64,000 bases of DNA, taken from contig NZ_SZZW01000002.1 in the NCBI RefSeq assembly GCF_009829915.1, forward strand, positions 62,001 to 126,000. Reading direction: 5' to 3'. This DNA comes from Pantoea sp. Nvir (GTDB lineage Bacteria > Pseudomonadota > Gammaproteobacteria > Enterobacterales > Enterobacteriaceae). The position numbers and the translations under genes were made by a program. The notes beneath the pieces are model-generated. The model saw only the letters and a program-made list of their open reading frames with translations. It was not told the DNA's origin and did not search any database. Shown here piece by piece: positions 1 through 64,000 of the stretch. The first letter of the stretch is position 1. Every line of letters begins with the position of its first letter.

Positions 1-332
1 GGAAGCGGGTAAAACACGATTATTAATCACCAGTAATCGCCACCGCAACAACTTAATCTTAATTTGCCAGATTTAGCGTCGCGTCTTGATTGGGGTCAAA
101 TCTATCATATCTGCAGCCACTAACAGACGAAGATAAGCTACGGGTATTACAGTTGTTGCGGGCGTGTATGAGGTGAGTTTAATGACCTGAGGATGTAGGG
201 CGTTTTCTGCTGAATCGTCTTGATCGAGAAATGCGCACTCTGTTTGAGACCTTGCCTCTCCTTAATAAGGCCTCTATTAGCGCGCAGTGCAAATTAACTA
301 TTCCCTTTGTTAAGAATATTCTCGGTCTTTAG
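1..332 (+). pseudogene. hda: hda relic (DnaA-inactivating AAA+ protein), 3' part, frameshifted
   Basis: The C-terminal half of Hda can be read on the plus strand, but only by changing frame. Segments resembling E. coli Hda are EAGKTRLLITSNRHRNN (from base 2), NLPDLASRLDWGQIY (about 60-107), LQPLTDEDKLRVLQLLRA (from 111), then [19 protein letters not shown] and [12 protein letters not shown] ending at a TAG at 330-332. Frame changes fall near 60, 110 and 165, with in-frame stops around 165-185. Hda acts with the beta clamp to stimulate DnaA-ATP hydrolysis. Its convergent placement beside bepA matches E. coli, and yfgD, normally between them, is missing. The 5' part lies outside the window. Confidence 0.85.
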
Positions 333-460
333 AATTTTTCTAGTTCTTAAGCTTAACGCCGTACTGTATGTTTTTAATATCGCATAATTTTACAGTACTT
401 AATGAAGTACGAATTATGATAACTACTGTCCCCATATAGGAAGTATTTATCTTTTAGTAC

Positions 461-1978
461 TTAGTAATATTGAAAATTTTTCAACATTTTTCGTAGATGT
501 AGATGGGCAATACTCTCGTTATACTTTTGAAAAATTTTCTGCATCTTTCGTAGTTGGTCGATGCGTTCGTCATAACGAAATTGCTTTAAGCTGTCAACGT
601 TTACCATTGTGCTAGCGTTGCTCAATAAAGCAATTGCCTCCTCTAAATTGCCTTTCAGTGCCAATATTTCAGCGTGCGCCGAAAGTTGTTCATCATTTAA
701 CTCCTCCATACCCAATGCTTGCGATAGCATATCCCAGCCCTTTAAATCATTTGGATACAACCAAGTGTAGTGGTTAAGGATACGGCAGGCCTTAGCAGGT
801 TGCTTAGCTGCAAGATAAGCACGAGTTAAATTAAGTTGTAGAGTAGGACTATTTTTCGATGCACCCAAATCTTTTATCATCTTAATCGCCTTCTCCGGCT
901 GTTTCAAGCCGAGATATATATCAGTCATGCTATCGAGAAGCCAAACGCTGTCTGGTTTCTTCATCAGTAAAGGCTCAATAACCTTCTTCGCGTTTGCGAA
1001 ATCATTCTTCTGTAAAAGTTGTATGGCCCTGCCGTATTGTGCAGCCTGTTGTTCACGGCTATTGCCATGTTCATATTTCTCCAGAACCTCTTCGATTAAT
1101 TGATGGGAGTTGGTGTTAGGAGCAATAATTAGTATACGTACTTTTGCCATATAGTAATCCTGCGAGGACTGCACTACTACTGCACGCATCTGATTAGCGC
1201 GGTTGCGCATGTCCGCTAAGCGATTATCTGGTAGAGGATGAGTAAGTAGAATTTCTAATGGTTTCGAAGAGAAAAGACTTTTATCAACTAACTTCTGTAA
1301 AAAATCTGGCATGGCCTGAGGATCAAAACCGGCACGTTGCAATACTTGAATGCCGATGCGGTCAGCCTCTTTTTCATTACTCTGCGTAAAACTGAGCGTT
1401 TCTTGCTGCGTGCTTGCTAACGCTCCAGTCAACGCCGCCATACCCATTTGCGGATTAGCCATTGCGAGTAAAATCGAACCTAGTGTGCTGGCCCAAGTGA
1501 GAGGAGCTTTGTGCTTTTGCTCCTCAATTGCGCGCGCTAGATGACGTTGGGTGACATGAGAAATTTCGTGTGCCATTACCGATGCCAGCTGGCTTTCATT
1601 ATCAGTAAAACGGAATAGTGAGCTATGTAGTATTACGTTGCCACCGAATAAGGTGAATGCGTTAAGATCATCGCTCATGACTAAAAAGAAATGGAAGGGT
1701 GTTTTTACTGAGTATGCATGCGTCACCAATCGCTGACCAAGAGAATTAATATACTGAACCAGCAAGGGATCATGGATAAGTGGTGCACTAAAACGCATTT
1801 TTCTAACGTAATAATCTCCCATCTGTATTTCCTCTTTGATAGAGAGAGTTGCACCCGCTGTAGTGCCTATGTCAGGCAAGGAGTCGCTGATGTCGTCAGC
1901 CCATGAGGCAGAATGAGGTATTAGCAAAAGTGTGGGAATTAATGTAGCAAGTAGCGTTTTTTTCAACTTGTTTAACAT
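461..1978 (-). CDS. bepA: Periplasmic metalloprotease/chaperone BepA
   Basis: 505 aa, close to the 487 of E. coli BepA (YfgC), which promotes LptD maturation and degrades stalled outer-membrane proteins. Visible features are a Sec signal peptide (residues 1-27, ending SASWA), an M48 metalloprotease domain with zinc motif HEISH at 137-141, a third ligand in the NEKEAD motif (Glu202), His247 in THPLPDNR, and a TPR-like helical C-terminal half from about 310. All expected zinc ligands are present. It stands alone, with perM lost upstream and an hda relic converging downstream. Its retention fits an outer membrane that still needs quality control. Confidence 0.95.
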   Translation of the reverse strand: MLNKLKKTLLATLIPTLLLIPHSASWADDISDSLPDIGTTAGATLSIKEEIQMGDYYVRKMRFSAPLIHDPLLVQYINSLGQRLVTHAYSVKTPFHFFLVMSDDLNAFTLFGGNVILHSSLFRFTDNESQLASVMAHEISHVTQRHLARAIEEQKHKAPLTWASTLGSILLAMANPQMGMAALTGALASTQQETLSFTQSNEKEADRIGIQVLQRAGFDPQAMPDFLQKLVDKSLFSSKPLEILLTHPLPDNRLADMRNRANQMRAVVVQSSQDYYMAKVRILIIAPNTNSHQLIEEVLEKYEHGNSREQQAAQYGRAIQLLQKNDFANAKKVIEPLLMKKPDSVWLLDSMTDIYLGLKQPEKAIKMIKDLGASKNSPTLQLNLTRAYLAAKQPAKACRILNHYTWLYPNDLKGWDMLSQALGMEELNDEQLSAHAEILALKGNLEEAIALLSNASTMVNVDSLKQFRYDERIDQLRKMQKIFQKYNESIAHLHLRKMLKNFQYY

Positions 1979-3246
1979 GCCTAGATCCTGTAGAAAAACC
2001 CTGAGGCTGGGGAATAAATTTTGTTTTCAAAGTATAAAAGGTATAAAATTTGTTATACTGATATGATATCAAGGTCAAGAGAAATAAAACATCAGTACTA
2101 TCATAAATACTCCCCACTAGTATTTTACAGCAGAACATTAAATATTGATTAAAGGATAATTTTTATTTAATAAAAAACTTATTTATTTAACAGAGTCTAC
2201 TTGAATAATTACGTATTTTATAATAGCTAAGAAAAGCTTAGTTGCTTAACTCATAATTTAGTATCTAGGTAAGTTCATAGATATGTTAATTAATTTTAAC
2301 AAAATGAATATCGAATATTTTTCTTTTTTAGATAAAAAATACAAAAAAAACTTAACAAAAATATCTAAATCAATAAATAGTTTATTTAAAACGATTTTTA
2401 ATCTAGAAAATATAAATGAATAGTATGCCATATATAATAATTATTATCATATAATTTATTTAAAAAATACTTTGTATTAATTCTTAAAATTTTTATTAAT
2501 CTCATGCTGCACCAAGTGTTTATGATAGTGATCAGTTACCTATTATAGGTAAATTAATAATTATATATCATCTAGATAACTATTTGTCTGACTTAATTTT
2601 AAGTAAATCCCCATTATAATTAATGGTGGTTTCGATATTTCATTAAAGAGTAAAAAATAATTTTTAAAATTTAAATAGACCGTGCCTTTTTAAGGCAAAC
2701 TGTTTTAAAAGCCATGGTAAAATTTACTACTTCAATATGACATTATTTAAATTTGTTCAATGTTCCTAGCCTAAGCAATTTTTTAAAAAAAGCGTAGTCT
2801 ATGCATATACCAATTTAAGATTGGATAGGCAATTTTTCATAATTTATATAGTATCTATAGTATTTCAAGATTAACTAGAGCGTCACTCCTACTGTTTAAT
2901 ATATTCTAGCGAGACTCGCAATATAGCATGCTACTTCTTTTGTTAGAAGTTCAAAAAAAGAAAATTTAAGGCTACAAAGGATCGATCGTACCATCACACC
3001 TTATGTCACTAGTGCAAATTATCCCCAAAGATAAAAAATATTGTAAAATATTTCAGGATGGACTCATCTTTTACTGACAGTTACGTTATGCTGACTTAGC
3101 TGCTCTTCAAAATATGGCAGCATTTCATGCTGCTTAATATAGTTGTTCTGTCTATTATGAATAGATTATCCCTAATGCCTCTTAGCTACCATACTACGAC
3201 AACTAAAATTTTACAAACTGGCATTTCCTCCAAAGCATGCAAAACA
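1979..3246. other. AT-rich spacer, bepA-bcp; former perM site
   Basis: No gene is recognised in 1.27 kb of very AT-rich DNA. E. coli has perM here. A short plus-strand stretch near 3160-3230 reads a little like the PerM tail (LLATILRQLK), too weak to call. A small palindrome with 8-bp arms lies at 2536-2552. Confidence 0.5.
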
Positions 3247-3714
3247 TTATATGGGCAGCAGGTAATTCATTACAATACTGTTATGATTAGAAATTTTAAA
3301 GTCCTTGAAAACCTTCTCAATTATCCCATTCTGGTCTACTAAAAAACTGATACGGTAGATGCCGTTATAACGCTTTCCCATAAAAGATTTTTCCCCCCAG
3401 ACACCAAATGCGGTGCAGACTTGATGATCTTCATCAGAGAGAAGTGTAAAGTTCAGCGACTCTTTTTCAGAGAAACGTAACAATTTTTCTGGTTTGTCAG
3501 TACTTATGCCTAGTACATATACATTGGCTTTCTTCAATTTATCCATATTGTCGCGCAGACCACAGGCCTGAGTAGTACAGCCAGGCGTCATGGCTTTCGG
3601 GTAGAAATATACCAGGACACGCTGTCCACGGAAGTCGGTTAAATTTACACGTTCACCATACTGGTTGAGCAAGCTAAATTTCGGTGCCGCATCACTGGCT
3701 TTCAGTGGATTCAT
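3247..3714 (-). CDS. bcp: Thiol peroxidase Bcp (peroxiredoxin Q)
   Basis: 155 aa when started at the ATG at 3714 (MNPLKASDAAPKF), matching the 156 aa of E. coli Bcp. An in-frame ATG at 3753 would add 13 residues without homology, and a GGAG lies about 9 bases before the 3714 start. The peroxiredoxin active site PGCTTQACGLRD carries the peroxidatic Cys and, five residues later, the resolving Cys. It reduces H2O2 and organic hydroperoxides in the cytoplasm with thioredoxin. The C-terminal ten residues differ from E. coli but the fold length is kept. gcvR, its usual upstream partner, is missing. Confidence 0.95.
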   Translation of the reverse strand: MNPLKASDAAPKFSLLNQYGERVNLTDFRGQRVLVYFYPKAMTPGCTTQACGLRDNMDKLKKANVYVLGISTDKPEKLLRFSEKESLNFTLLSDEDHQVCTAFGVWGEKSFMGKRYNGIYRISFLVDQNGIIEKVFKDFKISNHNSIVMNYLLPI

Positions 3715-4233
3715 AAGACTGCACTCCATTTTGTGCTGTAAGCAACGCCTCATGTTGAACAGTGCTAGGAGGAAAGTTGCTCAAAAGGTATTTCACTAAA
3801 AAAGCCTGTAATACAGAACTATAAATCAGCAGTATAGTAAAGAACGCCCTGTCTGCAGCTTAAAGTTAGCCTGTAGTAGACAGAATCGTTATTATCCATA
3901 CCTTAAAATTTAACATGTCTTTAGTATTAAATGCGTGTTACTTAGTATCTAAGTATCTGAGTAAAATAAGATGGGATTAGCTAATGAGTTTTAGTGATAA
4001 TTCGTTTCGTGACAATGAGCATCTCTGATATCTCTCTAGTTTAGCCCTTTTAACATCAGTGTGAATTTGATAGTTGAGCGCAATAGCGACAGATTGTACT
4101 TTCCTATTTATTTTCTAATAACTATGAAGTACACATAACAAAACTCTGAAAAACACAGGAGTAGTATAGCGTACTTGCTTTTCAGCAGAAGTAAAACATA
4201 CCATGGAGCACTTTTTTGTCAAGGGGATCGCCA
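3715..4233. other. Divergent spacer bcp/dapA; gcvR lost
   Basis: About 520 bases hold no gene I recognise. E. coli has gcvR here, transcribed with bcp, and I could not read any remnant of it. Promoters for bcp and dapA must lie here, but none is clear enough to place. Confidence 0.5.
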
Positions 4234-5112
4234 ATGTTTACGGGAAGTATTGTTGCACTAGTTACGCCAATGGATGATAAAGGTAATATCTGCCGTACGA
4301 GTCTAAAAAAACTAATTGATTATCATATTACTAGCGGCACCGCAGCAATTGTCTCTGTCGGTACCACCGGTGAATCTGCTACCCTGAGCCATGAAGAGCA
4401 TAGCTACGTAGTGATGCTAACTCTCGAAATGGCGGACGGACGTATTCCAGTGATTGCTGGAACTGGCGCAAATGCCACCGCAGAAGGTATCTCTCTCACT
4501 AAACGTTTTGAAAATAGCGGTGTAGTTGGCTGTCTAACCGTAACGCCTTACTACAATCGACCGACGCAGGAAGGATTATACCTGCATTTTAAAGCTATTG
4601 CGGAAAGCACGGATTTGCCGCAAATGTTGTACAATGTTCCTTTACGTACCGGGTGTGACATGTTGCCGGAAACAGTCGCGCGCCTTGCTGAAATCAAAAA
4701 TATCATCGGCATTAAAGAGGCAACCGGTAATTTATTACGAGTTAGTCAAATTCAGGCACTAGTCGACGAAGTATTCATTATAGTAAGTGGTGACGACGCC
4801 AGTGCGCTCGCACTCATGCAACTAGGTGGCAAAGGAGTAATTTCTGTAACGGCCAATATTGCAGCTCGTGAAATGGCAAAGCTTTGTACATTAGTGCAGC
4901 AGGGAAGCATTTCCGAGGCACGTCGCCTGAATCAGCGTCTCATGCATTTGCATCAAATGCTTTTCTGTGAACCTAATCCCATACCGGTTAAATGGGCTGC
5001 GAAACGGCTAGGATTAATCGCGAGCAGCACGTTACGTCTGCCGATGACGCAACTAAGTTCGGCAGCCATACTGAAAGTTGAGCAGGCGTTAATCAAATCG
5101 GGGTTACTATAA
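4234..5112 (+). CDS. dapA: 4-hydroxy-tetrahydrodipicolinate synthase DapA
   Basis: 292 aa, identical in length to E. coli DapA when started at the ATG at 4234, which follows the ribosome site AAGGGGAT. A TTG 18 bases upstream is in frame but not supported by homology. It condenses pyruvate with aspartate semialdehyde at the entry to diaminopimelate and lysine. Lys161 (GIKEATGN) forms the Schiff base; Thr44-Thr45, Tyr106-Tyr107, Tyr133 and Arg138 of the active site are all present. It is first in an apparent dapA-bamC-purC unit, with bamC starting 14 bases after its stop. Confidence 0.97.
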
Positions 5113-5126
5113 TTTATGAGGGGTTA

Positions 5127-6161
5127 ATGAGTCATTCTGTAAAACGTTCAACCATTGCAAATATTTTGTTGTTATCTACTGTAATACAGTTGATAGCTTG
5201 TTCAAGCAAGCATCTCTATAAGATTGAGATTAATGATAATGAATCTTATTTACAGAGTAGTAGACTACGCAATCTGAATACTCCTTCTGGTATGATACTG
5301 CCGGTAGAACATGATGATTACGACGTACCATATGCAACCACTAGCGGCAAGATCGGTATACAGCTTGATATTAGTCCACCGGTTCAACCGTTAGTAATCA
5401 TAAAAGACAGCAAGGTGCAATCGAATGGCAATGCTGGTAGGATAATATTAGGAAATGAATGCAGTTTAATGTGGGCTGATGTGACGCAACTCTTTCACTC
5501 TTATAACTTTCCAATTTTAGATCTCAATAATAAGGAGCAGAGACTGACTACCGATTGGATATCATGGTGGAATTATCACCAAAAAAATAATAAATATAAT
5601 GGACGCTATCAAGTCAGCATGCAATTACTAGGTGATCAGCGGGCACTGGCAGTGCGTCTAATTGAGTTGCAGCAGAATGGCAAAGTTATAACTTCACCGG
5701 TGTTAATTGCACGTTATACTATTCAAATATTGAATGAGATCAGTGCTGGTCTAGATAAAGTTGATATTGCTAATAGAAATATGGCTGAAGGTCGCACTCC
5801 AGGACACATCGATGTACAAAACAGGATGGACAAAGCTAACTTACCTATACTTGTCCTACGCGCGCCTTTTAATATCGTCTGGAAACGTTTACCCCAAGCT
5901 ATGAAGCTTATTGGTATGGAAGTAACCAAAAGCAACTTTTCGCATGGCATTATGCATATTACCTATAAATCACCTGGAAGTAGTGTGTGGAAGGATTTTG
6001 GTACGAAGAATCCTCACTTATTAAATGGCAATTATAAAATTCATATCAGCGATCTAGATAATCGGAGTAGCTTACAATTTGTTGATTCTAAAAACCATGT
6101 GATTACATCTGCGCAGAACTCTGCGTTGGGAGCCGTGTTCCAAGTAGTACTTAATAAATAA
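5127..6161 (+). CDS. bamC: Outer-membrane assembly lipoprotein BamC
   Basis: 344 aa, the same length as E. coli BamC (NlpB). It has a lipoprotein signal with lipobox LIAC and lipidated Cys25, an extended N-terminal segment that in E. coli binds BamD, and two helix-grip domains. The C-terminal part is best conserved ([15 protein letters not shown]). It is an accessory subunit of the BAM complex that inserts beta-barrel proteins. The start at 5127 follows GAGGGG. The N-terminal half is quite diverged from E. coli, as expected for a relaxed accessory protein, but the frame is intact. Confidence 0.95.
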
Positions 6162-6300
6162 ATTTCTTTACGACTCGCTAGAGATTCTCCAGCATTTTTT
6201 CCCTCTGGCTGTAATAACATATGGTAAACTAAATGATTTTTATTGCAGTAATCTTGCTGCAATAAAATATCCGAAATTTTTAATTCTGGAGTTAACAAAA

Positions 6301-7014
6301 ATGCGAAAGCGAGCTGAGTTGTATCGCGGTAAAGCGAAAACTGTATATAGCACCGATGATCCGGATCTACTGGTACTTGAATTCCGTAACGACACGTCAG
6401 TACACAATGGAGCCCGAATTGAGCAGTTTGAACGCAAAGGAATGGTGAACAATCATTTCAACTATTTTTTTATGACTAAACTACAGGAAGCAGGTATCCC
6501 GACTCATATTGAAGAACTGCTCTCCAAAAAAGAAGTATTAGTGAAAAAATTGGAGATGGTGCCGATAGAGTGTGTAGTGCGTAACCGAGCAGCAGGATCC
6601 CTAGTAAAACGTCTAGGTATAAAAGAAGGTATAATCCTCAATCCTCCGCTGTTCGATTTATTCCTTAAAAAGGATGTACAACATGATCCGATGGTGAATG
6701 AATCTTACTGTGAAACTTTCGGCTGGGTTAGCAAAGAGAATCTGATGCGTATGCAGGAGCTGACTTACAAAGCCAATAATGTAATGAGTAAAATCTTTGA
6801 TAATGCGGGGTTAATCTTAGTAGATTTCAAGCTTGAGTTCGGTTTATTTAAAAACGTAGTTATGTTGGGCGACGAGTTCTCTCCAGACGGTGCTCGTCTG
6901 TGGGACAAGCAGACGATGAATAAGATGGATAAAGATCGTTTCCGTCAGGGACTTGGGGGCTTGATTGAAGCTTATGAAGAAGTGGCATATCGCGTAGGTA
7001 TTAAATTTTGCTGA
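6301..7014 (+). CDS. purC: SAICAR synthetase PurC
   Basis: 237 aa, exactly the E. coli length. It catalyses ATP-dependent joining of aspartate to CAIR in purine synthesis. The ATP-binding N terminus ([15 protein letters not shown]), the motif [18 protein letters not shown] (here with Ile at the first Val) and the SAICAR signature [11 protein letters not shown] plus [12 protein letters not shown] are intact. The start at 6301 follows GGAG. It lies 139 bases after bamC, as in E. coli. With purF further along the window it implies that de novo purine synthesis is kept. Confidence 0.97.
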
Positions 7015-7482
7015 GTGTCTTTTTTGGAAAACAAACACGAATTCTAATAGTTAACTCTATAGAATAGAAAATCAAGAAACGTTCAAAGGCTAACTGAACG
7101 CAGAGGATAATAGATCAGTCAGCCGCTAGGAATATATGCTGATATTACTGATTAGATGCTGCAAACAATCGTTCCCTCTCTATTATTAGAATAGCCAGCG
7201 ATAATTCGTACTCTATATTAAAATTTAGAGTGGCTCGTTTGTAAATGTCTATAAGTGTATTTGCTGTTGTTGCCGTTTATTTGTGTTACACGTTCACTAG
7301 CAGCTTACGTCTTACTTTGTCGTTGTAGGTGCTAAATGTGCCAAACTTTAAGTTAACTTAACTTTCTGTATCTCTGATACCTAACGCCGCTACTGACCAT
7401 TACAGCATGGATCTGTATGTTAAGTATTTTAGATCAGATACGGTTTATTGTCTGGGTGTCATCTGGCAAAGATATGATGATA
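7015..7482. other. Spacer purC-ypfN; ypfJ, tmcA and ypfH deleted
   Basis: E. coli carries ypfJ, tmcA and ypfH between purC and ypfN. Only 470 AT-rich bases remain and I recognise no remnant. The two flanking genes converge on it. Confidence 0.5.
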
Positions 7483-7683
7483 TTATAGATTACTATTTTT
7501 TGTTAGAGAGTCGTCTTTCTCATCCTCCTCCTTATTGTTAAGATCATGGTACAATGGCAGATGAGGTTTATTTTCTCTGTATTTTTTATGGTTGATTTGT
7601 TTTAGGGATCTGTAACCATTCATTATTACACCAACTGGTAACAGAACTATGATAATCCACCAGTGATCTTTAATAAATTCTAT
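7483..7683 (-). CDS. ypfN: Small single-pass membrane protein YpfN, apparent ATA start
   Basis: 66 aa, the E. coli YpfN length, if translation starts at the ATA at 7681-7683. The protein reads WWIIIVLLPVGVIMN (membrane segment), then INHKKYRENKPHLP and an acidic tail, aligning residue for residue with E. coli YpfN. At the position of the E. coli ATG the codon is ATA, preceded by a good AGGAG seven bases upstream. The nearest in-frame ATG upstream (7746) lies inside dapE and would add 21 unrelated residues. Function is unknown (UPF0370). It follows dapE by 23 bases, so translational coupling is possible. Either a rare ATA start is used or expression is failing. Confidence 0.8.
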   Translation of the reverse strand: MEFIKDHWWIIIVLLPVGVIMNGYRSLKQINHKKYRENKPHLPLYHDLNNKEEDEKDDSLTKNSNL

Positions 7684-7706
7684 CTTTCTGCTCCTATTAA
7701 TCGTTT

Positions 7707-8837
7707 TTAGGCGATTAGCTGCTCCATAATGCGCTGATATATGCAACTTAGTGTTTGCAAATCAGTTGCTTTTACGCACTCATTTATTTTATGAATGGTA
7801 GCATTAACTGGCCCCAACTCAACTACCTGTGCTCCCATGAGTGCAATAAAACGCCCGTCAGAAGTGCCTCCTGTAGTCAGGAGCTGTGGCTTAACTGTAT
7901 GATTATAGTATGATACCGCTTGCATTGTGGCGTCAACTAGTTTACCATGCGCAGTTAGGAACGGTTGGCCTGAGACGGTATACTTTAGAGTATACCGCAG
8001 TTGATAACTATCTAATAAGGCCATTACACGATCCTTGATTATCTGAGTAGTCAATTCGGTACTGAAGCGGAAATTGAATTGCACGAAACATTCACCTGGG
8101 ATAACGTTGTGACTGCCGGTACCGGCTTGCATATTGGCAATCTGCATACTCGTCGGTGGAAAAAACTCATTACCGTGATCCCATTCTGTGAAAATGAGCT
8201 TATTGAGCGCCGGTATGGCGCTATGCACCGGATTTTCCGCCAGATGTGGATAGGCGACATGGCCCTGTACACCATGAATGTTAAGATTAATCGTCATGGA
8301 TCCACGGCGACCATTTTTCACTACATCACCCAGTACTTCAGTGCTGGATGGTTCGCCGATTAGGCAATAGTCAATACGCTCATTGCGTGCCATGAGACGT
8401 TCTACCACTCTGACTGTTCCATTTTGCGCACTTGCCTCTTCATCAGAGGTGATTAAAAAAGCTAGACGACCTTTGTGCATAGGGTGTACAGCCACAAATC
8501 GCTCTGCCGCTACCACCATTGCCGCGAGTGATCCTTTCATATCTGCCGCACCGCGACCAAACAACATACTATCACGAATAGTCGGTTCGAAAGGTGGATT
8601 AATCCAGAGGCGTAGATTGCCTGGTGGCACTACGTCAGTATGACCGGCAAATGCTAGAGTTTCTCCCTGACCACGCGTCGCCCAGAAGTTTAGAGTATCG
8701 CTTATTTGCATTAGTTCTACGCTAAAACCAATCTCTTTCAAACGATCAATTAATAGCGCCTGACAACCTGCATCATCTGGGCTCAGCGAGCGTCGCCGAA
8801 TAAGCTGCTGTGCCAGTTTAATAACCGGACAGAACAT
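7707..8837 (-). CDS. dapE: Succinyl-diaminopimelate desuccinylase DapE
   Basis: 376 aa against 375 in E. coli. This M20 dizinc hydrolase releases succinate from N-succinyl-LL-diaminopimelate on the route to lysine and peptidoglycan. Zinc-site residues are visible: His66 in GHTDVVPP, Asp99 in [10 protein letters not shown], Glu133-Glu134 in TSDEEAS, Glu162 in GEPSS, and the C-terminal His in [10 protein letters not shown]. The start at 8837 has AGGAG about 12 bases upstream. It works in the same pathway as dapA, and ypfN follows it. Confidence 0.97.
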
Positions 8838-8869
8838 ATATAATGACTTCTCCTAAATACACACGCAGC

Positions 8870-8901
8870 TGATGCTTGTGGTAAGCGTGCCACAAGCATC
8901 A
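8870..8901. repeat. Perfect 12-bp inverted repeat in the dapE leader
   Basis: TGATGCTTGTGG (8870-8881) and its exact complement CCACAAGCATCA (8890-8901) flank an 8-base loop. It ends 32 bases before the dapE start. On the minus strand its first three bases are the stop codon of the yffB-like relic. There is no T-run, so it is not a typical intrinsic terminator. Confidence 0.85.
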
Positions 8902-8979
8902 GAAGAAATTTAGCGCTTCCTCTAAATCAGCAATAGCGTCAACCGTAGCTTCTAGCGGCCTATGCTAAATGTTCTCATA
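8899..8979 (-). pseudogene. Possible yffB (ArsC/Spx-like) C-terminal relic
   Basis: On the minus strand just upstream of dapE a reading frame ends ENI*HRPLEA...ADLEEALNFF and a TGA at 8901-8899. E. coli YffB, the gene directly upstream of dapE, ends with a similar pattern (IIKRPLL ... then FSDSSYQQFF and a few more residues). The match is short, has an in-frame stop and lacks several residues, so the assignment rests mainly on position. Confidence 0.35.
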
Positions 8980-10327
8980 GGGAGGCTAGTCGATAAACTA
9001 GAAAGCAGTACATTGTCTAACTTGCTAGTACAAGACTCATAGAATGAATAGTTAGATATTTGCTGCATTTTTTATGGTGTCTAAATTTTTTATATCTTAC
9101 ATAGACTACTATTCTAGTAACAAAGTTCCCTCTACTTATAAAAAGTAGAACAGTCTATCATCAATAGCCAACAAGGTCATTAGATATGGGTACCAATACT
9201 ACCTGGTAGATTCAATCTCTTTTTTTGACTAGGTCTATTCCCTGATAATCATGATATTTTCCCATCAATACGCTATGTAAGTAAATATCTGTGTATTACA
9301 CTAACCATGCTCTTAACATTCTTACATATGGAAATTAAAAATGGAATTGACTAGCGTTTATAGTGCAAGAATACTTAAAATCCTAACACTTTTACCGGAA
9401 AAGACTTTTTATTTCTGATGAAAATCGATTTTTGTAGCGGTATTTACTTAGAATGATCTGCATAATATACATTATAATAATTCTAATTATCTTCACGATC
9501 TTGCCGTTCACCAATTAATTAATAATTATAAATATGCTGTAATGCTTAGAAATATTAAATCTTTTAGGATGGTAGTGAAAACATACAGCTTCTTTCGCTA
9601 TTTAAAATTAATTGATATTTTGCAGAAGAATGAGGACACCATACAAAAGTTTTTGTATACGATAATGGGATTTATATGATATTCATTTTTTAGCACCGCT
9701 AAAATGTATTCAGATTCTAACTAACTTTTAGAGTTACTTTAAAAAAGTAAATTCTACCTTTCCAACACCACTATCGATTTGTCAGAGCTGGTTATTACTA
9801 TTAAAAGTTTAAAATTATATTGGTGCTTTGCTTGTTCTACGTTTCAATAGTGTACAAGTATTCGGTAGAGAAAAATAAAATAGGATAGTAGGTGAAATCA
9901 CTTAATGTTGGATTAACAATATTTAGCAGAATTTCCTATGCCTTCGTCAAAATCCTAAGGTATGGGCATAATCCACTGCTAAGTTCTCGGTTTGAGAATT
10001 AGAGTGGTCTCAGACTATATAGCACGGCTCTGCTTGTAATACCCAACGCACTTTTCTATTTTTGCAGGCTTACTAGCTTTCCCATAGGTGGTTTTTATGC
10101 AATAAAATGGTTTATTACAAAAGACTTTGCGTCTTTGCCTGTATATTTTGGTTCGTTTAAGCATACTAGGTGGTGTATTGGCACTGTCATAATTTTCCAT
10201 GCCATTTTACCTGTAATTTACAGGCAGCCTAATTAGGGTAACTATCTAATCTCTCTCATGGCGATGGCGTGTGTAGTCTTTTGTAATCTTTTTGCTCGCC
10301 ATGATTAATGGTTAGGATAAAAATGCT
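8980..10327. other. Long spacer before ansP; acrD/narQ/aegA region deleted
   Basis: About 1.35 kb with no recognised gene. E. coli carries acrD, narQ, aegA and others between yffB and tktB. A 61-codon minus-strand frame at 10015-10200 is basic and matches nothing I know. A small palindrome (7-bp arms) lies near 10211-10225. Confidence 0.45.
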
Positions 10328-11839
10328 ATGAAATCTACTAAAAAAACCGCAGCTGAAATTAGTGTTGCGAAAAGACGCTGGCTAGATTCACATGACACTG
10401 GCTACCAAAAAGCAATGAATAATCGTCATGTTCAGATGATAGCTATTGGTGGCGCAATCGGCACTGGTCTCTTTCTTGGAGCAGGAGGACGTCTACAGGC
10501 GGCAGGACCAGCCTTGGCACTTATCTATTTGATTTGTGGTATTTTCTCTTTTTTTATTCTACGTGCTTTGGGAGAATTAGTACTACACCGCCCATCGAGC
10601 GGTAGTTTCGTTTCTTATGCTCGTGAGTTCTTGGGAGAAAAAGCAGCATACGTAGCTGGATGGATGTATTTTGTAAACTGGGCGATGACTGGTATCGTCG
10701 ATATCACCGCTGTAGCCCTCTATATGCACTATTGGGGCGTGTTCAGTGATATACCGCAGTGGGTCTTCGCGCTAGGAGCACTAGCGGTTATAGGTACCAT
10801 GAACATGATCGGTGTAAGGTGGTTTGCAGAGATGGAATTTTGGTTTGCGCTGATTAAAGTACTAGCTATCATTGTTTTCTTAATAGTTGGTGTAGTGTTT
10901 CTTATCACTGGCAAATCACTTGATGGAAATGCTACCGGCTTCTACTTAATTACTGACAACGGCGGGTTCTTTCCGCATGGCCTACTTCCCGCACTAGTTC
11001 TGGTACAGGGTGTAGTATTTGCTTTTGCCTCTATCGAACTTGTAGGAATCGCTGCGGGTGAGTGTAAAGATCCGACAACTATGCTACCGAAAGCAATTAA
11101 TAGTGTAATCTGGCGTATCGGTCTCTTTTATGTTGGTTCTGTAATCTTGCTAGTATTACTTCTACCGTGGAACGCCTATCAAGCGGAACAGAGCCCGTTT
11201 GTGACTTTCTTTTCAAAGCTAGAGGTGCCTTACGTTGGCAGTATTATGAATATTGTGGTGTTGAGCGCGGCGCTTTCTAGCCTTAACTCCGGTCTCTACT
11301 CTACCGGTCGTATTCTGCGCTCTATGGCAATGGGTGGTTCTGCTCCGAAATTCATGTTAAAAATGAACAACCAGCAAGTACCATACGCAGGTATTCTTGT
11401 TACTATCGCAGTCTATGTAGTAGGAGTAGTACTGAACTATTACGTGCCTTTACAGGTATTTGAGATCGTATTGAACGTCGCATCGCTGGGAATTATCGCT
11501 TCCTGGTGCTTTATCGTAATTTGTCAAATACGGCTACGTAAAGCAATTAAAGAGGGCAAAGTAGATGACGTTAGCTTCAAGCTTCCAGGTGCACCGGTCA
11601 CTTCTTGGTTGACACTGCTATTTTTGCTGAGTGTTCTGGTGCTGATGGCGTTAGATTACCCGAACGGTACCTACACAATTTCTGCCATTCCTGTTCTTGC
11701 AGTACTGCTAGTATTGGGATGGTTCGGTGTGCATAGACGCGTACATGCTATTGAGCAGAAAGAGAGTGATAATTTATATGATAATAAATCTCGGGAAGTG
11801 GTAGACGAAGCCGCGCGTTCAGAAAGTCCGTGCCCATGA
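10328..11839 (+). CDS. ansP: L-asparagine permease AnsP
   Basis: 503 aa, the E. coli AnsP length class. It is an APC-family amino-acid transporter with about 12 membrane segments; the opening motif MIAIGGAIGTGLFLGAGGRL (starting near residue 36), the GELVLHRPSSGSFVSYAREF stretch and TGRILRSMAMGGSAP match AnsP much better than other permeases such as AroP. It imports asparagine by proton symport. The start at 10328 follows AGGA. In E. coli ansP lies far from dapE and tktB, so this placement reflects the ancestor's map or a rearrangement. It is the only amino-acid permease in the window. Confidence 0.9.
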   Translation: MKSTKKTAAEISVAKRRWLDSHDTGYQKAMNNRHVQMIAIGGAIGTGLFLGAGGRLQAAGPALALIYLICGIFSFFILRALGELVLHRPSSGSFVSYAREFLGEKAAYVAGWMYFVNWAMTGIVDITAVALYMHYWGVFSDIPQWVFALGALAVIGTMNMIGVRWFAEMEFWFALIKVLAIIVFLIVGVVFLITGKSLDGNATGFYLITDNGGFFPHGLLPALVLVQGVVFAFASIELVGIAAGECKDPTTMLPKAINSVIWRIGLFYVGSVILLVLLLPWNAYQAEQSPFVTFFSKLEVPYVGSIMNIVVLSAALSSLNSGLYSTGRILRSMAMGGSAPKFMLKMNNQQVPYAGILVTIAVYVVGVVLNYYVPLQVFEIVLNVASLGIIASWCFIVICQIRLRKAIKEGKVDDVSFKLPGAPVTSWLTLLFLLSVLVLMALDYPNGTYTISAIPVLAVLLVLGWFGVHRRVHAIEQKESDNLYDNKSREVVDEAARSESPCP

Positions 11840-12249
11840 ATGAAAGAAGATTATATCCTCATACTTACTTACGAGGTGTTAGAAATATGGACTGATAAAT
11901 TTAATTGAAGTAGAAGTGGTATTAATAATAAAAACAGTAATTTCTCTGGATTGTTAGAACCTGCTTTCCCTTTTTAAGGCTTTTCATTAAACTTTTATCG
12001 GAAAGTAGTAATACTTTTTAGTGAATCTACTAATTATCATTCAGTATATACAGTTAGTGTAAATTCACACTTCGTATTGGACAGAGAAGAACAAAGAACA
12101 AAATACACTTGCCGCGATCGTGATCTTTATACGCAGTTCAGTACATATGAGTTCGGTAGTGTGTGCTCATATATAGAACTTTAATGAGATAAATCAAAAG
12201 AGAAGAGTGCCTTTCCCCGCCCAACCAACCAGGAAGGCACTGAATTCTA
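11840..12249. other. Convergent spacer ansP/tktB
   Basis: Holds the tktB terminator hairpin near its right end. I see nothing else. Confidence 0.5.
12206..12241 (-). terminator. Intrinsic terminator after tktB
   Basis: On the minus strand, nine bases after the tktB stop, AGTGCCTTCC pairs with GGAAAGGCACT (one bulged base) around a 15-base loop and is followed by the T-rich CTTCTCTTTT. Confidence 0.7.
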
Positions 12250-14250
12250 CTATGATTTAAGTAACGACCTTGCTTGATTTACAATGTTTTCGATTGTGAA
12301 TCCAAAGGCAGAAAAAAGTGTTCCCGCTGGTGCGGATTCACCAAAGGTGTTCATGCCTACGATCTTTCCATCTATGCCGACATATTTAAACCAATAGTCA
12401 GAAATACCTGCTTCCACCGCTACACGCACGCGCACTGTTGAAGGGAGCACAGATTCACGGTAGGCAATATCCTGCTTGTCGAATACATCGGTACTCGGTA
12501 GTGATACTACACGTACTTTGTATCCATCGAAGCTCAGCTTTGATGCGGCTCCTAAAGTGATTTCTACTTCTGATCCGGTGGCGATGAGGATTATATCTGG
12601 CGTACTATTGCTGTCCCTTAGCACGTAGCCACCGCGCGCGATGTTCAATAACTGTTCAGGAGTGCGTTTTTGTTGCGGTAGGTTTTGACGAGATAGAATC
12701 AACGCAGTTGGACCGTCATGCCGCTCAATTGCCGCTTTCCAGGCTACAGCAGTCTCGACCTGATCGCAAGGACGCCAAGTGCTAAAATTTGGTGTTAGAC
12801 GTAAACTTGCGAGTTGTTCTACCGGCTGGTGTGTAGGGCCATCCTCACCTAGACCAATAGAATCATGGGTATAGATCATAATCTGACGTAACTTCATCAA
12901 TGCAGCCATACGCACAGCGTTACGCGCATACTCTACAAAAATCAGAAAAGTCGCTGTGTAGGGCAAGAAACCACCATGGTTACAAATACCGTTAGCGATA
13001 GCCGTCATACCGAACTCACGCACCCCGTAGTGTATATAGTTGCCCGCTAGATGATCTTTTATTGACTTAGAGCCGGACCATATAGTAAGGTTGCTCGGTG
13101 CAAGATCTGCTGAACCTCCTAGCAATTCGGGCAGAAGCGACCCAAAATATTCTATCGTATTTTGTGACGCCTTACGGCTGGCAATATTTTGCGGATTATT
13201 TTGTAGTTTAGTAATAATTTTGTAAGTGTCACTCTCCCAAGTTACCGGAACTTCTCCTTTAATACGACGTTCGAATTCATTTGCCAGATCCGGATATACT
13301 TTCTTATAAGATGCTAGTTTCTCATTCCATGAGTGCTCACGTTCAATGCCTACTGCTGTGGCGTCCCACTGATTATAGATCTCTTGTGGAATCTTGAACG
13401 GCGGTGAGTGCCAACTTAATTCTTCACGCGCCAGCGCCACTTCTTCATCACCTAACGCTGCGCCGTGAGATTCTTCAGTACCAGCTTTATTGGGCGATCC
13501 AAACCCGATAACGGTACGACAGATAATAAGTGATGGTTTATCTGTAACGCTTTGTGCTTCTTCGATTGCTCGGCTGATTGCCTTACTGTTATGTCCATCA
13601 ATCTCACCTAAAACATGCCAGTTATAAGCTTCAAAACGCCTATAGGTGTCTTCGGTAAACCATCCTTTTATTTCACCGTCAATTGATATACCGTTATAGT
13701 CATAAAAGCCGATTAGTTTGCCAAGACCTAGCGTACCTGCTAAAGAACAGACCTCATGAGAAATACCCTCCATAAGACAACCATCGCCCATAAAAACGTA
13801 AGTGAAATGATTGACGATATCATACCCCCCTGGACGATTGAACTGTGCACCCAATGTGCGTTCGGCGATGGCTAAACCTACAGCATTGGCAAGTCCTTGT
13901 CCTAGAGGGCCGGTAGTCGTTTCTACGCCCGGGGTACATCCTATCTCGGGATGACCTGGAGTTTTCGAGTGAAATTGCCGAAAATTTTTCAACTCTTCCA
14001 TGGGTAGATTATAGCCAGTGAGGTGTAATAGGCTATAAAGAAGCATCGAACCATGGCCATTTGAGAGGATGAAGCGATCGCGATCAAACCACTCCGGGTT
14101 CGTGGGATTGTGTTTTAGGTAATCGCGCCATAGCACTTCAGCGATATCCGCCATACCCATCGGCATGCCTGGGTGACCAGAATTTGCTTTTTGTATTGCA
14201 TCCATACTTAACGCGCGAATCGCGTTTGCCAATTCTCTGCGTGATAACAT
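12250..14250 (-). CDS. tktB: Transketolase
   Basis: 666 aa. A ThDP-dependent enzyme moving two-carbon units in the non-oxidative pentose phosphate pathway. The ThDP motif GDGCLMEG with the later Asn ([10 protein letters not shown]), the substrate histidines in [10 protein letters not shown] and LSNGHGSM, and the Glu of the pyrimidine domain ([16 protein letters not shown]) are all present. The small changes NSGHPGAPMG to GMPMG and LSNGHA to LSNGHG relative to E. coli are conservative. It follows talA on the same strand by 71 bases, as tktB does in E. coli, so I use tktB, although it may be the only transketolase left. Confidence 0.93.
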
Positions 14251-14321
14251 GAGGCTCTTCCTTTATTTTGTACAGCAGTGCGGACAGGCTATGTCGCACA
14301 ATGAAATTAAACAAGTAAAAA

Positions 14322-15275
14322 CTATAAGCTCGACATTAGCATGTGCTCAAGTTTCTGCTGATCGACAGCGAACTGGCGAATTCCTTCGGAAAGTTTTTCT
14401 ACTGCCATCGGATCTTGATTATGCTCCCAGCGAAATGCGGCTTCAGAGAGTGGTGCAGGTTGGTAGAAGCCTTCAGTAGAAGGTTTAAGATTACGTTCGA
14501 TTGGTTCACTTCTACTCTGTAGTTGTTCTAGAAGATGAGGGGAGATAGTCAAACGGTCACAACCTGATAATGCTAGAATCTGCTCAACTTTACGGAAGCT
14601 GGCACCCATAATGATTGTGTTGTAACGGTGCTTTTTGTAGTAATGGTAGATACGGTGCACTGATTTTATACCTGGATCTTCATCTGCTACATAGGGTTCA
14701 AGAAGCAATTTGCGGTTATTATACCAGTCATATATACGTCCAACAAAGGGCGAAATTAGGAATACGCCTGCTTCTGCACAGGCACGAGCTTGAGCAAAGG
14801 AGAAGAGTAAAGTCATATTACAGTGAATGTCATTCTTTTCTAACTCTTCGGCTGCTTTTATTCCTTCCCAGGTCGAGGCAAGCTTGATGAGGATACGTGA
14901 ACGATCGATACCATGTTCTTCATATAGACGAACTAGTTTTTCTGCTTTAGTTACACACATTCCACGATCGAAAGAAAAGCGTGCATCTACTTCAGTGGAA
15001 ACACGGCCCGGTATGTTTTTTAAAATCTCTATACCGAGATTAATAGCCACTTTATCGCTAGCGTTGATGATTTTCGTTTTTTTGTTGCCGCCTTGTTTTT
15101 TTGCATAATCGATGGCATCTTTAATGAGATGTTGATAGCTTTCAAGACAGGCTGCATTTAAAATTAAAGAGGGATTAGTAGTGGCGTCTTCAGGACGATA
15201 TTTGCGAACAGATTCAATATCGCCGCTGTCTGCGACAACTGTCGTAAACTGTTTTAATGCTTCTAGCTGGTTCAT
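14322..15275 (-). CDS. talA: Transaldolase A
   Basis: 317 aa against 316 in E. coli. It transfers dihydroxyacetone units between sedoheptulose-7-phosphate and glyceraldehyde-3-phosphate. The Schiff-base Lys131 lies in [12 protein letters not shown], and Asp16 and Glu95 ([11 protein letters not shown]) complete the catalytic set. Substitutions are more frequent than in neighbouring tktB (for example [19 protein letters not shown] is kept but the surface is diverged). It heads a talA-tktB unit. Talking with tktB and hexose uptake genes nearby, it supplies erythrose-4-phosphate for the aromatic and pyridoxine pathways (aroC, pdxB). Confidence 0.95.
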
Positions 15276-15706
15276 CTTTTAACTCCTTGATAAGCAGTTA
15301 TTTTAATGCTAAAAATTTTGTTATGCAACACAGTATCTTAGGCATTTGCTGATGAAAAGACTCTAGATATTCTTATGAGTTAAACTCATCAGGGTCCTTC
15401 ATGGTGAATGTAACATGATGTTAAATAGAGGAATATATACCAAAATATCAGCGGTCAGCTCTTGAGAGAAAGTAGCGCATCACAGATAATTAGCAGAATA
15501 GGCAGGTTCTTTGAGATTACTCGTGCATTACGCACTATTATTTCGAAATGCGAAAATCTTTTTATCATGACAAATCCAATTTTCTTTTTATTGAAATTTT
15601 ATAATGTAGGTGTACACATTATTCTTTAGGACTTAAAATAGTGAGTTACTGCAATTGTAAACCCAAGGATGCGGTGCGGTTGAAAGTATAGAGTTACTCA
15701 TAGACC
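15276..15706. other. Spacer hemF-talA; eut/maeB region deleted
   Basis: About 430 bases without a recognised gene. E. coli carries the eut cluster and maeB here. Confidence 0.5.
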
Positions 15707-17305
<1,599 letters not shown>

Positions 17306-18319
17306 ATGACTAAAAGAACGATGGGGAATATCGTTGGCAGCATCATCTTGTCACTTAATATTGTGTGTACGACTAGTGCTACCGAACTGCTAAATAGCTC
17401 ATACGATGTGTCGCGTGAACTATTTATTGCCTTGAATGCGCCATTTCAAAAAGAGTGGAATGCCAGCCATCCAGATGACAAACTTTCCATCAGAATGTCA
17501 CATTCTGGCTCCTCAAAACAGGCTTTGGCGATCCTGCAAGGGCTACGTGCTGATGTGGTTACTTATGACCAGATGACTGATGTTCAGGTGCTACATGATA
17601 AAGGAAACTTTATTTCAGCTGACTGGAAGAGGCGTTTGCCTAATAACAGCTCACCCTTCTATTCCACCATGGCGTTTCTGGTACGTAAGGGCAATCCAAA
17701 ACACATCTACGACTGGGCCGATTTAGAATGCGATGGTGTAAAACTGGTTTTCCCTAATCCGAAAACCTCCGGTAATGGCCGTTACACTTGGTTAGCGGCT
17801 TGGGGAGCAACCAGTAAAGCTAACGGTAGTGACGATGCGAAAACTCGTGCCTTTATGACAAAGATCCTAAAGAATGTTGAGGTATTCGATACTGGGGGAC
17901 GTGGCTCCACTACAACATTTGCCGAGCGCGGACTGGGCGATGTTCTAATTAGTTTTGAATCTGAAATGAATAACATTCGCAATCAATACGGCAAAGAGGC
18001 TTATGAAGTAGTGGTGCCAAAAATTGATATTCTTGCAGAATTCCCTGTGGCTTGGGTAGATAAAAATATCGAGCGTAACAATACTGTTGAGGCAGCGAAA
18101 TCCTATCTTAACTATCTCTACACACCACTGGCACAGCACATCATTACTGATTTCTATTATCGTGTGAGTAATCCACAGATGATGAGCAAGCAGAAAGATC
18201 GTTTTCCGGAAACGCAGTTGTTCCGCGTAGAAGAACTCTTTGGGGACTGGGATAGTGTGATGAAAACGCACTTTGCCAGCGGAGGTGAATTGGATCAACT
18301 GTTATTAGCGGGGCATTGA
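17306..18319 (+). CDS. cysP: Thiosulfate/sulfate-binding protein CysP
   Basis: 337 aa against 338 in E. coli. Periplasmic substrate-binding protein of the sulfate/thiosulfate ABC importer. It has a signal peptide with likely cleavage after TTSA (about residue 26), then the mature start [15 protein letters not shown]. Ligand-contact blocks [33 protein letters not shown] and [20 protein letters not shown] are intact. The start follows AGGA. It leads a tight cysP-cysU-cysW-cysA unit. No sbp is seen here, so CysP may be the sole receptor. CysB-type control is expected but I cannot point to a site. Confidence 0.95.
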
Positions 18320-18321
18320 TA

Positions 18322-19158
18322 ATGTTTAAGTTCAGTCAGAAACGCGTACTGCCTGGATTTGGGCTTAGCTTAGGCACTAGTCTGCTATTTGCCTGTTTAA
18401 TTCTTCTGCTACCGATTAGCGCTCTACTAATGCAGTTATCGCAGATGACACTAGTACAATATTGGAAAGTTATTAGCAACACACAACTGGTGGCTGCCTA
18501 TAAGGTCACGCTTTTATCTGCAGGTGTTGCATCACTGTTTAATGCAGTATTCGGCATGATTATAGCGTGGATGCTTGCGCGTTATCGTTTTCCCGGCCGT
18601 AAATTGCTTGATGGACTTGTAGATCTGCCATTCGCCTTACCTACGGCGGTGGCAGGTTTAACGCTAGCAAATCTGTTTTCGATAAACGGTTGGTACGGTC
18701 AGTGGCTCTATAATGCGTTCGGTATTAAAGTTTCCTATACCTGGCTTGGCATCGCTATCGCTATGGCTTTTACTAGCATACCTTTTGTCGTACGTACAGT
18801 TCAACCAGTCCTGGAAGATCTTGGTCCTGAGTATGAAGAGGCAGCGAACACACTGGGAGCAACACCATGGCAAAGCTTCCACCGTGTAGTATTACCAGAA
18901 GTAGCGCCTGCACTATTAGCAGGAACGGCTCTTTCCTTTACCCGTAGCATTGGCGAGTTTGGTGCGGTGATCTTTATTGCAGGTAATATCGCGTGGAAAA
19001 CCGAGGTGATCTCACTGATGATTTTCGTGCGGTTACAGGAATTTGATTATCCGGCTGCCAGCGCCATTGCATCAATAATCCTCGCTACCTCGCTAGTATT
19101 ATTGTTTATGATTAATAAGTTTCAAACCCGTTTCGGCCGTCGATTGGGAAGTTACTAA
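18322..19158 (+). CDS. cysU: Sulfate/thiosulfate ABC permease CysU (CysT)
   Basis: 278 aa from the ATG at 18322, against 277 in E. coli. A TTG six bases upstream is in frame but unnecessary. It has about six membrane segments and the permease EAA loop EYEEAANTLGATPWQSFHRV, which docks on CysA. The ATG comes two bases after the cysP stop, and its last base overlaps the cysW ATG (TAATG), so the four subunits are almost certainly co-translated. Confidence 0.95.
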   Translation: MFKFSQKRVLPGFGLSLGTSLLFACLILLLPISALLMQLSQMTLVQYWKVISNTQLVAAYKVTLLSAGVASLFNAVFGMIIAWMLARYRFPGRKLLDGLVDLPFALPTAVAGLTLANLFSINGWYGQWLYNAFGIKVSYTWLGIAIAMAFTSIPFVVRTVQPVLEDLGPEYEEAANTLGATPWQSFHRVVLPEVAPALLAGTALSFTRSIGEFGAVIFIAGNIAWKTEVISLMIFVRLQEFDYPAASAIASIILATSLVLLFMINKFQTRFGRRLGSY

Positions 19159-19991
19159 TGTTCTATTTTTCAAAGGTTAATGTTGCTTATCAACAGAGCA
19201 ACTGGAGTAAATGGCTTCTGATTACACTCGGTCTGCTAGTGTCATTGTTACTACTAGTGGTGCCGATGACCTCTATTTTTTACGAAGCTCTAAAATATGG
19301 GCTTAATATCACATTCCAGAACCTTGCTGACAGAGACATGTTACATGCCATATGGCTGACGGTACTAATGGCACTGCTCACTGTTCCTATCAATTTGATA
19401 TTCGGCACCCTACTAGCTTGGCTAGTGACACATTTTAACTTTCCTGGGCGCTCTCTGTTGCTAACGTTGTTCGATATTCCATTCGCGGTGTCCCCGATCG
19501 TGGCTGGTCTAATGTATCTGCTCTTCTGGGGAGTGAACGGTCCAGCGGGTAGCTGGCTTGATAAATACAACATTCAAGTAATATTTGCTTGGCCTGGTAT
19601 GGTACTAGCGACTGTGTTCGTTACCTGTCCCTTTATGGTGCGAGAGCTAGTACCCGTAATGTTAAGTCAGGGCAACTATGAAGATGAAGCTGCAGCGCTG
19701 CTTGGCGCATCTGGTTGGCAAATGTTCCGTCTTGTGACGTTACCCAATATTCGCTGGGCAATACTTTACGGTGTGATACTGACTAATATGCGCACTCTTG
19801 GTGAGTTTGGTGCAGTGTCGGTAGTATCGGGATCGATTCGTGGTGAAACTTATACTGTACCGCTTCAAGTTGAATTATTACATCAGGATTACAATACGGT
19901 GGGAGCTTTTACTGCGGCTGCGATTTTGACGCTGATGGCAATTGTGATGCTTTTTCTGAAAAGCGTATTGCAGTGGCGTTTAGAGAAATAG
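19158..19991 (+). CDS. cysW: Sulfate/thiosulfate ABC permease CysW
   Basis: 277 aa against 291 in E. coli, being slightly shorter at the end. Second inner-membrane permease of the CysPUWA importer, with about six membrane segments and the EAA loop NYEDEAAALLGASGWQMFRL. It begins on the last base of the cysU stop codon. Motifs at the C terminus (TLGEFGAVSVVSGSIRGET) are conserved. Confidence 0.95.
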   Translation: MFYFSKVNVAYQQSNWSKWLLITLGLLVSLLLLVVPMTSIFYEALKYGLNITFQNLADRDMLHAIWLTVLMALLTVPINLIFGTLLAWLVTHFNFPGRSLLLTLFDIPFAVSPIVAGLMYLLFWGVNGPAGSWLDKYNIQVIFAWPGMVLATVFVTCPFMVRELVPVMLSQGNYEDEAAALLGASGWQMFRLVTLPNIRWAILYGVILTNMRTLGEFGAVSVVSGSIRGETYTVPLQVELLHQDYNTVGAFTAAAILTLMAIVMLFLKSVLQWRLEK

Positions 19992-20018
19992 CATCACATC
20001 TGTAATAGGAGGTAAATT

Positions 20019-21107
20019 ATGAGTATTGAGATTGAACAGATTAACAAAGCTTTTGACCGCACACCGGTGTTAAATAATATTTCTTTAAATATTCCTTCTG
20101 GAAAGATGATGGCATTGCTCGGACCGTCCGGTTCTGGGAAAACGACGCTCTTACGCATTATTGCTGGATTGGAATACCAAAATAGCGGTCAGATTCGCTT
20201 TCATAATAAAGATGTCAGTATGCTGCATGCTCGCGATCGTCAGGTAGGCTTTGTATTCCAGCACTATGCGCTGTTTCGTCATATGACGGTATTTAACAAT
20301 ATCGCCTTTAGCTTAACAGTAATGCCTCGCCGAGATCGTCCATCCGCTGCTGAAATCAAAAAACGCGTTACTTACCTATTGGGGATAGTGCAGCTAGAAA
20401 ATATTGCGAACCGCTTTCCGTCTTCGTTGTCCGGTGGTCAGAAACAACGAGTAGCGCTGGCGCGCGCACTGGCAGTAGAGCCACAGATTTTGCTACTTGA
20501 TGAGCCATTCGGTGCATTGGACGCGCAGGTACGTAAAGAGCTACGTCGATGGCTTCGTCAACTACATGAAGAGCTGCAGTTTACCAGTGTGTTTGTAACT
20601 CATGACCAAGAAGAGGCGATGGAAGTTGCTGATCAAGTGGTAGTTATGAACCAAGGCAACATTGAACAGATCGGTACACCGGATGAAGTATGGCGTGATC
20701 CTGCTACTCGTTTTGTACTAGAATTCCTCGGAGAAGTAAACCGTTTTAAAGGAGAAATTCATGGATCGCAATTTCATGTAGGGGCACACCACTGGCCGTT
20801 GAGCTACACTCCAGTACATCAGGGTACAGTCGATCTTTTCCTTCGTCCGTGGGAAGTGGATGTGTCACTTCAAAGTAACCTAGAAACACCTTTATTAGTG
20901 CAGATTCTAGAAGTGAGTCCGCGTGGCCATTTTTGGCAGTTAGTGGTCCAGCCGCAAGGATGGCAGAGTAACCCCTTCTTGTTAGTATTCAACAATGAAG
21001 AAATTAAACCAGCACGAGGCAAATATCTCTTCGTAGGATTACAGCAGGCGCGCCTATACCAAGGTAAGATGCCTCTAAGCGCTGTTTCTTTTGAGGGGAG
21101 CGATTGA
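20019..21107 (+). CDS. cysA: Sulfate/thiosulfate ABC ATPase CysA
   Basis: 362 aa, about E. coli length (365). ATPase of the importer: Walker A GPSGSGKT at 35-42, signature LSGGQ at 137-141, Walker B ILLLDEP at 157-163, switch His195, and a C-terminal TOBE-type regulatory domain from about 235. A strong ribosome site AGGAGG precedes the start. The downstream gene of the E. coli operon, cysM, survives only as a relic 90 bases further on. Confidence 0.96.
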
Positions 21108-21196
21108 TACATACCTTTCATACATGTACAGTAGTAGGTGAAACTTTATCTCCTTCCTTCCCCTTGTTACTTACTTTTGTTCGCCGGGAAATACAC

Positions 21197-21545
21197 TTGA
21201 ATACTTTGTAAAATATTATCGGTAATATGGTAATAACTAAATTCCATTGTCTGATTTCCATAAATAGCAGGAAATCTACTTCAAGTCAGAAAACAAAATC
21301 CGGTCAAGTCCGTTAAAGATCGTGCAATTTGGTCGATAAGCTATATAGTCGTCTGACTAACGACCAGAGACAATACTGATATTGCCAGAGCGATAAGAGC
21401 CGTACTGAAATTTTATATATCGTGTTTGCTGATGTTTTAAGAACATAAGTCAAGGAGGTAGTAGGATGATATGGTGCCCTTGCGTGTACGGGATTGGTCT
21501 GTTAAGGTGAGGAGAACGAGTCATGGAAGGGAAGGTGCGTATAGT
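21197..21545 (+). pseudogene. cysM: cysM relic (cysteine synthase B)
   Basis: Immediately after cysA, frame-broken pieces of CysM are readable in the right order: NTL*NIIGNM (start TLEQTIGNTP in E. coli), IYFKSEN, then NPVKSVKDRAIWSI (E. coli NNPAGSVKDRAALSM, including the PLP lysine), DNTDIARAIRAVLK (E. coli [14 protein letters not shown]) and a trace of LLM...RR. Several stops and frameshifts intervene and the C-terminal half is gone. CysM uses thiosulfate or sulfide; with it dead, cysteine synthesis depends on CysK. Position in the cys operon confirms the identity. Confidence 0.85.
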
Positions 21546-22968
21546 GAACGTTTTTTGAATCTCAGCCTCAGATTGTTTAAGGAATTTCCACCTAATTTAT
21601 CTGTGATTAGTGCGACAAACTGCTTCTTACTTATATGATTTTTTTGGCATCATTTGAAGTTTAATCTACAAGGAATACTTCAAACCTACCATTTCCTACG
21701 GTGGATCAGAGCACAATATAGATAATAAGTAAAGAAATTATTTCTGAATATAATAAAGAGATATTCCTATGTGTAATTCACAAGTACCACGCTTTTTACA
21801 AAAAGCGTTAAACTCAGATAATATTAACTAGCATTAAAATTAAAGGGTATCTTCTAGATAACATACCTTTATTAGATTGCTAAGTGAAAGATTGATCAAT
21901 ATGAGGGATTAGACGTAGTTTAATAGAGTCTCCTTATTAAAAATAAAACACTGGTCTACTGTTAAAAATTTTTTAAAAAGAACTGAATAATCTTCTAGAT
22001 TACTGAGTTATTTACTGGTTCACAATATTATCTCACCAGATTATATAGATATTGGGAGGAGTGCTTAACAATTTTATTTTTGTCGATAATCTAGTAATAG
22101 AAACTTCCCAATTCTGAAGTGTCCACGGAAGTTTTTAAATTAGTATTTCATAGAGCAAAGTTCAAGATATCATTATGCCTTAGAATAGAGAAATCTTAGT
22201 TAAAGACCACTTTATGAAAATACACATACCGTATTATATATCTTATCTTAAGCAGATATTAATATTTATAGGTTAATTTAGGTACTAAAGATTATCGCTG
22301 CTAGGTAGAATTTAACGGAAATGACACATTAAGCTGTGCAAGTTTATTTTATCATTTCTAACAGTGATCTCATATGTTTCAATTCGACTCAATTGCTTTA
22401 TTCAGTGGTAGTAATAATAGAATGTACTATAAATTATGATCCGCAGCATAGACCTTGCTCTCTAAGTTGATGTAATATACATCTCACAGTAAACAACAAA
22501 CAACGCCGGGTTAAGTAGTTGCATTGCTGGAAAGAGATTTGCTCTTATGTACAGTGTTTCTACTGCATGGTTGTCTCCTCTAAGCATTAATAATAAAAAT
22601 AATGCTACATTCTACTTATAGTGCTCAGTAAGAGCACAGGTATACTAGATTTCATTCTTTTGTATGCATTAAATTACCTCTGCCTACTCCTCTATAGGGA
22701 TATTATTTAAGCTAGTATTTAGTGCAAATACATGCTATCCACGCAGTTTTCACCTGAAATTTCAGATAGACACGCACGCCTAACAGTCTGCTCATCTGGC
22801 ATAACGAAGTTATAATACTAACGTAACCATGCATACATGGTCTGTGGTTTCCTTGGTGAAGAACGATTTAGTTTTCAGCTTATATATACCTTATTCATTT
22901 AATTCTATGATATATGAGTGTCTGTATAAAAGAAGTCACTCTCGGTAGCTTCTCTCTTAACTAAAACT
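21546..22968. other. Long AT-rich spacer cysM relic-crr
   Basis: About 1.4 kb with no recognised gene. E. coli has yfeS, yfeK and pdxK between cysM and crr; I could not read them here. A weak GAAG...CTTC hairpin with T-rich tail near 22928-22955 may end the pts transcript. Confidence 0.45.
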
Positions 22969-23472
22969 TTACTTCTTGATGCGGATCACGGTGGTTTCGC
23001 CAAGAGTAACCTGACCAGAAAATTTAATCAATTCTTTGATTTCATCCATGTTAGAGATTACTACAGGTGTCAAAGTTGATTTTGCTTTTTCTTCGAGAAA
23101 CGGTAGATTAAACTCAATTACAACGTCTCCTCTTTTGACCTTTTGTCCCTCTTCAGCGATGCGTTTAAAACCTATGCCTTTGAGTTCAACCGTATCAATA
23201 CCGAAGTGTACAAACAATTCGATACCATTGTCAGACTCGATTGAAAACGCATGGTTAGTTTCGAAAATTCTGCCGATGATACCATCAACCGGTGCAACCA
23301 TTTTGCTGCCAGTTGGCTTAATAGCGATGCCGTCGCCAACGATCTTCTCAGCAAACACAACATCTGGTACCTCTTCAATGCCTACGATGTTACCTGACAG
23401 AGGTGCAACGATATTAATCGTTCCAGATGTGCTTTCTGATTTTTTACCAAAAAGCTTGTCAAGCAAACCCAT
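22969..23472 (-). CDS. crr: Glucose-specific PTS enzyme IIA (Crr)
   Basis: 167 aa against 169 in E. coli. Cytoplasmic phosphocarrier taking phosphate from HPr to membrane sugar permeases. The phosphoacceptor His89 is in LFVHFGIDTVELKG, with its partner His74 in ETNHAFSIES. It is last in the ptsH-ptsI-crr unit, 42 bases after ptsI. No EIIBC permease is in this window, so the sugar handled is unknown. Confidence 0.96.
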   Translation of the reverse strand: MGLLDKLFGKKSESTSGTINIVAPLSGNIVGIEEVPDVVFAEKIVGDGIAIKPTGSKMVAPVDGIIGRIFETNHAFSIESDNGIELFVHFGIDTVELKGIGFKRIAEEGQKVKRGDVVIEFNLPFLEEKAKSTLTPVVISNMDEIKELIKFSGQVTLGETTVIRIKK

Positions 23473-23514
23473 CTTCTTCTCCTAAACAGTATTATTGGGC
23501 TATCGTGTCGTAGA

Positions 23515-25242
23515 TTAGAAAATTGTTTTCTCTTTAATGAATTTATTCACCAAGTTCATTAAATCTTCCGCTGTAGCTTGAGACAGAGCCTGTTCTACTA
23601 AAGATTTCGCGTCTTCGAAATTTACATTGCGAATGATTTTTTTAATTATTGGAATTGAAATTGTACTCATACTGAATTCATCCAATCCCATACCTAGTAA
23701 CAATAGTGTAGCACGTTCATCACCGGCTAACTCACCGCACATGCCAGTCCACTTTCCTTCATTATGAGATGCGTCGATAACATACTTAATTAACCTAAGA
23801 ACTGATGGTGTCATTGGATTATAGAGATGAGAAATAAAATTATTACCACGATCTACAGCAAGAGTATACTGCGTTAGGTCATTTGTCCCAATACTGAAGA
23901 AATCCACTTCTTTTGCTAGGTCTTGAGCCATTACGACCGAGGCAGGTGTTTCTACCATAATGCCGACTTCGATGGTTTCGTCAAAAGCTTTGTCTTCTTC
24001 ACGTAGTTGCATTTTCATGATTTCCAACTCGGCTTTTAGGGTGCGTACCTCTTCCACAGAGATAATCATCGGAAACATGATGCGCAGTTTGGCAAAGGCG
24101 GAAGTACGTAAAATTGCGCGCAGTTGAGCATGCAGGAGATCTTTACGATCTAGGGCAATACGAATAGCGCGCCAGCCTAGAAAGGGGTTCTCTTCCTTTG
24201 GTAAATTCATATAGGGTAGGCATTTGTCACCACCAATATCCATAGTACGGACAGTCACTGCCTGAGATCCTATTGCCTCAGCCACAGCTTTATAAGCCTG
24301 GAACTGTTCTTGCTCAGTCGGCAGAGAATCACGGTACATAAACAGGAACTCGGTACGGTAAAGACCAATGCCTTCCGCTCCGTTATTCTTAGCGCTTGTA
24401 ATTTCATGCACGGTTCCAATATTTGCACAAACTTTAACTTGATGTCCATCCAACGTGATCGCCGGTAGATATTTGAAATTAGCGAGCTCATGTTTTTCAT
24501 TCAAATATTCTTCCAGAATCACTTTTAACTCTTCTTGCTCACTATCTGACGGATTAACGTAGATTTTATTATTAATGCCATCCAGAATTAGGAAGTCGCC
24601 ATTTTCTACTGTTGTTGTAATGTTGCCGACACCAACAATGGACGGTAGCTCCAGCGAGCGTGCCATAATTGCAGTGTGTGAAGTGCTGCTACCAAGATCA
24701 GTGATAAAGCCCCGCACTTTTTTTAGGTTCAGCTGAGCGATCTCCGATGTTGTTAAATCTTTAGCAACTATGATAGATTCTTCCTGAATATCGCTTAGGT
24801 CAATAATATGTAGCCCTAAAATGTTTTGCAACAGACGTTTACCTATATCGCGTACGTCAGAAGAGCGTTCTTTAAGATATTCGTCTTCCAACTGTTCTAG
24901 AGCTTTTACTTGACTATCAATCACATAATAAACGGCAGTGTCCGCCGTAGTGTGTTTTTTTTTGATTAAATCGACAATCTCTTGTTCTAGTTCTTCGTCT
25001 TCTAACAAGATAATATAGCCATCTAAAATCTTTAATTTTTCTTCGTCAAATGTCTCTCTTGACTTTACTTTAATAGCCTCTAGCTGTTGTACTGTCTGAG
25101 CACGAGCATTAAGAAATCGTTTTACTTCCTGATCGACCTGCTCATTAGAAATCTTTTTGTAGTTGATTACAATTTCATCCTCAGTCAACAGCAGGGTCTT
25201 GCCACAAGCAATACCTGGTGATGCTACAATGCCGGAGATCAT
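23515..25242 (-). CDS. ptsI: PTS enzyme I (PtsI)
   Basis: 575 aa, the E. coli length. It takes phosphate from PEP and passes it to HPr. The phosphorylated His189 lies in [17 protein letters not shown]. coli has GGR where this protein has GSS three residues before the active-site stretch. PEP-site motifs ([41 protein letters not shown]) and the catalytic Cys in [12 protein letters not shown] are present. It sits between ptsH and crr on the same strand. Confidence 0.96.
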
Positions 25243-25372
25243 AATGTTACCTTTTAATCAAGATGACTCTTTGACCTGATGTGTTACTATTAACGCGGAC
25301 ACACCGGTTGCGATCAAAATTTTTGCACTTAATATTGGCAAACAAGTCGGTGTACTGCAAAAGTGAAATGTA

Positions 25373-25630
25373 TTACTCCAGTACAGCCATTAATTTAACA
25401 AGATGCTTGATAGCATGTTGTTCATCTTCTCCCTCTGCAGAGAGGGTTACAATTGTGCCATGAGTTAAGCCCAATTTCTGCAGCTTAAAAAGACTTTTAG
25501 CATTGGCAGACTGGCCGTTAGAAGTTATGGTGATTTCTGACTGAAATGTTTTCGCCTCTTTAACAAACTGCGCGGCAGGACGAGTATGGAGACCGTTAGG
25601 AGCGGTGATGATAACTTCCTGTTGGAACAT
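25373..25630 (-). CDS. ptsH: PTS phosphocarrier HPr
   Basis: 85 aa, E. coli length. His15 in [17 protein letters not shown] accepts phosphate from enzyme I; Ser46 is in [12 protein letters not shown]. It opens the pts unit, 130 bases before ptsI. Confidence 0.97.
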
Positions 25631-26019
25631 TTTATTTCCCCAACATTATTAGGTTTGATGTTATGGACTTAAATTCTAGTCTTACGCTAAAACTTTAGCT
25701 TGTAATAGGTATATGGGTAGCATAACACTTACTAATAAATGTGATTTAATGAGTACATCATTACAATAAATAGGCAAAATTCATATCTCTAGCTTTAGAA
25801 GCTGCTCATAATGCTGCAATTAGCTAAATTGCCAAATACGTAAAATTAATTTAATTTGATTTATTCCAAACCTGGCTTGATTCCAAGTGTTAAAAAATCT
25901 AGCGACTTTAACTACTGGAGAGAAATGATCAACATTCATTGAAACGGTACTGAAAATAAGATATGTTACACAAAATAGCACCAAGATAGGTGCTATTTTA
26001 AGTTTTCTAGCAGCAAATA
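25631..26019. other. Spacer ptsH-cysK
   Basis: Carries the cysK terminator at its right end and presumably the pts promoter, which I cannot place with confidence. Confidence 0.5.
25972..25999 (-). terminator. Intrinsic terminator after cysK
   Basis: AAAATAGCACC and GGTGCTATTTT form a perfect 11-bp stem around a 6-base loop, 20 bases after the cysK stop. The A and T runs lie in the stem ends, so it could work in both directions. Confidence 0.75.
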
Positions 26020-26991
26020 TTACTGTTGTGTTTCTTTTTTGGTGAAAAGGTCGGCAAACAGAGCTGTACTAAGGTAGCGTTCGCCAGAAGATGGTAGAAT
26101 CACCACGATATTCTTATTGGCAAAGGTATCGTCTTCCCTTAGCTTCAGCGCTGCCGAAACGGCTGCACCAGAAGATATACCTGCTAGAATACCTTCCTCT
26201 TCCATTAACTTACGTGCGGTGCTGATGGCGTCTTCGTCGGTGATGGAGACCACACGATCTACTAAATTCAGGTCTAGGTTGCCGGGAATAAATCCAGCAC
26301 CGATCCCTTGAATCTTGTGCGGACCCGGTTTTATTTCTTTGCCTGCAAGTACTTGAGCAATGACCGAAGAAGCAGTAGGCTCCACTGCTACAGTAATAAG
26401 ATCTTTCTTTCCTTTTGTATGCTTAATGTAGCGCGAAACACCAGTTAACGTACCTCCAGTACCAACGCCTGCAATAAAAACATCCACCGTACCGTCAGTA
26501 TCTTCCCAGATTTCCGGACCGGTAGTTTTCTCATGAATTTCGGGGTTGGCCGGATTATTAAACTGATTAAGCAGCACATACTTGTTTGGATCGCTATCAA
26601 CAATTTCTTCAGCTTTAGCAATGGCGCCTTTCATTCCTTTAGGCCCTTCGGTTAGTACTAGATCTGCGCCTAGGGCTTTTAGTAACTTACGACGCTCAAC
26701 TGACATGGTTTGCGGCATGGTTAGCGTCAGCTTATAGCCACGTGCGGCAGCAACATATGCCAGTGCAATGCCAGTATTACCGCTGGTCGGTTCGACTAAT
26801 TCAACACCGCATTTTAAAATGTGGCGCTTTTCTGCGTCCCAAATCATATTAGCACCGATACGGCATTTAACACTAAAGCTCGGATTGCGGGACTCAACCT
26901 TTACTAAAATATAGCCTTTACCAATACGGTTCAGCCGAACTAGCGGTGTATGACCAATTGTCAAAGAGTTATCTTCATAGATTCTATTCAT
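26020..26991 (-). CDS. cysK: Cysteine synthase A CysK
   Basis: 323 aa, E. coli length. A PLP enzyme making cysteine from O-acetylserine and sulfide. Lys42 ([15 protein letters not shown]) binds PLP; the substrate loop TSGNTG and the phosphate-binding [10 protein letters not shown] are intact. With cysM decayed, this is the only cysteine synthase seen here. cysZ, normally just upstream, is also a relic. Confidence 0.96.
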
Positions 26992-27252
26992 ATCCCTTCC
27001 TTAACTATATGAAATATTAGAAACTCTTAAAGCATACCCTTTCTATCTACACGTGGAAGGAAAGAAAAAGTATATTTATATATCTCTATGCAATATGCTG
27101 CGCCGGAAACTGCATCAGCAGTTTTGTTAAAAATTAACTTAGCTTAAATGGGAGTCAATTAGCTAATATAGTAATTGGACCATCTAACTATCAGGTCACC
27201 ACATACACCATCATCTCTATATAAGAGATCCTTGCCAAGTAAAAAACATGAA

Positions 27253-27392
27253 TCATGTGTTAAGTAAAATTAATAGTGCACCAAATACTACTGTTAGACC
27301 TTTAATGCCCAAGCAGTACCAATGAGTATTGGTCGTAAGCTGATTTTTATAGTGATTGAAGTGAAAATGTAAGCATAAGACAGTACTGCGAT
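27253..27392 (-). pseudogene. cysZ: cysZ relic (sulfate transporter), C-terminal part
   Basis: At the exact E. coli position of cysZ, the minus strand reads IAVLSYAYIFTS...IKISLR (E. coli LAIQYCDYPFDN..HKVPFK), IGTAWALK (MRTALRTRK) and, after a frame change, LTVVFGALLILLNT followed by a stop (ITNMQFGALTSLFTM). Similarity is modest but in order and spacing. The rest of the gene is not recognisable. Confidence 0.5.
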
Positions 27393-27500
27393 TTTAGGTG
27401 CTAAACAGGCACCGTGGCGCTAGTAAGAAGAACCATCTGTTTAAAACTAGAAACAAAAAGAACAAAATAGCAAAAAACCAACTTTGTATTACAGAAACCT

Positions 27501-27529
27501 GTAACATACTATAATCTATAGTATGTTAC
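27501..27529. repeat. Perfect 13-bp inverted repeat
   Basis: GTAACATACTATA and TATAGTATGTTAC around a 3-base loop. A further TATAGTAT half-copy follows at about 27532. No T-run and no adjacent gene end. Confidence 0.85.
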
Positions 27530-27693
27530 TTATAGTATATATTTCAATATGTTCAGCTAGCTTTTTTTCTGGTAGGCAATTATATTCGTTAGTCTCTAGT
27601 CATCATTACTCGAAGCTGTGTAGCCGGTAGTTTAAAGAGTGATTTGTCATTAAAACAACTACTACATGAGTTGCATGTTCCAATGAACAAGGC

Positions 27694-27749
27694 AATAAGG
27701 AAATAAGGAAATAAGGAAATAAGGAAATAAGGAAATAAGGAAATAAAGA
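27694..27749. repeat. 8-bp tandem repeat, six perfect copies plus one imperfect
   Basis: The unit AATAAGGA repeats six times without change from 27694 to 27741, followed by AATAAAGA. It lies 280 bases upstream of zipA in noncoding DNA. Such repeats vary in copy number by replication slippage. Confidence 0.95.
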
Positions 27750-28030
27750 GTTAGATAAATATGATATGTCATGTGTACCAACAGAATAACACTGAATGTT
27801 TAGGGAGGAAGATAACCAGCTTCCAGTTTTCTTTAGTAAAATGCACACCATTATAAATTGAGAAAATGTGCTATAGATGAGATGAAATCAACAACAAACT
27901 TGGAGAAATTATTTTTTTTCTATCGAAAAACTTTGCCCATACTTGCGCTTGTTTAGTAGATAGATCAAGATAGTTAGAAAATAAAATTTTCCATAGTGGA
28001 AATTTGTTAGAACAATTAGATGATGTAATT

Positions 28031-28816
28031 ATGCAGAATTTACGTCTTATACTAATTATTATTGGAGCGGTAGCTATTATAGCAGTTCTTCTTCATGGGT
28101 TATGGACCCGCCGTAAAGAGCGCACGATAGCGATGTATTATGATCTCCCATATAAACGGTTTAACCAGCACAATGATGAAGAAACTGTTCTCGATAACAG
28201 AGAGAATACGAACGAGCTGTACGTAAACTACAAAAGAGCGCCTCAAGAACCGCGATTTAGTGGTTTCTACGACGATCTAGAAGAGGAAGATAATGTACCT
28301 GTATTGAGCGTAGCATCAGAAACACCGTGTCAGCAGCCTATTAATAATAAATCTACTCATCACGAGTATAAGTCTGCAGAATGTACAGGTCTGTTGAAAG
28401 AAACTGTGGTGGTAATTCATGTAGCCGCTCATACCGACAGCATGTTGAACGGTAAAGAACTGTTACAGAGTATTCTTCAAGCTGGCTTCCAATATGGTGA
28501 AATGAATATTTTTCATCGTCATCTTAGCCTAACGGGTAGTGGCCCTGTGTTATTTAGCTTAGCTAATATGGTAAAACCTGGCTCGTTTAATCTGAATGAG
28601 ATGTCCGATTTTGCTACTCCAGGTGTTTCTATTTTTATGAGAGTGCCTTCCTATGGCGATATGAATCAGAAATTCAAACTAATGCTGCAATCTGCACAAC
28701 GTATTGCGGCCGATGTGGGCGGTTTAGTGCTTGACGATAAGCGTTGCATAATGACACCGCAGAAGCTAGAAATTTATAAGAACTATATTAGTAAGGCCAT
28801 TGATGCTAGAAAATAA
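28031..28816 (+). CDS. zipA: Cell-division protein ZipA with shortened linker
   Basis: 261 aa from the ATG at 28031, against 328 in E. coli. N-terminal membrane anchor [21 protein letters not shown] (about 3-23) and charged segment, then a C-terminal FtsZ-binding domain from about 125 ([48 protein letters not shown]). The long Pro/Gln-rich linker of E. coli is reduced to about 70 mostly polar, non-Pro/Gln residues. A TTG 27 bases upstream is in frame; homology favours 28031, though no strong ribosome site is seen. ligA follows, as in E. coli. Confidence 0.92.
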
Positions 28817-28875
28817 TCAGAGACATTAATCCTTAATTACAATCCCCACTCTTGCCTGTCCAGTTTTTTATTTGA

Positions 28876-30903
<2,028 letters not shown>

Positions 30904-31177
30904 CATGCGGATGGGGGTAAGTCGTATTTGGTTAAAAGTATTAATATGGTAATAAAATTTGGTAAATGTAAAAATTGGATGATTATTTATCTGTCAGATC
31001 CTCTATCTGTTATATGTACTAATTTACGATTAAAGGGGAAATTCCCTTCCACCTGATTCTCGGCGCACCGACACTTATGACATTACCCATCACAATATCG
31101 ATTATCTTAAAGGGTTTAGTAAAATTCCTTAAATCAAGCTCGCTTCTGCCTACAGGATTGTGTTATGTTTTCGAGAT

Positions 31178-32173
31178 TTAATCATTGCCTTTTTCACATC
31201 CTGTGTTTGTTTTTTCATATAGCTGATGATAGTACTGAGCGATAAAAGAACAGACCATTAACTGAATTTGATGGAAAATCATCAGCGGTAGTAAAACAAT
31301 TCCGACTACGTTGGCCGGAAACAAAATGTTTGCTAGCGGCACACCGTTCGCTAAGCTTTTTTTTGATCCACAAAAAAGCACGACAATCTCGTCAGCACGG
31401 CCAAATCCTAAAAAGCGAGAAACGCAAATATTAATTGCTAATACCATAGCGAGTAATATAAAACAGCCTGCTACAATCCATAGCAGTGTGTTAGTGCTAA
31501 CTTGATGCCAGATACCATTGGCCACTGCTTCGCTGAAGACAGAGTAAACCACTAGTAGAATTGACATCTGGTCAATTCTACTAATTAGACTGTGATTTTT
31601 CTCTACCCATATGGCAATCCAGCGACGAGCAAGGTGACCTATTAAAAAAGGCACTAGCAGTTGAAGCAAAATTTTACCGAATTGTTCAAATACATTGATA
31701 GACATACTATTGTGCATGTCCATTACAATATTCACTAAAAGTGGGGAAATAAAGATACTTAGCAAACTGGATGCAGAGGCGCTACAGACCGCTGCCGCTA
31801 CGTTGCCACCTGCCAAAGAGGTAAAAGCAATGGCAGACTGTACGGTTGCAGGCAAAATACATAGGTAGATAAACCCAGCATAAATCTCAGCACTGATATT
31901 TACCGGATGCCACCAGACAAGTAACAGCCCCAAAATCGGGAAAAGTAAAAAGGTACTCAACATAATCCACAAATGGAGACGCCAATGACTACTGCCCGCG
32001 ATGATTTTTTCGTATGATAATTTCGCGCCGTGCATGAAAAAAAGTAGAGCAATAGCAGCTATAGTGAGGTATTCAAAAATGTTAACAACAATACCTTTTG
32101 CAGGTAAAAATGTAGCCAGCACAATAACACTAACAAGCTTAACCACCATCGGATCGAATCTTATAAATCTCAT
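31178..32173 (-). CDS. yfeH: Bile acid:sodium symporter family protein YfeH
   Basis: 331 aa against 332 in E. coli YfeH, a member of the SBF/BASS family with about nine to ten membrane segments and unknown substrate. Family motifs such as LLFFMHGAKLSYEKI, ILPATVQSAIAFTSLAGGN and FCGSKKSLANGVPLANILFP are intact. It lies convergent with ligA, as in E. coli. That a transporter without known role survives this much gene loss suggests it matters to the symbiosis, but this is inference. Confidence 0.88.
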   Translation of the reverse strand: MRFIRFDPMVVKLVSVIVLATFLPAKGIVVNIFEYLTIAAIALLFFMHGAKLSYEKIIAGSSHWRLHLWIMLSTFLLFPILGLLLVWWHPVNISAEIYAGFIYLCILPATVQSAIAFTSLAGGNVAAAVCSASASSLLSIFISPLLVNIVMDMHNSMSINVFEQFGKILLQLLVPFLIGHLARRWIAIWVEKNHSLISRIDQMSILLVVYSVFSEAVANGIWHQVSTNTLLWIVAGCFILLAMVLAINICVSRFLGFGRADEIVVLFCGSKKSLANGVPLANILFPANVVGIVLLPLMIFHQIQLMVCSFIAQYYHQLYEKTNTGCEKGND

Positions 32174-32501
32174 TCTAATATCCGTTTAAAATAAAATTAT
32201 GAGATTATTTGAACCTATTTTTTTAGTTAAGTCAAAGAGACTATACTGATATCTGCTTCACCTTAATTAAAGGTGAAGTATTCATGATTACAGCTATGCA
32301 TTTACCTTCCTCAATCCGTTTTTTCCTATTCCTGTTATGTATAACTGGAACAGTTAGTTGGTTTCAAGCTACTGCATTTTTGATTCTGATAATGTATACA
32401 TTGATATCTAAGCTTATTTCTTACAATTAGCTGATGAAATTCTGTCGTTTTGCATACTAAAAAAGTATTCAGTACGAACGTAATTAAGTATCTTAATCTA
32501 G
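32174..32501. other. Spacer yfeH-tRNA-Lys
   Basis: Contains a 9-bp perfect hairpin (32256-32278) that may end the tRNA transcript, and probably the yfeH promoter. No gene seen. Confidence 0.5.
32256..32278. repeat. Perfect 9-bp inverted repeat between yfeH and tRNA-Lys
   Basis: CTTCACCTT and AAGGTGAAG around AATTA. There is no T-run. It lies about 220 bases downstream of tRNA-Lys in the minus direction. Confidence 0.7.
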
Positions 32502-32574
32502 TGGGTCGTGCAGGATTCGAACCTGCGACCAATTGATTAAAAGTCAACTGCTCTACCAACTGAGCTAACGACCC
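32502..32574 (-). tRNA. tRNA-Lys (TTT)
   Basis: 73 bases, essentially identical to E. coli tRNA-Lys with anticodon TTT. The discriminator is A, but the following bases are CTA instead of CCA, so the 3' CCA is not encoded. It follows tRNA-Val in one apparent transcript. Confidence 0.97.
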
Positions 32575-32631
32575 AAACTGGTGGGCTATTCTGTTACTAA
32601 CCGCGGAACATTTTAATTATTAAGATGTTTG

Positions 32632-32704
32632 TGGGTGATGACGGTCTCGAACCGCCGACCCCCTCCTTGTAAGGGAGATGCTCTACCAACTGAGCTAATC
32701 ACCC
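32632..32704 (-). tRNA. tRNA-Val (TAC)
   Basis: 73 bases matching E. coli tRNA-Val with anticodon TAC. All stems pair, with one added G-T pair in the anticodon stem. CCA is not encoded (CAA follows the discriminator A). First gene of the tRNA-Val/tRNA-Lys pair, as in the E. coli valU-lysV operon. Confidence 0.97.
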
Positions 32705-32722
32705 CCGCTGTCTAGCCTTGTT

Positions 32723-32750
32723 ATTATAGAGATAATATAAAGGGAGTCAA
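32723..32750 (-). promoter_or_regulatory. Sigma-70 promoter of the tRNA-Val/tRNA-Lys unit
   Basis: On the minus strand TTGACT (32750-32745), a 16-base spacer, then TATAAT (32728-32723), about 19 bases before tRNA-Val. Both hexamers are at or near consensus. Confidence 0.8.
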
Positions 32751-32785
32751 CGCTTTTTAGAACTAAAATATGTGTTCAATATAAA

Positions 32786-32833
32786 ATTCAGTAACACTAG
32801 CATCTTGGATGAAAGATGCTAGTGTTACTGAAT
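32786..32833. repeat. Perfect 21-bp inverted repeat
   Basis: Left arm 32786-32806 begins ATTCAGTAACACTAG and the exact complement spans 32813-32833, around the loop GGATGA. It shares its last bases with the next inverted repeat. On the minus strand the stem is followed by a short T-run (TTTTAT). Confidence 0.95.
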
Positions 32834-32865
32834 AAACGTGCGGCTTCAAGCCGCACGTTTATTCA
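32829..32865. repeat. Perfect 18-bp palindrome adjoining the 21-bp inverted repeat
   Basis: Arms at 32829-32846 (TGAATAAACGTGCGGCTT) and 32848-32865, exact complements around one central base, so a folded RNA would have a 16-bp stem and TTCAA loop. Its core is GC-rich (CGTGCGGC). It lies between the tRNA promoter and gltX. Confidence 0.95.
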
Positions 32866-32978
32866 AATGTGGATGCGTAATATTGAATATAATATGTACA
32901 CTGTTTTTTCGTCCAGCCCGTTTTTCATTACTTAGATAGATAATACTTGCATAAAAAAATATATTAAGGCACTGCTGA

Positions 32979-34397
32979 ATGAAAATTAAAACTCGCTTCG
33001 CACCCAGCCCTACGGGCTATTTGCATGTTGGCGGTGCACGTACCGCGTTGTATTCTTGGCTCTATGCGCGCCATAAACAAGGCACATTTGTTCTGCGTAT
33101 CGAAGATACTGATCCGGAACGTTCTACGTCGGAGGCCATTGAAGCAATTATGGATGGCATGAATTGGCTCAATCTAGACTGGGACGAGGGTCCATACTAT
33201 CAATCTAAACGTTTAGAACGCTACAATTCAGTCATTGAGACAATGCTAGATGTAGGTACTGCTTATAGGTGTTACTGTTCTAAACAGCGTTTGGAAAATT
33301 TGCGTGCAACTCAAATGGCCAAAGGTGAAAAACCGCGCTACGACGGGAATTGTCACGATAGCCATGCGCATCATACAACAGATGAGCCTCATGTAGTACG
33401 CTTTCGTAATCCGTGTAAAGGCTCAGTCATCTTTAATGATCAGATCCGTGGTTCGATTGAGTTCAGTAATCAAGAGTTAGATGATCTTATTATTCGTCGG
33501 ACTGATGGTTCGCCGACTTATAACTTTTGCGTTATCGTTGACGACTGGGATATGGGTATCACCCATGTTATTCGTGGTGAAGATCATATTAACAACACGC
33601 CGCGCCAGATTAATCTCCTTAAGGCGATTGGTGCACAGGTGATACCGGTCTACGCGCACGTTCCGATGATTTTAGCAGACGATGGGAAAAAGCTATCCAA
33701 ACGTCATGGAGCGGTGGGCATCATGCAATATCGCGACGAAGGCTACCTTCCGGAAGCATTACTTAATTATTTGGTACGTCTGGGGTGGTCCCATGGTAAT
33801 CAGGAGATTTTCTCAATTCTAGATATGAAGAATTTGTTTACTTTAGACGCCGTTAACAAGTCTGCTAGTACCTTTAATACTGAAAAATTACTATGGTTGA
33901 ATCATCACTATATTAACAACCTGCCGTCAAAATATGTAGCGACTCATCTGCAATGGCATATTAAACAGCAAAATATCGACACACATACTGGACCGGAATT
34001 GGCAAAATTAGTTAAGTTGTTAGGAAAACGCTGCAAGACTTTGAAAGAAATGGCTTATTCTTCTCGTTATTTTTATGAAGAGTTTAATGAATACGATGCA
34101 GATGCGTCGAAAAAACACTTGCGTCCGATTTCGCGTAAGTCACTGGAATTAGTGCGTGACAAGTTAGCCACCCTTATCAGCTGGACAGCGGAAAATATTC
34201 ATTATGTGATTCAAAGCACGGCGGATGAGCTAAATGTTGGGATTGGCAAAGTCGGAATGCCTTTGCGCGTTGCTGTCACTGGCACGGGTAAGTCTCCTGG
34301 ATTGGATGTTACCATCGAAGTAATCGGGCGTAGTCGAAGTGTGGCACGCATTGATAAAGCTCTGGCATTTATCGCTAAGGGTGAAACGCACGTCTAA
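32979..34397 (+). CDS. gltX: Glutamyl-tRNA synthetase GltX
   Basis: 472 aa against 471 in E. coli. Class I synthetase charging tRNA-Glu. The HIGH-type motif [10 protein letters not shown] is at 9-18, the KMSKS-type motif is KLSKRHG (near 237), and the zinc-binding region around CYCSKQRL and CHDSH is kept. A TATAAT at 32888-32893 may be its -10 box, though no clear -35 is found. It is divergent from the tRNA-Val/Lys unit, as in E. coli. Confidence 0.97.
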
Positions 34398-34535
34398 TAG
34401 AAAAAACAGAGGTATTAACTCTGGAATTTATAACAAAGATTTCATCAAGTACATCTTTTGGGTAAACGTTAAACAGACCTCTAAAATAACTAGCCAACGA
34501 TTATATCCGATCAATAGCACTTTTTATCTTTGATA

Positions 34536-34564
34536 TTGACACATACATAGTATGGTTTTATATT
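34536..34564 (+). promoter_or_regulatory. Sigma-70 promoter of tRNA-Ala
   Basis: Consensus TTGACA (34536-34541), a 17-base spacer, then TATATT (34559-34564). Transcription would begin about 34571, inside the small hairpin at 34568-34591. Confidence 0.75.
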
Positions 34565-34567
34565 ATA

Positions 34568-34591
34568 CTGCTAATAGTGTCCTATTAGCAG
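34568..34591. repeat. Perfect 10-bp inverted repeat at the tRNA-Ala start site
   Basis: CTGCTAATAG and CTATTAGCAG around TGTC. It lies between the predicted promoter and the tRNA, so it would fall at the 5' end of the precursor rather than act as a terminator. Confidence 0.75.
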
Positions 34592-34601
34592 CTTTCAGGC
34601 T

Positions 34602-34674
<73 letters not shown>

Positions 34675-35204
34675 TCATTTTACAAATTTAAATTTCCTGA
34701 GTGCATTACAAAATTAATGAATTATTTTTTTTATTTTGAGTGAAAATAGGAGGGTCTAAGAACACTTCTCTTCTTCATTTTGAATGGTTGATAAGTTTTG
34801 ATGGTAAATTACTATGTAATTTTATAAATACAAGAACATATACAAAATTAAAAATTGTGCTTGTGCTCAACGTTTAGCAAGATATTCTATGTATATGTGT
34901 TATTAGATAATGTGTAGTGTCTGTAGGATAAAGCTGTGTATAACAGTTTACGCCTGAATTATTGAGATAATTTTATTTATCACGATCTATATATTCATAG
35001 ATATATTACTTATAATCAGATAATCAGTTCGGGGAACTGAGGTTAGAATGGCCTTGCTTATTTTTTAGCGAGTTATTTTTACTAAAAAATTATAGCAATT
35101 GCTATAATTTATAGCAAAATATATTATTAGTGCATTTTTATTTATCGCGATCAGACTATAAGCTGGCATGGTTAACGCGAGTTCAGACAGACGGGTGAAG
35201 CATT
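34675..35204. other. Spacer tRNA-Ala-mntH; nupC/yfeA region deleted
   Basis: No gene seen. Carries the MntR-type operator near its right end. Confidence 0.5.
35087..35110. promoter_or_regulatory. Predicted MntR operator at mntH
   Basis: A perfect 24-bp palindrome with core TATAGCAATTGCTATA. The E. coli MntR box at mntH has core ATAGC-4-GCTAT inside an AAA...TTT frame; the same plan is seen here. It contains TATAAT (35103-35108), which may be the -10 box, and lies about 95 bases before the mntH start. Confidence 0.75.
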
Positions 35205-36440
35205 ATGTTTGAGGGTTATACCGCTGAGCGTGCTGCTCGTGGAACTAGAAAAATTAAGCTTGCGTTGTTAGGTCCGGCTTTTATCGCTGCTATCGGCTAT
35301 ATAGATCCGGGGAACTTCGCCACTAATATTCAGGCCGGTTCTGCTTACGGTTATAAATTGTTGTGGGTCGTAATCTGGGCTAATGTTATGGCTATGGTCA
35401 TTCAGCTTATGTCAGCTAAACTTGGCATTGCGACCGGAAAAAACCTTGCTGAACATATTCGCGATCGCTTCCCACGTCCAGCAGTCTGGTTTTACTGGGT
35501 CCAGGCGGAAATCATCGCTATGGCTACTGATCTAGCGGAATTTATCGGCGCTGCACTTGGTTTTAAGCTATTATTCAATGTTTCTTTATTGCAGGGCGCT
35601 ATCTTGACGGGTGTTGCAACCTTCCTTATTTTGATGCTGCAATGCCGTGGTCAAAAACCACTAGAGTTAGTGATAGGCAGTCTGTTGCTTTTCGTGGCAG
35701 CAGCTTACGTTGTAGAGTTATTCTTTTTGCGACCGAAGGTGGACGAGTTAGTGGTTGGTATGGCGATACCTACACTTCCGACATCAGATGCAGTGTTTCT
35801 TGCGGCCGGAGTGATGGGCGCAACTATTATGCCGCATGTCATCTATTTGCATTCAGCATTGACGCAGGTAGGTTCTGGCGCCAGCAAAAGTGAGCGCTAT
35901 TCATCAACCAAACTTGATGTAGCGATTGCTATGACGATTGCAGGTCTTGTTAATTTGATAATGATGGCGACTGCCGCCGCAGCATTTCATTTTAGCGGAC
36001 ACAGCACTATTGTTGAGCTTGATCAGGCCTACTTGATGTTAGCCCCGTTACTTGGTCATGCAGTGGCGGTGTTCAGTTTGAGCCTAGTGGCTGCAGGACT
36101 CTCTTCTACAGTAGTAGGAACTCTAGCGGGTCAGGTAGTAATGCAGGGCTTCATTAGCTTCTATATTCCAATCTGGGTGCGCCGAGTTGTTACCATGTTG
36201 CCTTCGTTTATAGTTATCATAGCTGGCTGGGATCCGACACGCATTTTACTGATGAGCCAAGTAGTACTTAGCTTTGGCATTACGCTAGCTCTAGTACCGC
36301 TGCTGTCGTTTACATGCAACCCCGAGATTATGGGTAAGATGGTTAATTCGCGCTTTATGCAAAACATCGGTCGCGCCATTGTGGGACTAGTTATAGCACT
36401 CAATGCTTATCTGCTGGTTGGTGAAGCATTCATGCTATAA
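35205..36440 (+). CDS. mntH: Manganese/proton symporter MntH
   Basis: 411 aa against 412 in E. coli. NRAMP-family importer of Mn2+ (and Fe2+) with 11 membrane segments. The metal-binding DPGN motif is at 34-37 and MPH at 209-211. The start at 35205 is the first ATG of the conserved frame. A MntR-type operator upstream suggests manganese control is kept. Neighbouring nupC and ypeC of E. coli are lost. Confidence 0.96.
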
Positions 36441-37552
36441 ATAATGTTCTGTTCTACTCAAGTTGGTGGGGTTTTTATAGTGATGATAGTAGCAGCGCTA
36501 CGTTTATATTTTGTTATCGGAAAGATACGTAAATTGCAAAATTATCATATCTTTACTTTTTATTCTAGTTTCTAGTGATTTAAAAATTCTTCAGGGCATT
36601 TTACAAACAGCTAATCGTTTATTGTCCTTCTACAAGCAGTCAAAATGTAACAGATACCCTAAATCGTAATGGATTAGGTAGTATATAGGAAACATTTTCC
36701 GTGTTGTCTTTAATATTGAGCGTCATAATGGTATTTGTAGACTGATTTTAGTTATGGTGTTTGTCCAGATGTAAAGAAAATATATACTTTTGCTCGGTGA
36801 GAGTCATATTTTTGTTATTCTATAATTACTTAGAGAGTTTGAAAAAAGGGAGATGGTGCAATTTTATGTAGAAGAAAGAAACGTTGTTGTTTAAATTGAT
36901 CATGTTGTTGCTATCTTGATATAGGGATAGTCCTACCGGTTATCTAATACTTGTGTTGACCATGGTAAAAATAGCGGTAAGGCTTCTTGGCAAACCTCTT
37001 ATTAATATGCTAAATTCGTTTTATGCAAGAACAGTGCATCGCTTTGCCTGATGGATGAATACTTGATAAGCAAAAAATAAGAGTATATCCGTAATTATGG
37101 CACAGCGTACAGTAAGGGAAAGAATCAGGATCTGACTCTAGGGGACTGTTGCACTGGTGAAGCAGATTATCCTCATTACCAGCGAACTACTACATAGTTG
37201 TTGATCATTTAATTTACACACACATGCACAAAAGAGCATTTCTCCCAGCATGTGTTCAACTGGAATGATGATGATTGCACTATGTTGCACTAAACATACA
37301 AGTCATACTAGTCGCATAGCGATGACGAAAGAAGAGCGCTTGCTATAGTTATTTCGAAAAGAAATGCTTGTTTTAGCATGATTTAACGAAAAAAGTCAGA
37401 TGGTTACCGCTATTTAAGCAACTTTTACACAGGTTAGTTCTTTGCATACTGTCTTTGATGCTTACCTTTTATTGTTGCGAGCGTTGTTGTTTTACCATCA
37501 GACTTTTATATTGTCCTGCATCTTAGATGACCCTAAGCGGAGCAACAAAAGA
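36441..37552. other. Spacer mntH-glk; ypeC and yfeO lost
   Basis: About 1.1 kb without recognised gene. An open frame from 37442 runs into glk but adds only unrelated residues. Confidence 0.5.
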
Positions 37553-38518
37553 ATGACAAACTACGCCCTGGTCGGAGATGTCGGTGGCACCAATGCGCGA
37601 CTCGCCCTATGTGAGGTAGAAACCGGCAGTATCTCCCACACTAAAACATTTTTAACTTCAGATTATGATAGCCTTGAAGCTGTCATCCGTTACTATCTTG
37701 GTGAGCAAAAGTCAGAAGTCAAAGACGGCTGCATCGCTATTGCTTCTCCTATAACAGAAGATTGGGTCGACATGACTAACCATGAATGGGCATTTTCTAC
37801 TAGAAAAATGAAAACTACCATGGGATTCAATCATCTTGAAATAATTAACGATTTTACTGCAGTTTCCATGGCGATTCCAATGCTGAAAACCGAGAATGTT
37901 ATTCAATTTGGCGGTAGTGAGCCTATGAAAGATAAACCCATCGCTATTTATGGAGCAGGCACAGGACTAGGTGTTAGCCATCTAATTCATGTGGACAAGC
38001 GTTGGATTAGTTTACCTGGTGAGGGAGGGCACATAGATTTCGCTGCTACTAGCAACGAAGAGAATTCGATACTAGAAGTACTACGCGCTGAAATGGGTCA
38101 CGTCTCAGCAGAACGCGTACTCTCGGGCGCTGGATTAGTGAACATCTATCGAGCTATTGTAAAAACAGACAAACGCGTACCAGAAAACCTTAAGCCTAAA
38201 GATGTCTCTGAGAGAGCGCTAGCCGAGAGCTGCATTGACTGCCGTCGTGCACTATCGCTCTTTTGCGTGATGATGGGACGTTTCGGCGGCAACCTGGCAC
38301 TGAATCTTGGCACTTTCGGAGGTGTCTATATTGCTGGTGGGATTGTACCTCGCTTTCTTGAGTTCTTTAAATCTTCTGGCTTCCGCGCCGCCTTTGAAGA
38401 TAAAGGGCGCTTCCGTGACTACGTTTCCCGAATTCCAGTCTATATGGTTATTCACGACCAGTTAGGCCTACTTGGAGCTGGTGCACATTTACGACAGCAG
38501 TTGGGAAGTATTCTATGA
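37553..38518 (+). CDS. glk: Glucokinase Glk
   Basis: 321 aa, E. coli length, from the ATG at 37553 preceded by GGAG 14 bases upstream. An upstream in-frame TTG would add 37 residues without homology. It phosphorylates free glucose with ATP. The phosphate loop [12 protein letters not shown], catalytic Asp in [10 protein letters not shown] and the C-terminal [16 protein letters not shown] are intact. With ptsHI-crr in the window, the cell may use both PTS and free-sugar routes. Confidence 0.96.
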
Positions 38519-39968
38519 TGTTTAGGACCTTTAATCCATCTAATAAATGGTTACTTATGGATAGACCGAAGAACGAAGTCTCCGATGTTGTGGATGACAT
38601 AGGCGAATCGAGCAGGGATGCTTTTTGACGATTCTTTAATCGATGTATCTTACCTACACTTATACCTTACTTTTTGCGTAAATGCACCCACTGTTTTCTT
38701 TTAAAGACATTAAGTATTTTACTAAACTTTAGTAAAAATATAAATAGATAAAAGTACAATATTTTCTAATATTAACTGACTGCAGCTAAGTAGCCATAAG
38801 CTTTTTCATGCTTTTTTCTATAATCTTACTCAATATCCATTGATCTCCTATTTGCTTAACTCAAAGGGATATGATGCTTGGCGATATTAATAGTATAATG
38901 TTTTGTTTAACATAAATAATGCTGATGCAATCATTCTAAACTTATGATATACAGCGATTAATTTTGCTAAATACAGTTGTATATATCTTGTGTATATATA
39001 AGTAAGGAAGTAGTACTGATTTTTTTTATTTCATAGTATGTTCCTCTATTTATGTTGGGAAATTAGAAATACCGTATCCATATATCATGGTGTTACGTGC
39101 TGAATAAGGAGAAAATATCTGAGAATATTTTATATTCTTTAATAGAAATTTCTGTGGATAAATTTTTATTTATCCAGATACTTCATCATCTATTTTTTAA
39201 AAAATAATTAATGGTTTGTTATCTCCGGAACAGCCTCGCTGCTAGTTAAGAACCTTTTAGTAGGCACTTCTTGTTTAACAAAAAAGGATAAAATTTGTTA
39301 TCTTTTAGTGATCCTTAAGGGGAGGTGTTTATTCTTGATAAGAGTAAAAATTTAAAATTTACTAAAAATTAAAAACACATTTTAGGCAAAACATTAACAT
39401 TTTTTTCATGGTAGCCCGTAGTATGCATAATTATATCAGTATGTTAGAGAGATTCTTTCCCTCTTTTTTGTGATTTTTTGTGATAAAGAAACTTAAATCT
39501 CATACATCTAATATTATTTTTAATGCTTGCTTTAAATACTGTAGTAATATATCTCCTCTTCTGGAAGAAATTATGCAGTTGAAAAGAGTCTTGATTACTG
39601 CTGGGACTACAAACAATGATTCTCCTCATACTGCTTATTTACATAGTAGGGATAGTAGGGATTTATAAGATATATTGCTGATCATAAAGCTATGATTCAA
39701 AAGTAGAAAATACGCTTTGAATAAAAAATCACACTGTACTGACGTTATACTAAAATAAAAAACAAGTGTATCAAAAGTTGTCCTGATTCTTATTTTTATA
39801 CACAGATCTTACTGTTAATACAATAGGTACTCTTAAAATGAGTACCTATGTGTTAAACTAACATAAAGTTCGCTTAAGAGTATTTTTAGGAGAAAAGGAG
39901 TCTTTTTAGAAACCAAAGTACATCTGAATAAGGCGCATTTCTTAACAATGAGATGTTAATAAAGATGA
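38519..39968. other. Long AT-rich spacer glk-tRNA-Arg
   Basis: No gene recognised over 1.45 kb. Small perfect inverted repeats lie at 38717-38737 (10-bp arms around one base) and 39823-39849. Confidence 0.5.
39823..39849. repeat. Perfect 10-bp inverted repeat downstream of tRNA-Arg
   Basis: ATAGGTACTC and GAGTACCTAT around a 7-base loop, about 120 bases after the tRNA-Arg 3' end. No T-run. Confidence 0.7.
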
Positions 39969-40040
39969 CGTCCCCTACAGGAATCGAACCTGTAACTAGC
40001 CATTAGGAAGGGCTTATTATATCCATTTAACTAAGGGGAC
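39969..40040 (-). tRNA. tRNA-Arg (CCT)
   Basis: 72 bases, homologous to E. coli argW with anticodon CCT. Acceptor and T stems pair fully, the T stem by a compensatory G-C to A-T change. The pair closing the anticodon loop is a C-T mismatch where E. coli has C-G, a D-stem pair is G-T, and the discriminator is G rather than A. CCA is not encoded (TCA). It is probably functional but weakened. It sits alone between glk and mlaA, as argW does in E. coli. Confidence 0.92.
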
Positions 40041-41311
40041 TGAAAATATATTCATACTAACAGTCGTTCTATTATATGGTATCGCTATTACTTGCAAAAA
40101 ATCAATCTTGTTAATTTCTATTTTTCTTTTTATTTCTTTATGTTTCGTAGGCATTCTTCTTCGTTTATTTGTAATATGCGTACTTATATTAAGTACAGAT
40201 TTGTTTACAAAATTGAGTACATAAAATATATAAGAATATTGAGACTGAGCGACACTAAAGACAGACTAAGCATACAAATTATCTCAACACGCTCTGCCTC
40301 TTTCTATTATGATTTCAATAATATAAAACGATAAATCTGTGTGCATCTGTACTACTGTGACAAGCTACCCGACTAGCGTTTCTTTTAGAGAAAATAATTT
40401 TAATTTTTGAAGAAATACCACCTTGTATACAAAATGATTAGATAAAAAATTATCTTTCGTACAAGAATAGTAATTTACGTCACACAAGATTTTTTACATT
40501 TGTAGTAAAATAGATATACAGATTTAACCTCCAACTTAAAACAACAGATTTTTCTATAGCCTTCTGGCTTCTCCAGTTACGTCATGTTCTTCACCCCCCC
40601 CTCAGACTAAGCTTTCCCTGCCACAGTTTAATTCAATATTTTATATGCGTAACTCAATTACTCTAAACAATTCCTCTAGTTTCTGTGACGTATCTATTAC
40701 GTATGTAGGCGGAAGTGAAATTTTTTTTAAATAATCTTGCTCTGTAATATACGATTATTTAGATTAAAATTTTAACAAAATACTAGCGCGTTCTAGCGAT
40801 GAGCAAGGCTATAATGCATACTTGAGGTTGCGATTTTGTACGTATGTCTGTTACCTCATGCTTAATACCTACCCACCAGTAGCAATTATTTTATACTATT
40901 ACACGTATGACTATACTAGAAATCATTCCGACGGAAAGGTAAGTACTACTGTATAATTTAAACAAACAAAAATGTCACCGTTGAGCAGAGTGATGTATAT
41001 TTTTACTTCTGATGTGTTTATCAGGGCTCATTGGGCATTAATGACTTATTGAGCTAATTTCTATGTATGTATGCATATATAATAAGTGATAGCAACTCTA
41101 TGATGCCGAAGTATATGATACTGACATAGAATTAACTTCATTAAGTACTTATTTCTCATACCGACCACGCAAGACCATAAGGAGGCAACTGTTTTGAATG
41201 TAGAAGAATAGTAACACCCTCATGATAGCCATTAGCACATGGCTGGGAAGAGTAATCAACAACAGCTCTGAAGTGGTATTTTAATTTCTTAAAACTCACA
41301 GGAAGATAACG
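40041..41311. other. Long AT-rich spacer tRNA-Arg-mlaA
   Basis: No gene recognised over 1.27 kb. An 80-codon plus-strand frame (40092-40334) has low-complexity AT-driven composition and is not called. Confidence 0.5.
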
Positions 41312-42076
41312 ATGGCTTACCGCCTGACCAGCTTTATCTTGGCAAGTGGCATCATAGTTGGATGCGCCAGCAACAAACCCAATAGTGAGGCACTTGCACA
41401 GCGCAGTGATCTGCTCGAAACTTTTAATCGTGTAATGTTCATTTTCAACTATAATGTGCTGGATCCATATGTAATGCGTCCTATCGCTGTAGCTTGGCGC
41501 GACTATATGCCAATGCCGGTGCGTACCGGGCTAAGTAATTTTCTTGGCAACTTAGAAGAACCGGCTAGTGCTGTAAACTCAGTTTTAGTAGGGGATCCAC
41601 GCCAGGCAGTTATTCATTTTACCCGTTTCTTTTTAAATTCACTCTTAGGTCTAGGCGGTTTTATAGACGTTGCGAGAAAAGTGCACTTAGATCTAGCACG
41701 TGAAATACCGCACCGCTTCGGTAGTACTCTCGGTTATTATGGTATAGGCTATGGACCGTATATTGAGCTGCCACTTTACGGTGGTTTCACTATTCGTCAA
41801 GATGGAGGTTACTATGTAGATACATTCTATCCAGTGCTGATTTGGTTGACGTGGCCTCTGTCTATCATTAAATGGACTATTGAAGGAGTGGAAATGCGAG
41901 CTCGTTTACTCGAGTCAGATGAATTTCTGAAACAGCATTCTGATCCATACATTTTTATCCGCAATGCCTATTTTCAGCATTATAATTTTTTAGCGAAGAG
42001 AGGCCACCTTAGCTCTGAAGAAAACCCAAATGCCAGTGCTATTCAAGACTATCTAAAAAATATCGATTCGCAATAA
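41312..42076 (+). CDS. mlaA: Outer-membrane lipoprotein MlaA (VacJ)
   Basis: 254 aa against 251 in E. coli. Lipobox VGC gives lipidated Cys18. The family core (ETFNRVMFIFNYNVLDPYV, GNLEEPASAVNSVL, HRFGSTLGYYGIGYGPYIEL) is conserved. MlaA removes phospholipids from the outer leaflet of the outer membrane and hands them to MlaC. The start follows AGGA. It stands alone after loss of fadL and fadIJ. Whether mlaBCDEF survive elsewhere is unknown. Confidence 0.94.
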   Translation: MAYRLTSFILASGIIVGCASNKPNSEALAQRSDLLETFNRVMFIFNYNVLDPYVMRPIAVAWRDYMPMPVRTGLSNFLGNLEEPASAVNSVLVGDPRQAVIHFTRFFLNSLLGLGGFIDVARKVHLDLAREIPHRFGSTLGYYGIGYGPYIELPLYGGFTIRQDGGYYVDTFYPVLIWLTWPLSIIKWTIEGVEMRARLLESDEFLKQHSDPYIFIRNAYFQHYNFLAKRGHLSSEENPNASAIQDYLKNIDSQ

Positions 42077-42547
42077 TAATGAATGGGAATAGCCATTGGA
42101 TACTAGCTAATTTTTGTTAAATGGGGTGCTGAGTACAATACATTAATCATTTTTAAAGAAAAAAACTATTTATGACTGTTTACTTCACTTTAAATTAACC
42201 AAATCTCTGGCTCAATCGAGGTGAGCAAGACGAGGTTCTTCGAGTGATCAGGCCCATAGGAAGTCCTAATATAGATATTTGGTTAATGCGATTAATAGCG
42301 AGAACGCATCAGTATCTCTACCATAACTTTATCATCTCAGGTCTTATATAATCTGTCTGATTTATAATGGATAGAAGAGAGTATCGACAGATCAAATGGC
42401 ACGGAACCTTTCTACAAATAGCTTATTTTCTTAAACAAGAAGTTACTGATCCTCAATATATTGAGATGCACTAAAAAATTTAATATCAGAAAAAACTTGG
42501 GGGTTCGCATTGGGCGATATTGACAAAAAAATAATAGCGGTACTTTT
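42077..42547. other. Spacer mlaA-sixA; fadL/fadIJ deleted; unidentified decayed frame
   Basis: A 49-codon open stretch at 42202-42351 reads LRVIRPIGSPNIDIWLMRL, faintly like the C terminus of a LysR-type regulator, but I cannot identify it. Otherwise nothing is seen. Confidence 0.4.
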
Positions 42548-43030
42548 ATGCAAGTTTTTATCATGCGTCATGGTGATGCTTCTGTTGAAGCAGCTAGCGA
42601 TTCACGTCGACCTCTGACTCCTTGCGGTTATAAGCAGTCACGCCAGATGGCATATTGGCTCCGCGGTCAGACAGTGGAAATTGAACGTGTACTGGTCAGT
42701 CCCTATCTTCGCGCACAGCAGACATTGACTGCAGTACGCGAAGCGCTCAGTCTACCTGAAGGGCAAGATATTTTGCCTGAGTTATCACCTGGCGGTGATC
42801 CTTGCTTGGTTGCTTACTACTTGCAAATACTAGGAAATCAGGGAGTAAAATCAGCGATTGTAATTTCACATTTACCGCTGGTTAGTTATTTGGTTTCTAA
42901 ACTGTGCTTGCAGGAATTACCTCCGATGTTCGCTACCTCGGATGTTGCTTGCGTGGATTTCGATCCCGTTTACTCTGAAGGCAAGCTTTTGTGGCGGACT
43001 GGTCCTTCCAAATTAATGCAAGCTATATAA
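42548..43030 (+). CDS. sixA: Phosphohistidine phosphatase SixA
   Basis: 160 aa against 161 in E. coli. A histidine-phosphatase-superfamily enzyme; the catalytic His8 is in MRHGDA, a second conserved His in ISHLPLVSYL. In E. coli it dephosphorylates HPt domains and the nitrogen PTS protein NPr. A weak hairpin CCTGAT-TTTT-ATCAGG at 43065-43080 lies downstream and might end its transcript. Its survival when few regulators remain is notable. Confidence 0.92.
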   Translation: MQVFIMRHGDASVEAASDSRRPLTPCGYKQSRQMAYWLRGQTVEIERVLVSPYLRAQQTLTAVREALSLPEGQDILPELSPGGDPCLVAYYLQILGNQGVKSAIVISHLPLVSYLVSKLCLQELPPMFATSDVACVDFDPVYSEGKLLWRTGPSKLMQAI

Positions 43031-43250
43031 TCTATAGATCTTTGAGTCGTTCCCTGTTCATCGTCCTGATTTTTATCAGGAGTATTTTATCCATTAAACG
43101 CGAATAATTGTCTAAAAGATGCAATAGTAGATGACATCACCTTACTGCTTGATTCGATAATTATCAGATTTTTAATCTAACAGCACTGAATTTTCTTTGG
43201 CTTTATGACACACTGTTAGCCAATTGATTAATTGGCCTGCGGAGGGCTGC

Positions 43251-44183
43251 GTGGACAAAATTTTCATCGAGGAGGCAATAAATGAATTGCAAACTATTAA
43301 GGATATGGTGCGTTGGGCGGTTAGCCGCTTTTCCGCAGCCGAGATCTGCTATGGTCATGGCACTGATAATCCATGGGATGAAGCCGTGCAGCTAATTATG
43401 CCTACTCTTTGGCTACCCCTAGATATTCCAGAAAAAATGCACAATGCCCGTCTGCTTGCCAGTGAGCGTCATCGAATTGTTGAATACGTAATACGCCGTG
43501 TTAACGAACGGATTCCAGTAGCATATTTAACTAATAAAGCCTGGTTCTGTGATTATGAATTCTACGTTGATAAACGAGTTCTAGTACCGCGTTCTCCGAT
43601 CGGTGAGCTAATTAAGAACCGTTTTGCAGGTCTGATAGACGAAGAACCACGTTATATCCTCGATATGTGCACTGGTAGTGGCTGCATTGCTATCGCTTGC
43701 GCTTATGCGTTCCCTGAAGCGGAAGTCGATGCGGTAGATATTTCCATTGAAGCATTAGCCGTTGCTGAGAAGAACATCGAAGAGCACAGCTTAATCCATC
43801 ATGTTACTCCAATTTGCTCTGATTTATTCCACGAGTTGCAGCCAGTAAAGTATGATCTGATGATTGCTAACCCACCCTATGTGGATTTAGAGGATATGGC
43901 AGTTCTGCCGAATGAGTATCGTCATGAGCCAGAACTAGGTCTAGTGGCAGGCATCGACGGTTTGAAACTAGTGCGTCGAATTCTTGCTTGCGCACCGAAC
44001 TATCTAAGCAAAAATGGAGTACTAATCTGCGAAGTGGGCAATAATATGGTACATATGATTAAACAGTATTCTGACGTGCCTTTTACTTGGTTGGAGTTTA
44101 AGAACGGAGGTGACGGTGTCTTTATGCTAATGCGTCAGCAAATTGTCGACGCACAACATCACTTCTCTATTTATAGAGATTGA
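43251..44183 (+). CDS. prmB: Ribosomal protein L3 glutamine methyltransferase PrmB
   Basis: 310 aa, E. coli length, using GTG at 43251 after a strong GGAGG; an upstream in-frame ATA-start extension has no homology. SAM-binding [14 protein letters not shown] and the Gln-methyltransferase motif NPPYVD identify the family. It methylates a glutamine of ribosomal protein L3. It is followed 27 bases later by aroC, as in E. coli. smrB, normally divergent upstream, is gone. Confidence 0.94.
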
Positions 44184-44210
44184 AAAAATGCTTCATCACG
44201 AGGAATCACC

Positions 44211-45296
44211 ATGGCTGGAAATAGCATAGGACAATTTTTTCGCGTAACCACATTTGGTGAGTCGCATGGTGTTGCTCTGGGCTGCATCGTAGATGGTGTC
44301 CCCCCCAACATTCCACTGACAGAAGCCGATATCCAACATGATCTCAACCGTCGTCGCCCTGGTAAATCGCGTTATACCACACAGCGCCGTGAACTAGATC
44401 AAGTAAAAATATTGTCTGGTGTATTTGAGGGCATTACTACCGGTACATCTATTGGCCTATTAATTGAAAATACTGACCAACGCTCACAAGATTACAGTGC
44501 CATCAAAGATCTTTTTCGACCCGGTCACGCAGATTATACCTACGAAAAGAAATACGGCTTGCGCGACTATCGCGGCGGAGGCCGCTCGTCTGCGCGTGAG
44601 ACCGCAATGCGCGTCGCCGCTGGTGCTGTTGCTAAAAAATATCTGAAAATGAAGCACGGTATCGTTATTTGCGGCTATTTAGCCCAGATCGGCAACGTAG
44701 TATGTGAGCTAAAGGACTGGAATATAGTCGAAGAAAATCCATTTTTTTGTCCAGATGCAAACAAGCTGGAAGCACTGGAAGAACTGATACGTGCCCTAAA
44801 GAAAGAGGGTGACTCTATTGGTGCAAAGGTCACTGTGATGGCGAAAAACGTGCCTCCTGGCCTAGGAGAACCGGTTTTTGATCGTCTCGATTCTGATCTG
44901 GCGCATGCGCTGATGAGCATCAACGCGGTGAAAGGGGTGGAGATCGGTGACGGTTTTTCAGTGGTAACCCAACGCGGCAGCGAACATCGTGATGAAATCT
45001 GCGCGAGCGGTTTTCAAAGCAACCATGCAGGTGGTATTATCGGTGGCATCAGCAGTGGCCAGACCATTAGTGCTAATCTAGCAATGAAGCCGACTTCTAG
45101 CATCCTCGTACCAGGTAAAACGATGACTCGAGATGGCGAGGAAGTCAAGGTGATAACAAAAGGACGCCATGATCCCTGTGTAGGCATCCGTGCAGTACCG
45201 ATTGCAGAAGCGATGATGGCTATCGTGCTGATGGACCATCTGCTACGCCAGCGTGCGCAGAACGCGGACGTTAATAGTACATTATCTTGTTGGTAA
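44211..45296 (+). CDS. aroC: Chorismate synthase AroC
   Basis: 361 aa, E. coli length. The last step of the shikimate pathway, using reduced FMN without net redox change. Signatures [32 protein letters not shown], the [19 protein letters not shown] block and [16 protein letters not shown] are intact. The start follows CGAGGA. Together with the pentose phosphate genes here it supports aromatic amino acid supply, a common host-provisioning task. mepA just downstream is a relic. Confidence 0.97.
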
Positions 45297-45300
45297 TTCC

Positions 45301-45840
45301 ATGGGGCGTCTATTTATTACCATAATAGTGCTGTTGAACAGCATTTCAAGCTTTGCCAAACCGCCGTGGCAGTGTATTCAGCATCCTATATCGGGTGTTC
45401 CACAATCTATTATTGGTTCTTTCTCTAACGGCTGTATTATTGACTCACAGGTGCCGCTGCTCCGTAACCCTAATTTTCGGGCATCCCCACCTAAAAATTT
45501 TTATTCAACGGTTAAGCACATAGGTGTACAATTTACAGATTAGAAATGTACTAATTAGAGATTTAGGCATAGCGATAGGTGGTTCGTCTCTTAAGTAGTG
45601 ATGAAACTAGCCATCAGATCGGAATTACCTAAGATGCGCTGGAGAGTGCGCCAGATGTCTAAAACTCAACCACTTGATTTAAGATTTGAGATGCTAAAAT
45701 TATTGTAGCCTGCTACTGACTACTAGAGATTGGTACTGTGCTCAAACGAGCAGCGAAAGATAATATAGCTGGTTACGCAAAACATCCTATTGTTCCGTTA
45801 CTTGCATATGTATGTACAGCTTACGCTGTACAGTCGGTAG
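45301..45840 (+). pseudogene. mepA: mepA relic (murein endopeptidase)
   Basis: Starts at an ATG four bases after aroC. The first 40 codons are clear (signal peptide, then KPPWQCIQHPISG and SIIGSFSNGCI, compared with TPWQKITQPVPG and SIGSFSNGCI in E. coli). After a frame change come DLGIAIGG (E. coli GDMGMPAGG), SHQIG (catalytic SHQTG), LPKMRWRVRQM (LPKTRWTSAQL), a WLRKT piece and HMYVQL (HMHVRL). Stops and frame shifts break it, and about a third is missing. MepA cuts peptidoglycan crosslinks; its loss is common in symbionts. Confidence 0.85.
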
Positions 45841-47107
45841 TGGTGTTAGCTGCAAAAAAAGATCAGGAGTTTGTAACCTAGATGGTTAGTAGTACTATTA
45901 TCCTTAGTCGCGATGAGAGTTCTAGTTATTTTTATTTTCCATGTATGGTTATTACACAGCATAATACTACTGTACTAAACTATTTACTGCCTTTTCCGAG
46001 TTCCTTCCCGTTCGTATCCTATCCCTGTGAGGATCACTAATGCCTTTCTTTGGCGATAAGGATTGCGCACCGCGTTGTATTTATAATACAACTCTTAGTG
46101 TGTAATGGTTTCTACAAAGTTTTTTAAGTCAAGTACAGGTTTCTTCATGCTCAGTTTTATTATCTATTCCCACGGGAATAGATTTTTTAAATTTTTATAT
46201 GGCATATCGAGTAATTATTCGTGAGGGAAGTGCATATCTCTAAGCGCCGTAGATATAAATTAACCCACCTAATAGTTGGATTAACTTCTATGATTCAAAT
46301 TATTTTTTTCCTTTCGGTAGATTTCTTATGCAATAGCGAGCAGGTCTGCGTATAACCAATTTTTATGCAACCTTCTTAGCGCGTTTCTCATCTTGCAGAG
46401 TGGAGTCCGTCATCGTTTAAAGTAATGCTTGAAAGATAGGTACAGCATCATAAAGGTGAGAGGAGAAACGTGCTAGCACTATCTTGCTAGTTGATTAAAC
46501 GATAAAATCTCTAGCTATATTGCTTATTTTATTTCAGTAATATCGCCTATAGTGGCAATTAGACTTAGCACATGTACAGGTGTATCACAAAGTATCCTTA
46601 CGTTAGTCCCAAAAATTTTTGTAGTGTATCATTTTGAAATCCATTTTTTGCAACCTATGCAATGCAAAGAACTGGCCGTAATGGGTAATGTAAGTAGTGA
46701 TGAAAATCATAAGTGGAGAATAAGCTACGCTGCCATTGCATTTATTGATTCTAAGAATCAATTTGTTTATCCTTAATAATAAAGAGATTAAGTGTGTACC
46801 ATTGAGTTCAACTTCATTGTAAATAGGTGCCATCTAACAACGGCGTAACATATCTTTTTTATATTCAATTATTATTGAAAATGAGACCTTATGAAAGGAG
46901 AAGGTACAGAAGTGCTCCAATGTTCACTTCGGGTAAAGCAAATACTTTCATAGCAAAAGTTCATTCTGCAGATAATCACGTAATTTTAGCGACTAGATTC
47001 ACATGATTCAAATTTACAAAAGGAAATAGCTAATCAGACTTGTTCGGCGTACAAGTGTAAGCTAAAGTGCACGCCAATCCAAAAGTAAGCGTAACGAGGA
47101 AACCTGA
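45841..47107. other. Long spacer mepA relic-fabB; yfcA, epmC and mnmC lost
   Basis: No gene recognised over 1.27 kb. It contains an intrinsic terminator (46162-46188) with no intact gene before it. Confidence 0.5.
46162..46188 (+). terminator. Orphan intrinsic terminator
   Basis: ATCTATTCCC and GGGAATAGAT form perfect 10-base arms separated by two bases (a 4-base loop when folded), followed directly by a six-T run. It reads on the plus strand with only decayed DNA upstream back to aroC. Confidence 0.75.
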
Positions 47108-48328
47108 ATGAAACGTGCAGTGATTACTGGCTTGGGGATAATTTCTAGCATTGGAAATAACCAGCAGGAAGTGTTAGCCTCTTTGCATAAAGGATGTTCT
47201 GGAGTCACTTTCTCTCAGGAATTAAAAGATTCCGGTATGCGTAGTCACGTATGGGGTAATATTAAGCTTGATACTACTGGCCTTATCGATCGTAAAATCG
47301 TGCGTTTCATGAGTGACGCTTCTATCTATGCTTATCTCTCCATGAAAGAAGCAGTTAAAGATGCCGGCTTAATTGAACGTCATTATCAAAGCAACCCACG
47401 TGTAGGTTTGATCGCCGGTTCAGGTGGCGGTTCTCCTCGCTTTCAGGTTTTCGGAGCCGATGCTATGCGCAGCGCTCGCGGCTTAAAAGCGGTCGGTCCT
47501 TATGTTGTGACTAAAGCGATGGCGTCCGGAGTTTCCGCATGCCTCGCAACACCGTTCAAAATCCATGGCGTTAATTACTCTATCAGCTCTGCCTGTGCAA
47601 GTTCCGCGCACTGCATCGGAAACGCTGTTGAGCAAATACAGTTAGATAAACAAGACATTGTTTTTGCTGGTGGTGGTGAGGAGCTCTGTTGGGAGATGGC
47701 GTGCGAATTTGATGCCATGGGTGCGCTCTCCACTAAATACAATGCGTTGCCGGAAAAAGCGTCGCGTACTTATGACAAAGGGCGTGATGGCTTCGTAATC
47801 GCTGGAGGTGGCGGTATAGTCGTGGTTGAAGAGCTAGAGCATGCGTTGAAGCGCGGTGCACGTATCTATGCAGAAATTATTGGCTATGGCGCTACATCGG
47901 ATGGTGCAGATATGGCTTCTCCATCTGGTGAAGGAGCGGTACGCTGCATGAAAATAGCAATGAAGAATGTCAATACACCAATTAACTATCTTAACAGCCA
48001 TGGTACTTCAACACTAGTAGGTGACGTAAAAGAGCTATGTGCTATTCGTGAGGTATTTGGCGATAACACCCCCGCTATCTCTTCGACTAAAGCGATGACC
48101 GGCCATTCACTCGGCGCAGCTGGTGTTCAAGAAGCGATCTATACGCTGCTAATGTTAAAGCACAGCTTTATCGCACCAAGTATTAATATAAAATCGCTGG
48201 ATCCAGCTGCGGAAGGGATGAATATTATCACCCAAACTACTAAAAAAGTTCTAACTACTGTGATGTCTAATAGCTTTGGTTTCGGTGGTACTAACGCCAC
48301 GTTAATAATGCGTAAATATTGCGCATGA
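47108..48328 (+). CDS. fabB: Beta-ketoacyl-ACP synthase I FabB
   Basis: 406 aa, E. coli length. Condensing enzyme of fatty-acid elongation needed for unsaturated chains. The catalytic Cys163 is in [12 protein letters not shown], with the histidines in [11 protein letters not shown] and [11 protein letters not shown]. The start follows GAGGA. mnmC, normally divergent upstream, is gone. Confidence 0.97.
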
Positions 48329-48919
48329 GCCTAATTACCTTTTAATAATGCTCTTTTCTTTAACATCATACGATCTTCTTGCCAGTTTTATCCACTTAAG
48401 TCGTACTTTAACGACTTTTTATCCCATAAGCCTTTATGTAAAAGCCTTCATATTCCCACCAACGTGGTATGTCGCTTGTTATACACAGTAGAGCATGCAT
48501 GCCTAAGTACATAATTTTCCTAAAACGTGGGTTGTTATGCTTAATTGTAATCCCATGCATAATAGCAGCACTGCGAATTGCTCTTTACAAACGGTTACGT
48601 CTTATACTTGTGCTATCTACTTTCTATAGAAGCGGCCTGGGGATAATAAACAACTTTCATCTCATGTGTATGTAGGGCTTGTGTTTTTACCACAGAGATT
48701 ACCTTAGCACGGTTCTAACATTAGGAACTTGAATATATTTCAGAGTGCAGAAAATGGCAGCAACTATTACGTTTTGTGCACGCTATTACTCGATGAGTAC
48801 AGTACAAAAACGTGTAGGTGATTACGATTGTTAAATCACTGCGTGTGCTCTTTGGTTGAAGAAATGTTCTATGCCATGATAGTTCAACTCAATGATATAA
48901 TGAACATAGGTAAGGTACT
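48329..48919. other. Spacer fabB-pdxB; flk and yfcJ lost
   Basis: Holds the fabB terminator at its left end; no gene recognised otherwise. Confidence 0.5.
48398..48420 (+). terminator. Intrinsic terminator after fabB
   Basis: AAGTCGT and ACGACTT around a 6-base loop, with a T5 run, 70 bases after the fabB stop. Confidence 0.65.
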
Positions 48920-50053
48920 ATGAAAATTCTCATCGATAAAAATATTCCCTATGCAAGCGAACTCTTCAGTAAAACAGGAAAAGTGATGTCTGTGCCAGGA
49001 CGTCATCTCCCTCAAAAGGAATTGAACGATGCAGATAGTCTGATGGTGAGGTCAGTCACGCAAGTTAATGAATCTCTTCTGACCAAGACACCAGTGAAGT
49101 TCGTCGGGACTGCCACAGCAGGTACTGATCACATCGATGAGGCTTGGTTGCAACAAGCTGGTATCGCTTTCTCCGCCGCTCCGGGATGTAACTCTATCGC
49201 TGTAGTAGAGTATGTCTTTTCCGCGCTGCTTTTTTTGGCAGAACGCGATGGCTTTGAACTACGTGAGCGCACTGTCGGTATCGTTGGTGTGGGTAACGTT
49301 GGTAGACTACTGCACACACGGTTGGACGCTTGGGGATTAAAAACCCTGTTATGCGATCCGCCACGTGTCGTTCTTGGCGAAAAAGGAGATTTCCGGTCAC
49401 TCGCCGATTTGGTAGCTGAAGCAGATATCCTTACTTTTCATACACCATTGTTTAAAGAAGGGCCTTATAAAAGTTGGCATCTTGCTAATGCAGGGTTGCT
49501 AAATACACTAAAGCCTAATACTATTCTGATCAATACCTGTCGCGGCCCAGTAGTAGATAATATCGCTCTATTAGAAGTGCTGAAAATGCGAACAGATCTA
49601 AGCGTAGTGCTAGATGTCTGGGAGTTGGAACCAGAACTATCGCTTGAATTGTTAAATAATGTTGACCTCGCTACTGCACACATTGCTGGCTATACTCTAG
49701 AAGGTAAAGCACGCGGCACAACACAGATATTTGAAGCTTGGTGCGATTTTCTTGGTCAACCGCAGTCGGTACAACTTAGTGAGCTACTGCCCACACCGAC
49801 TTTCAGTAAAGTGATACTCAATGGTACGCTCGATCAAGAAATACTAAAACGTCTAACACATTTGGTATACGATGTACGCCGCGATGACGCATCATTACGT
49901 AGAGTTGCAGCAATACCTGGCGAGTTCGATCGACTGCGTCAGGAATATCCGGAGCGGCGTGAATGGTCTTCACTGGAAGTAATCTGTAATAACATAGAAA
50001 CGGCGAGTATGCTCGATGCACTCGGGTTTCGCATATGTTTAAATAATACTTAA
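48920..50053 (+). CDS. pdxB: Erythronate-4-phosphate dehydrogenase PdxB
   Basis: 377 aa against 378 in E. coli. Oxidises 4-phosphoerythronate in pyridoxal phosphate synthesis. The NAD-binding [12 protein letters not shown], the Arg/His active site regions ([10 protein letters not shown] and [15 protein letters not shown]) and the C-terminal PdxB dimerisation domain are visible. Retention points to vitamin B6 production for cell or host. The usg gene that follows in E. coli is a relic joined to truA. Confidence 0.95.
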
Positions 50054-50303
50054 CTCTACTTTTTATACTTTTTAGCCTTATGAAGGATAGCAGATAATTT
50101 TTTTGGCAAATGAACAGTGTATACACCTGTATTTTGTTTTTATCTTTCTTTAGAAAGAGAATATCTCACAGATAATAAAAGTAACATTATATTACTGGAT
50201 ACAGCCAATTCTACAGTTGCTCCGTGATCCAGCTCAACAATTTTCCCTTTGTTATAAACATCACAATCACTACTATTCTAAGCATTATCGCACCCGTACT
50301 CTA

Positions 50304-50341
50304 GTTATCTAATAGTCTCTATAAATAGACTATTAGATAAC
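50304..50341. repeat. Perfect 15-bp inverted repeat
   Basis: GTTATCTAATAGTCT and its exact complement AGACTATTAGATAAC around an 8-base loop CTATAAAT. It has no T-run. It lies where the body of usg has been lost. Confidence 0.9.
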
Positions 50342-50382
50342 CACCCAAACATAGATTGGTAATACATTTGACTAACGAAAAG

Positions 50383-50505
50383 GTAAGATTTTGTTGCATT
50401 TGGAACGACTACGGTATGCCAGGATACTACTATATTCTAGTCGGCGGTAGTATGCTGATAGATATAAAAATCTTTAAGAAAATATTAAAAGGATTATTGC
50501 CACTA
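50383..50505 (+). pseudogene. usg: usg relic, C-terminal tail joined in frame to truA
   Basis: The open frame that runs into truA reads [14 protein letters not shown] then [18 protein letters not shown], matching the end of E. coli Usg (SVGCVRNDYGMPEQ and FGGALMAVKIAEKLVQE) with about 14 residues deleted between. usg (a semialdehyde-dehydrogenase-like gene of unknown role) precedes truA in E. coli. Its stop codon is gone, so the remnant reads into truA without interruption. Confidence 0.8.
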
Positions 50506-51309
50506 ATGTTAGAAGATCAGACGCGCAAATTTGCACTAGGAATCGAGTATGATGGTAGCCGTTACTCCGGATGGCAACGTCAGAAGGAATCCTGTAGTAT
50601 ACAGGAGAAGGTGGAAAAGGCACTCTCGACAGTAGCAAACCATGAAGTACATGTATTTTGTGCTGGTCGTACAGACGCAGGCGTCCATTGCACTGGCCAG
50701 GTGGTTCATTTTGAAACTACATCGCAGCGCGCTGAATGTGCTTGGACTTTGGGTGTAAATGCTAACTTACCGGAATATATCTCAGTACGCTGGGTGAAAG
50801 AAGTACCAAACGAGTTTCACGCACGCTTCAGCGCGATAGCGCGTCGCTATCGCTACCTGATTTATAACCAGCAGCTGCGCCCTGCGATCTTTAGCCACGG
50901 TGTAACGCACTTTTGTTATCCTCTCGATGAAGAGAAAATGCACAGTGCTGGACAGTGTCTTCTAGGCGAAAACGATTTCACTTCTTTTCGCGCATTAAAT
51001 TGCCAGTCACGCACTCCGTGGCGTAATGTAATGCATCTTAATGTTATACGACAGGGCGCTTTTGTTATTTTAGATATTAAGGCTAATGCTTTTGTCCATC
51101 GTATGGTGCGTAATATCGTCGGTAGCTTGATGGAGGTTGGTTGCGGTAAGCAACCGGAAAACTGGATTAGGACTTTGTTAGAGGCAAAAAATCGTATGCT
51201 GGCGGCAGCGACTGCCAGAGCGGCAGGCCTCTATTTAGTAGGGGTGTATTACCCATCATATTTTGCTTTACCTAAACCTTCAGTGGGTCCTTTGTTCCTA
51301 GAGGATTAG
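50506..51309 (+). CDS. truA: tRNA pseudouridine synthase A TruA
   Basis: 267 aa from the ATG at 50506, against 270 in E. coli. Makes pseudouridine at positions 38-40 of tRNAs. The catalytic Asp57 is in [11 protein letters not shown]. Other blocks ([52 protein letters not shown]) are intact. A TTG at 50497 would give the E. coli N-terminal length but sits too close to the AGGA. The frame extends 50 codons further upstream into the usg relic, so annotations may show an over-long protein. Confidence 0.94.
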
Positions 51310-52087
51310 TTAGATGTTAGATAGCGATATTTGGAAAAAATTATTTAATTTTTGTTTCATTTATTTTGTGTATCAAAACGTATTTAGATGATCTATTGAC
51401 TTAATGCGGCCTTTAGATCTGCGTAATTTTATTTTTTACGTAGATCTTATAAGATTCATCTGTCGTATTGCTTTATTTCATGTTTTACAGAGGAAAAGTG
51501 CTTCCTGTTTATAGTGTTAATTACTATATTACTAGGTAATATATAGATTGTTACATCGTCTACTTTGTTTGGTGCGGAGCTTGTCAGCAATATGAATGAC
51601 TACACTTCCCATTGAAATTAATTTCAATATGTTATACGGATTGATGGACATTGCCATCTTCCATCTTCCATTCGTCGCCGGGATAAATGGCATATATCCT
51701 ATCACCACTTTGCATCGTCGCTTTGCTCTGGTTAACTTTGCTGGCTTACCAAGATAGGTATTGTCATTCTTCTACACCTATTATATTTTCATTGATCTAC
51801 CGTTAATGTAAGAAAGTCTTGAGCTTCTACTCTTTAGGCGTACTGTAGTTTCAGTGCTACTTAGCATAATTGCAGCAATCTTGCAAACATAACTGCGATT
51901 AGGCCAAAATAGCACAAAAATTTGTAACTGTTTTAGTTACAATGAGCGTAAAACAGATTTTTCTCCATAGTCTGGATTGGTTGTGGTTTAATAAATAGAT
52001 ATCACATATTTGCCTCCGCAATTTTTAGTAGTACATAATAAGATAATTCTAGAATTAGACTAAGTTAGTTTTAAAAAAAGGTTTCAC
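51310..52087. other. Spacer truA-accD with dedA relic
   Basis: Holds a dedA relic in its middle and the presumed accD promoter to the right, which I cannot place. Confidence 0.55.
51653..51892 (+). pseudogene. dedA: dedA relic (inner-membrane DedA family), C-terminal half
   Basis: Between truA and accD, exactly where E. coli has dedA, the plus strand reads LPFVAGINGI, RRFALVNFAGL, VLSFFYTYYIFID and VVSVLLSIIAAIL with two stop codons between. E. coli DedA has APFVAGMGHM, RHFAAYNVIGALLW, VLLFTYAGYFFG and a similar final membrane segment. Order and spacing agree. The N-terminal half is unreadable. Confidence 0.75.
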
Positions 52088-52987
52088 ATGAGCTGGATTG
52101 AACGCATTCTTAACAAAAGCAACGCAACACCAGCACGTCGTGCCAATATTCCGCAAGGAGTTTGGACTAAGTGTAATAGCTGTGGTCAAGTGCTGTACCG
52201 CGCTGAGCTAGAGCGTAATCTTGAGGTATGTCCTAATTGCGACCATCACATGCGGATGCATGCCCGTAAGCGTCTTAATAGCTTGCTCGATCCGGGCACA
52301 CTAAGTGAGTTAGGCAGCGAACTAGAGCCAAAGGATATCCTAAAATTTCGCGATTCTTATAAGTATAAAGATCGTCTTACTGCTGCGCAGAAAGAAACTA
52401 ATGAGAAAGACGCACTGGTAGTGATGAAAGGACAGTTACACGGCATACCTGTTGTTGCAGCCGCATTTGAGTTCTCTTTTATGGGCGGTTCCATGGGCTC
52501 TGTGGTAGGTGCACGTTTTGTTCGCGCAGTTGAGCAGACTTTGGAAGATAGCTGTCCTCTGATCTGCTTCTCTGCCAGCGGTGGAGCACGTATGCAAGAA
52601 GCATTAATGTCGCTGATGCAAATGGCGAAAACTAGTGCCGCATTGGCTAAAATGCAGAAGCGTGGTATACCCTATATTTCCGTACTCACTGATCCAACAA
52701 TGGGAGGAGTCTCTGCTAGCTTCGCGATGCTAGGCGACCTGAATGTTGCTGAGCCGAAGGCTCTGATTGGTTTTGCAGGCCCGCGCATTATCGAGCAGAC
52801 GGTGCGCGAAAAACTGCCACCAGGATTCCAACGTAGCGAATTTTTGATTGAGAAAGGAGCGATCGACATGATCATTCGTCGCCCGGAAATGCGATATAAA
52901 CTAGCCAGTCTAATAGCGAAGATTATTCATCTTCCTATCCCAATGCGCGATGGTGCTCAAATTGGACCTGTACCTGATTCCGGTTAA
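52088..52987 (+). CDS. accD: Acetyl-CoA carboxylase carboxyltransferase subunit beta AccD
   Basis: 299 aa against 304 in E. coli. Partner of AccA in making malonyl-CoA. An N-terminal zinc ribbon with Cys29, Cys32, Cys48 and Cys51 is followed by a crotonase-like carboxyltransferase domain ([51 protein letters not shown]). folC follows after 19 bases. Confidence 0.96.
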
Positions 52988-53006
52988 AAGCTGTTAAAAG
53001 CGACAA

Positions 53007-54287
53007 ATGAATATTCTCTCCGTTCCTAAAGCCACATCTCCTTTATCCGAGTGGCTTTATTATTTTGAGAACTTGCACTCGCAGAGTATTAAACTGGAAC
53101 TTGATCGCATTTATTACGTTGCTAAGTCCCTCAACCTACTGAGGCCCGCACCTTTTGTATTTACCGTCGCTGGTACTAATGGTAAAGGTACCACCTGTCG
53201 TACTTTAGAAATACTGTTGATGGGGGCAGGCTATCGTGTTGGAGTCTACAGTTCTCCGCATCTAGTGCGTTATACTGAAAGAGTACGCGTACAGGGAAAA
53301 GAACTTAATGAGGGGATGCATAGCGCTAGCTTTGCGAAAATCGAATCTGAACGAAGCAATGTCTCCCTAACCTATTTTGAGTTTAGCACTCTTTCGGCCC
53401 TGAACTTATTTCAGCAGGCACATCTAGATGTAGTGATCCTTGAAGTAGGTCTTGGCGGCCGATTAGATGCTACTAATATCGTCGATTCAGACGTAGCAGT
53501 AATCACTAGCATCGCGCTGGATCATACTAACTGGCTCGGCCCAGATCTGGAAAGAATCGGCCGTGAGAAAGCTGGTATATTTCGCAGCGGCAAGCCTGCT
53601 GTGGTGGGTGAGCCAGAAATGCCTACTACCATCTCTGCGGTGGCCATGGAGAAAGGCGCACAATTATTACAGTGTAACCGCGATTGGTTTTATAACATCG
53701 ATCAGACAGGAAAATGGGAATTTTGCGATGCAAAGGGAAAGTTACACAATTTACCAATACCGCAGGTTCCCCTTCCAAATGCAGCTACCGCACTGGCGGC
53801 TCTCCGCGTGTCTGGATTTAGAGTTAGCGAAAAAATTATACATAGATACTTACCACTAGTGATACTTCCAGGCCGTTTTCAGACGGTCAGAGAATCGCCT
53901 CGTGTTATCCTCGATGTAGCACATAACCCTCACGCAGCCGGTTATCTGGCATTACGTTTAGCACAGTTACCGAAAACTGGCCAAGTGCATGCGATAGTAG
54001 GTATGTTAAAAGACAAAGACATCGCCGGCACATTAGCGGCGCTAGCGCCGCTAATTAACTGCTGGTACTGTTCACCACTTGACAACTCGCGAGGCGCTAG
54101 CGCTGAGACGATAATAGCGAATTTACCACCAGAAGCAGCGATGATGTCTTTTTCTAATGTGGCACACGCCTGGCAGATGGCGTGCCAACGAGCTAAGATG
54201 CAAGATATCGTGCTAGTATGTGGATCCTTCCACACTGTAGCACAGGTCATGACTTTGATAGAGGCAGAGAAAGAGTTTGGCCAGTAA
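53007..54287 (+). CDS. folC: Folylpolyglutamate/dihydrofolate synthase FolC
   Basis: 426 aa against 422 in E. coli. Adds glutamate to dihydropteroate and to folates. The ATP loop TVAGTNGKGTTCR (from about 52), the SPHLVRYTERVRV region, LGGRLDATNIVDSD and a C-terminal Mur-ligase-type domain (DVAHNPHAAGYLALRL) are intact. Ribosome site weak, so it is likely translated with accD. It overlaps dedD by 11 bases. Confidence 0.95.
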   Translation: MNILSVPKATSPLSEWLYYFENLHSQSIKLELDRIYYVAKSLNLLRPAPFVFTVAGTNGKGTTCRTLEILLMGAGYRVGVYSSPHLVRYTERVRVQGKELNEGMHSASFAKIESERSNVSLTYFEFSTLSALNLFQQAHLDVVILEVGLGGRLDATNIVDSDVAVITSIALDHTNWLGPDLERIGREKAGIFRSGKPAVVGEPEMPTTISAVAMEKGAQLLQCNRDWFYNIDQTGKWEFCDAKGKLHNLPIPQVPLPNAATALAALRVSGFRVSEKIIHRYLPLVILPGRFQTVRESPRVILDVAHNPHAAGYLALRLAQLPKTGQVHAIVGMLKDKDIAGTLAALAPLINCWYCSPLDNSRGASAETIIANLPPEAAMMSFSNVAHAWQMACQRAKMQDIVLVCGSFHTVAQVMTLIEAEKEFGQ

Positions 54288-54768
54288 GTTTCTAAACCAG
54301 ATAGTCGGTACTACTACCCTCGTCGTAGTTAGCGTGATAGTGTTACCAGGTCTGCTTGATGGCAAAAAGAAATACTACCAAGAGGAATGCATAACGATTC
54401 CTCTGTTTCCTAAACCAGACCACCAGCAAGAGAGTAAAATTATATCGTCGGTAACGCAGTCGCTGACAGTGAATCAGGGCAAATTGGCTGGTGTTTCAAA
54501 TTTAACAGAGCAAAAGCTACTCACAGTTAAATCTTATGTAATACAGCTTGGGGCTCTAAAAAATGCCATAAAAACTAATGATATTATAGAGAAGCTTCGT
54601 CTATCGGGCTATTGCGCCTTTACTATTCCTTTAATACCAATTCAGGGCCAAATGACCCGTATTTACGTTGGTCCGGATACTTCAAAAACAAAACTACATA
54701 ATTTTCTTCCAAAGTTGCAAAGAATGTTCGGTCTTGGCGGTGTGGTGAAACCCTATAATACCCATTAA
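54277..54768 (+). CDS. dedD: SPOR-domain cell-division protein DedD, shortened linker, TTG start
   Basis: 163 aa against 220 in E. coli. Begins with TTG at 54277, inside the end of folC; the sequence MASKFLNQIVGTTTLVVVSV matches E. coli from its first residue. Single membrane anchor at about 7-26 (VIVLPGLLDGKKKYYQEE follows), then a short spacer and a SPOR domain from about 85 (SYVIQLGALKNAIKTNDI, TRIYVGPDTSKTKLH), which binds denuded septal glycan. The Pro-rich linker of E. coli is almost gone, as in ZipA here. Confidence 0.93.
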   Translation: MASKFLNQIVGTTTLVVVSVIVLPGLLDGKKKYYQEECITIPLFPKPDHQQESKIISSVTQSLTVNQGKLAGVSNLTEQKLLTVKSYVIQLGALKNAIKTNDIIEKLRLSGYCAFTIPLIPIQGQMTRIYVGPDTSKTKLHNFLPKLQRMFGLGGVVKPYNTH

Positions 54769-55016
54769 TTTATCAGATTGGCGTTATTAATAATAAAAGT
54801 TCTACTATCCGTTAGATTAAAACGTTTAAATATATATTTTTATACAAATTTAATAGGGTTATTTATTAACCCCATGCTGGGTAAAGAAGTTTTTATCCTT
54901 CTTTTTTATAGAAGGCAGAAAATGAAAAGTGCTATGTGAACATTTCCTTTTTCTGTTAGAATTCACCCTAAAATATATTTAAGTGTGCCAGAGACGCACT
55001 CGCGCTAGAAAAGTTC

Positions 55017-55493
55017 ATGATTTACATTGATTACGTAATTATTGCGGTAGTTAGTTTTTCGGTGCTCATTAGCTTTATTAGGGGGTTTGTCTGCGAAGTA
55101 TTATCTCTCATTACTTGGGGATGTGCATTTTTTATTACAAGTCATTACTATAACTGCCTTGCACCTTGGTTTATTGGCTTTGACGATCCTTTTGTTCGTA
55201 ACAGCGTTTCTATTGCAGTGCTGTTCGTCGGAACACTAATTATCGGAGCGATGGTTAGCTACATAATTGGCTCGTTGGTCGAAAAGACCGGACTATCGGG
55301 AACAGATAGGGTGCTGGGGATCTGTTTCGGGGCATTGCGTGGTGTCTTGATTGTTAGCGTGGCTCTTTTTTTCCTACACACATTCACCGGATTTTCAAAA
55401 AGTGCGGATTGGCAACAATCTCAACTTATTCCTCGGTTTAGTTATATAATGAGATGGTTTTTTGAGTATATCAAAAGTACTTCGAGTTTTTGA
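55017..55493 (+). CDS. cvpA: Colicin V production protein CvpA
   Basis: 158 aa against 162 in E. coli. Four-helix inner-membrane protein of poorly known function, linked to envelope stress; motif GLSGTDRVLGICFGALRGVL is typical. It precedes purF by 46 bases, as in E. coli, where both share a purine-regulated operon. A weak hairpin (GGGTTA-TTTAT-TAACCC) lies at 54856-54872 in the preceding spacer. Confidence 0.92.
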   Translation: MIYIDYVIIAVVSFSVLISFIRGFVCEVLSLITWGCAFFITSHYYNCLAPWFIGFDDPFVRNSVSIAVLFVGTLIIGAMVSYIIGSLVEKTGLSGTDRVLGICFGALRGVLIVSVALFFLHTFTGFSKSADWQQSQLIPRFSYIMRWFFEYIKSTSSF

Positions 55494-55539
55494 CCATGCT
55501 GAAATTACCGGGGGATCCGGTTAGTGAGGGAATAACAAC

Positions 55540-57057
55540 ATGTGCGGTATTGTTGGTATTACCGGATTTATCCCGGTTAAACAGTCGATCTATGATGCGT
55601 TAACAGTGCTTCAGCACCGTGGACAGGATGCTGCCGGTATTTGTACTATTGATGCACTTAACTGTTTTCATCTACGTAAGGCGAATGGTCTTGTTAGCGA
55701 CGTTTTTGAAGCACGACACATGAGACGTCTGCAGGGTAATATGGGGATTGGTCACGTTCGTTACCCTACTGCTGGCAGTTCCAGTGCCTCTGAAGCACAA
55801 CCTTTTTATGTTAATTCTCCATACGGTATCACGCTTGCCCACAATGGCAACATAACTAATGCGTGCGAATTACGTAAACAATTATTTGAAAAGGGACGCC
55901 GTCACGTCAATACTACCTCGGATTCGGAAATCTTGCTCAATATATTCGCACAGGAACTGGATCGTTTTCAGCACTATTTTCTAGAAGCAGATAATATTTT
56001 CGCTGCAGTCGCTGCATTGCATCAACAAGTTCGCGGTGCTTACGCTGTAGTCGCCATGATCATTAGCCATGGCATGGTAGCCTTCCGTGATCCTCATGGT
56101 ATTCGTCCGTTGGTCTTGGGTAAGCGTGTTCTACAAGATAACCGCATCGAGTATATGGTCGCTTCAGAGAGCGTAGCACTTGATATCTTGGGTTTTGAAG
56201 TTCTACGTGACGTCGAGCCAGGAGAAGGGATATATATCACCGAACAATGCCACCTCTATACGCAACAGTGTGCCAAAAACCCGAAAAATAATCCTTGCCT
56301 GTTTGAATATGTTTATTTTGCTCGTCCGGATTCTTTCCTAGATAAAATCTCCGTTTATAGCGCACGGGTGCGCATGGGCACTAAGCTAGGTGAGAGAATT
56401 GCTCGCGAGTGGCAAGATCTGTATATCGACGTAGTAATCCCGATTCCGGAAACGTCTACAGATATTGCGCTGGAGATCGCACGCATTCTTAATAAACCCT
56501 ATCGCCAGGGTTTTGTGAAAAATGGCTACGTGGGGCGCACCTTCATTATGCCAGGTCAACAGATGCGCCTTAATGCTGTACGCCGTAAGCTTAATGCTAA
56601 TCGCTCCGAGTTTCGTAACAAAAACGTATTATTGGTAGATGATTCTATTGTGCGCGGTACTACCTCGAAGCAGATTATTGAAATGGCGCGTGAAGCAGGT
56701 GCAAAACATGTTTACTTGGCGTCAGCCGCGCCTGAGATCCGTTTTCCAAATGTTTACGGTATTGATATGCCGAGAGCTACTGAACTAATTGCTCACGGTC
56801 GAGAAGTATATGAGATCTGCCAGCTCATTAAGGCTGACGCGCTAATTTTCCAGGATCTCAACGACCTTATTGAAGCAGTACGTGAAGAGAATCCTGAGAT
56901 TACCCAGTTTGAAAGTTCTGTCTTCAATGGTATTTATGTAACAAAAGATGTTGATCAGAAGTACTTAGAGTGTCTCCAATCGCTGCGTAACAATGATACT
57001 CAAGCGATCCAGCAGCAGAACGAGTTGGAAAATCTCGAGCTGTATAACGAAAGTTAA
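55540..57057 (+). CDS. purF: Amidophosphoribosyltransferase PurF
   Basis: 505 aa, E. coli length. Commits PRPP to purine synthesis. N-terminal nucleophile Cys2 ([10 protein letters not shown], exposed after Met removal), glutaminase domain ([30 protein letters not shown]), and the PRPP loop [18 protein letters not shown]. Start follows GAGGG. With purC it indicates a working purine route. Confidence 0.97.
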
Positions 57058-57084
57058 GTGTATTCAGTTCAGGTAAATTATTTT

Positions 57085-57112
57085 GGGGCAGAACAATCTG
57101 CCCCGTTTGTTT
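57085..57112 (+). terminator. Intrinsic terminator after purF
   Basis: GGGGCAGA and TCTGCCCC form a perfect 8-bp GC-rich stem with an ACAA loop, followed by GTTTGTTTT, 28 bases after the purF stop. Confidence 0.8.
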
Positions 57113-57181
57113 TCATCTTCTATCACAGATTATTATGAGTGTTTATTGCACAGACAAGGAAAAATCATGGAAGAAAAAACT

Positions 57182-57751
57182 ATGAGAAAAATAATTGTTG
57201 GTATCTCGGGCGCCAGCGGCGCTCTTTATGGCCTGCGTTTATTGCAGGTCCTGCAACAGATCAACGGGGTAGAAATTCATCTAGTAATGAGTCTGGCAGC
57301 GCAGAAAACTCTGAGTCTAGAGACTGATTATAAGCTACGCGAAATAGAAGAGCTAGCGCATGTGGTACATGACGTTCGTAATACTGCCGCTAGTATTTCA
57401 TCAGGTTCTTTCAAAACCATTGGTATGGCAGTTCTGCCGTGCTCGATGAAAACTCTTTCAGGTATAGTCCATAGCTACAGTGACAACCTGTTAACTCGAG
57501 CCGCTGATGTGGTATTAAAAGAGCAGCGTAGGTTAGTGCTGGGGGTACGTGAAACCCCACTACATATCGGACATTTACGCATGATGACAACTGCCGCCGA
57601 ACTGGGTGCTATAATTATGCCCTTAGTACCAGCGTTCTATCATCGTCCACAGTCAATTATGGCTCTAGTTGCTCAAACGGTTAACCGTATCATTGATCAG
57701 TTTGATGTTGTACTACCAGAAGATCTCTTTACTCGCTGGAATGGTATATGA
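57182..57751 (+). CDS. ubiX: Flavin prenyltransferase UbiX
   Basis: 189 aa from the ATG at 57182, equal to E. coli UbiX. It attaches a prenyl group to FMN to make the UbiD cofactor used in ubiquinone synthesis. FMN-binding GISGASGALYGLRLLQ, SISSGSFKTIGMAVLPCS and RETPLHIGHLRMM are intact. An ATG at 57167 has a better spaced AAGGA and would add five residues (MEEKT); both starts are reasonable. The frame continues further upstream across the purF terminator without homology. Whether ubiD survives cannot be seen here. Confidence 0.94.
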   Translation: MRKIIVGISGASGALYGLRLLQVLQQINGVEIHLVMSLAAQKTLSLETDYKLREIEELAHVVHDVRNTAASISSGSFKTIGMAVLPCSMKTLSGIVHSYSDNLLTRAADVVLKEQRRLVLGVRETPLHIGHLRMMTTAAELGAIIMPLVPAFYHRPQSIMALVAQTVNRIIDQFDVVLPEDLFTRWNGI

Positions 57752-58623
57752 TTTATTGAGTGCAAATACGTATCGCATCATGCTAAATACCCTAAAAATT
57801 TACATTGTTATTCTGGAATAAGATGTTGCTTCTTAAGAAGTCATAAACATATGACATGCTTATCACTAACTAACAGTTACTGCACTAATGTACATTCTAT
57901 AATAAAGAGTTTGATTGTTTTTCCATTCTAGGATTTACCTAAATATCCTCCTCTATTTAAATTAAAAAATTAATATACTTCTATTATATTAATATTATTA
58001 ATTAATAATTAATTTTTAAATATACTCACGTGCAGTCCACATCGATGATAAGCTCACTTGTTTCAATATACTTGGTTATTGACTTTATATAGATACTGTT
58101 GTTATTACATTTAATATTATATAATATATTTATTTTATTTAAAAATTAAAGTATGATGTAGTATCACCTGCTACTGATGGCGGACAAAGAGATCTAGATG
58201 TTTATCTTACTGATTCCAATATTCCTACATATTTTCTTTCCAGCACAATGCAATACTAACTGTCAAGCATGATAATAACTGGAAAGTTATTTTTAAAACT
58301 ACGTTCTGTAGTTCCTGTTAATTAAGAATCGATATGCATATAAGGACAGGTAAGTGATGGAAGAAAGCACTTATTAAGTATTCTGCTGCTTGATCTTAGG
58401 CGAGATAACCCATGCCTATTATATATTTACCATATCGTCTAGAAACACTACTGGGCTCCAATAGAATTAATTCTAGTTTGAGAATATTCAAATAGGTTGT
58501 TTTACTAAAATTAAAAAATAGTCAATAAGTTCACCTAATTGAGGTTATAAATAGGTTACTATTTCACGATCGTTAGAAGTATGAAACTTAGTGCTAAGGG
58601 GAGAGCTCTTTTTATGATGAAAA
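57752..58623. other. Long AT-rich spacer ubiX-pta; argT and hisJQMP lost
   Basis: About 870 bases with no recognised gene. E. coli carries argT, the histidine importer genes and others between ubiX and pta. Confidence 0.5.
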
Positions 58624-60768
58624 TTAGTCTTTCGCCTTCTGCGACTGAATAGCCGTCATAGCAATGGTGTAGATAATATCATCCACTAGTGCACCGCGCG
58701 ACAAGTCGTTGACTGGTTTTCGCATACCTTGTAACATTGGGCCAATAGAGATTAAATCTGCTGAACGCTGCACAGCTTTGTAGGTGGTATTCCCGGTGTT
58801 GAGGTCTGGAAAAATGAAGACTGTGGCACGTCCAGCAACCGCTGAGTTTGGCGCTTTAGACTTCGCTACATCTTCCATAATCGCGGCATCATATTGTAAA
58901 GGACCATCAATCACTAAATCTGGCCGTTTTCCTTGAGCAATACGCGTTGCTTCACGTACCTTTTCTACATCGCTGCCTACACCGGAGTTACCGGTAGAGT
59001 AAGAAATCATCGCTACTCGTGGTTCAATACCAAAGGCTTGTGCTGAATCTGCAGACTGGATGGCAATCTCTGCAAGCTGCTCTGCGGTAGGAGAAGGGTT
59101 AATAGCGCAGTCTCCATAGACTAGCACTTGCTCCGGCAGAAGCATAAAAAATACAGAAGAGACCAACGAGTTGTTTGGTGCAGTTTTGATTAACTGCAAA
59201 GGTGGGCGAATGGTATTTGCAGTGGTGTGTGTCGCACCGGATACCAGACCATCGACGTCGCCGCGCTCCAGCATCATGGTGCCTAGTACTACATTGTCTT
59301 CCAGTTGTTCCTTCGCCACTACTTCAGTCATCCCTTTATTTTTACGCAGCTCGACCAGGCGCTGTATGTAGTGATCGCGTACCGTCTCAGGATCAACAAT
59401 TTCAATGTCTTTTCCGAGTTGGCTGCCTTGTACGACAGCAACTCGCTGGATCTCATTAGGATTGCCCAGTAGTACGCAAGTGGCAATGCCACGTTCAGCA
59501 CAGATAGCAGCGGCTTTTACGATACGAGGTTCTTCGCCTTCCGGGAGGACGATGCGCTTGCATGCTTTGCGTGCTAGTTCAGTGAGCTGATAGCGAAATG
59601 CAGGTGGTGATAAGAGACGCCTACGCTCGGACGCAGCTGTTAGTGATTCGATCCAGTCGACATTAATATAGCTTGCTACATACTCCTGAACTTTTTCAAT
59701 GCGCTGGTAATCATCGCTAGGTACTGCCAGATTAAAGCTCTGTAAGCTGAGTGAAGTCTGCCAAGTATTTGTTTTCACCATAAATACTGGTAGGCCTGTC
59801 TGGAAGGCACGTTCACACAATTTCTCAATGCGGCTATCAATTTTATATCCGCCGGTTAGTAGGAGGGCGCTTATCTCAATACCGTTCATAACAGCCAGAC
59901 AGGCAGCCACGAGTACCTCAGGCCGATCCGCTGAAGTTACTAGCAGCGAACCTGGACGGAAATGCTCTATCATATGTGGAAGGCTACGTGCACAAAAAGT
60001 CACTGACTTAACACGGCGAATGGCAACCTCACCTTCATTGATGATTTCAGCATTAAGATGGCGGCACATATCAATAGCACGCGTAGCAATCAAATCTAAG
60101 CTCCACGGTACACAACCTAATATCGGAAGCGGACTATCGATAAATATCTGCTTAAGATCGATATTATCCACACTTGGTTTAGGAGAATCGTCGAAAATTT
60201 CTGACAGATCTGGGCGTGTGCGACCTTGTTCATCAACCGGTGCATTCATTTTATTGATGATAACGCCGTTGACGTTTTTATTCTTGCTGCCGCCAAAACT
60301 ACTTTGCGTTAGCTCAATACGCTCTTTTAATTGCATAGGGGAATCGTTATCAAGTGTCATCACAAAAACAATTTCAGCATTAAGAGTTTTAGCAATTTCA
60401 TAGTTAAGAGCGTTTGCAAACTGATGCTTACGTGTCGGCACTAGGCCTTCTACAAGCACCACTTCTGCATCTTTCGTCTTTTCATGGTAGCGGGCGATGA
60501 TCTCTTCCATTAAAATGTCCTGCTGATTAGCGCCCAGCAGTGACTCCACGCGCGACATTTCTAATGGATCAGAGGTGGGAATCGACGAGTTTGTACGGAG
60601 CATTAAGGTTATATGGTCCAACTTCTCTTTGTTAGAACGCTGTTGTGCAATAGGCTTCAATACACTGAGACGAACACCTTTACGTTCCATGGCACGAATG
60701 ACGCCGAGACTGATGCTAGTTAGCCCGACACTGGCGTTAGTAGGGATAAGCATAATTGTGCGTGACAC
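58624..60768 (-). CDS. pta: Phosphate acetyltransferase Pta
   Basis: 714 aa, E. coli length. Interconverts acetyl-CoA and acetyl phosphate. N-terminal P-loop-like domain ([15 protein letters not shown]), middle DRTGG domain (around 215-330) and C-terminal catalytic domain ([49 protein letters not shown]). Follows ackA on the same strand after 76 bases that hold a perfect hairpin. The full-length, three-domain form is retained. Confidence 0.97.
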
Positions 60769-60803
60769 GTTTAGGACCTCGGTTTAGGGAACTTCAAAAA
60801 CGA

Positions 60804-60831
60804 TGCTATTAGCTATTATTAGCTAATAGCA
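60804..60831. repeat. Perfect 12-bp inverted repeat between ackA and pta
   Basis: TGCTATTAGCTA and TAGCTAATAGCA around TTAT, in the 76-base space between ackA and pta. No T-run follows in the minus direction. It might moderate read-through or protect mRNA ends. Confidence 0.85.
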
Positions 60832-60844
60832 AGAATAATAAACA

Positions 60845-62047
60845 TTAGGTGGTAAGACGCGCCGCATCTTGAGCGATCACCAGCTCTTCATTAGTAGGAA
60901 TGACAATGGCCGGACGAGTACCTTTTTTATTAATAAATCCTGATTTGCCGAATCGCGCCTCTAGATTGCGCTCATTATCAATTTCAAAGTTAAGTAACCC
61001 TAGTTTTTTTAGTGATAATTTGCGCACCATGGCGGAGTTTTCACCGATTCCGCCAGTAAAAATAACCGCATCAAGACGACCTTCCATCATAGTGCTATAG
61101 CTACCAATATACTTTGCTAAACGATGGCAAAAAACATCCATAGCTCTCTTTGCATCTCTTTTAATTTCATAGTTATCTTCAATATAGCGACAGTCACTAG
61201 TAACTTCAGTAAGGCCTACAAGGCCTGATTCTTGAGTGAGCATCTTATTAATGGCTGTGACGCTCATACCAAGTGTATCATGTAGATAAAAAATTATCGC
61301 CGGATCGATATCGCCGCTGCGTGTGCCCATTACCAGACCTTCTAGAGGGGTCAAGCCCATTGAAGTATCAACGCATTTACCATTACGCACTGCTGTAACT
61401 GACGCACCGTTGCCAAGATGGCAGGTGATGATATTTAGCTTTTCAACCGGTTTATTGAGGATTTTTGCTGCTTCGTGCGTTACATAGTAATGGCTAGTAC
61501 CATGTGCGCCATAGCGGCGTATGCCATGCTCTTTGTAAAGTTTATAAGGCAGGGCGTAAAGATAGGACTCTTCCGGCATAGTTTGATGGAATGCTGTATC
61601 AAAAACAGCCACATTTTTGTTAGAAAGATGAGGGAAATTTTTTATTGCTTCTTCAATACCTATCAGGTGTGCTGGGTTATGCAGAGGCGCGAAAGAGACA
61701 TTATCTTTGATTCTTTGTACCACAGCCTCAGTAATCACTACAGATTCAGTCATTTGATCCCCACCATGAACAATGCGATGACCAATTGCAGTAATTTGTG
61801 CTGAAATATCAGGTTTTTTTATTAGAATAGTTTTAACTATAAAATTTAAAGCTTCGCTGTGAGTAGCTCCTGCACCGAGAGGGGCTTCGTGTCTTGCTCC
61901 ATCCTGTTTCCACTTAATGCGTGTATCAGGCAGGTAGAATAATTCAGCTAGACCGGAAAGGTGTTCTTCTCCGCTGGTAGCGTTTAACATGGCAAATTTC
62001 AGTGAAGAGCTACCGCAATTTAGAACCAAGACTAACTTATTTGACAT
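60845..62047 (-). CDS. ackA: Acetate kinase AckA
   Basis: 400 aa, E. coli length. Makes ATP from acetyl phosphate. Phosphate-binding [11 protein letters not shown] at the N terminus, GHRIVHGGD, the catalytic His region ([14 protein letters not shown]), [11 protein letters not shown] and [14 protein letters not shown] are intact. With pta it forms the overflow-acetate pathway. yfbV, its divergent neighbour in E. coli, is at best a relic. Confidence 0.97.
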
Positions 62048-62928
62048 GAAAGCACCTATTTATTGAAGATAAATAAATATAAGACGGCCCTACTATCTGA
62101 GTAGCCCATGAAAACAAAAAAGAAGGTAGAGCAATTATAAAAATCTTTATAGCCACAAGATTTATAGCTAAAATATTACTTTTATCTATATAATTTTATT
62201 ATATTTTTTAATATTTAGTTAGAGCTTTAGCTGTTTTATTCATTAAAATAGTCTTTACACGCTTTTAGTGCCTTAATGAAGGTTGTGTTAGAATAGGAAA
62301 TTAAGCCTTAAAAAATTAAGGAATAATATCATGTAAATTTGCAGAAATTCGAGGTATATCGTTCTTTCCCATTTTAATTGAGATTTGCCATGTTGATTGA
62401 TTTTGGCAATGTTGCTTGGTGCTACTCTTTCCTAAAACGGCTAGATTTATATAAAAATTTTCGCAAACAAAATGTACGAGTCCTGCTGGGTGAAATAAAG
62501 ATGGTTTTTGCTTAAAGTAATCATAAATATCCAGTAAGATCAATGAGTTGAAATCACAATACGTAATGTCCTATAATATCGAACTAGCATAAAATCATAT
62601 ATATATTTTAAATCATGATATTTATCGTTATCGACACTAATAAAAAATTATAGAATATGATGCTCGTAAGTTATAAACATAAACGATATTAGGTGCGCTT
62701 TAACTCCTGCTTTTTATTTGCTTAACACGCATTAAGAGGCCTGAAGGCAGATGATGAATCATCATGAAAACGCCTCTGCCGTGATACTGTGTGGCTTGAA
62801 TATTCGCTGAATCGCTAGTGATATTTTATGTTCTAGATTTTTTTGGTGATTACGCTGCGCTGTAGACGCAAGAGATTTTTAGAAGACCAAACTTTATCGT
62901 CTGGAGCAATACCACTCATTACCACTCA
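62048..62928. other. Spacer ackA-yfbR with possible yfbV relic
   Basis: No intact gene. yfbU, yfbS and neighbours are lost. A GC-richer patch near 62735-62780 can fold in two competing ways (AGAGGC with GCCTCT, or GGCAG with CTGCC), meaning unknown. Confidence 0.45.
62382..62480 (+). pseudogene. Possible yfbV relic
   Basis: In the place of yfbV the plus strand reads LPC*LILAMLLG and, after a frame change, LFPKTARFI*KFSQTKC. E. coli YfbV has LPMQGLWWLGKR then PLPPAILNWFYEVRGKLQ. The resemblance is short and interrupted by stops. Confidence 0.35.
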
Positions 62929-63531
62929 TTATAAGGACAAATCCTGTGATATCTTATCTAGCGAGATGTTGAAGCTGGGAATAAAGACTTCAACGAAATA
63001 GTCTATTTCTGGCGAGCGACATCGTAGCAGGATTTTCTTGAGGTGCTCTTTAACCACCGAAAAATCGTTATTACCTGCAGAGATTTCCTCAAGACACTTC
63101 AAGTAAGCGCAGAGAGCGTCCGCCTGCTTCACGAGCAATTGTTCTTTTTTGGGGTACTGATTTTTATCCATCAGCAATGGACGGTAAACATCCTGTAGCT
63201 CTTCTGGCAACATCTCGAGCAATTGTTGCTGAGCTATTTTTTCTATTTTTTTGTACTCACGGGCAATTTGCGCGTTATAGTACTTCACTGGAGTAGGTAA
63301 ATCGCCTGTCAGTACCTCACTAACGTCGTGATACAGTGCTAGCATAGCGATTCTATTAGCATTCATATTGCCGTTAAACTTTTTGTTTTTGATCACAGCG
63401 AGTGCATGCGCTACCATAGCTACTTGTAGGCTATGTTCTGAAACATTTTCAGTGCGTACATTACGCATCAGAGGCCAACGGTTAATGAATTTGAGACGGG
63501 AAAGATAGACAAAAAAATGGCTTTGAGTCAT
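62929..63531 (-). CDS. yfbR: 5'-deoxynucleotidase YfbR
   Basis: 200 aa against 199 in E. coli. HD-domain phosphohydrolase acting on deoxynucleoside 5'-monophosphates. Metal ligands His33 ([15 protein letters not shown]), His68-Asp69 ([12 protein letters not shown]) and the later Asp in [15 protein letters not shown] are present, with Glu72 as catalytic base. It stands alone near the window end. Confidence 0.95.
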
Positions 63532-64000
63532 GTGTTACCCTATTAGTAAATATGGGAATAAAAAGCACTGAGCTCCTCTAGATATTAATAGTATATACGC
63601 TACAGTTTTTATTGAAATTAGATTTATACTGTAAGTACAGTCACATTTACTAATTGTTATATCTAGATCGTCGGCGTATAGCTTACTATAATGATATATA
63701 GTGATTTATTTTTTAAATATATAAACATGTTATGATTTTTATAGCTTATTTAGTTTTACAGACGTAAAGATATATAAAAGCTCCTCCTCTTTCTTATTAA
63801 AGAAAGGTTAAGATGGCCATGATACTTTATATATCATAAATACCGTATCTCTTAAAAATAAAAAGAATGTTTTCTGAGGAAACAAAAATACTCTCTGTTA
63901 AGTAATAAAGAAGACTTCTACAAAATTGGCTAAAATTAGCTTGAGTTAGTTCTTAATTAATGGTTTTAAAGTCCTACTCCATAATACTAACACTCTAAAC
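63532..64000. other. AT-rich spacer at right window edge
   Basis: About 470 bases upstream of yfbR. I see no gene and no clear regulatory site. Confidence 0.5.

Follow-up and report, generated by a model that had tools for sequence, protein, structure and literature searches.

Quasi-palindrome mutations, in which an imperfect inverted repeat becomes perfect with one arm serving as the template for the other, offer the closest described parallel to the locus analyzed here (PMC6357072, PMC7202029). In an Escherichia coli reporter such mutations perfect palindromes via template switching, recB mutants show them at a high rate and RecA is dispensable; according to a title cited in the same source, template switching is aborted by Exonuclease I (PMC6357072, in the portions drawn on here). 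These are single laboratory reporter events, whereas we describe many natural long repeats with mosaic arms in a decaying genome. The mitochondria of Nematomorpha likewise display many long perfect repeats in working protein genes, with overlapping repeats and a proposed origin by template switching, but their arms reach 284 bp, against 25 bp in our sample from a bacterium (PMC6649704, in part). Multi-base changes that perfect stems are also known from yeast coding genes, where template switching homogenizes inverted-repeat arms (PMC8604942, in part), and from the creation of RNA stems by template switching (PMC8794818, in part); these concern eukaryotic or RNA genes, unlike the genome-wide bacterial spectrum considered here. 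Inverted-repeat-rich bacterial genomes are more often those of endosymbionts (28 of the top 200), according to the accessible part of a survey that counts short repeats, apparently with no adjustment for base composition (PMC10434271), to which we add a perfect-versus-imperfect and an ancestral comparison. Intrinsic terminators and REP/BIME elements are hairpins in spacers too; the present repeats differ from them in where they lie, in being single-copy with perfect arms, in leaving the spacer length unchanged and in occurring in genes as well. Our searches of the openly licensed literature turned up no bacterial symbiont for which such a regime has been described. The kind of event is thus already known, and what is of interest is its density in a bacterial symbiont, the mosaic arms and the reach into conserved genes.

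Within the window, i.e., the whole 64,000-nucleotide stretch of Pantoea DNA that was analyzed, no perfect inverted repeats (loop up to 20) are longer than I1 and I2, whose arms are 100% complementary in both cases (Table 1). They bear out the original prediction of a perfect 21-bp stem abutting an 18-bp perfect palindrome with about five shared bases (TGAAT), placed in a divergent promoter region rather than after a gene, with tRNA-Val on the minus and gltX on the plus strand; of its span, 32786-32866, the repeats are real but the pair ends one base earlier, at 32865. As single-stranded DNA, the segment 32780-32872 forms two stems with a folding energy of -36.5 kcal/mol, whereas shuffled versions average -7.1 (z -13.5) and 0 of 200 match it. 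A chance origin is excluded by Markov copies of the window and by a drift simulation: ten first-order copies never had arms longer than 11 bp, with a rough expectation for arms of at least 18 bp of 3e-5 per 64 kb, and simulated AT-biased drift (600 kb, three runs), which ignores codon constraint, gave 0-1.1 per Mb for arms of at least 14 bp.

Table 1. Features of the window bearing on the twin repeats and on similar repeats (positions as in the window)
Feature	Positions	Strand	Remarks
I1, perfect inverted repeat	32786..32833	.	arms 32786-32806 / 32813-32833 (21 bp), loop 32807-32812 (6 nt)
I2, perfect inverted repeat	32829..32865	.	arms 32829-32846 / 32848-32865 (18 bp), 1-nt centre 32847
TGAAT	32829..32833	.	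common to I1 right arm and I2 left arm
tRNA-Lys (ttt)	32501..32574	-	
tRNA-Val (tac), valU	32631..32704	-	
valU promoter-like site	32723..32750	-	TTGACT-16-TATAAT, 11 of 12; intact, repeats do not reach it
TTCAAA, putative -35 of gltX	32862..32867	+	at I2 end; aligned to the -35-like TTGAGG of relatives
TATAAT, putative -10 of gltX	32888..32893	+	20 nt after TTCAAA; TAGAAT in most relatives; assigned from the alignment
gltX	32979..34397	+	472 aa, intact
13-bp-arm perfect repeat	31553..31583	.	in intact 331-aa transporter-like gene (31178-32173, minus)
15-bp-arm perfect repeat	50304..50341	.	outside any ORF of at least 80 aa

The genome carrying these repeats (1,425,354 bases in 11 contigs; G+C of our sample 0.40) falls within the genus of its Pantoea relatives, which permits a comparison of the tRNA-gltX spacer. 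This is 274 bp long in the window and 267-284 bp in the 27 same-genus loci with a recognized tRNA, the other two of the 29 loci stopping at a contig edge. Against an alignment of five near relatives, the left and right arms of I1 are identical at 12/21 and 13/21 positions, the remainder of the left arm and the right arm of I2 at 10/14 and 11/18, and the two flanks at 59/81 and 62/113; about a dozen bases have been lost at the I2 centre, depending on the alignment. A shuffle placement test supports both arms of I2 (p 0.05 and 0.04); for I1 it supports the right arm (p 0.02), whereas the left arm does not rise above shuffles (p 0.29). Since the spacer length is unchanged and the ancestral spacer can be aligned with the arms roughly as well as with the flanks, the palindromes are not an insertion but were built from resident sequence. 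The compact twin hairpins recall REP/BIME pairs at first sight, yet we consider an inserted mobile palindromic element (REP, MITE or similar) highly improbable: besides the preserved length and the alignable arms, the locus is single-copy in its genome, and REP/BIME or MITE are refuted on these grounds. A search of the own genome with a 261-base query, covering the check for further copies of either arm that had been proposed from the sequence, returned only the site itself and its own inverted self-matches.

Across 109 relative loci (92 distinct spacers), searched with a loop of up to 12, perfect arms reach at most 10 bp, arms of 8-10 bp occur in four, and none retains the repeats. The comparison with sister lineages envisaged by the original prediction was thus run, but the nearest relative in a genus-wide search that matched 60 of 61 genomes has only 73% DNA identity in the spacer, so no close sister is usable to date or order the events. 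The spacer had been described as visibly decayed, a fair reading given an identity to the five-relative consensus of 0.73 to the left and 0.55 to the right of the repeats versus 1.00 at the tRNA end and 0.93 at the gltX start.

The promoters of gltX and valU have been mapped in E. coli, and I1 and I2 lie between the putative valU -35 and the putative gltX -10. In 108 of the 109 relative loci, TTGAGGA is followed by TAGAAT or TAAAAT (TARAAT) at the gltX-promoter spacing; TTGAGG is absent from the window, and a scan of the plus strand from the repeats to gltX recovers only a weak 9-of-12 site (32937-32965). As the end of I2 coincides with the ancestral -35-like hexamer, the event that formed I2 probably altered the gltX promoter as well. 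In the same region (32501-32704), the tRNA cluster upstream of gltX is reduced to one Val and one Lys tRNA, against three Val tRNAs in 24 of the 27 same-genus loci.

This position between two promoters, with both adjoining genes intact, could also point to selection for the hairpins as part of the gltX/valU promoter region, acting as a terminator pair against stray transcripts or as a regulator site. The minus strand of I1 indeed passes as a terminator-like stem with a TTTTATATTG tail (2 such sites found, 0.3 expected); I2 does not show the terminator pattern, and the site is upstream of both genes. A terminator, however, needs no perfection to the last base. Moreover, comparable repeats occur in none of the 109 relative loci, in which the genes are arranged alike, an operator would be expected to be conserved and no arm exceeds 10 bp, and like perfect repeats are also found inside protein genes. 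We hence regard a selected element as unlikely; the regulator, cruciform and terminator readings offered from the sequence stay conjectural, with the T-rich run after I1 on the minus strand being a weak point in favor of the last.

To place the twin repeats in a wider setting, we counted perfect repeats in a sample of the own genome (G000) of 291,834 bases including the window, of which 4,420 were masked; the sample was picked by contig position and covers 20% of the genome (223 kb, or 16%, outside the window). The comparison set comprised G014 (taken as the type-B symbiont of Plautia stali) and G071 (taken as Candidatus Pantoea persica), and 600 kb from five unreduced Pantoea genomes of 4.3-5.2 Mb each, namely G004 (taken as Pantoea sp. 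SOD02), G007 (taken as Pantoea septica), G018, G027 and G029 (taken as Candidatus Pantoea deserta). Terminator-like repeats were filtered out of the counts by a filter that classes I1 itself as terminator-like. Perfect non-terminator 16-bp arms number 9 in 287 kb of the own genome, whereas the 600 kb from the unreduced ones contain 0. Because the window was picked for its repeats, counts were redone without it and still give 8 in 223 kb (36 per Mb) versus 0 in 600 kb (p 3e-5). With arms of at least 14 bp and a loop of up to 20, there are 13 in G000 and 9 in 320 kb of G014, against 3 in 600 kb of the unreduced genomes (p 9e-5 and 0.005, respectively) and 0 in 120 kb of G071; the own genome without the window retains 11 (p 9e-5).

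The excess lies with the perfect repeats (Fisher p 2.5e-4). Among 16-bp arms with 0, 1, 2 and 3 mismatches, the densities per Mb are 36, 13, 40 and 170 in G000 without the window, 9, 28, 31 and 125 in G014, and 0, 7, 25 and 133 in the five unreduced genomes, with the two- and three-mismatch classes near normal. Perfect repeats even outnumber one-mismatch repeats in G000 without the window (8 to 3), unlike what neutral decay would leave. Nor do they constitute a repeat family, as for 18 repeats the sample contained a single partial, AT-rich match. With 25-bp arms and a 9-nt loop, the longest perfect repeat sampled lies at L144:15773-15831 on a 42-kb contig, outside ORFs of at least 80 aa. Since similar perfect repeats turn up in many parts of the genome, intact genes among them, a general mutational process is indicated, and the choice originally posed between selection and very recent origin at the gltX site was too narrow.

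Repeats of this kind occur in intact frames of the transporter-like gene of the window (presumably BASS/YfeH, albeit with no NCBIfam match), nuoG, potA and ppk, and with 12-bp arms in prfA, efeB and folC. In the transporter-like gene, GGT AAA ACC GAC (Gly-Lys-Thr-Asp) of the relatives has become AGT AGA ATT GAC, the exact complement of a conserved TCA ATT CTA CTA. In nuoG, a conserved ATG has become GTG, and TCG stands in place of a codon that is GAG or GAA in 11 of 12 relatives and GCC in one. A seemingly broken nuoG with internal stops was also seen in another genome (G005:C4:1774891-1775885). Foldback chimaeras arising in the library or the assembly deserve mention, the genome being a single draft assembly; we rate such an artefact as very unlikely, since the coding repeats preserve the reading frames and the conserved residues around them. 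Furthermore, if the genome is that of the published SoNv (1.425 Mb, 40.6% G+C, 11 contigs), which belongs to Pantoea and lives in symbiosis with the stink bug Nezara viridula, it was obtained from tissue DNA without amplification, with Nextera libraries and 2x300 MiSeq reads whose length suffices to cover the 80 bp (PMC8032781, in the sections drawn on here).

Orthologues were available for four of the seven coding repeats attempted (folC, prfA and efeB were left out, with none in the fetched loci, and none was found for a fifth, short-ORF repeat in L144 either), and in all four the symbiont has a perfect repeat where its relatives have an imperfect one. The ancestral arms are complementary at 35 of 58 positions and those of the symbiont at 58 of 58. 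At the 23 discordant ancestral positions, the base of the symbiont is that of the left arm in 10 cases, that of the right arm in 10 and neither in 3, and both arms have changed together at 4 of the 35 concordant ones. The gltX I1 repeat gives a comparable picture: its consensus arms, a weak quasi-palindrome, agree at 7 of 21 positions (5 kept, 2 changed in both arms), and of the 14 discordant positions 4 follow the left arm, 7 the right and 3 neither. One-way copying of one arm, as in a single rewriting event, finds no support in these mosaic arms, although the placement test for I1 leans toward it. A mosaic is no proof of switching, as independent substitutions also give mosaics; only the rate argues against drift.

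The mosaic arms, the two-sided changes and an intact MutS would equally suit mismatch repair within a cruciform or hairpin, i.e., intra-palindrome gene conversion in lieu of polymerase template switching. Stems of 13-25 bp are poor at cruciform extrusion in duplex DNA, which speaks against the cruciform form of this explanation. Template switching is, in addition, the mechanism that has been tested in E. coli (PMC6357072, as far as the consulted portions go), and we deem such mismatch repair improbable, if somewhat less so than an artefact.

Accordingly, we favor an in-place mutational origin of I1 and I2 by quasi-palindrome correction, with a probability of roughly 0.7, and the template-switch type of origin that had been mentioned as an example is the best fit. 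The correction step is probably replication template switching acting in both directions, the latter because the arms are mosaics: one switch rewrites one arm only, so a mosaic needs several events or another process that reconciles the arms. In such a process, the growing strand would fold back at replication on a nearby imperfect inverted repeat and copy the opposite arm, rendering the arms exactly complementary. Leading- and lagging-strand events would correct opposite arms, and their repetition may leave each arm a patchwork drawn from the two ancestral ones. The middle segment, i.e., the I1 right arm and the I2 left arm, would have been used in both repeats, which would explain the shared TGAAT.

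SbcCD and ExoVII are nucleases that destroy folded-back DNA, and ExoVII limits quasi-palindrome mutations in E. coli. SbcC is found in all five unreduced genomes; G000 and G071 have no match to it, and the one in G014 is weak and below the cut-off. G000 lacks XseA and G014 has it broken, against an intact XseA in G071 and the five unreduced genomes; within the genus, the excess thus tracks the loss of XseA and not that of SbcC alone. The xseA place of G000, set by orthologues of the genes flanking xseA in G027, is a spacer of about 1 kb (L154:7187-8226) with a perfect repeat of 17-bp arms, beside a gene that we take from gene order to be guaB-like. ExoI, RecB and MutS are present in the own genome, with MutS intact. 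In E. coli, ExoI and RecB keep events of this type in check, and their presence here counts against quasi-palindrome correction; loss of RecB, MutS or ExoI is rejected as a cause. In G007 (G007:C25), RecB is divided between two frames, which may reflect a pseudogene or an error in sequencing.

Beyond the genus, the picture is mixed. An XseA match is lacking in 13 of 394 genomes of a sample of the order, G000 among them, and we sampled five of the other twelve, with 27-100 kb per genome outside the genus. Two XseA-negative genomes have repeats, 8 in 100 kb of G102 and 6 in 100 kb of G121 (19% G+C; the simulation gives 0.7), whereas G204, G360 and G339 have no non-terminator arms of at least 14 bp in 27, 40 and 63 kb. 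G039, positive for both XseA and SbcC, has 3 in 100 kb, and the XseA-positive G043 and G056 have 1 and 0. This mixed outcome, with genome decay as a confounder, does not favor loss of ExoVII/SbcC as the sole cause, and the loss of SbcC and XseA behind the excess is a plausible conjecture whose link is not clean outside the genus.

Perfect stems are often taken as selected structure; here they seem to be marks of a mutational process, one that seems to alter conserved residues in working proteins too. We tentatively suggest, as a possibility short of even odds, that the loss of SbcCD/ExoVII in early insect-symbiont decay lets quasi-palindromes be perfected and evolve in concert genome-wide, rewriting promoters of the gltX type and conserved residues without selection. 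If the nuclease link is true, reduced genomes would constitute a natural experiment on the policing of palindromes.
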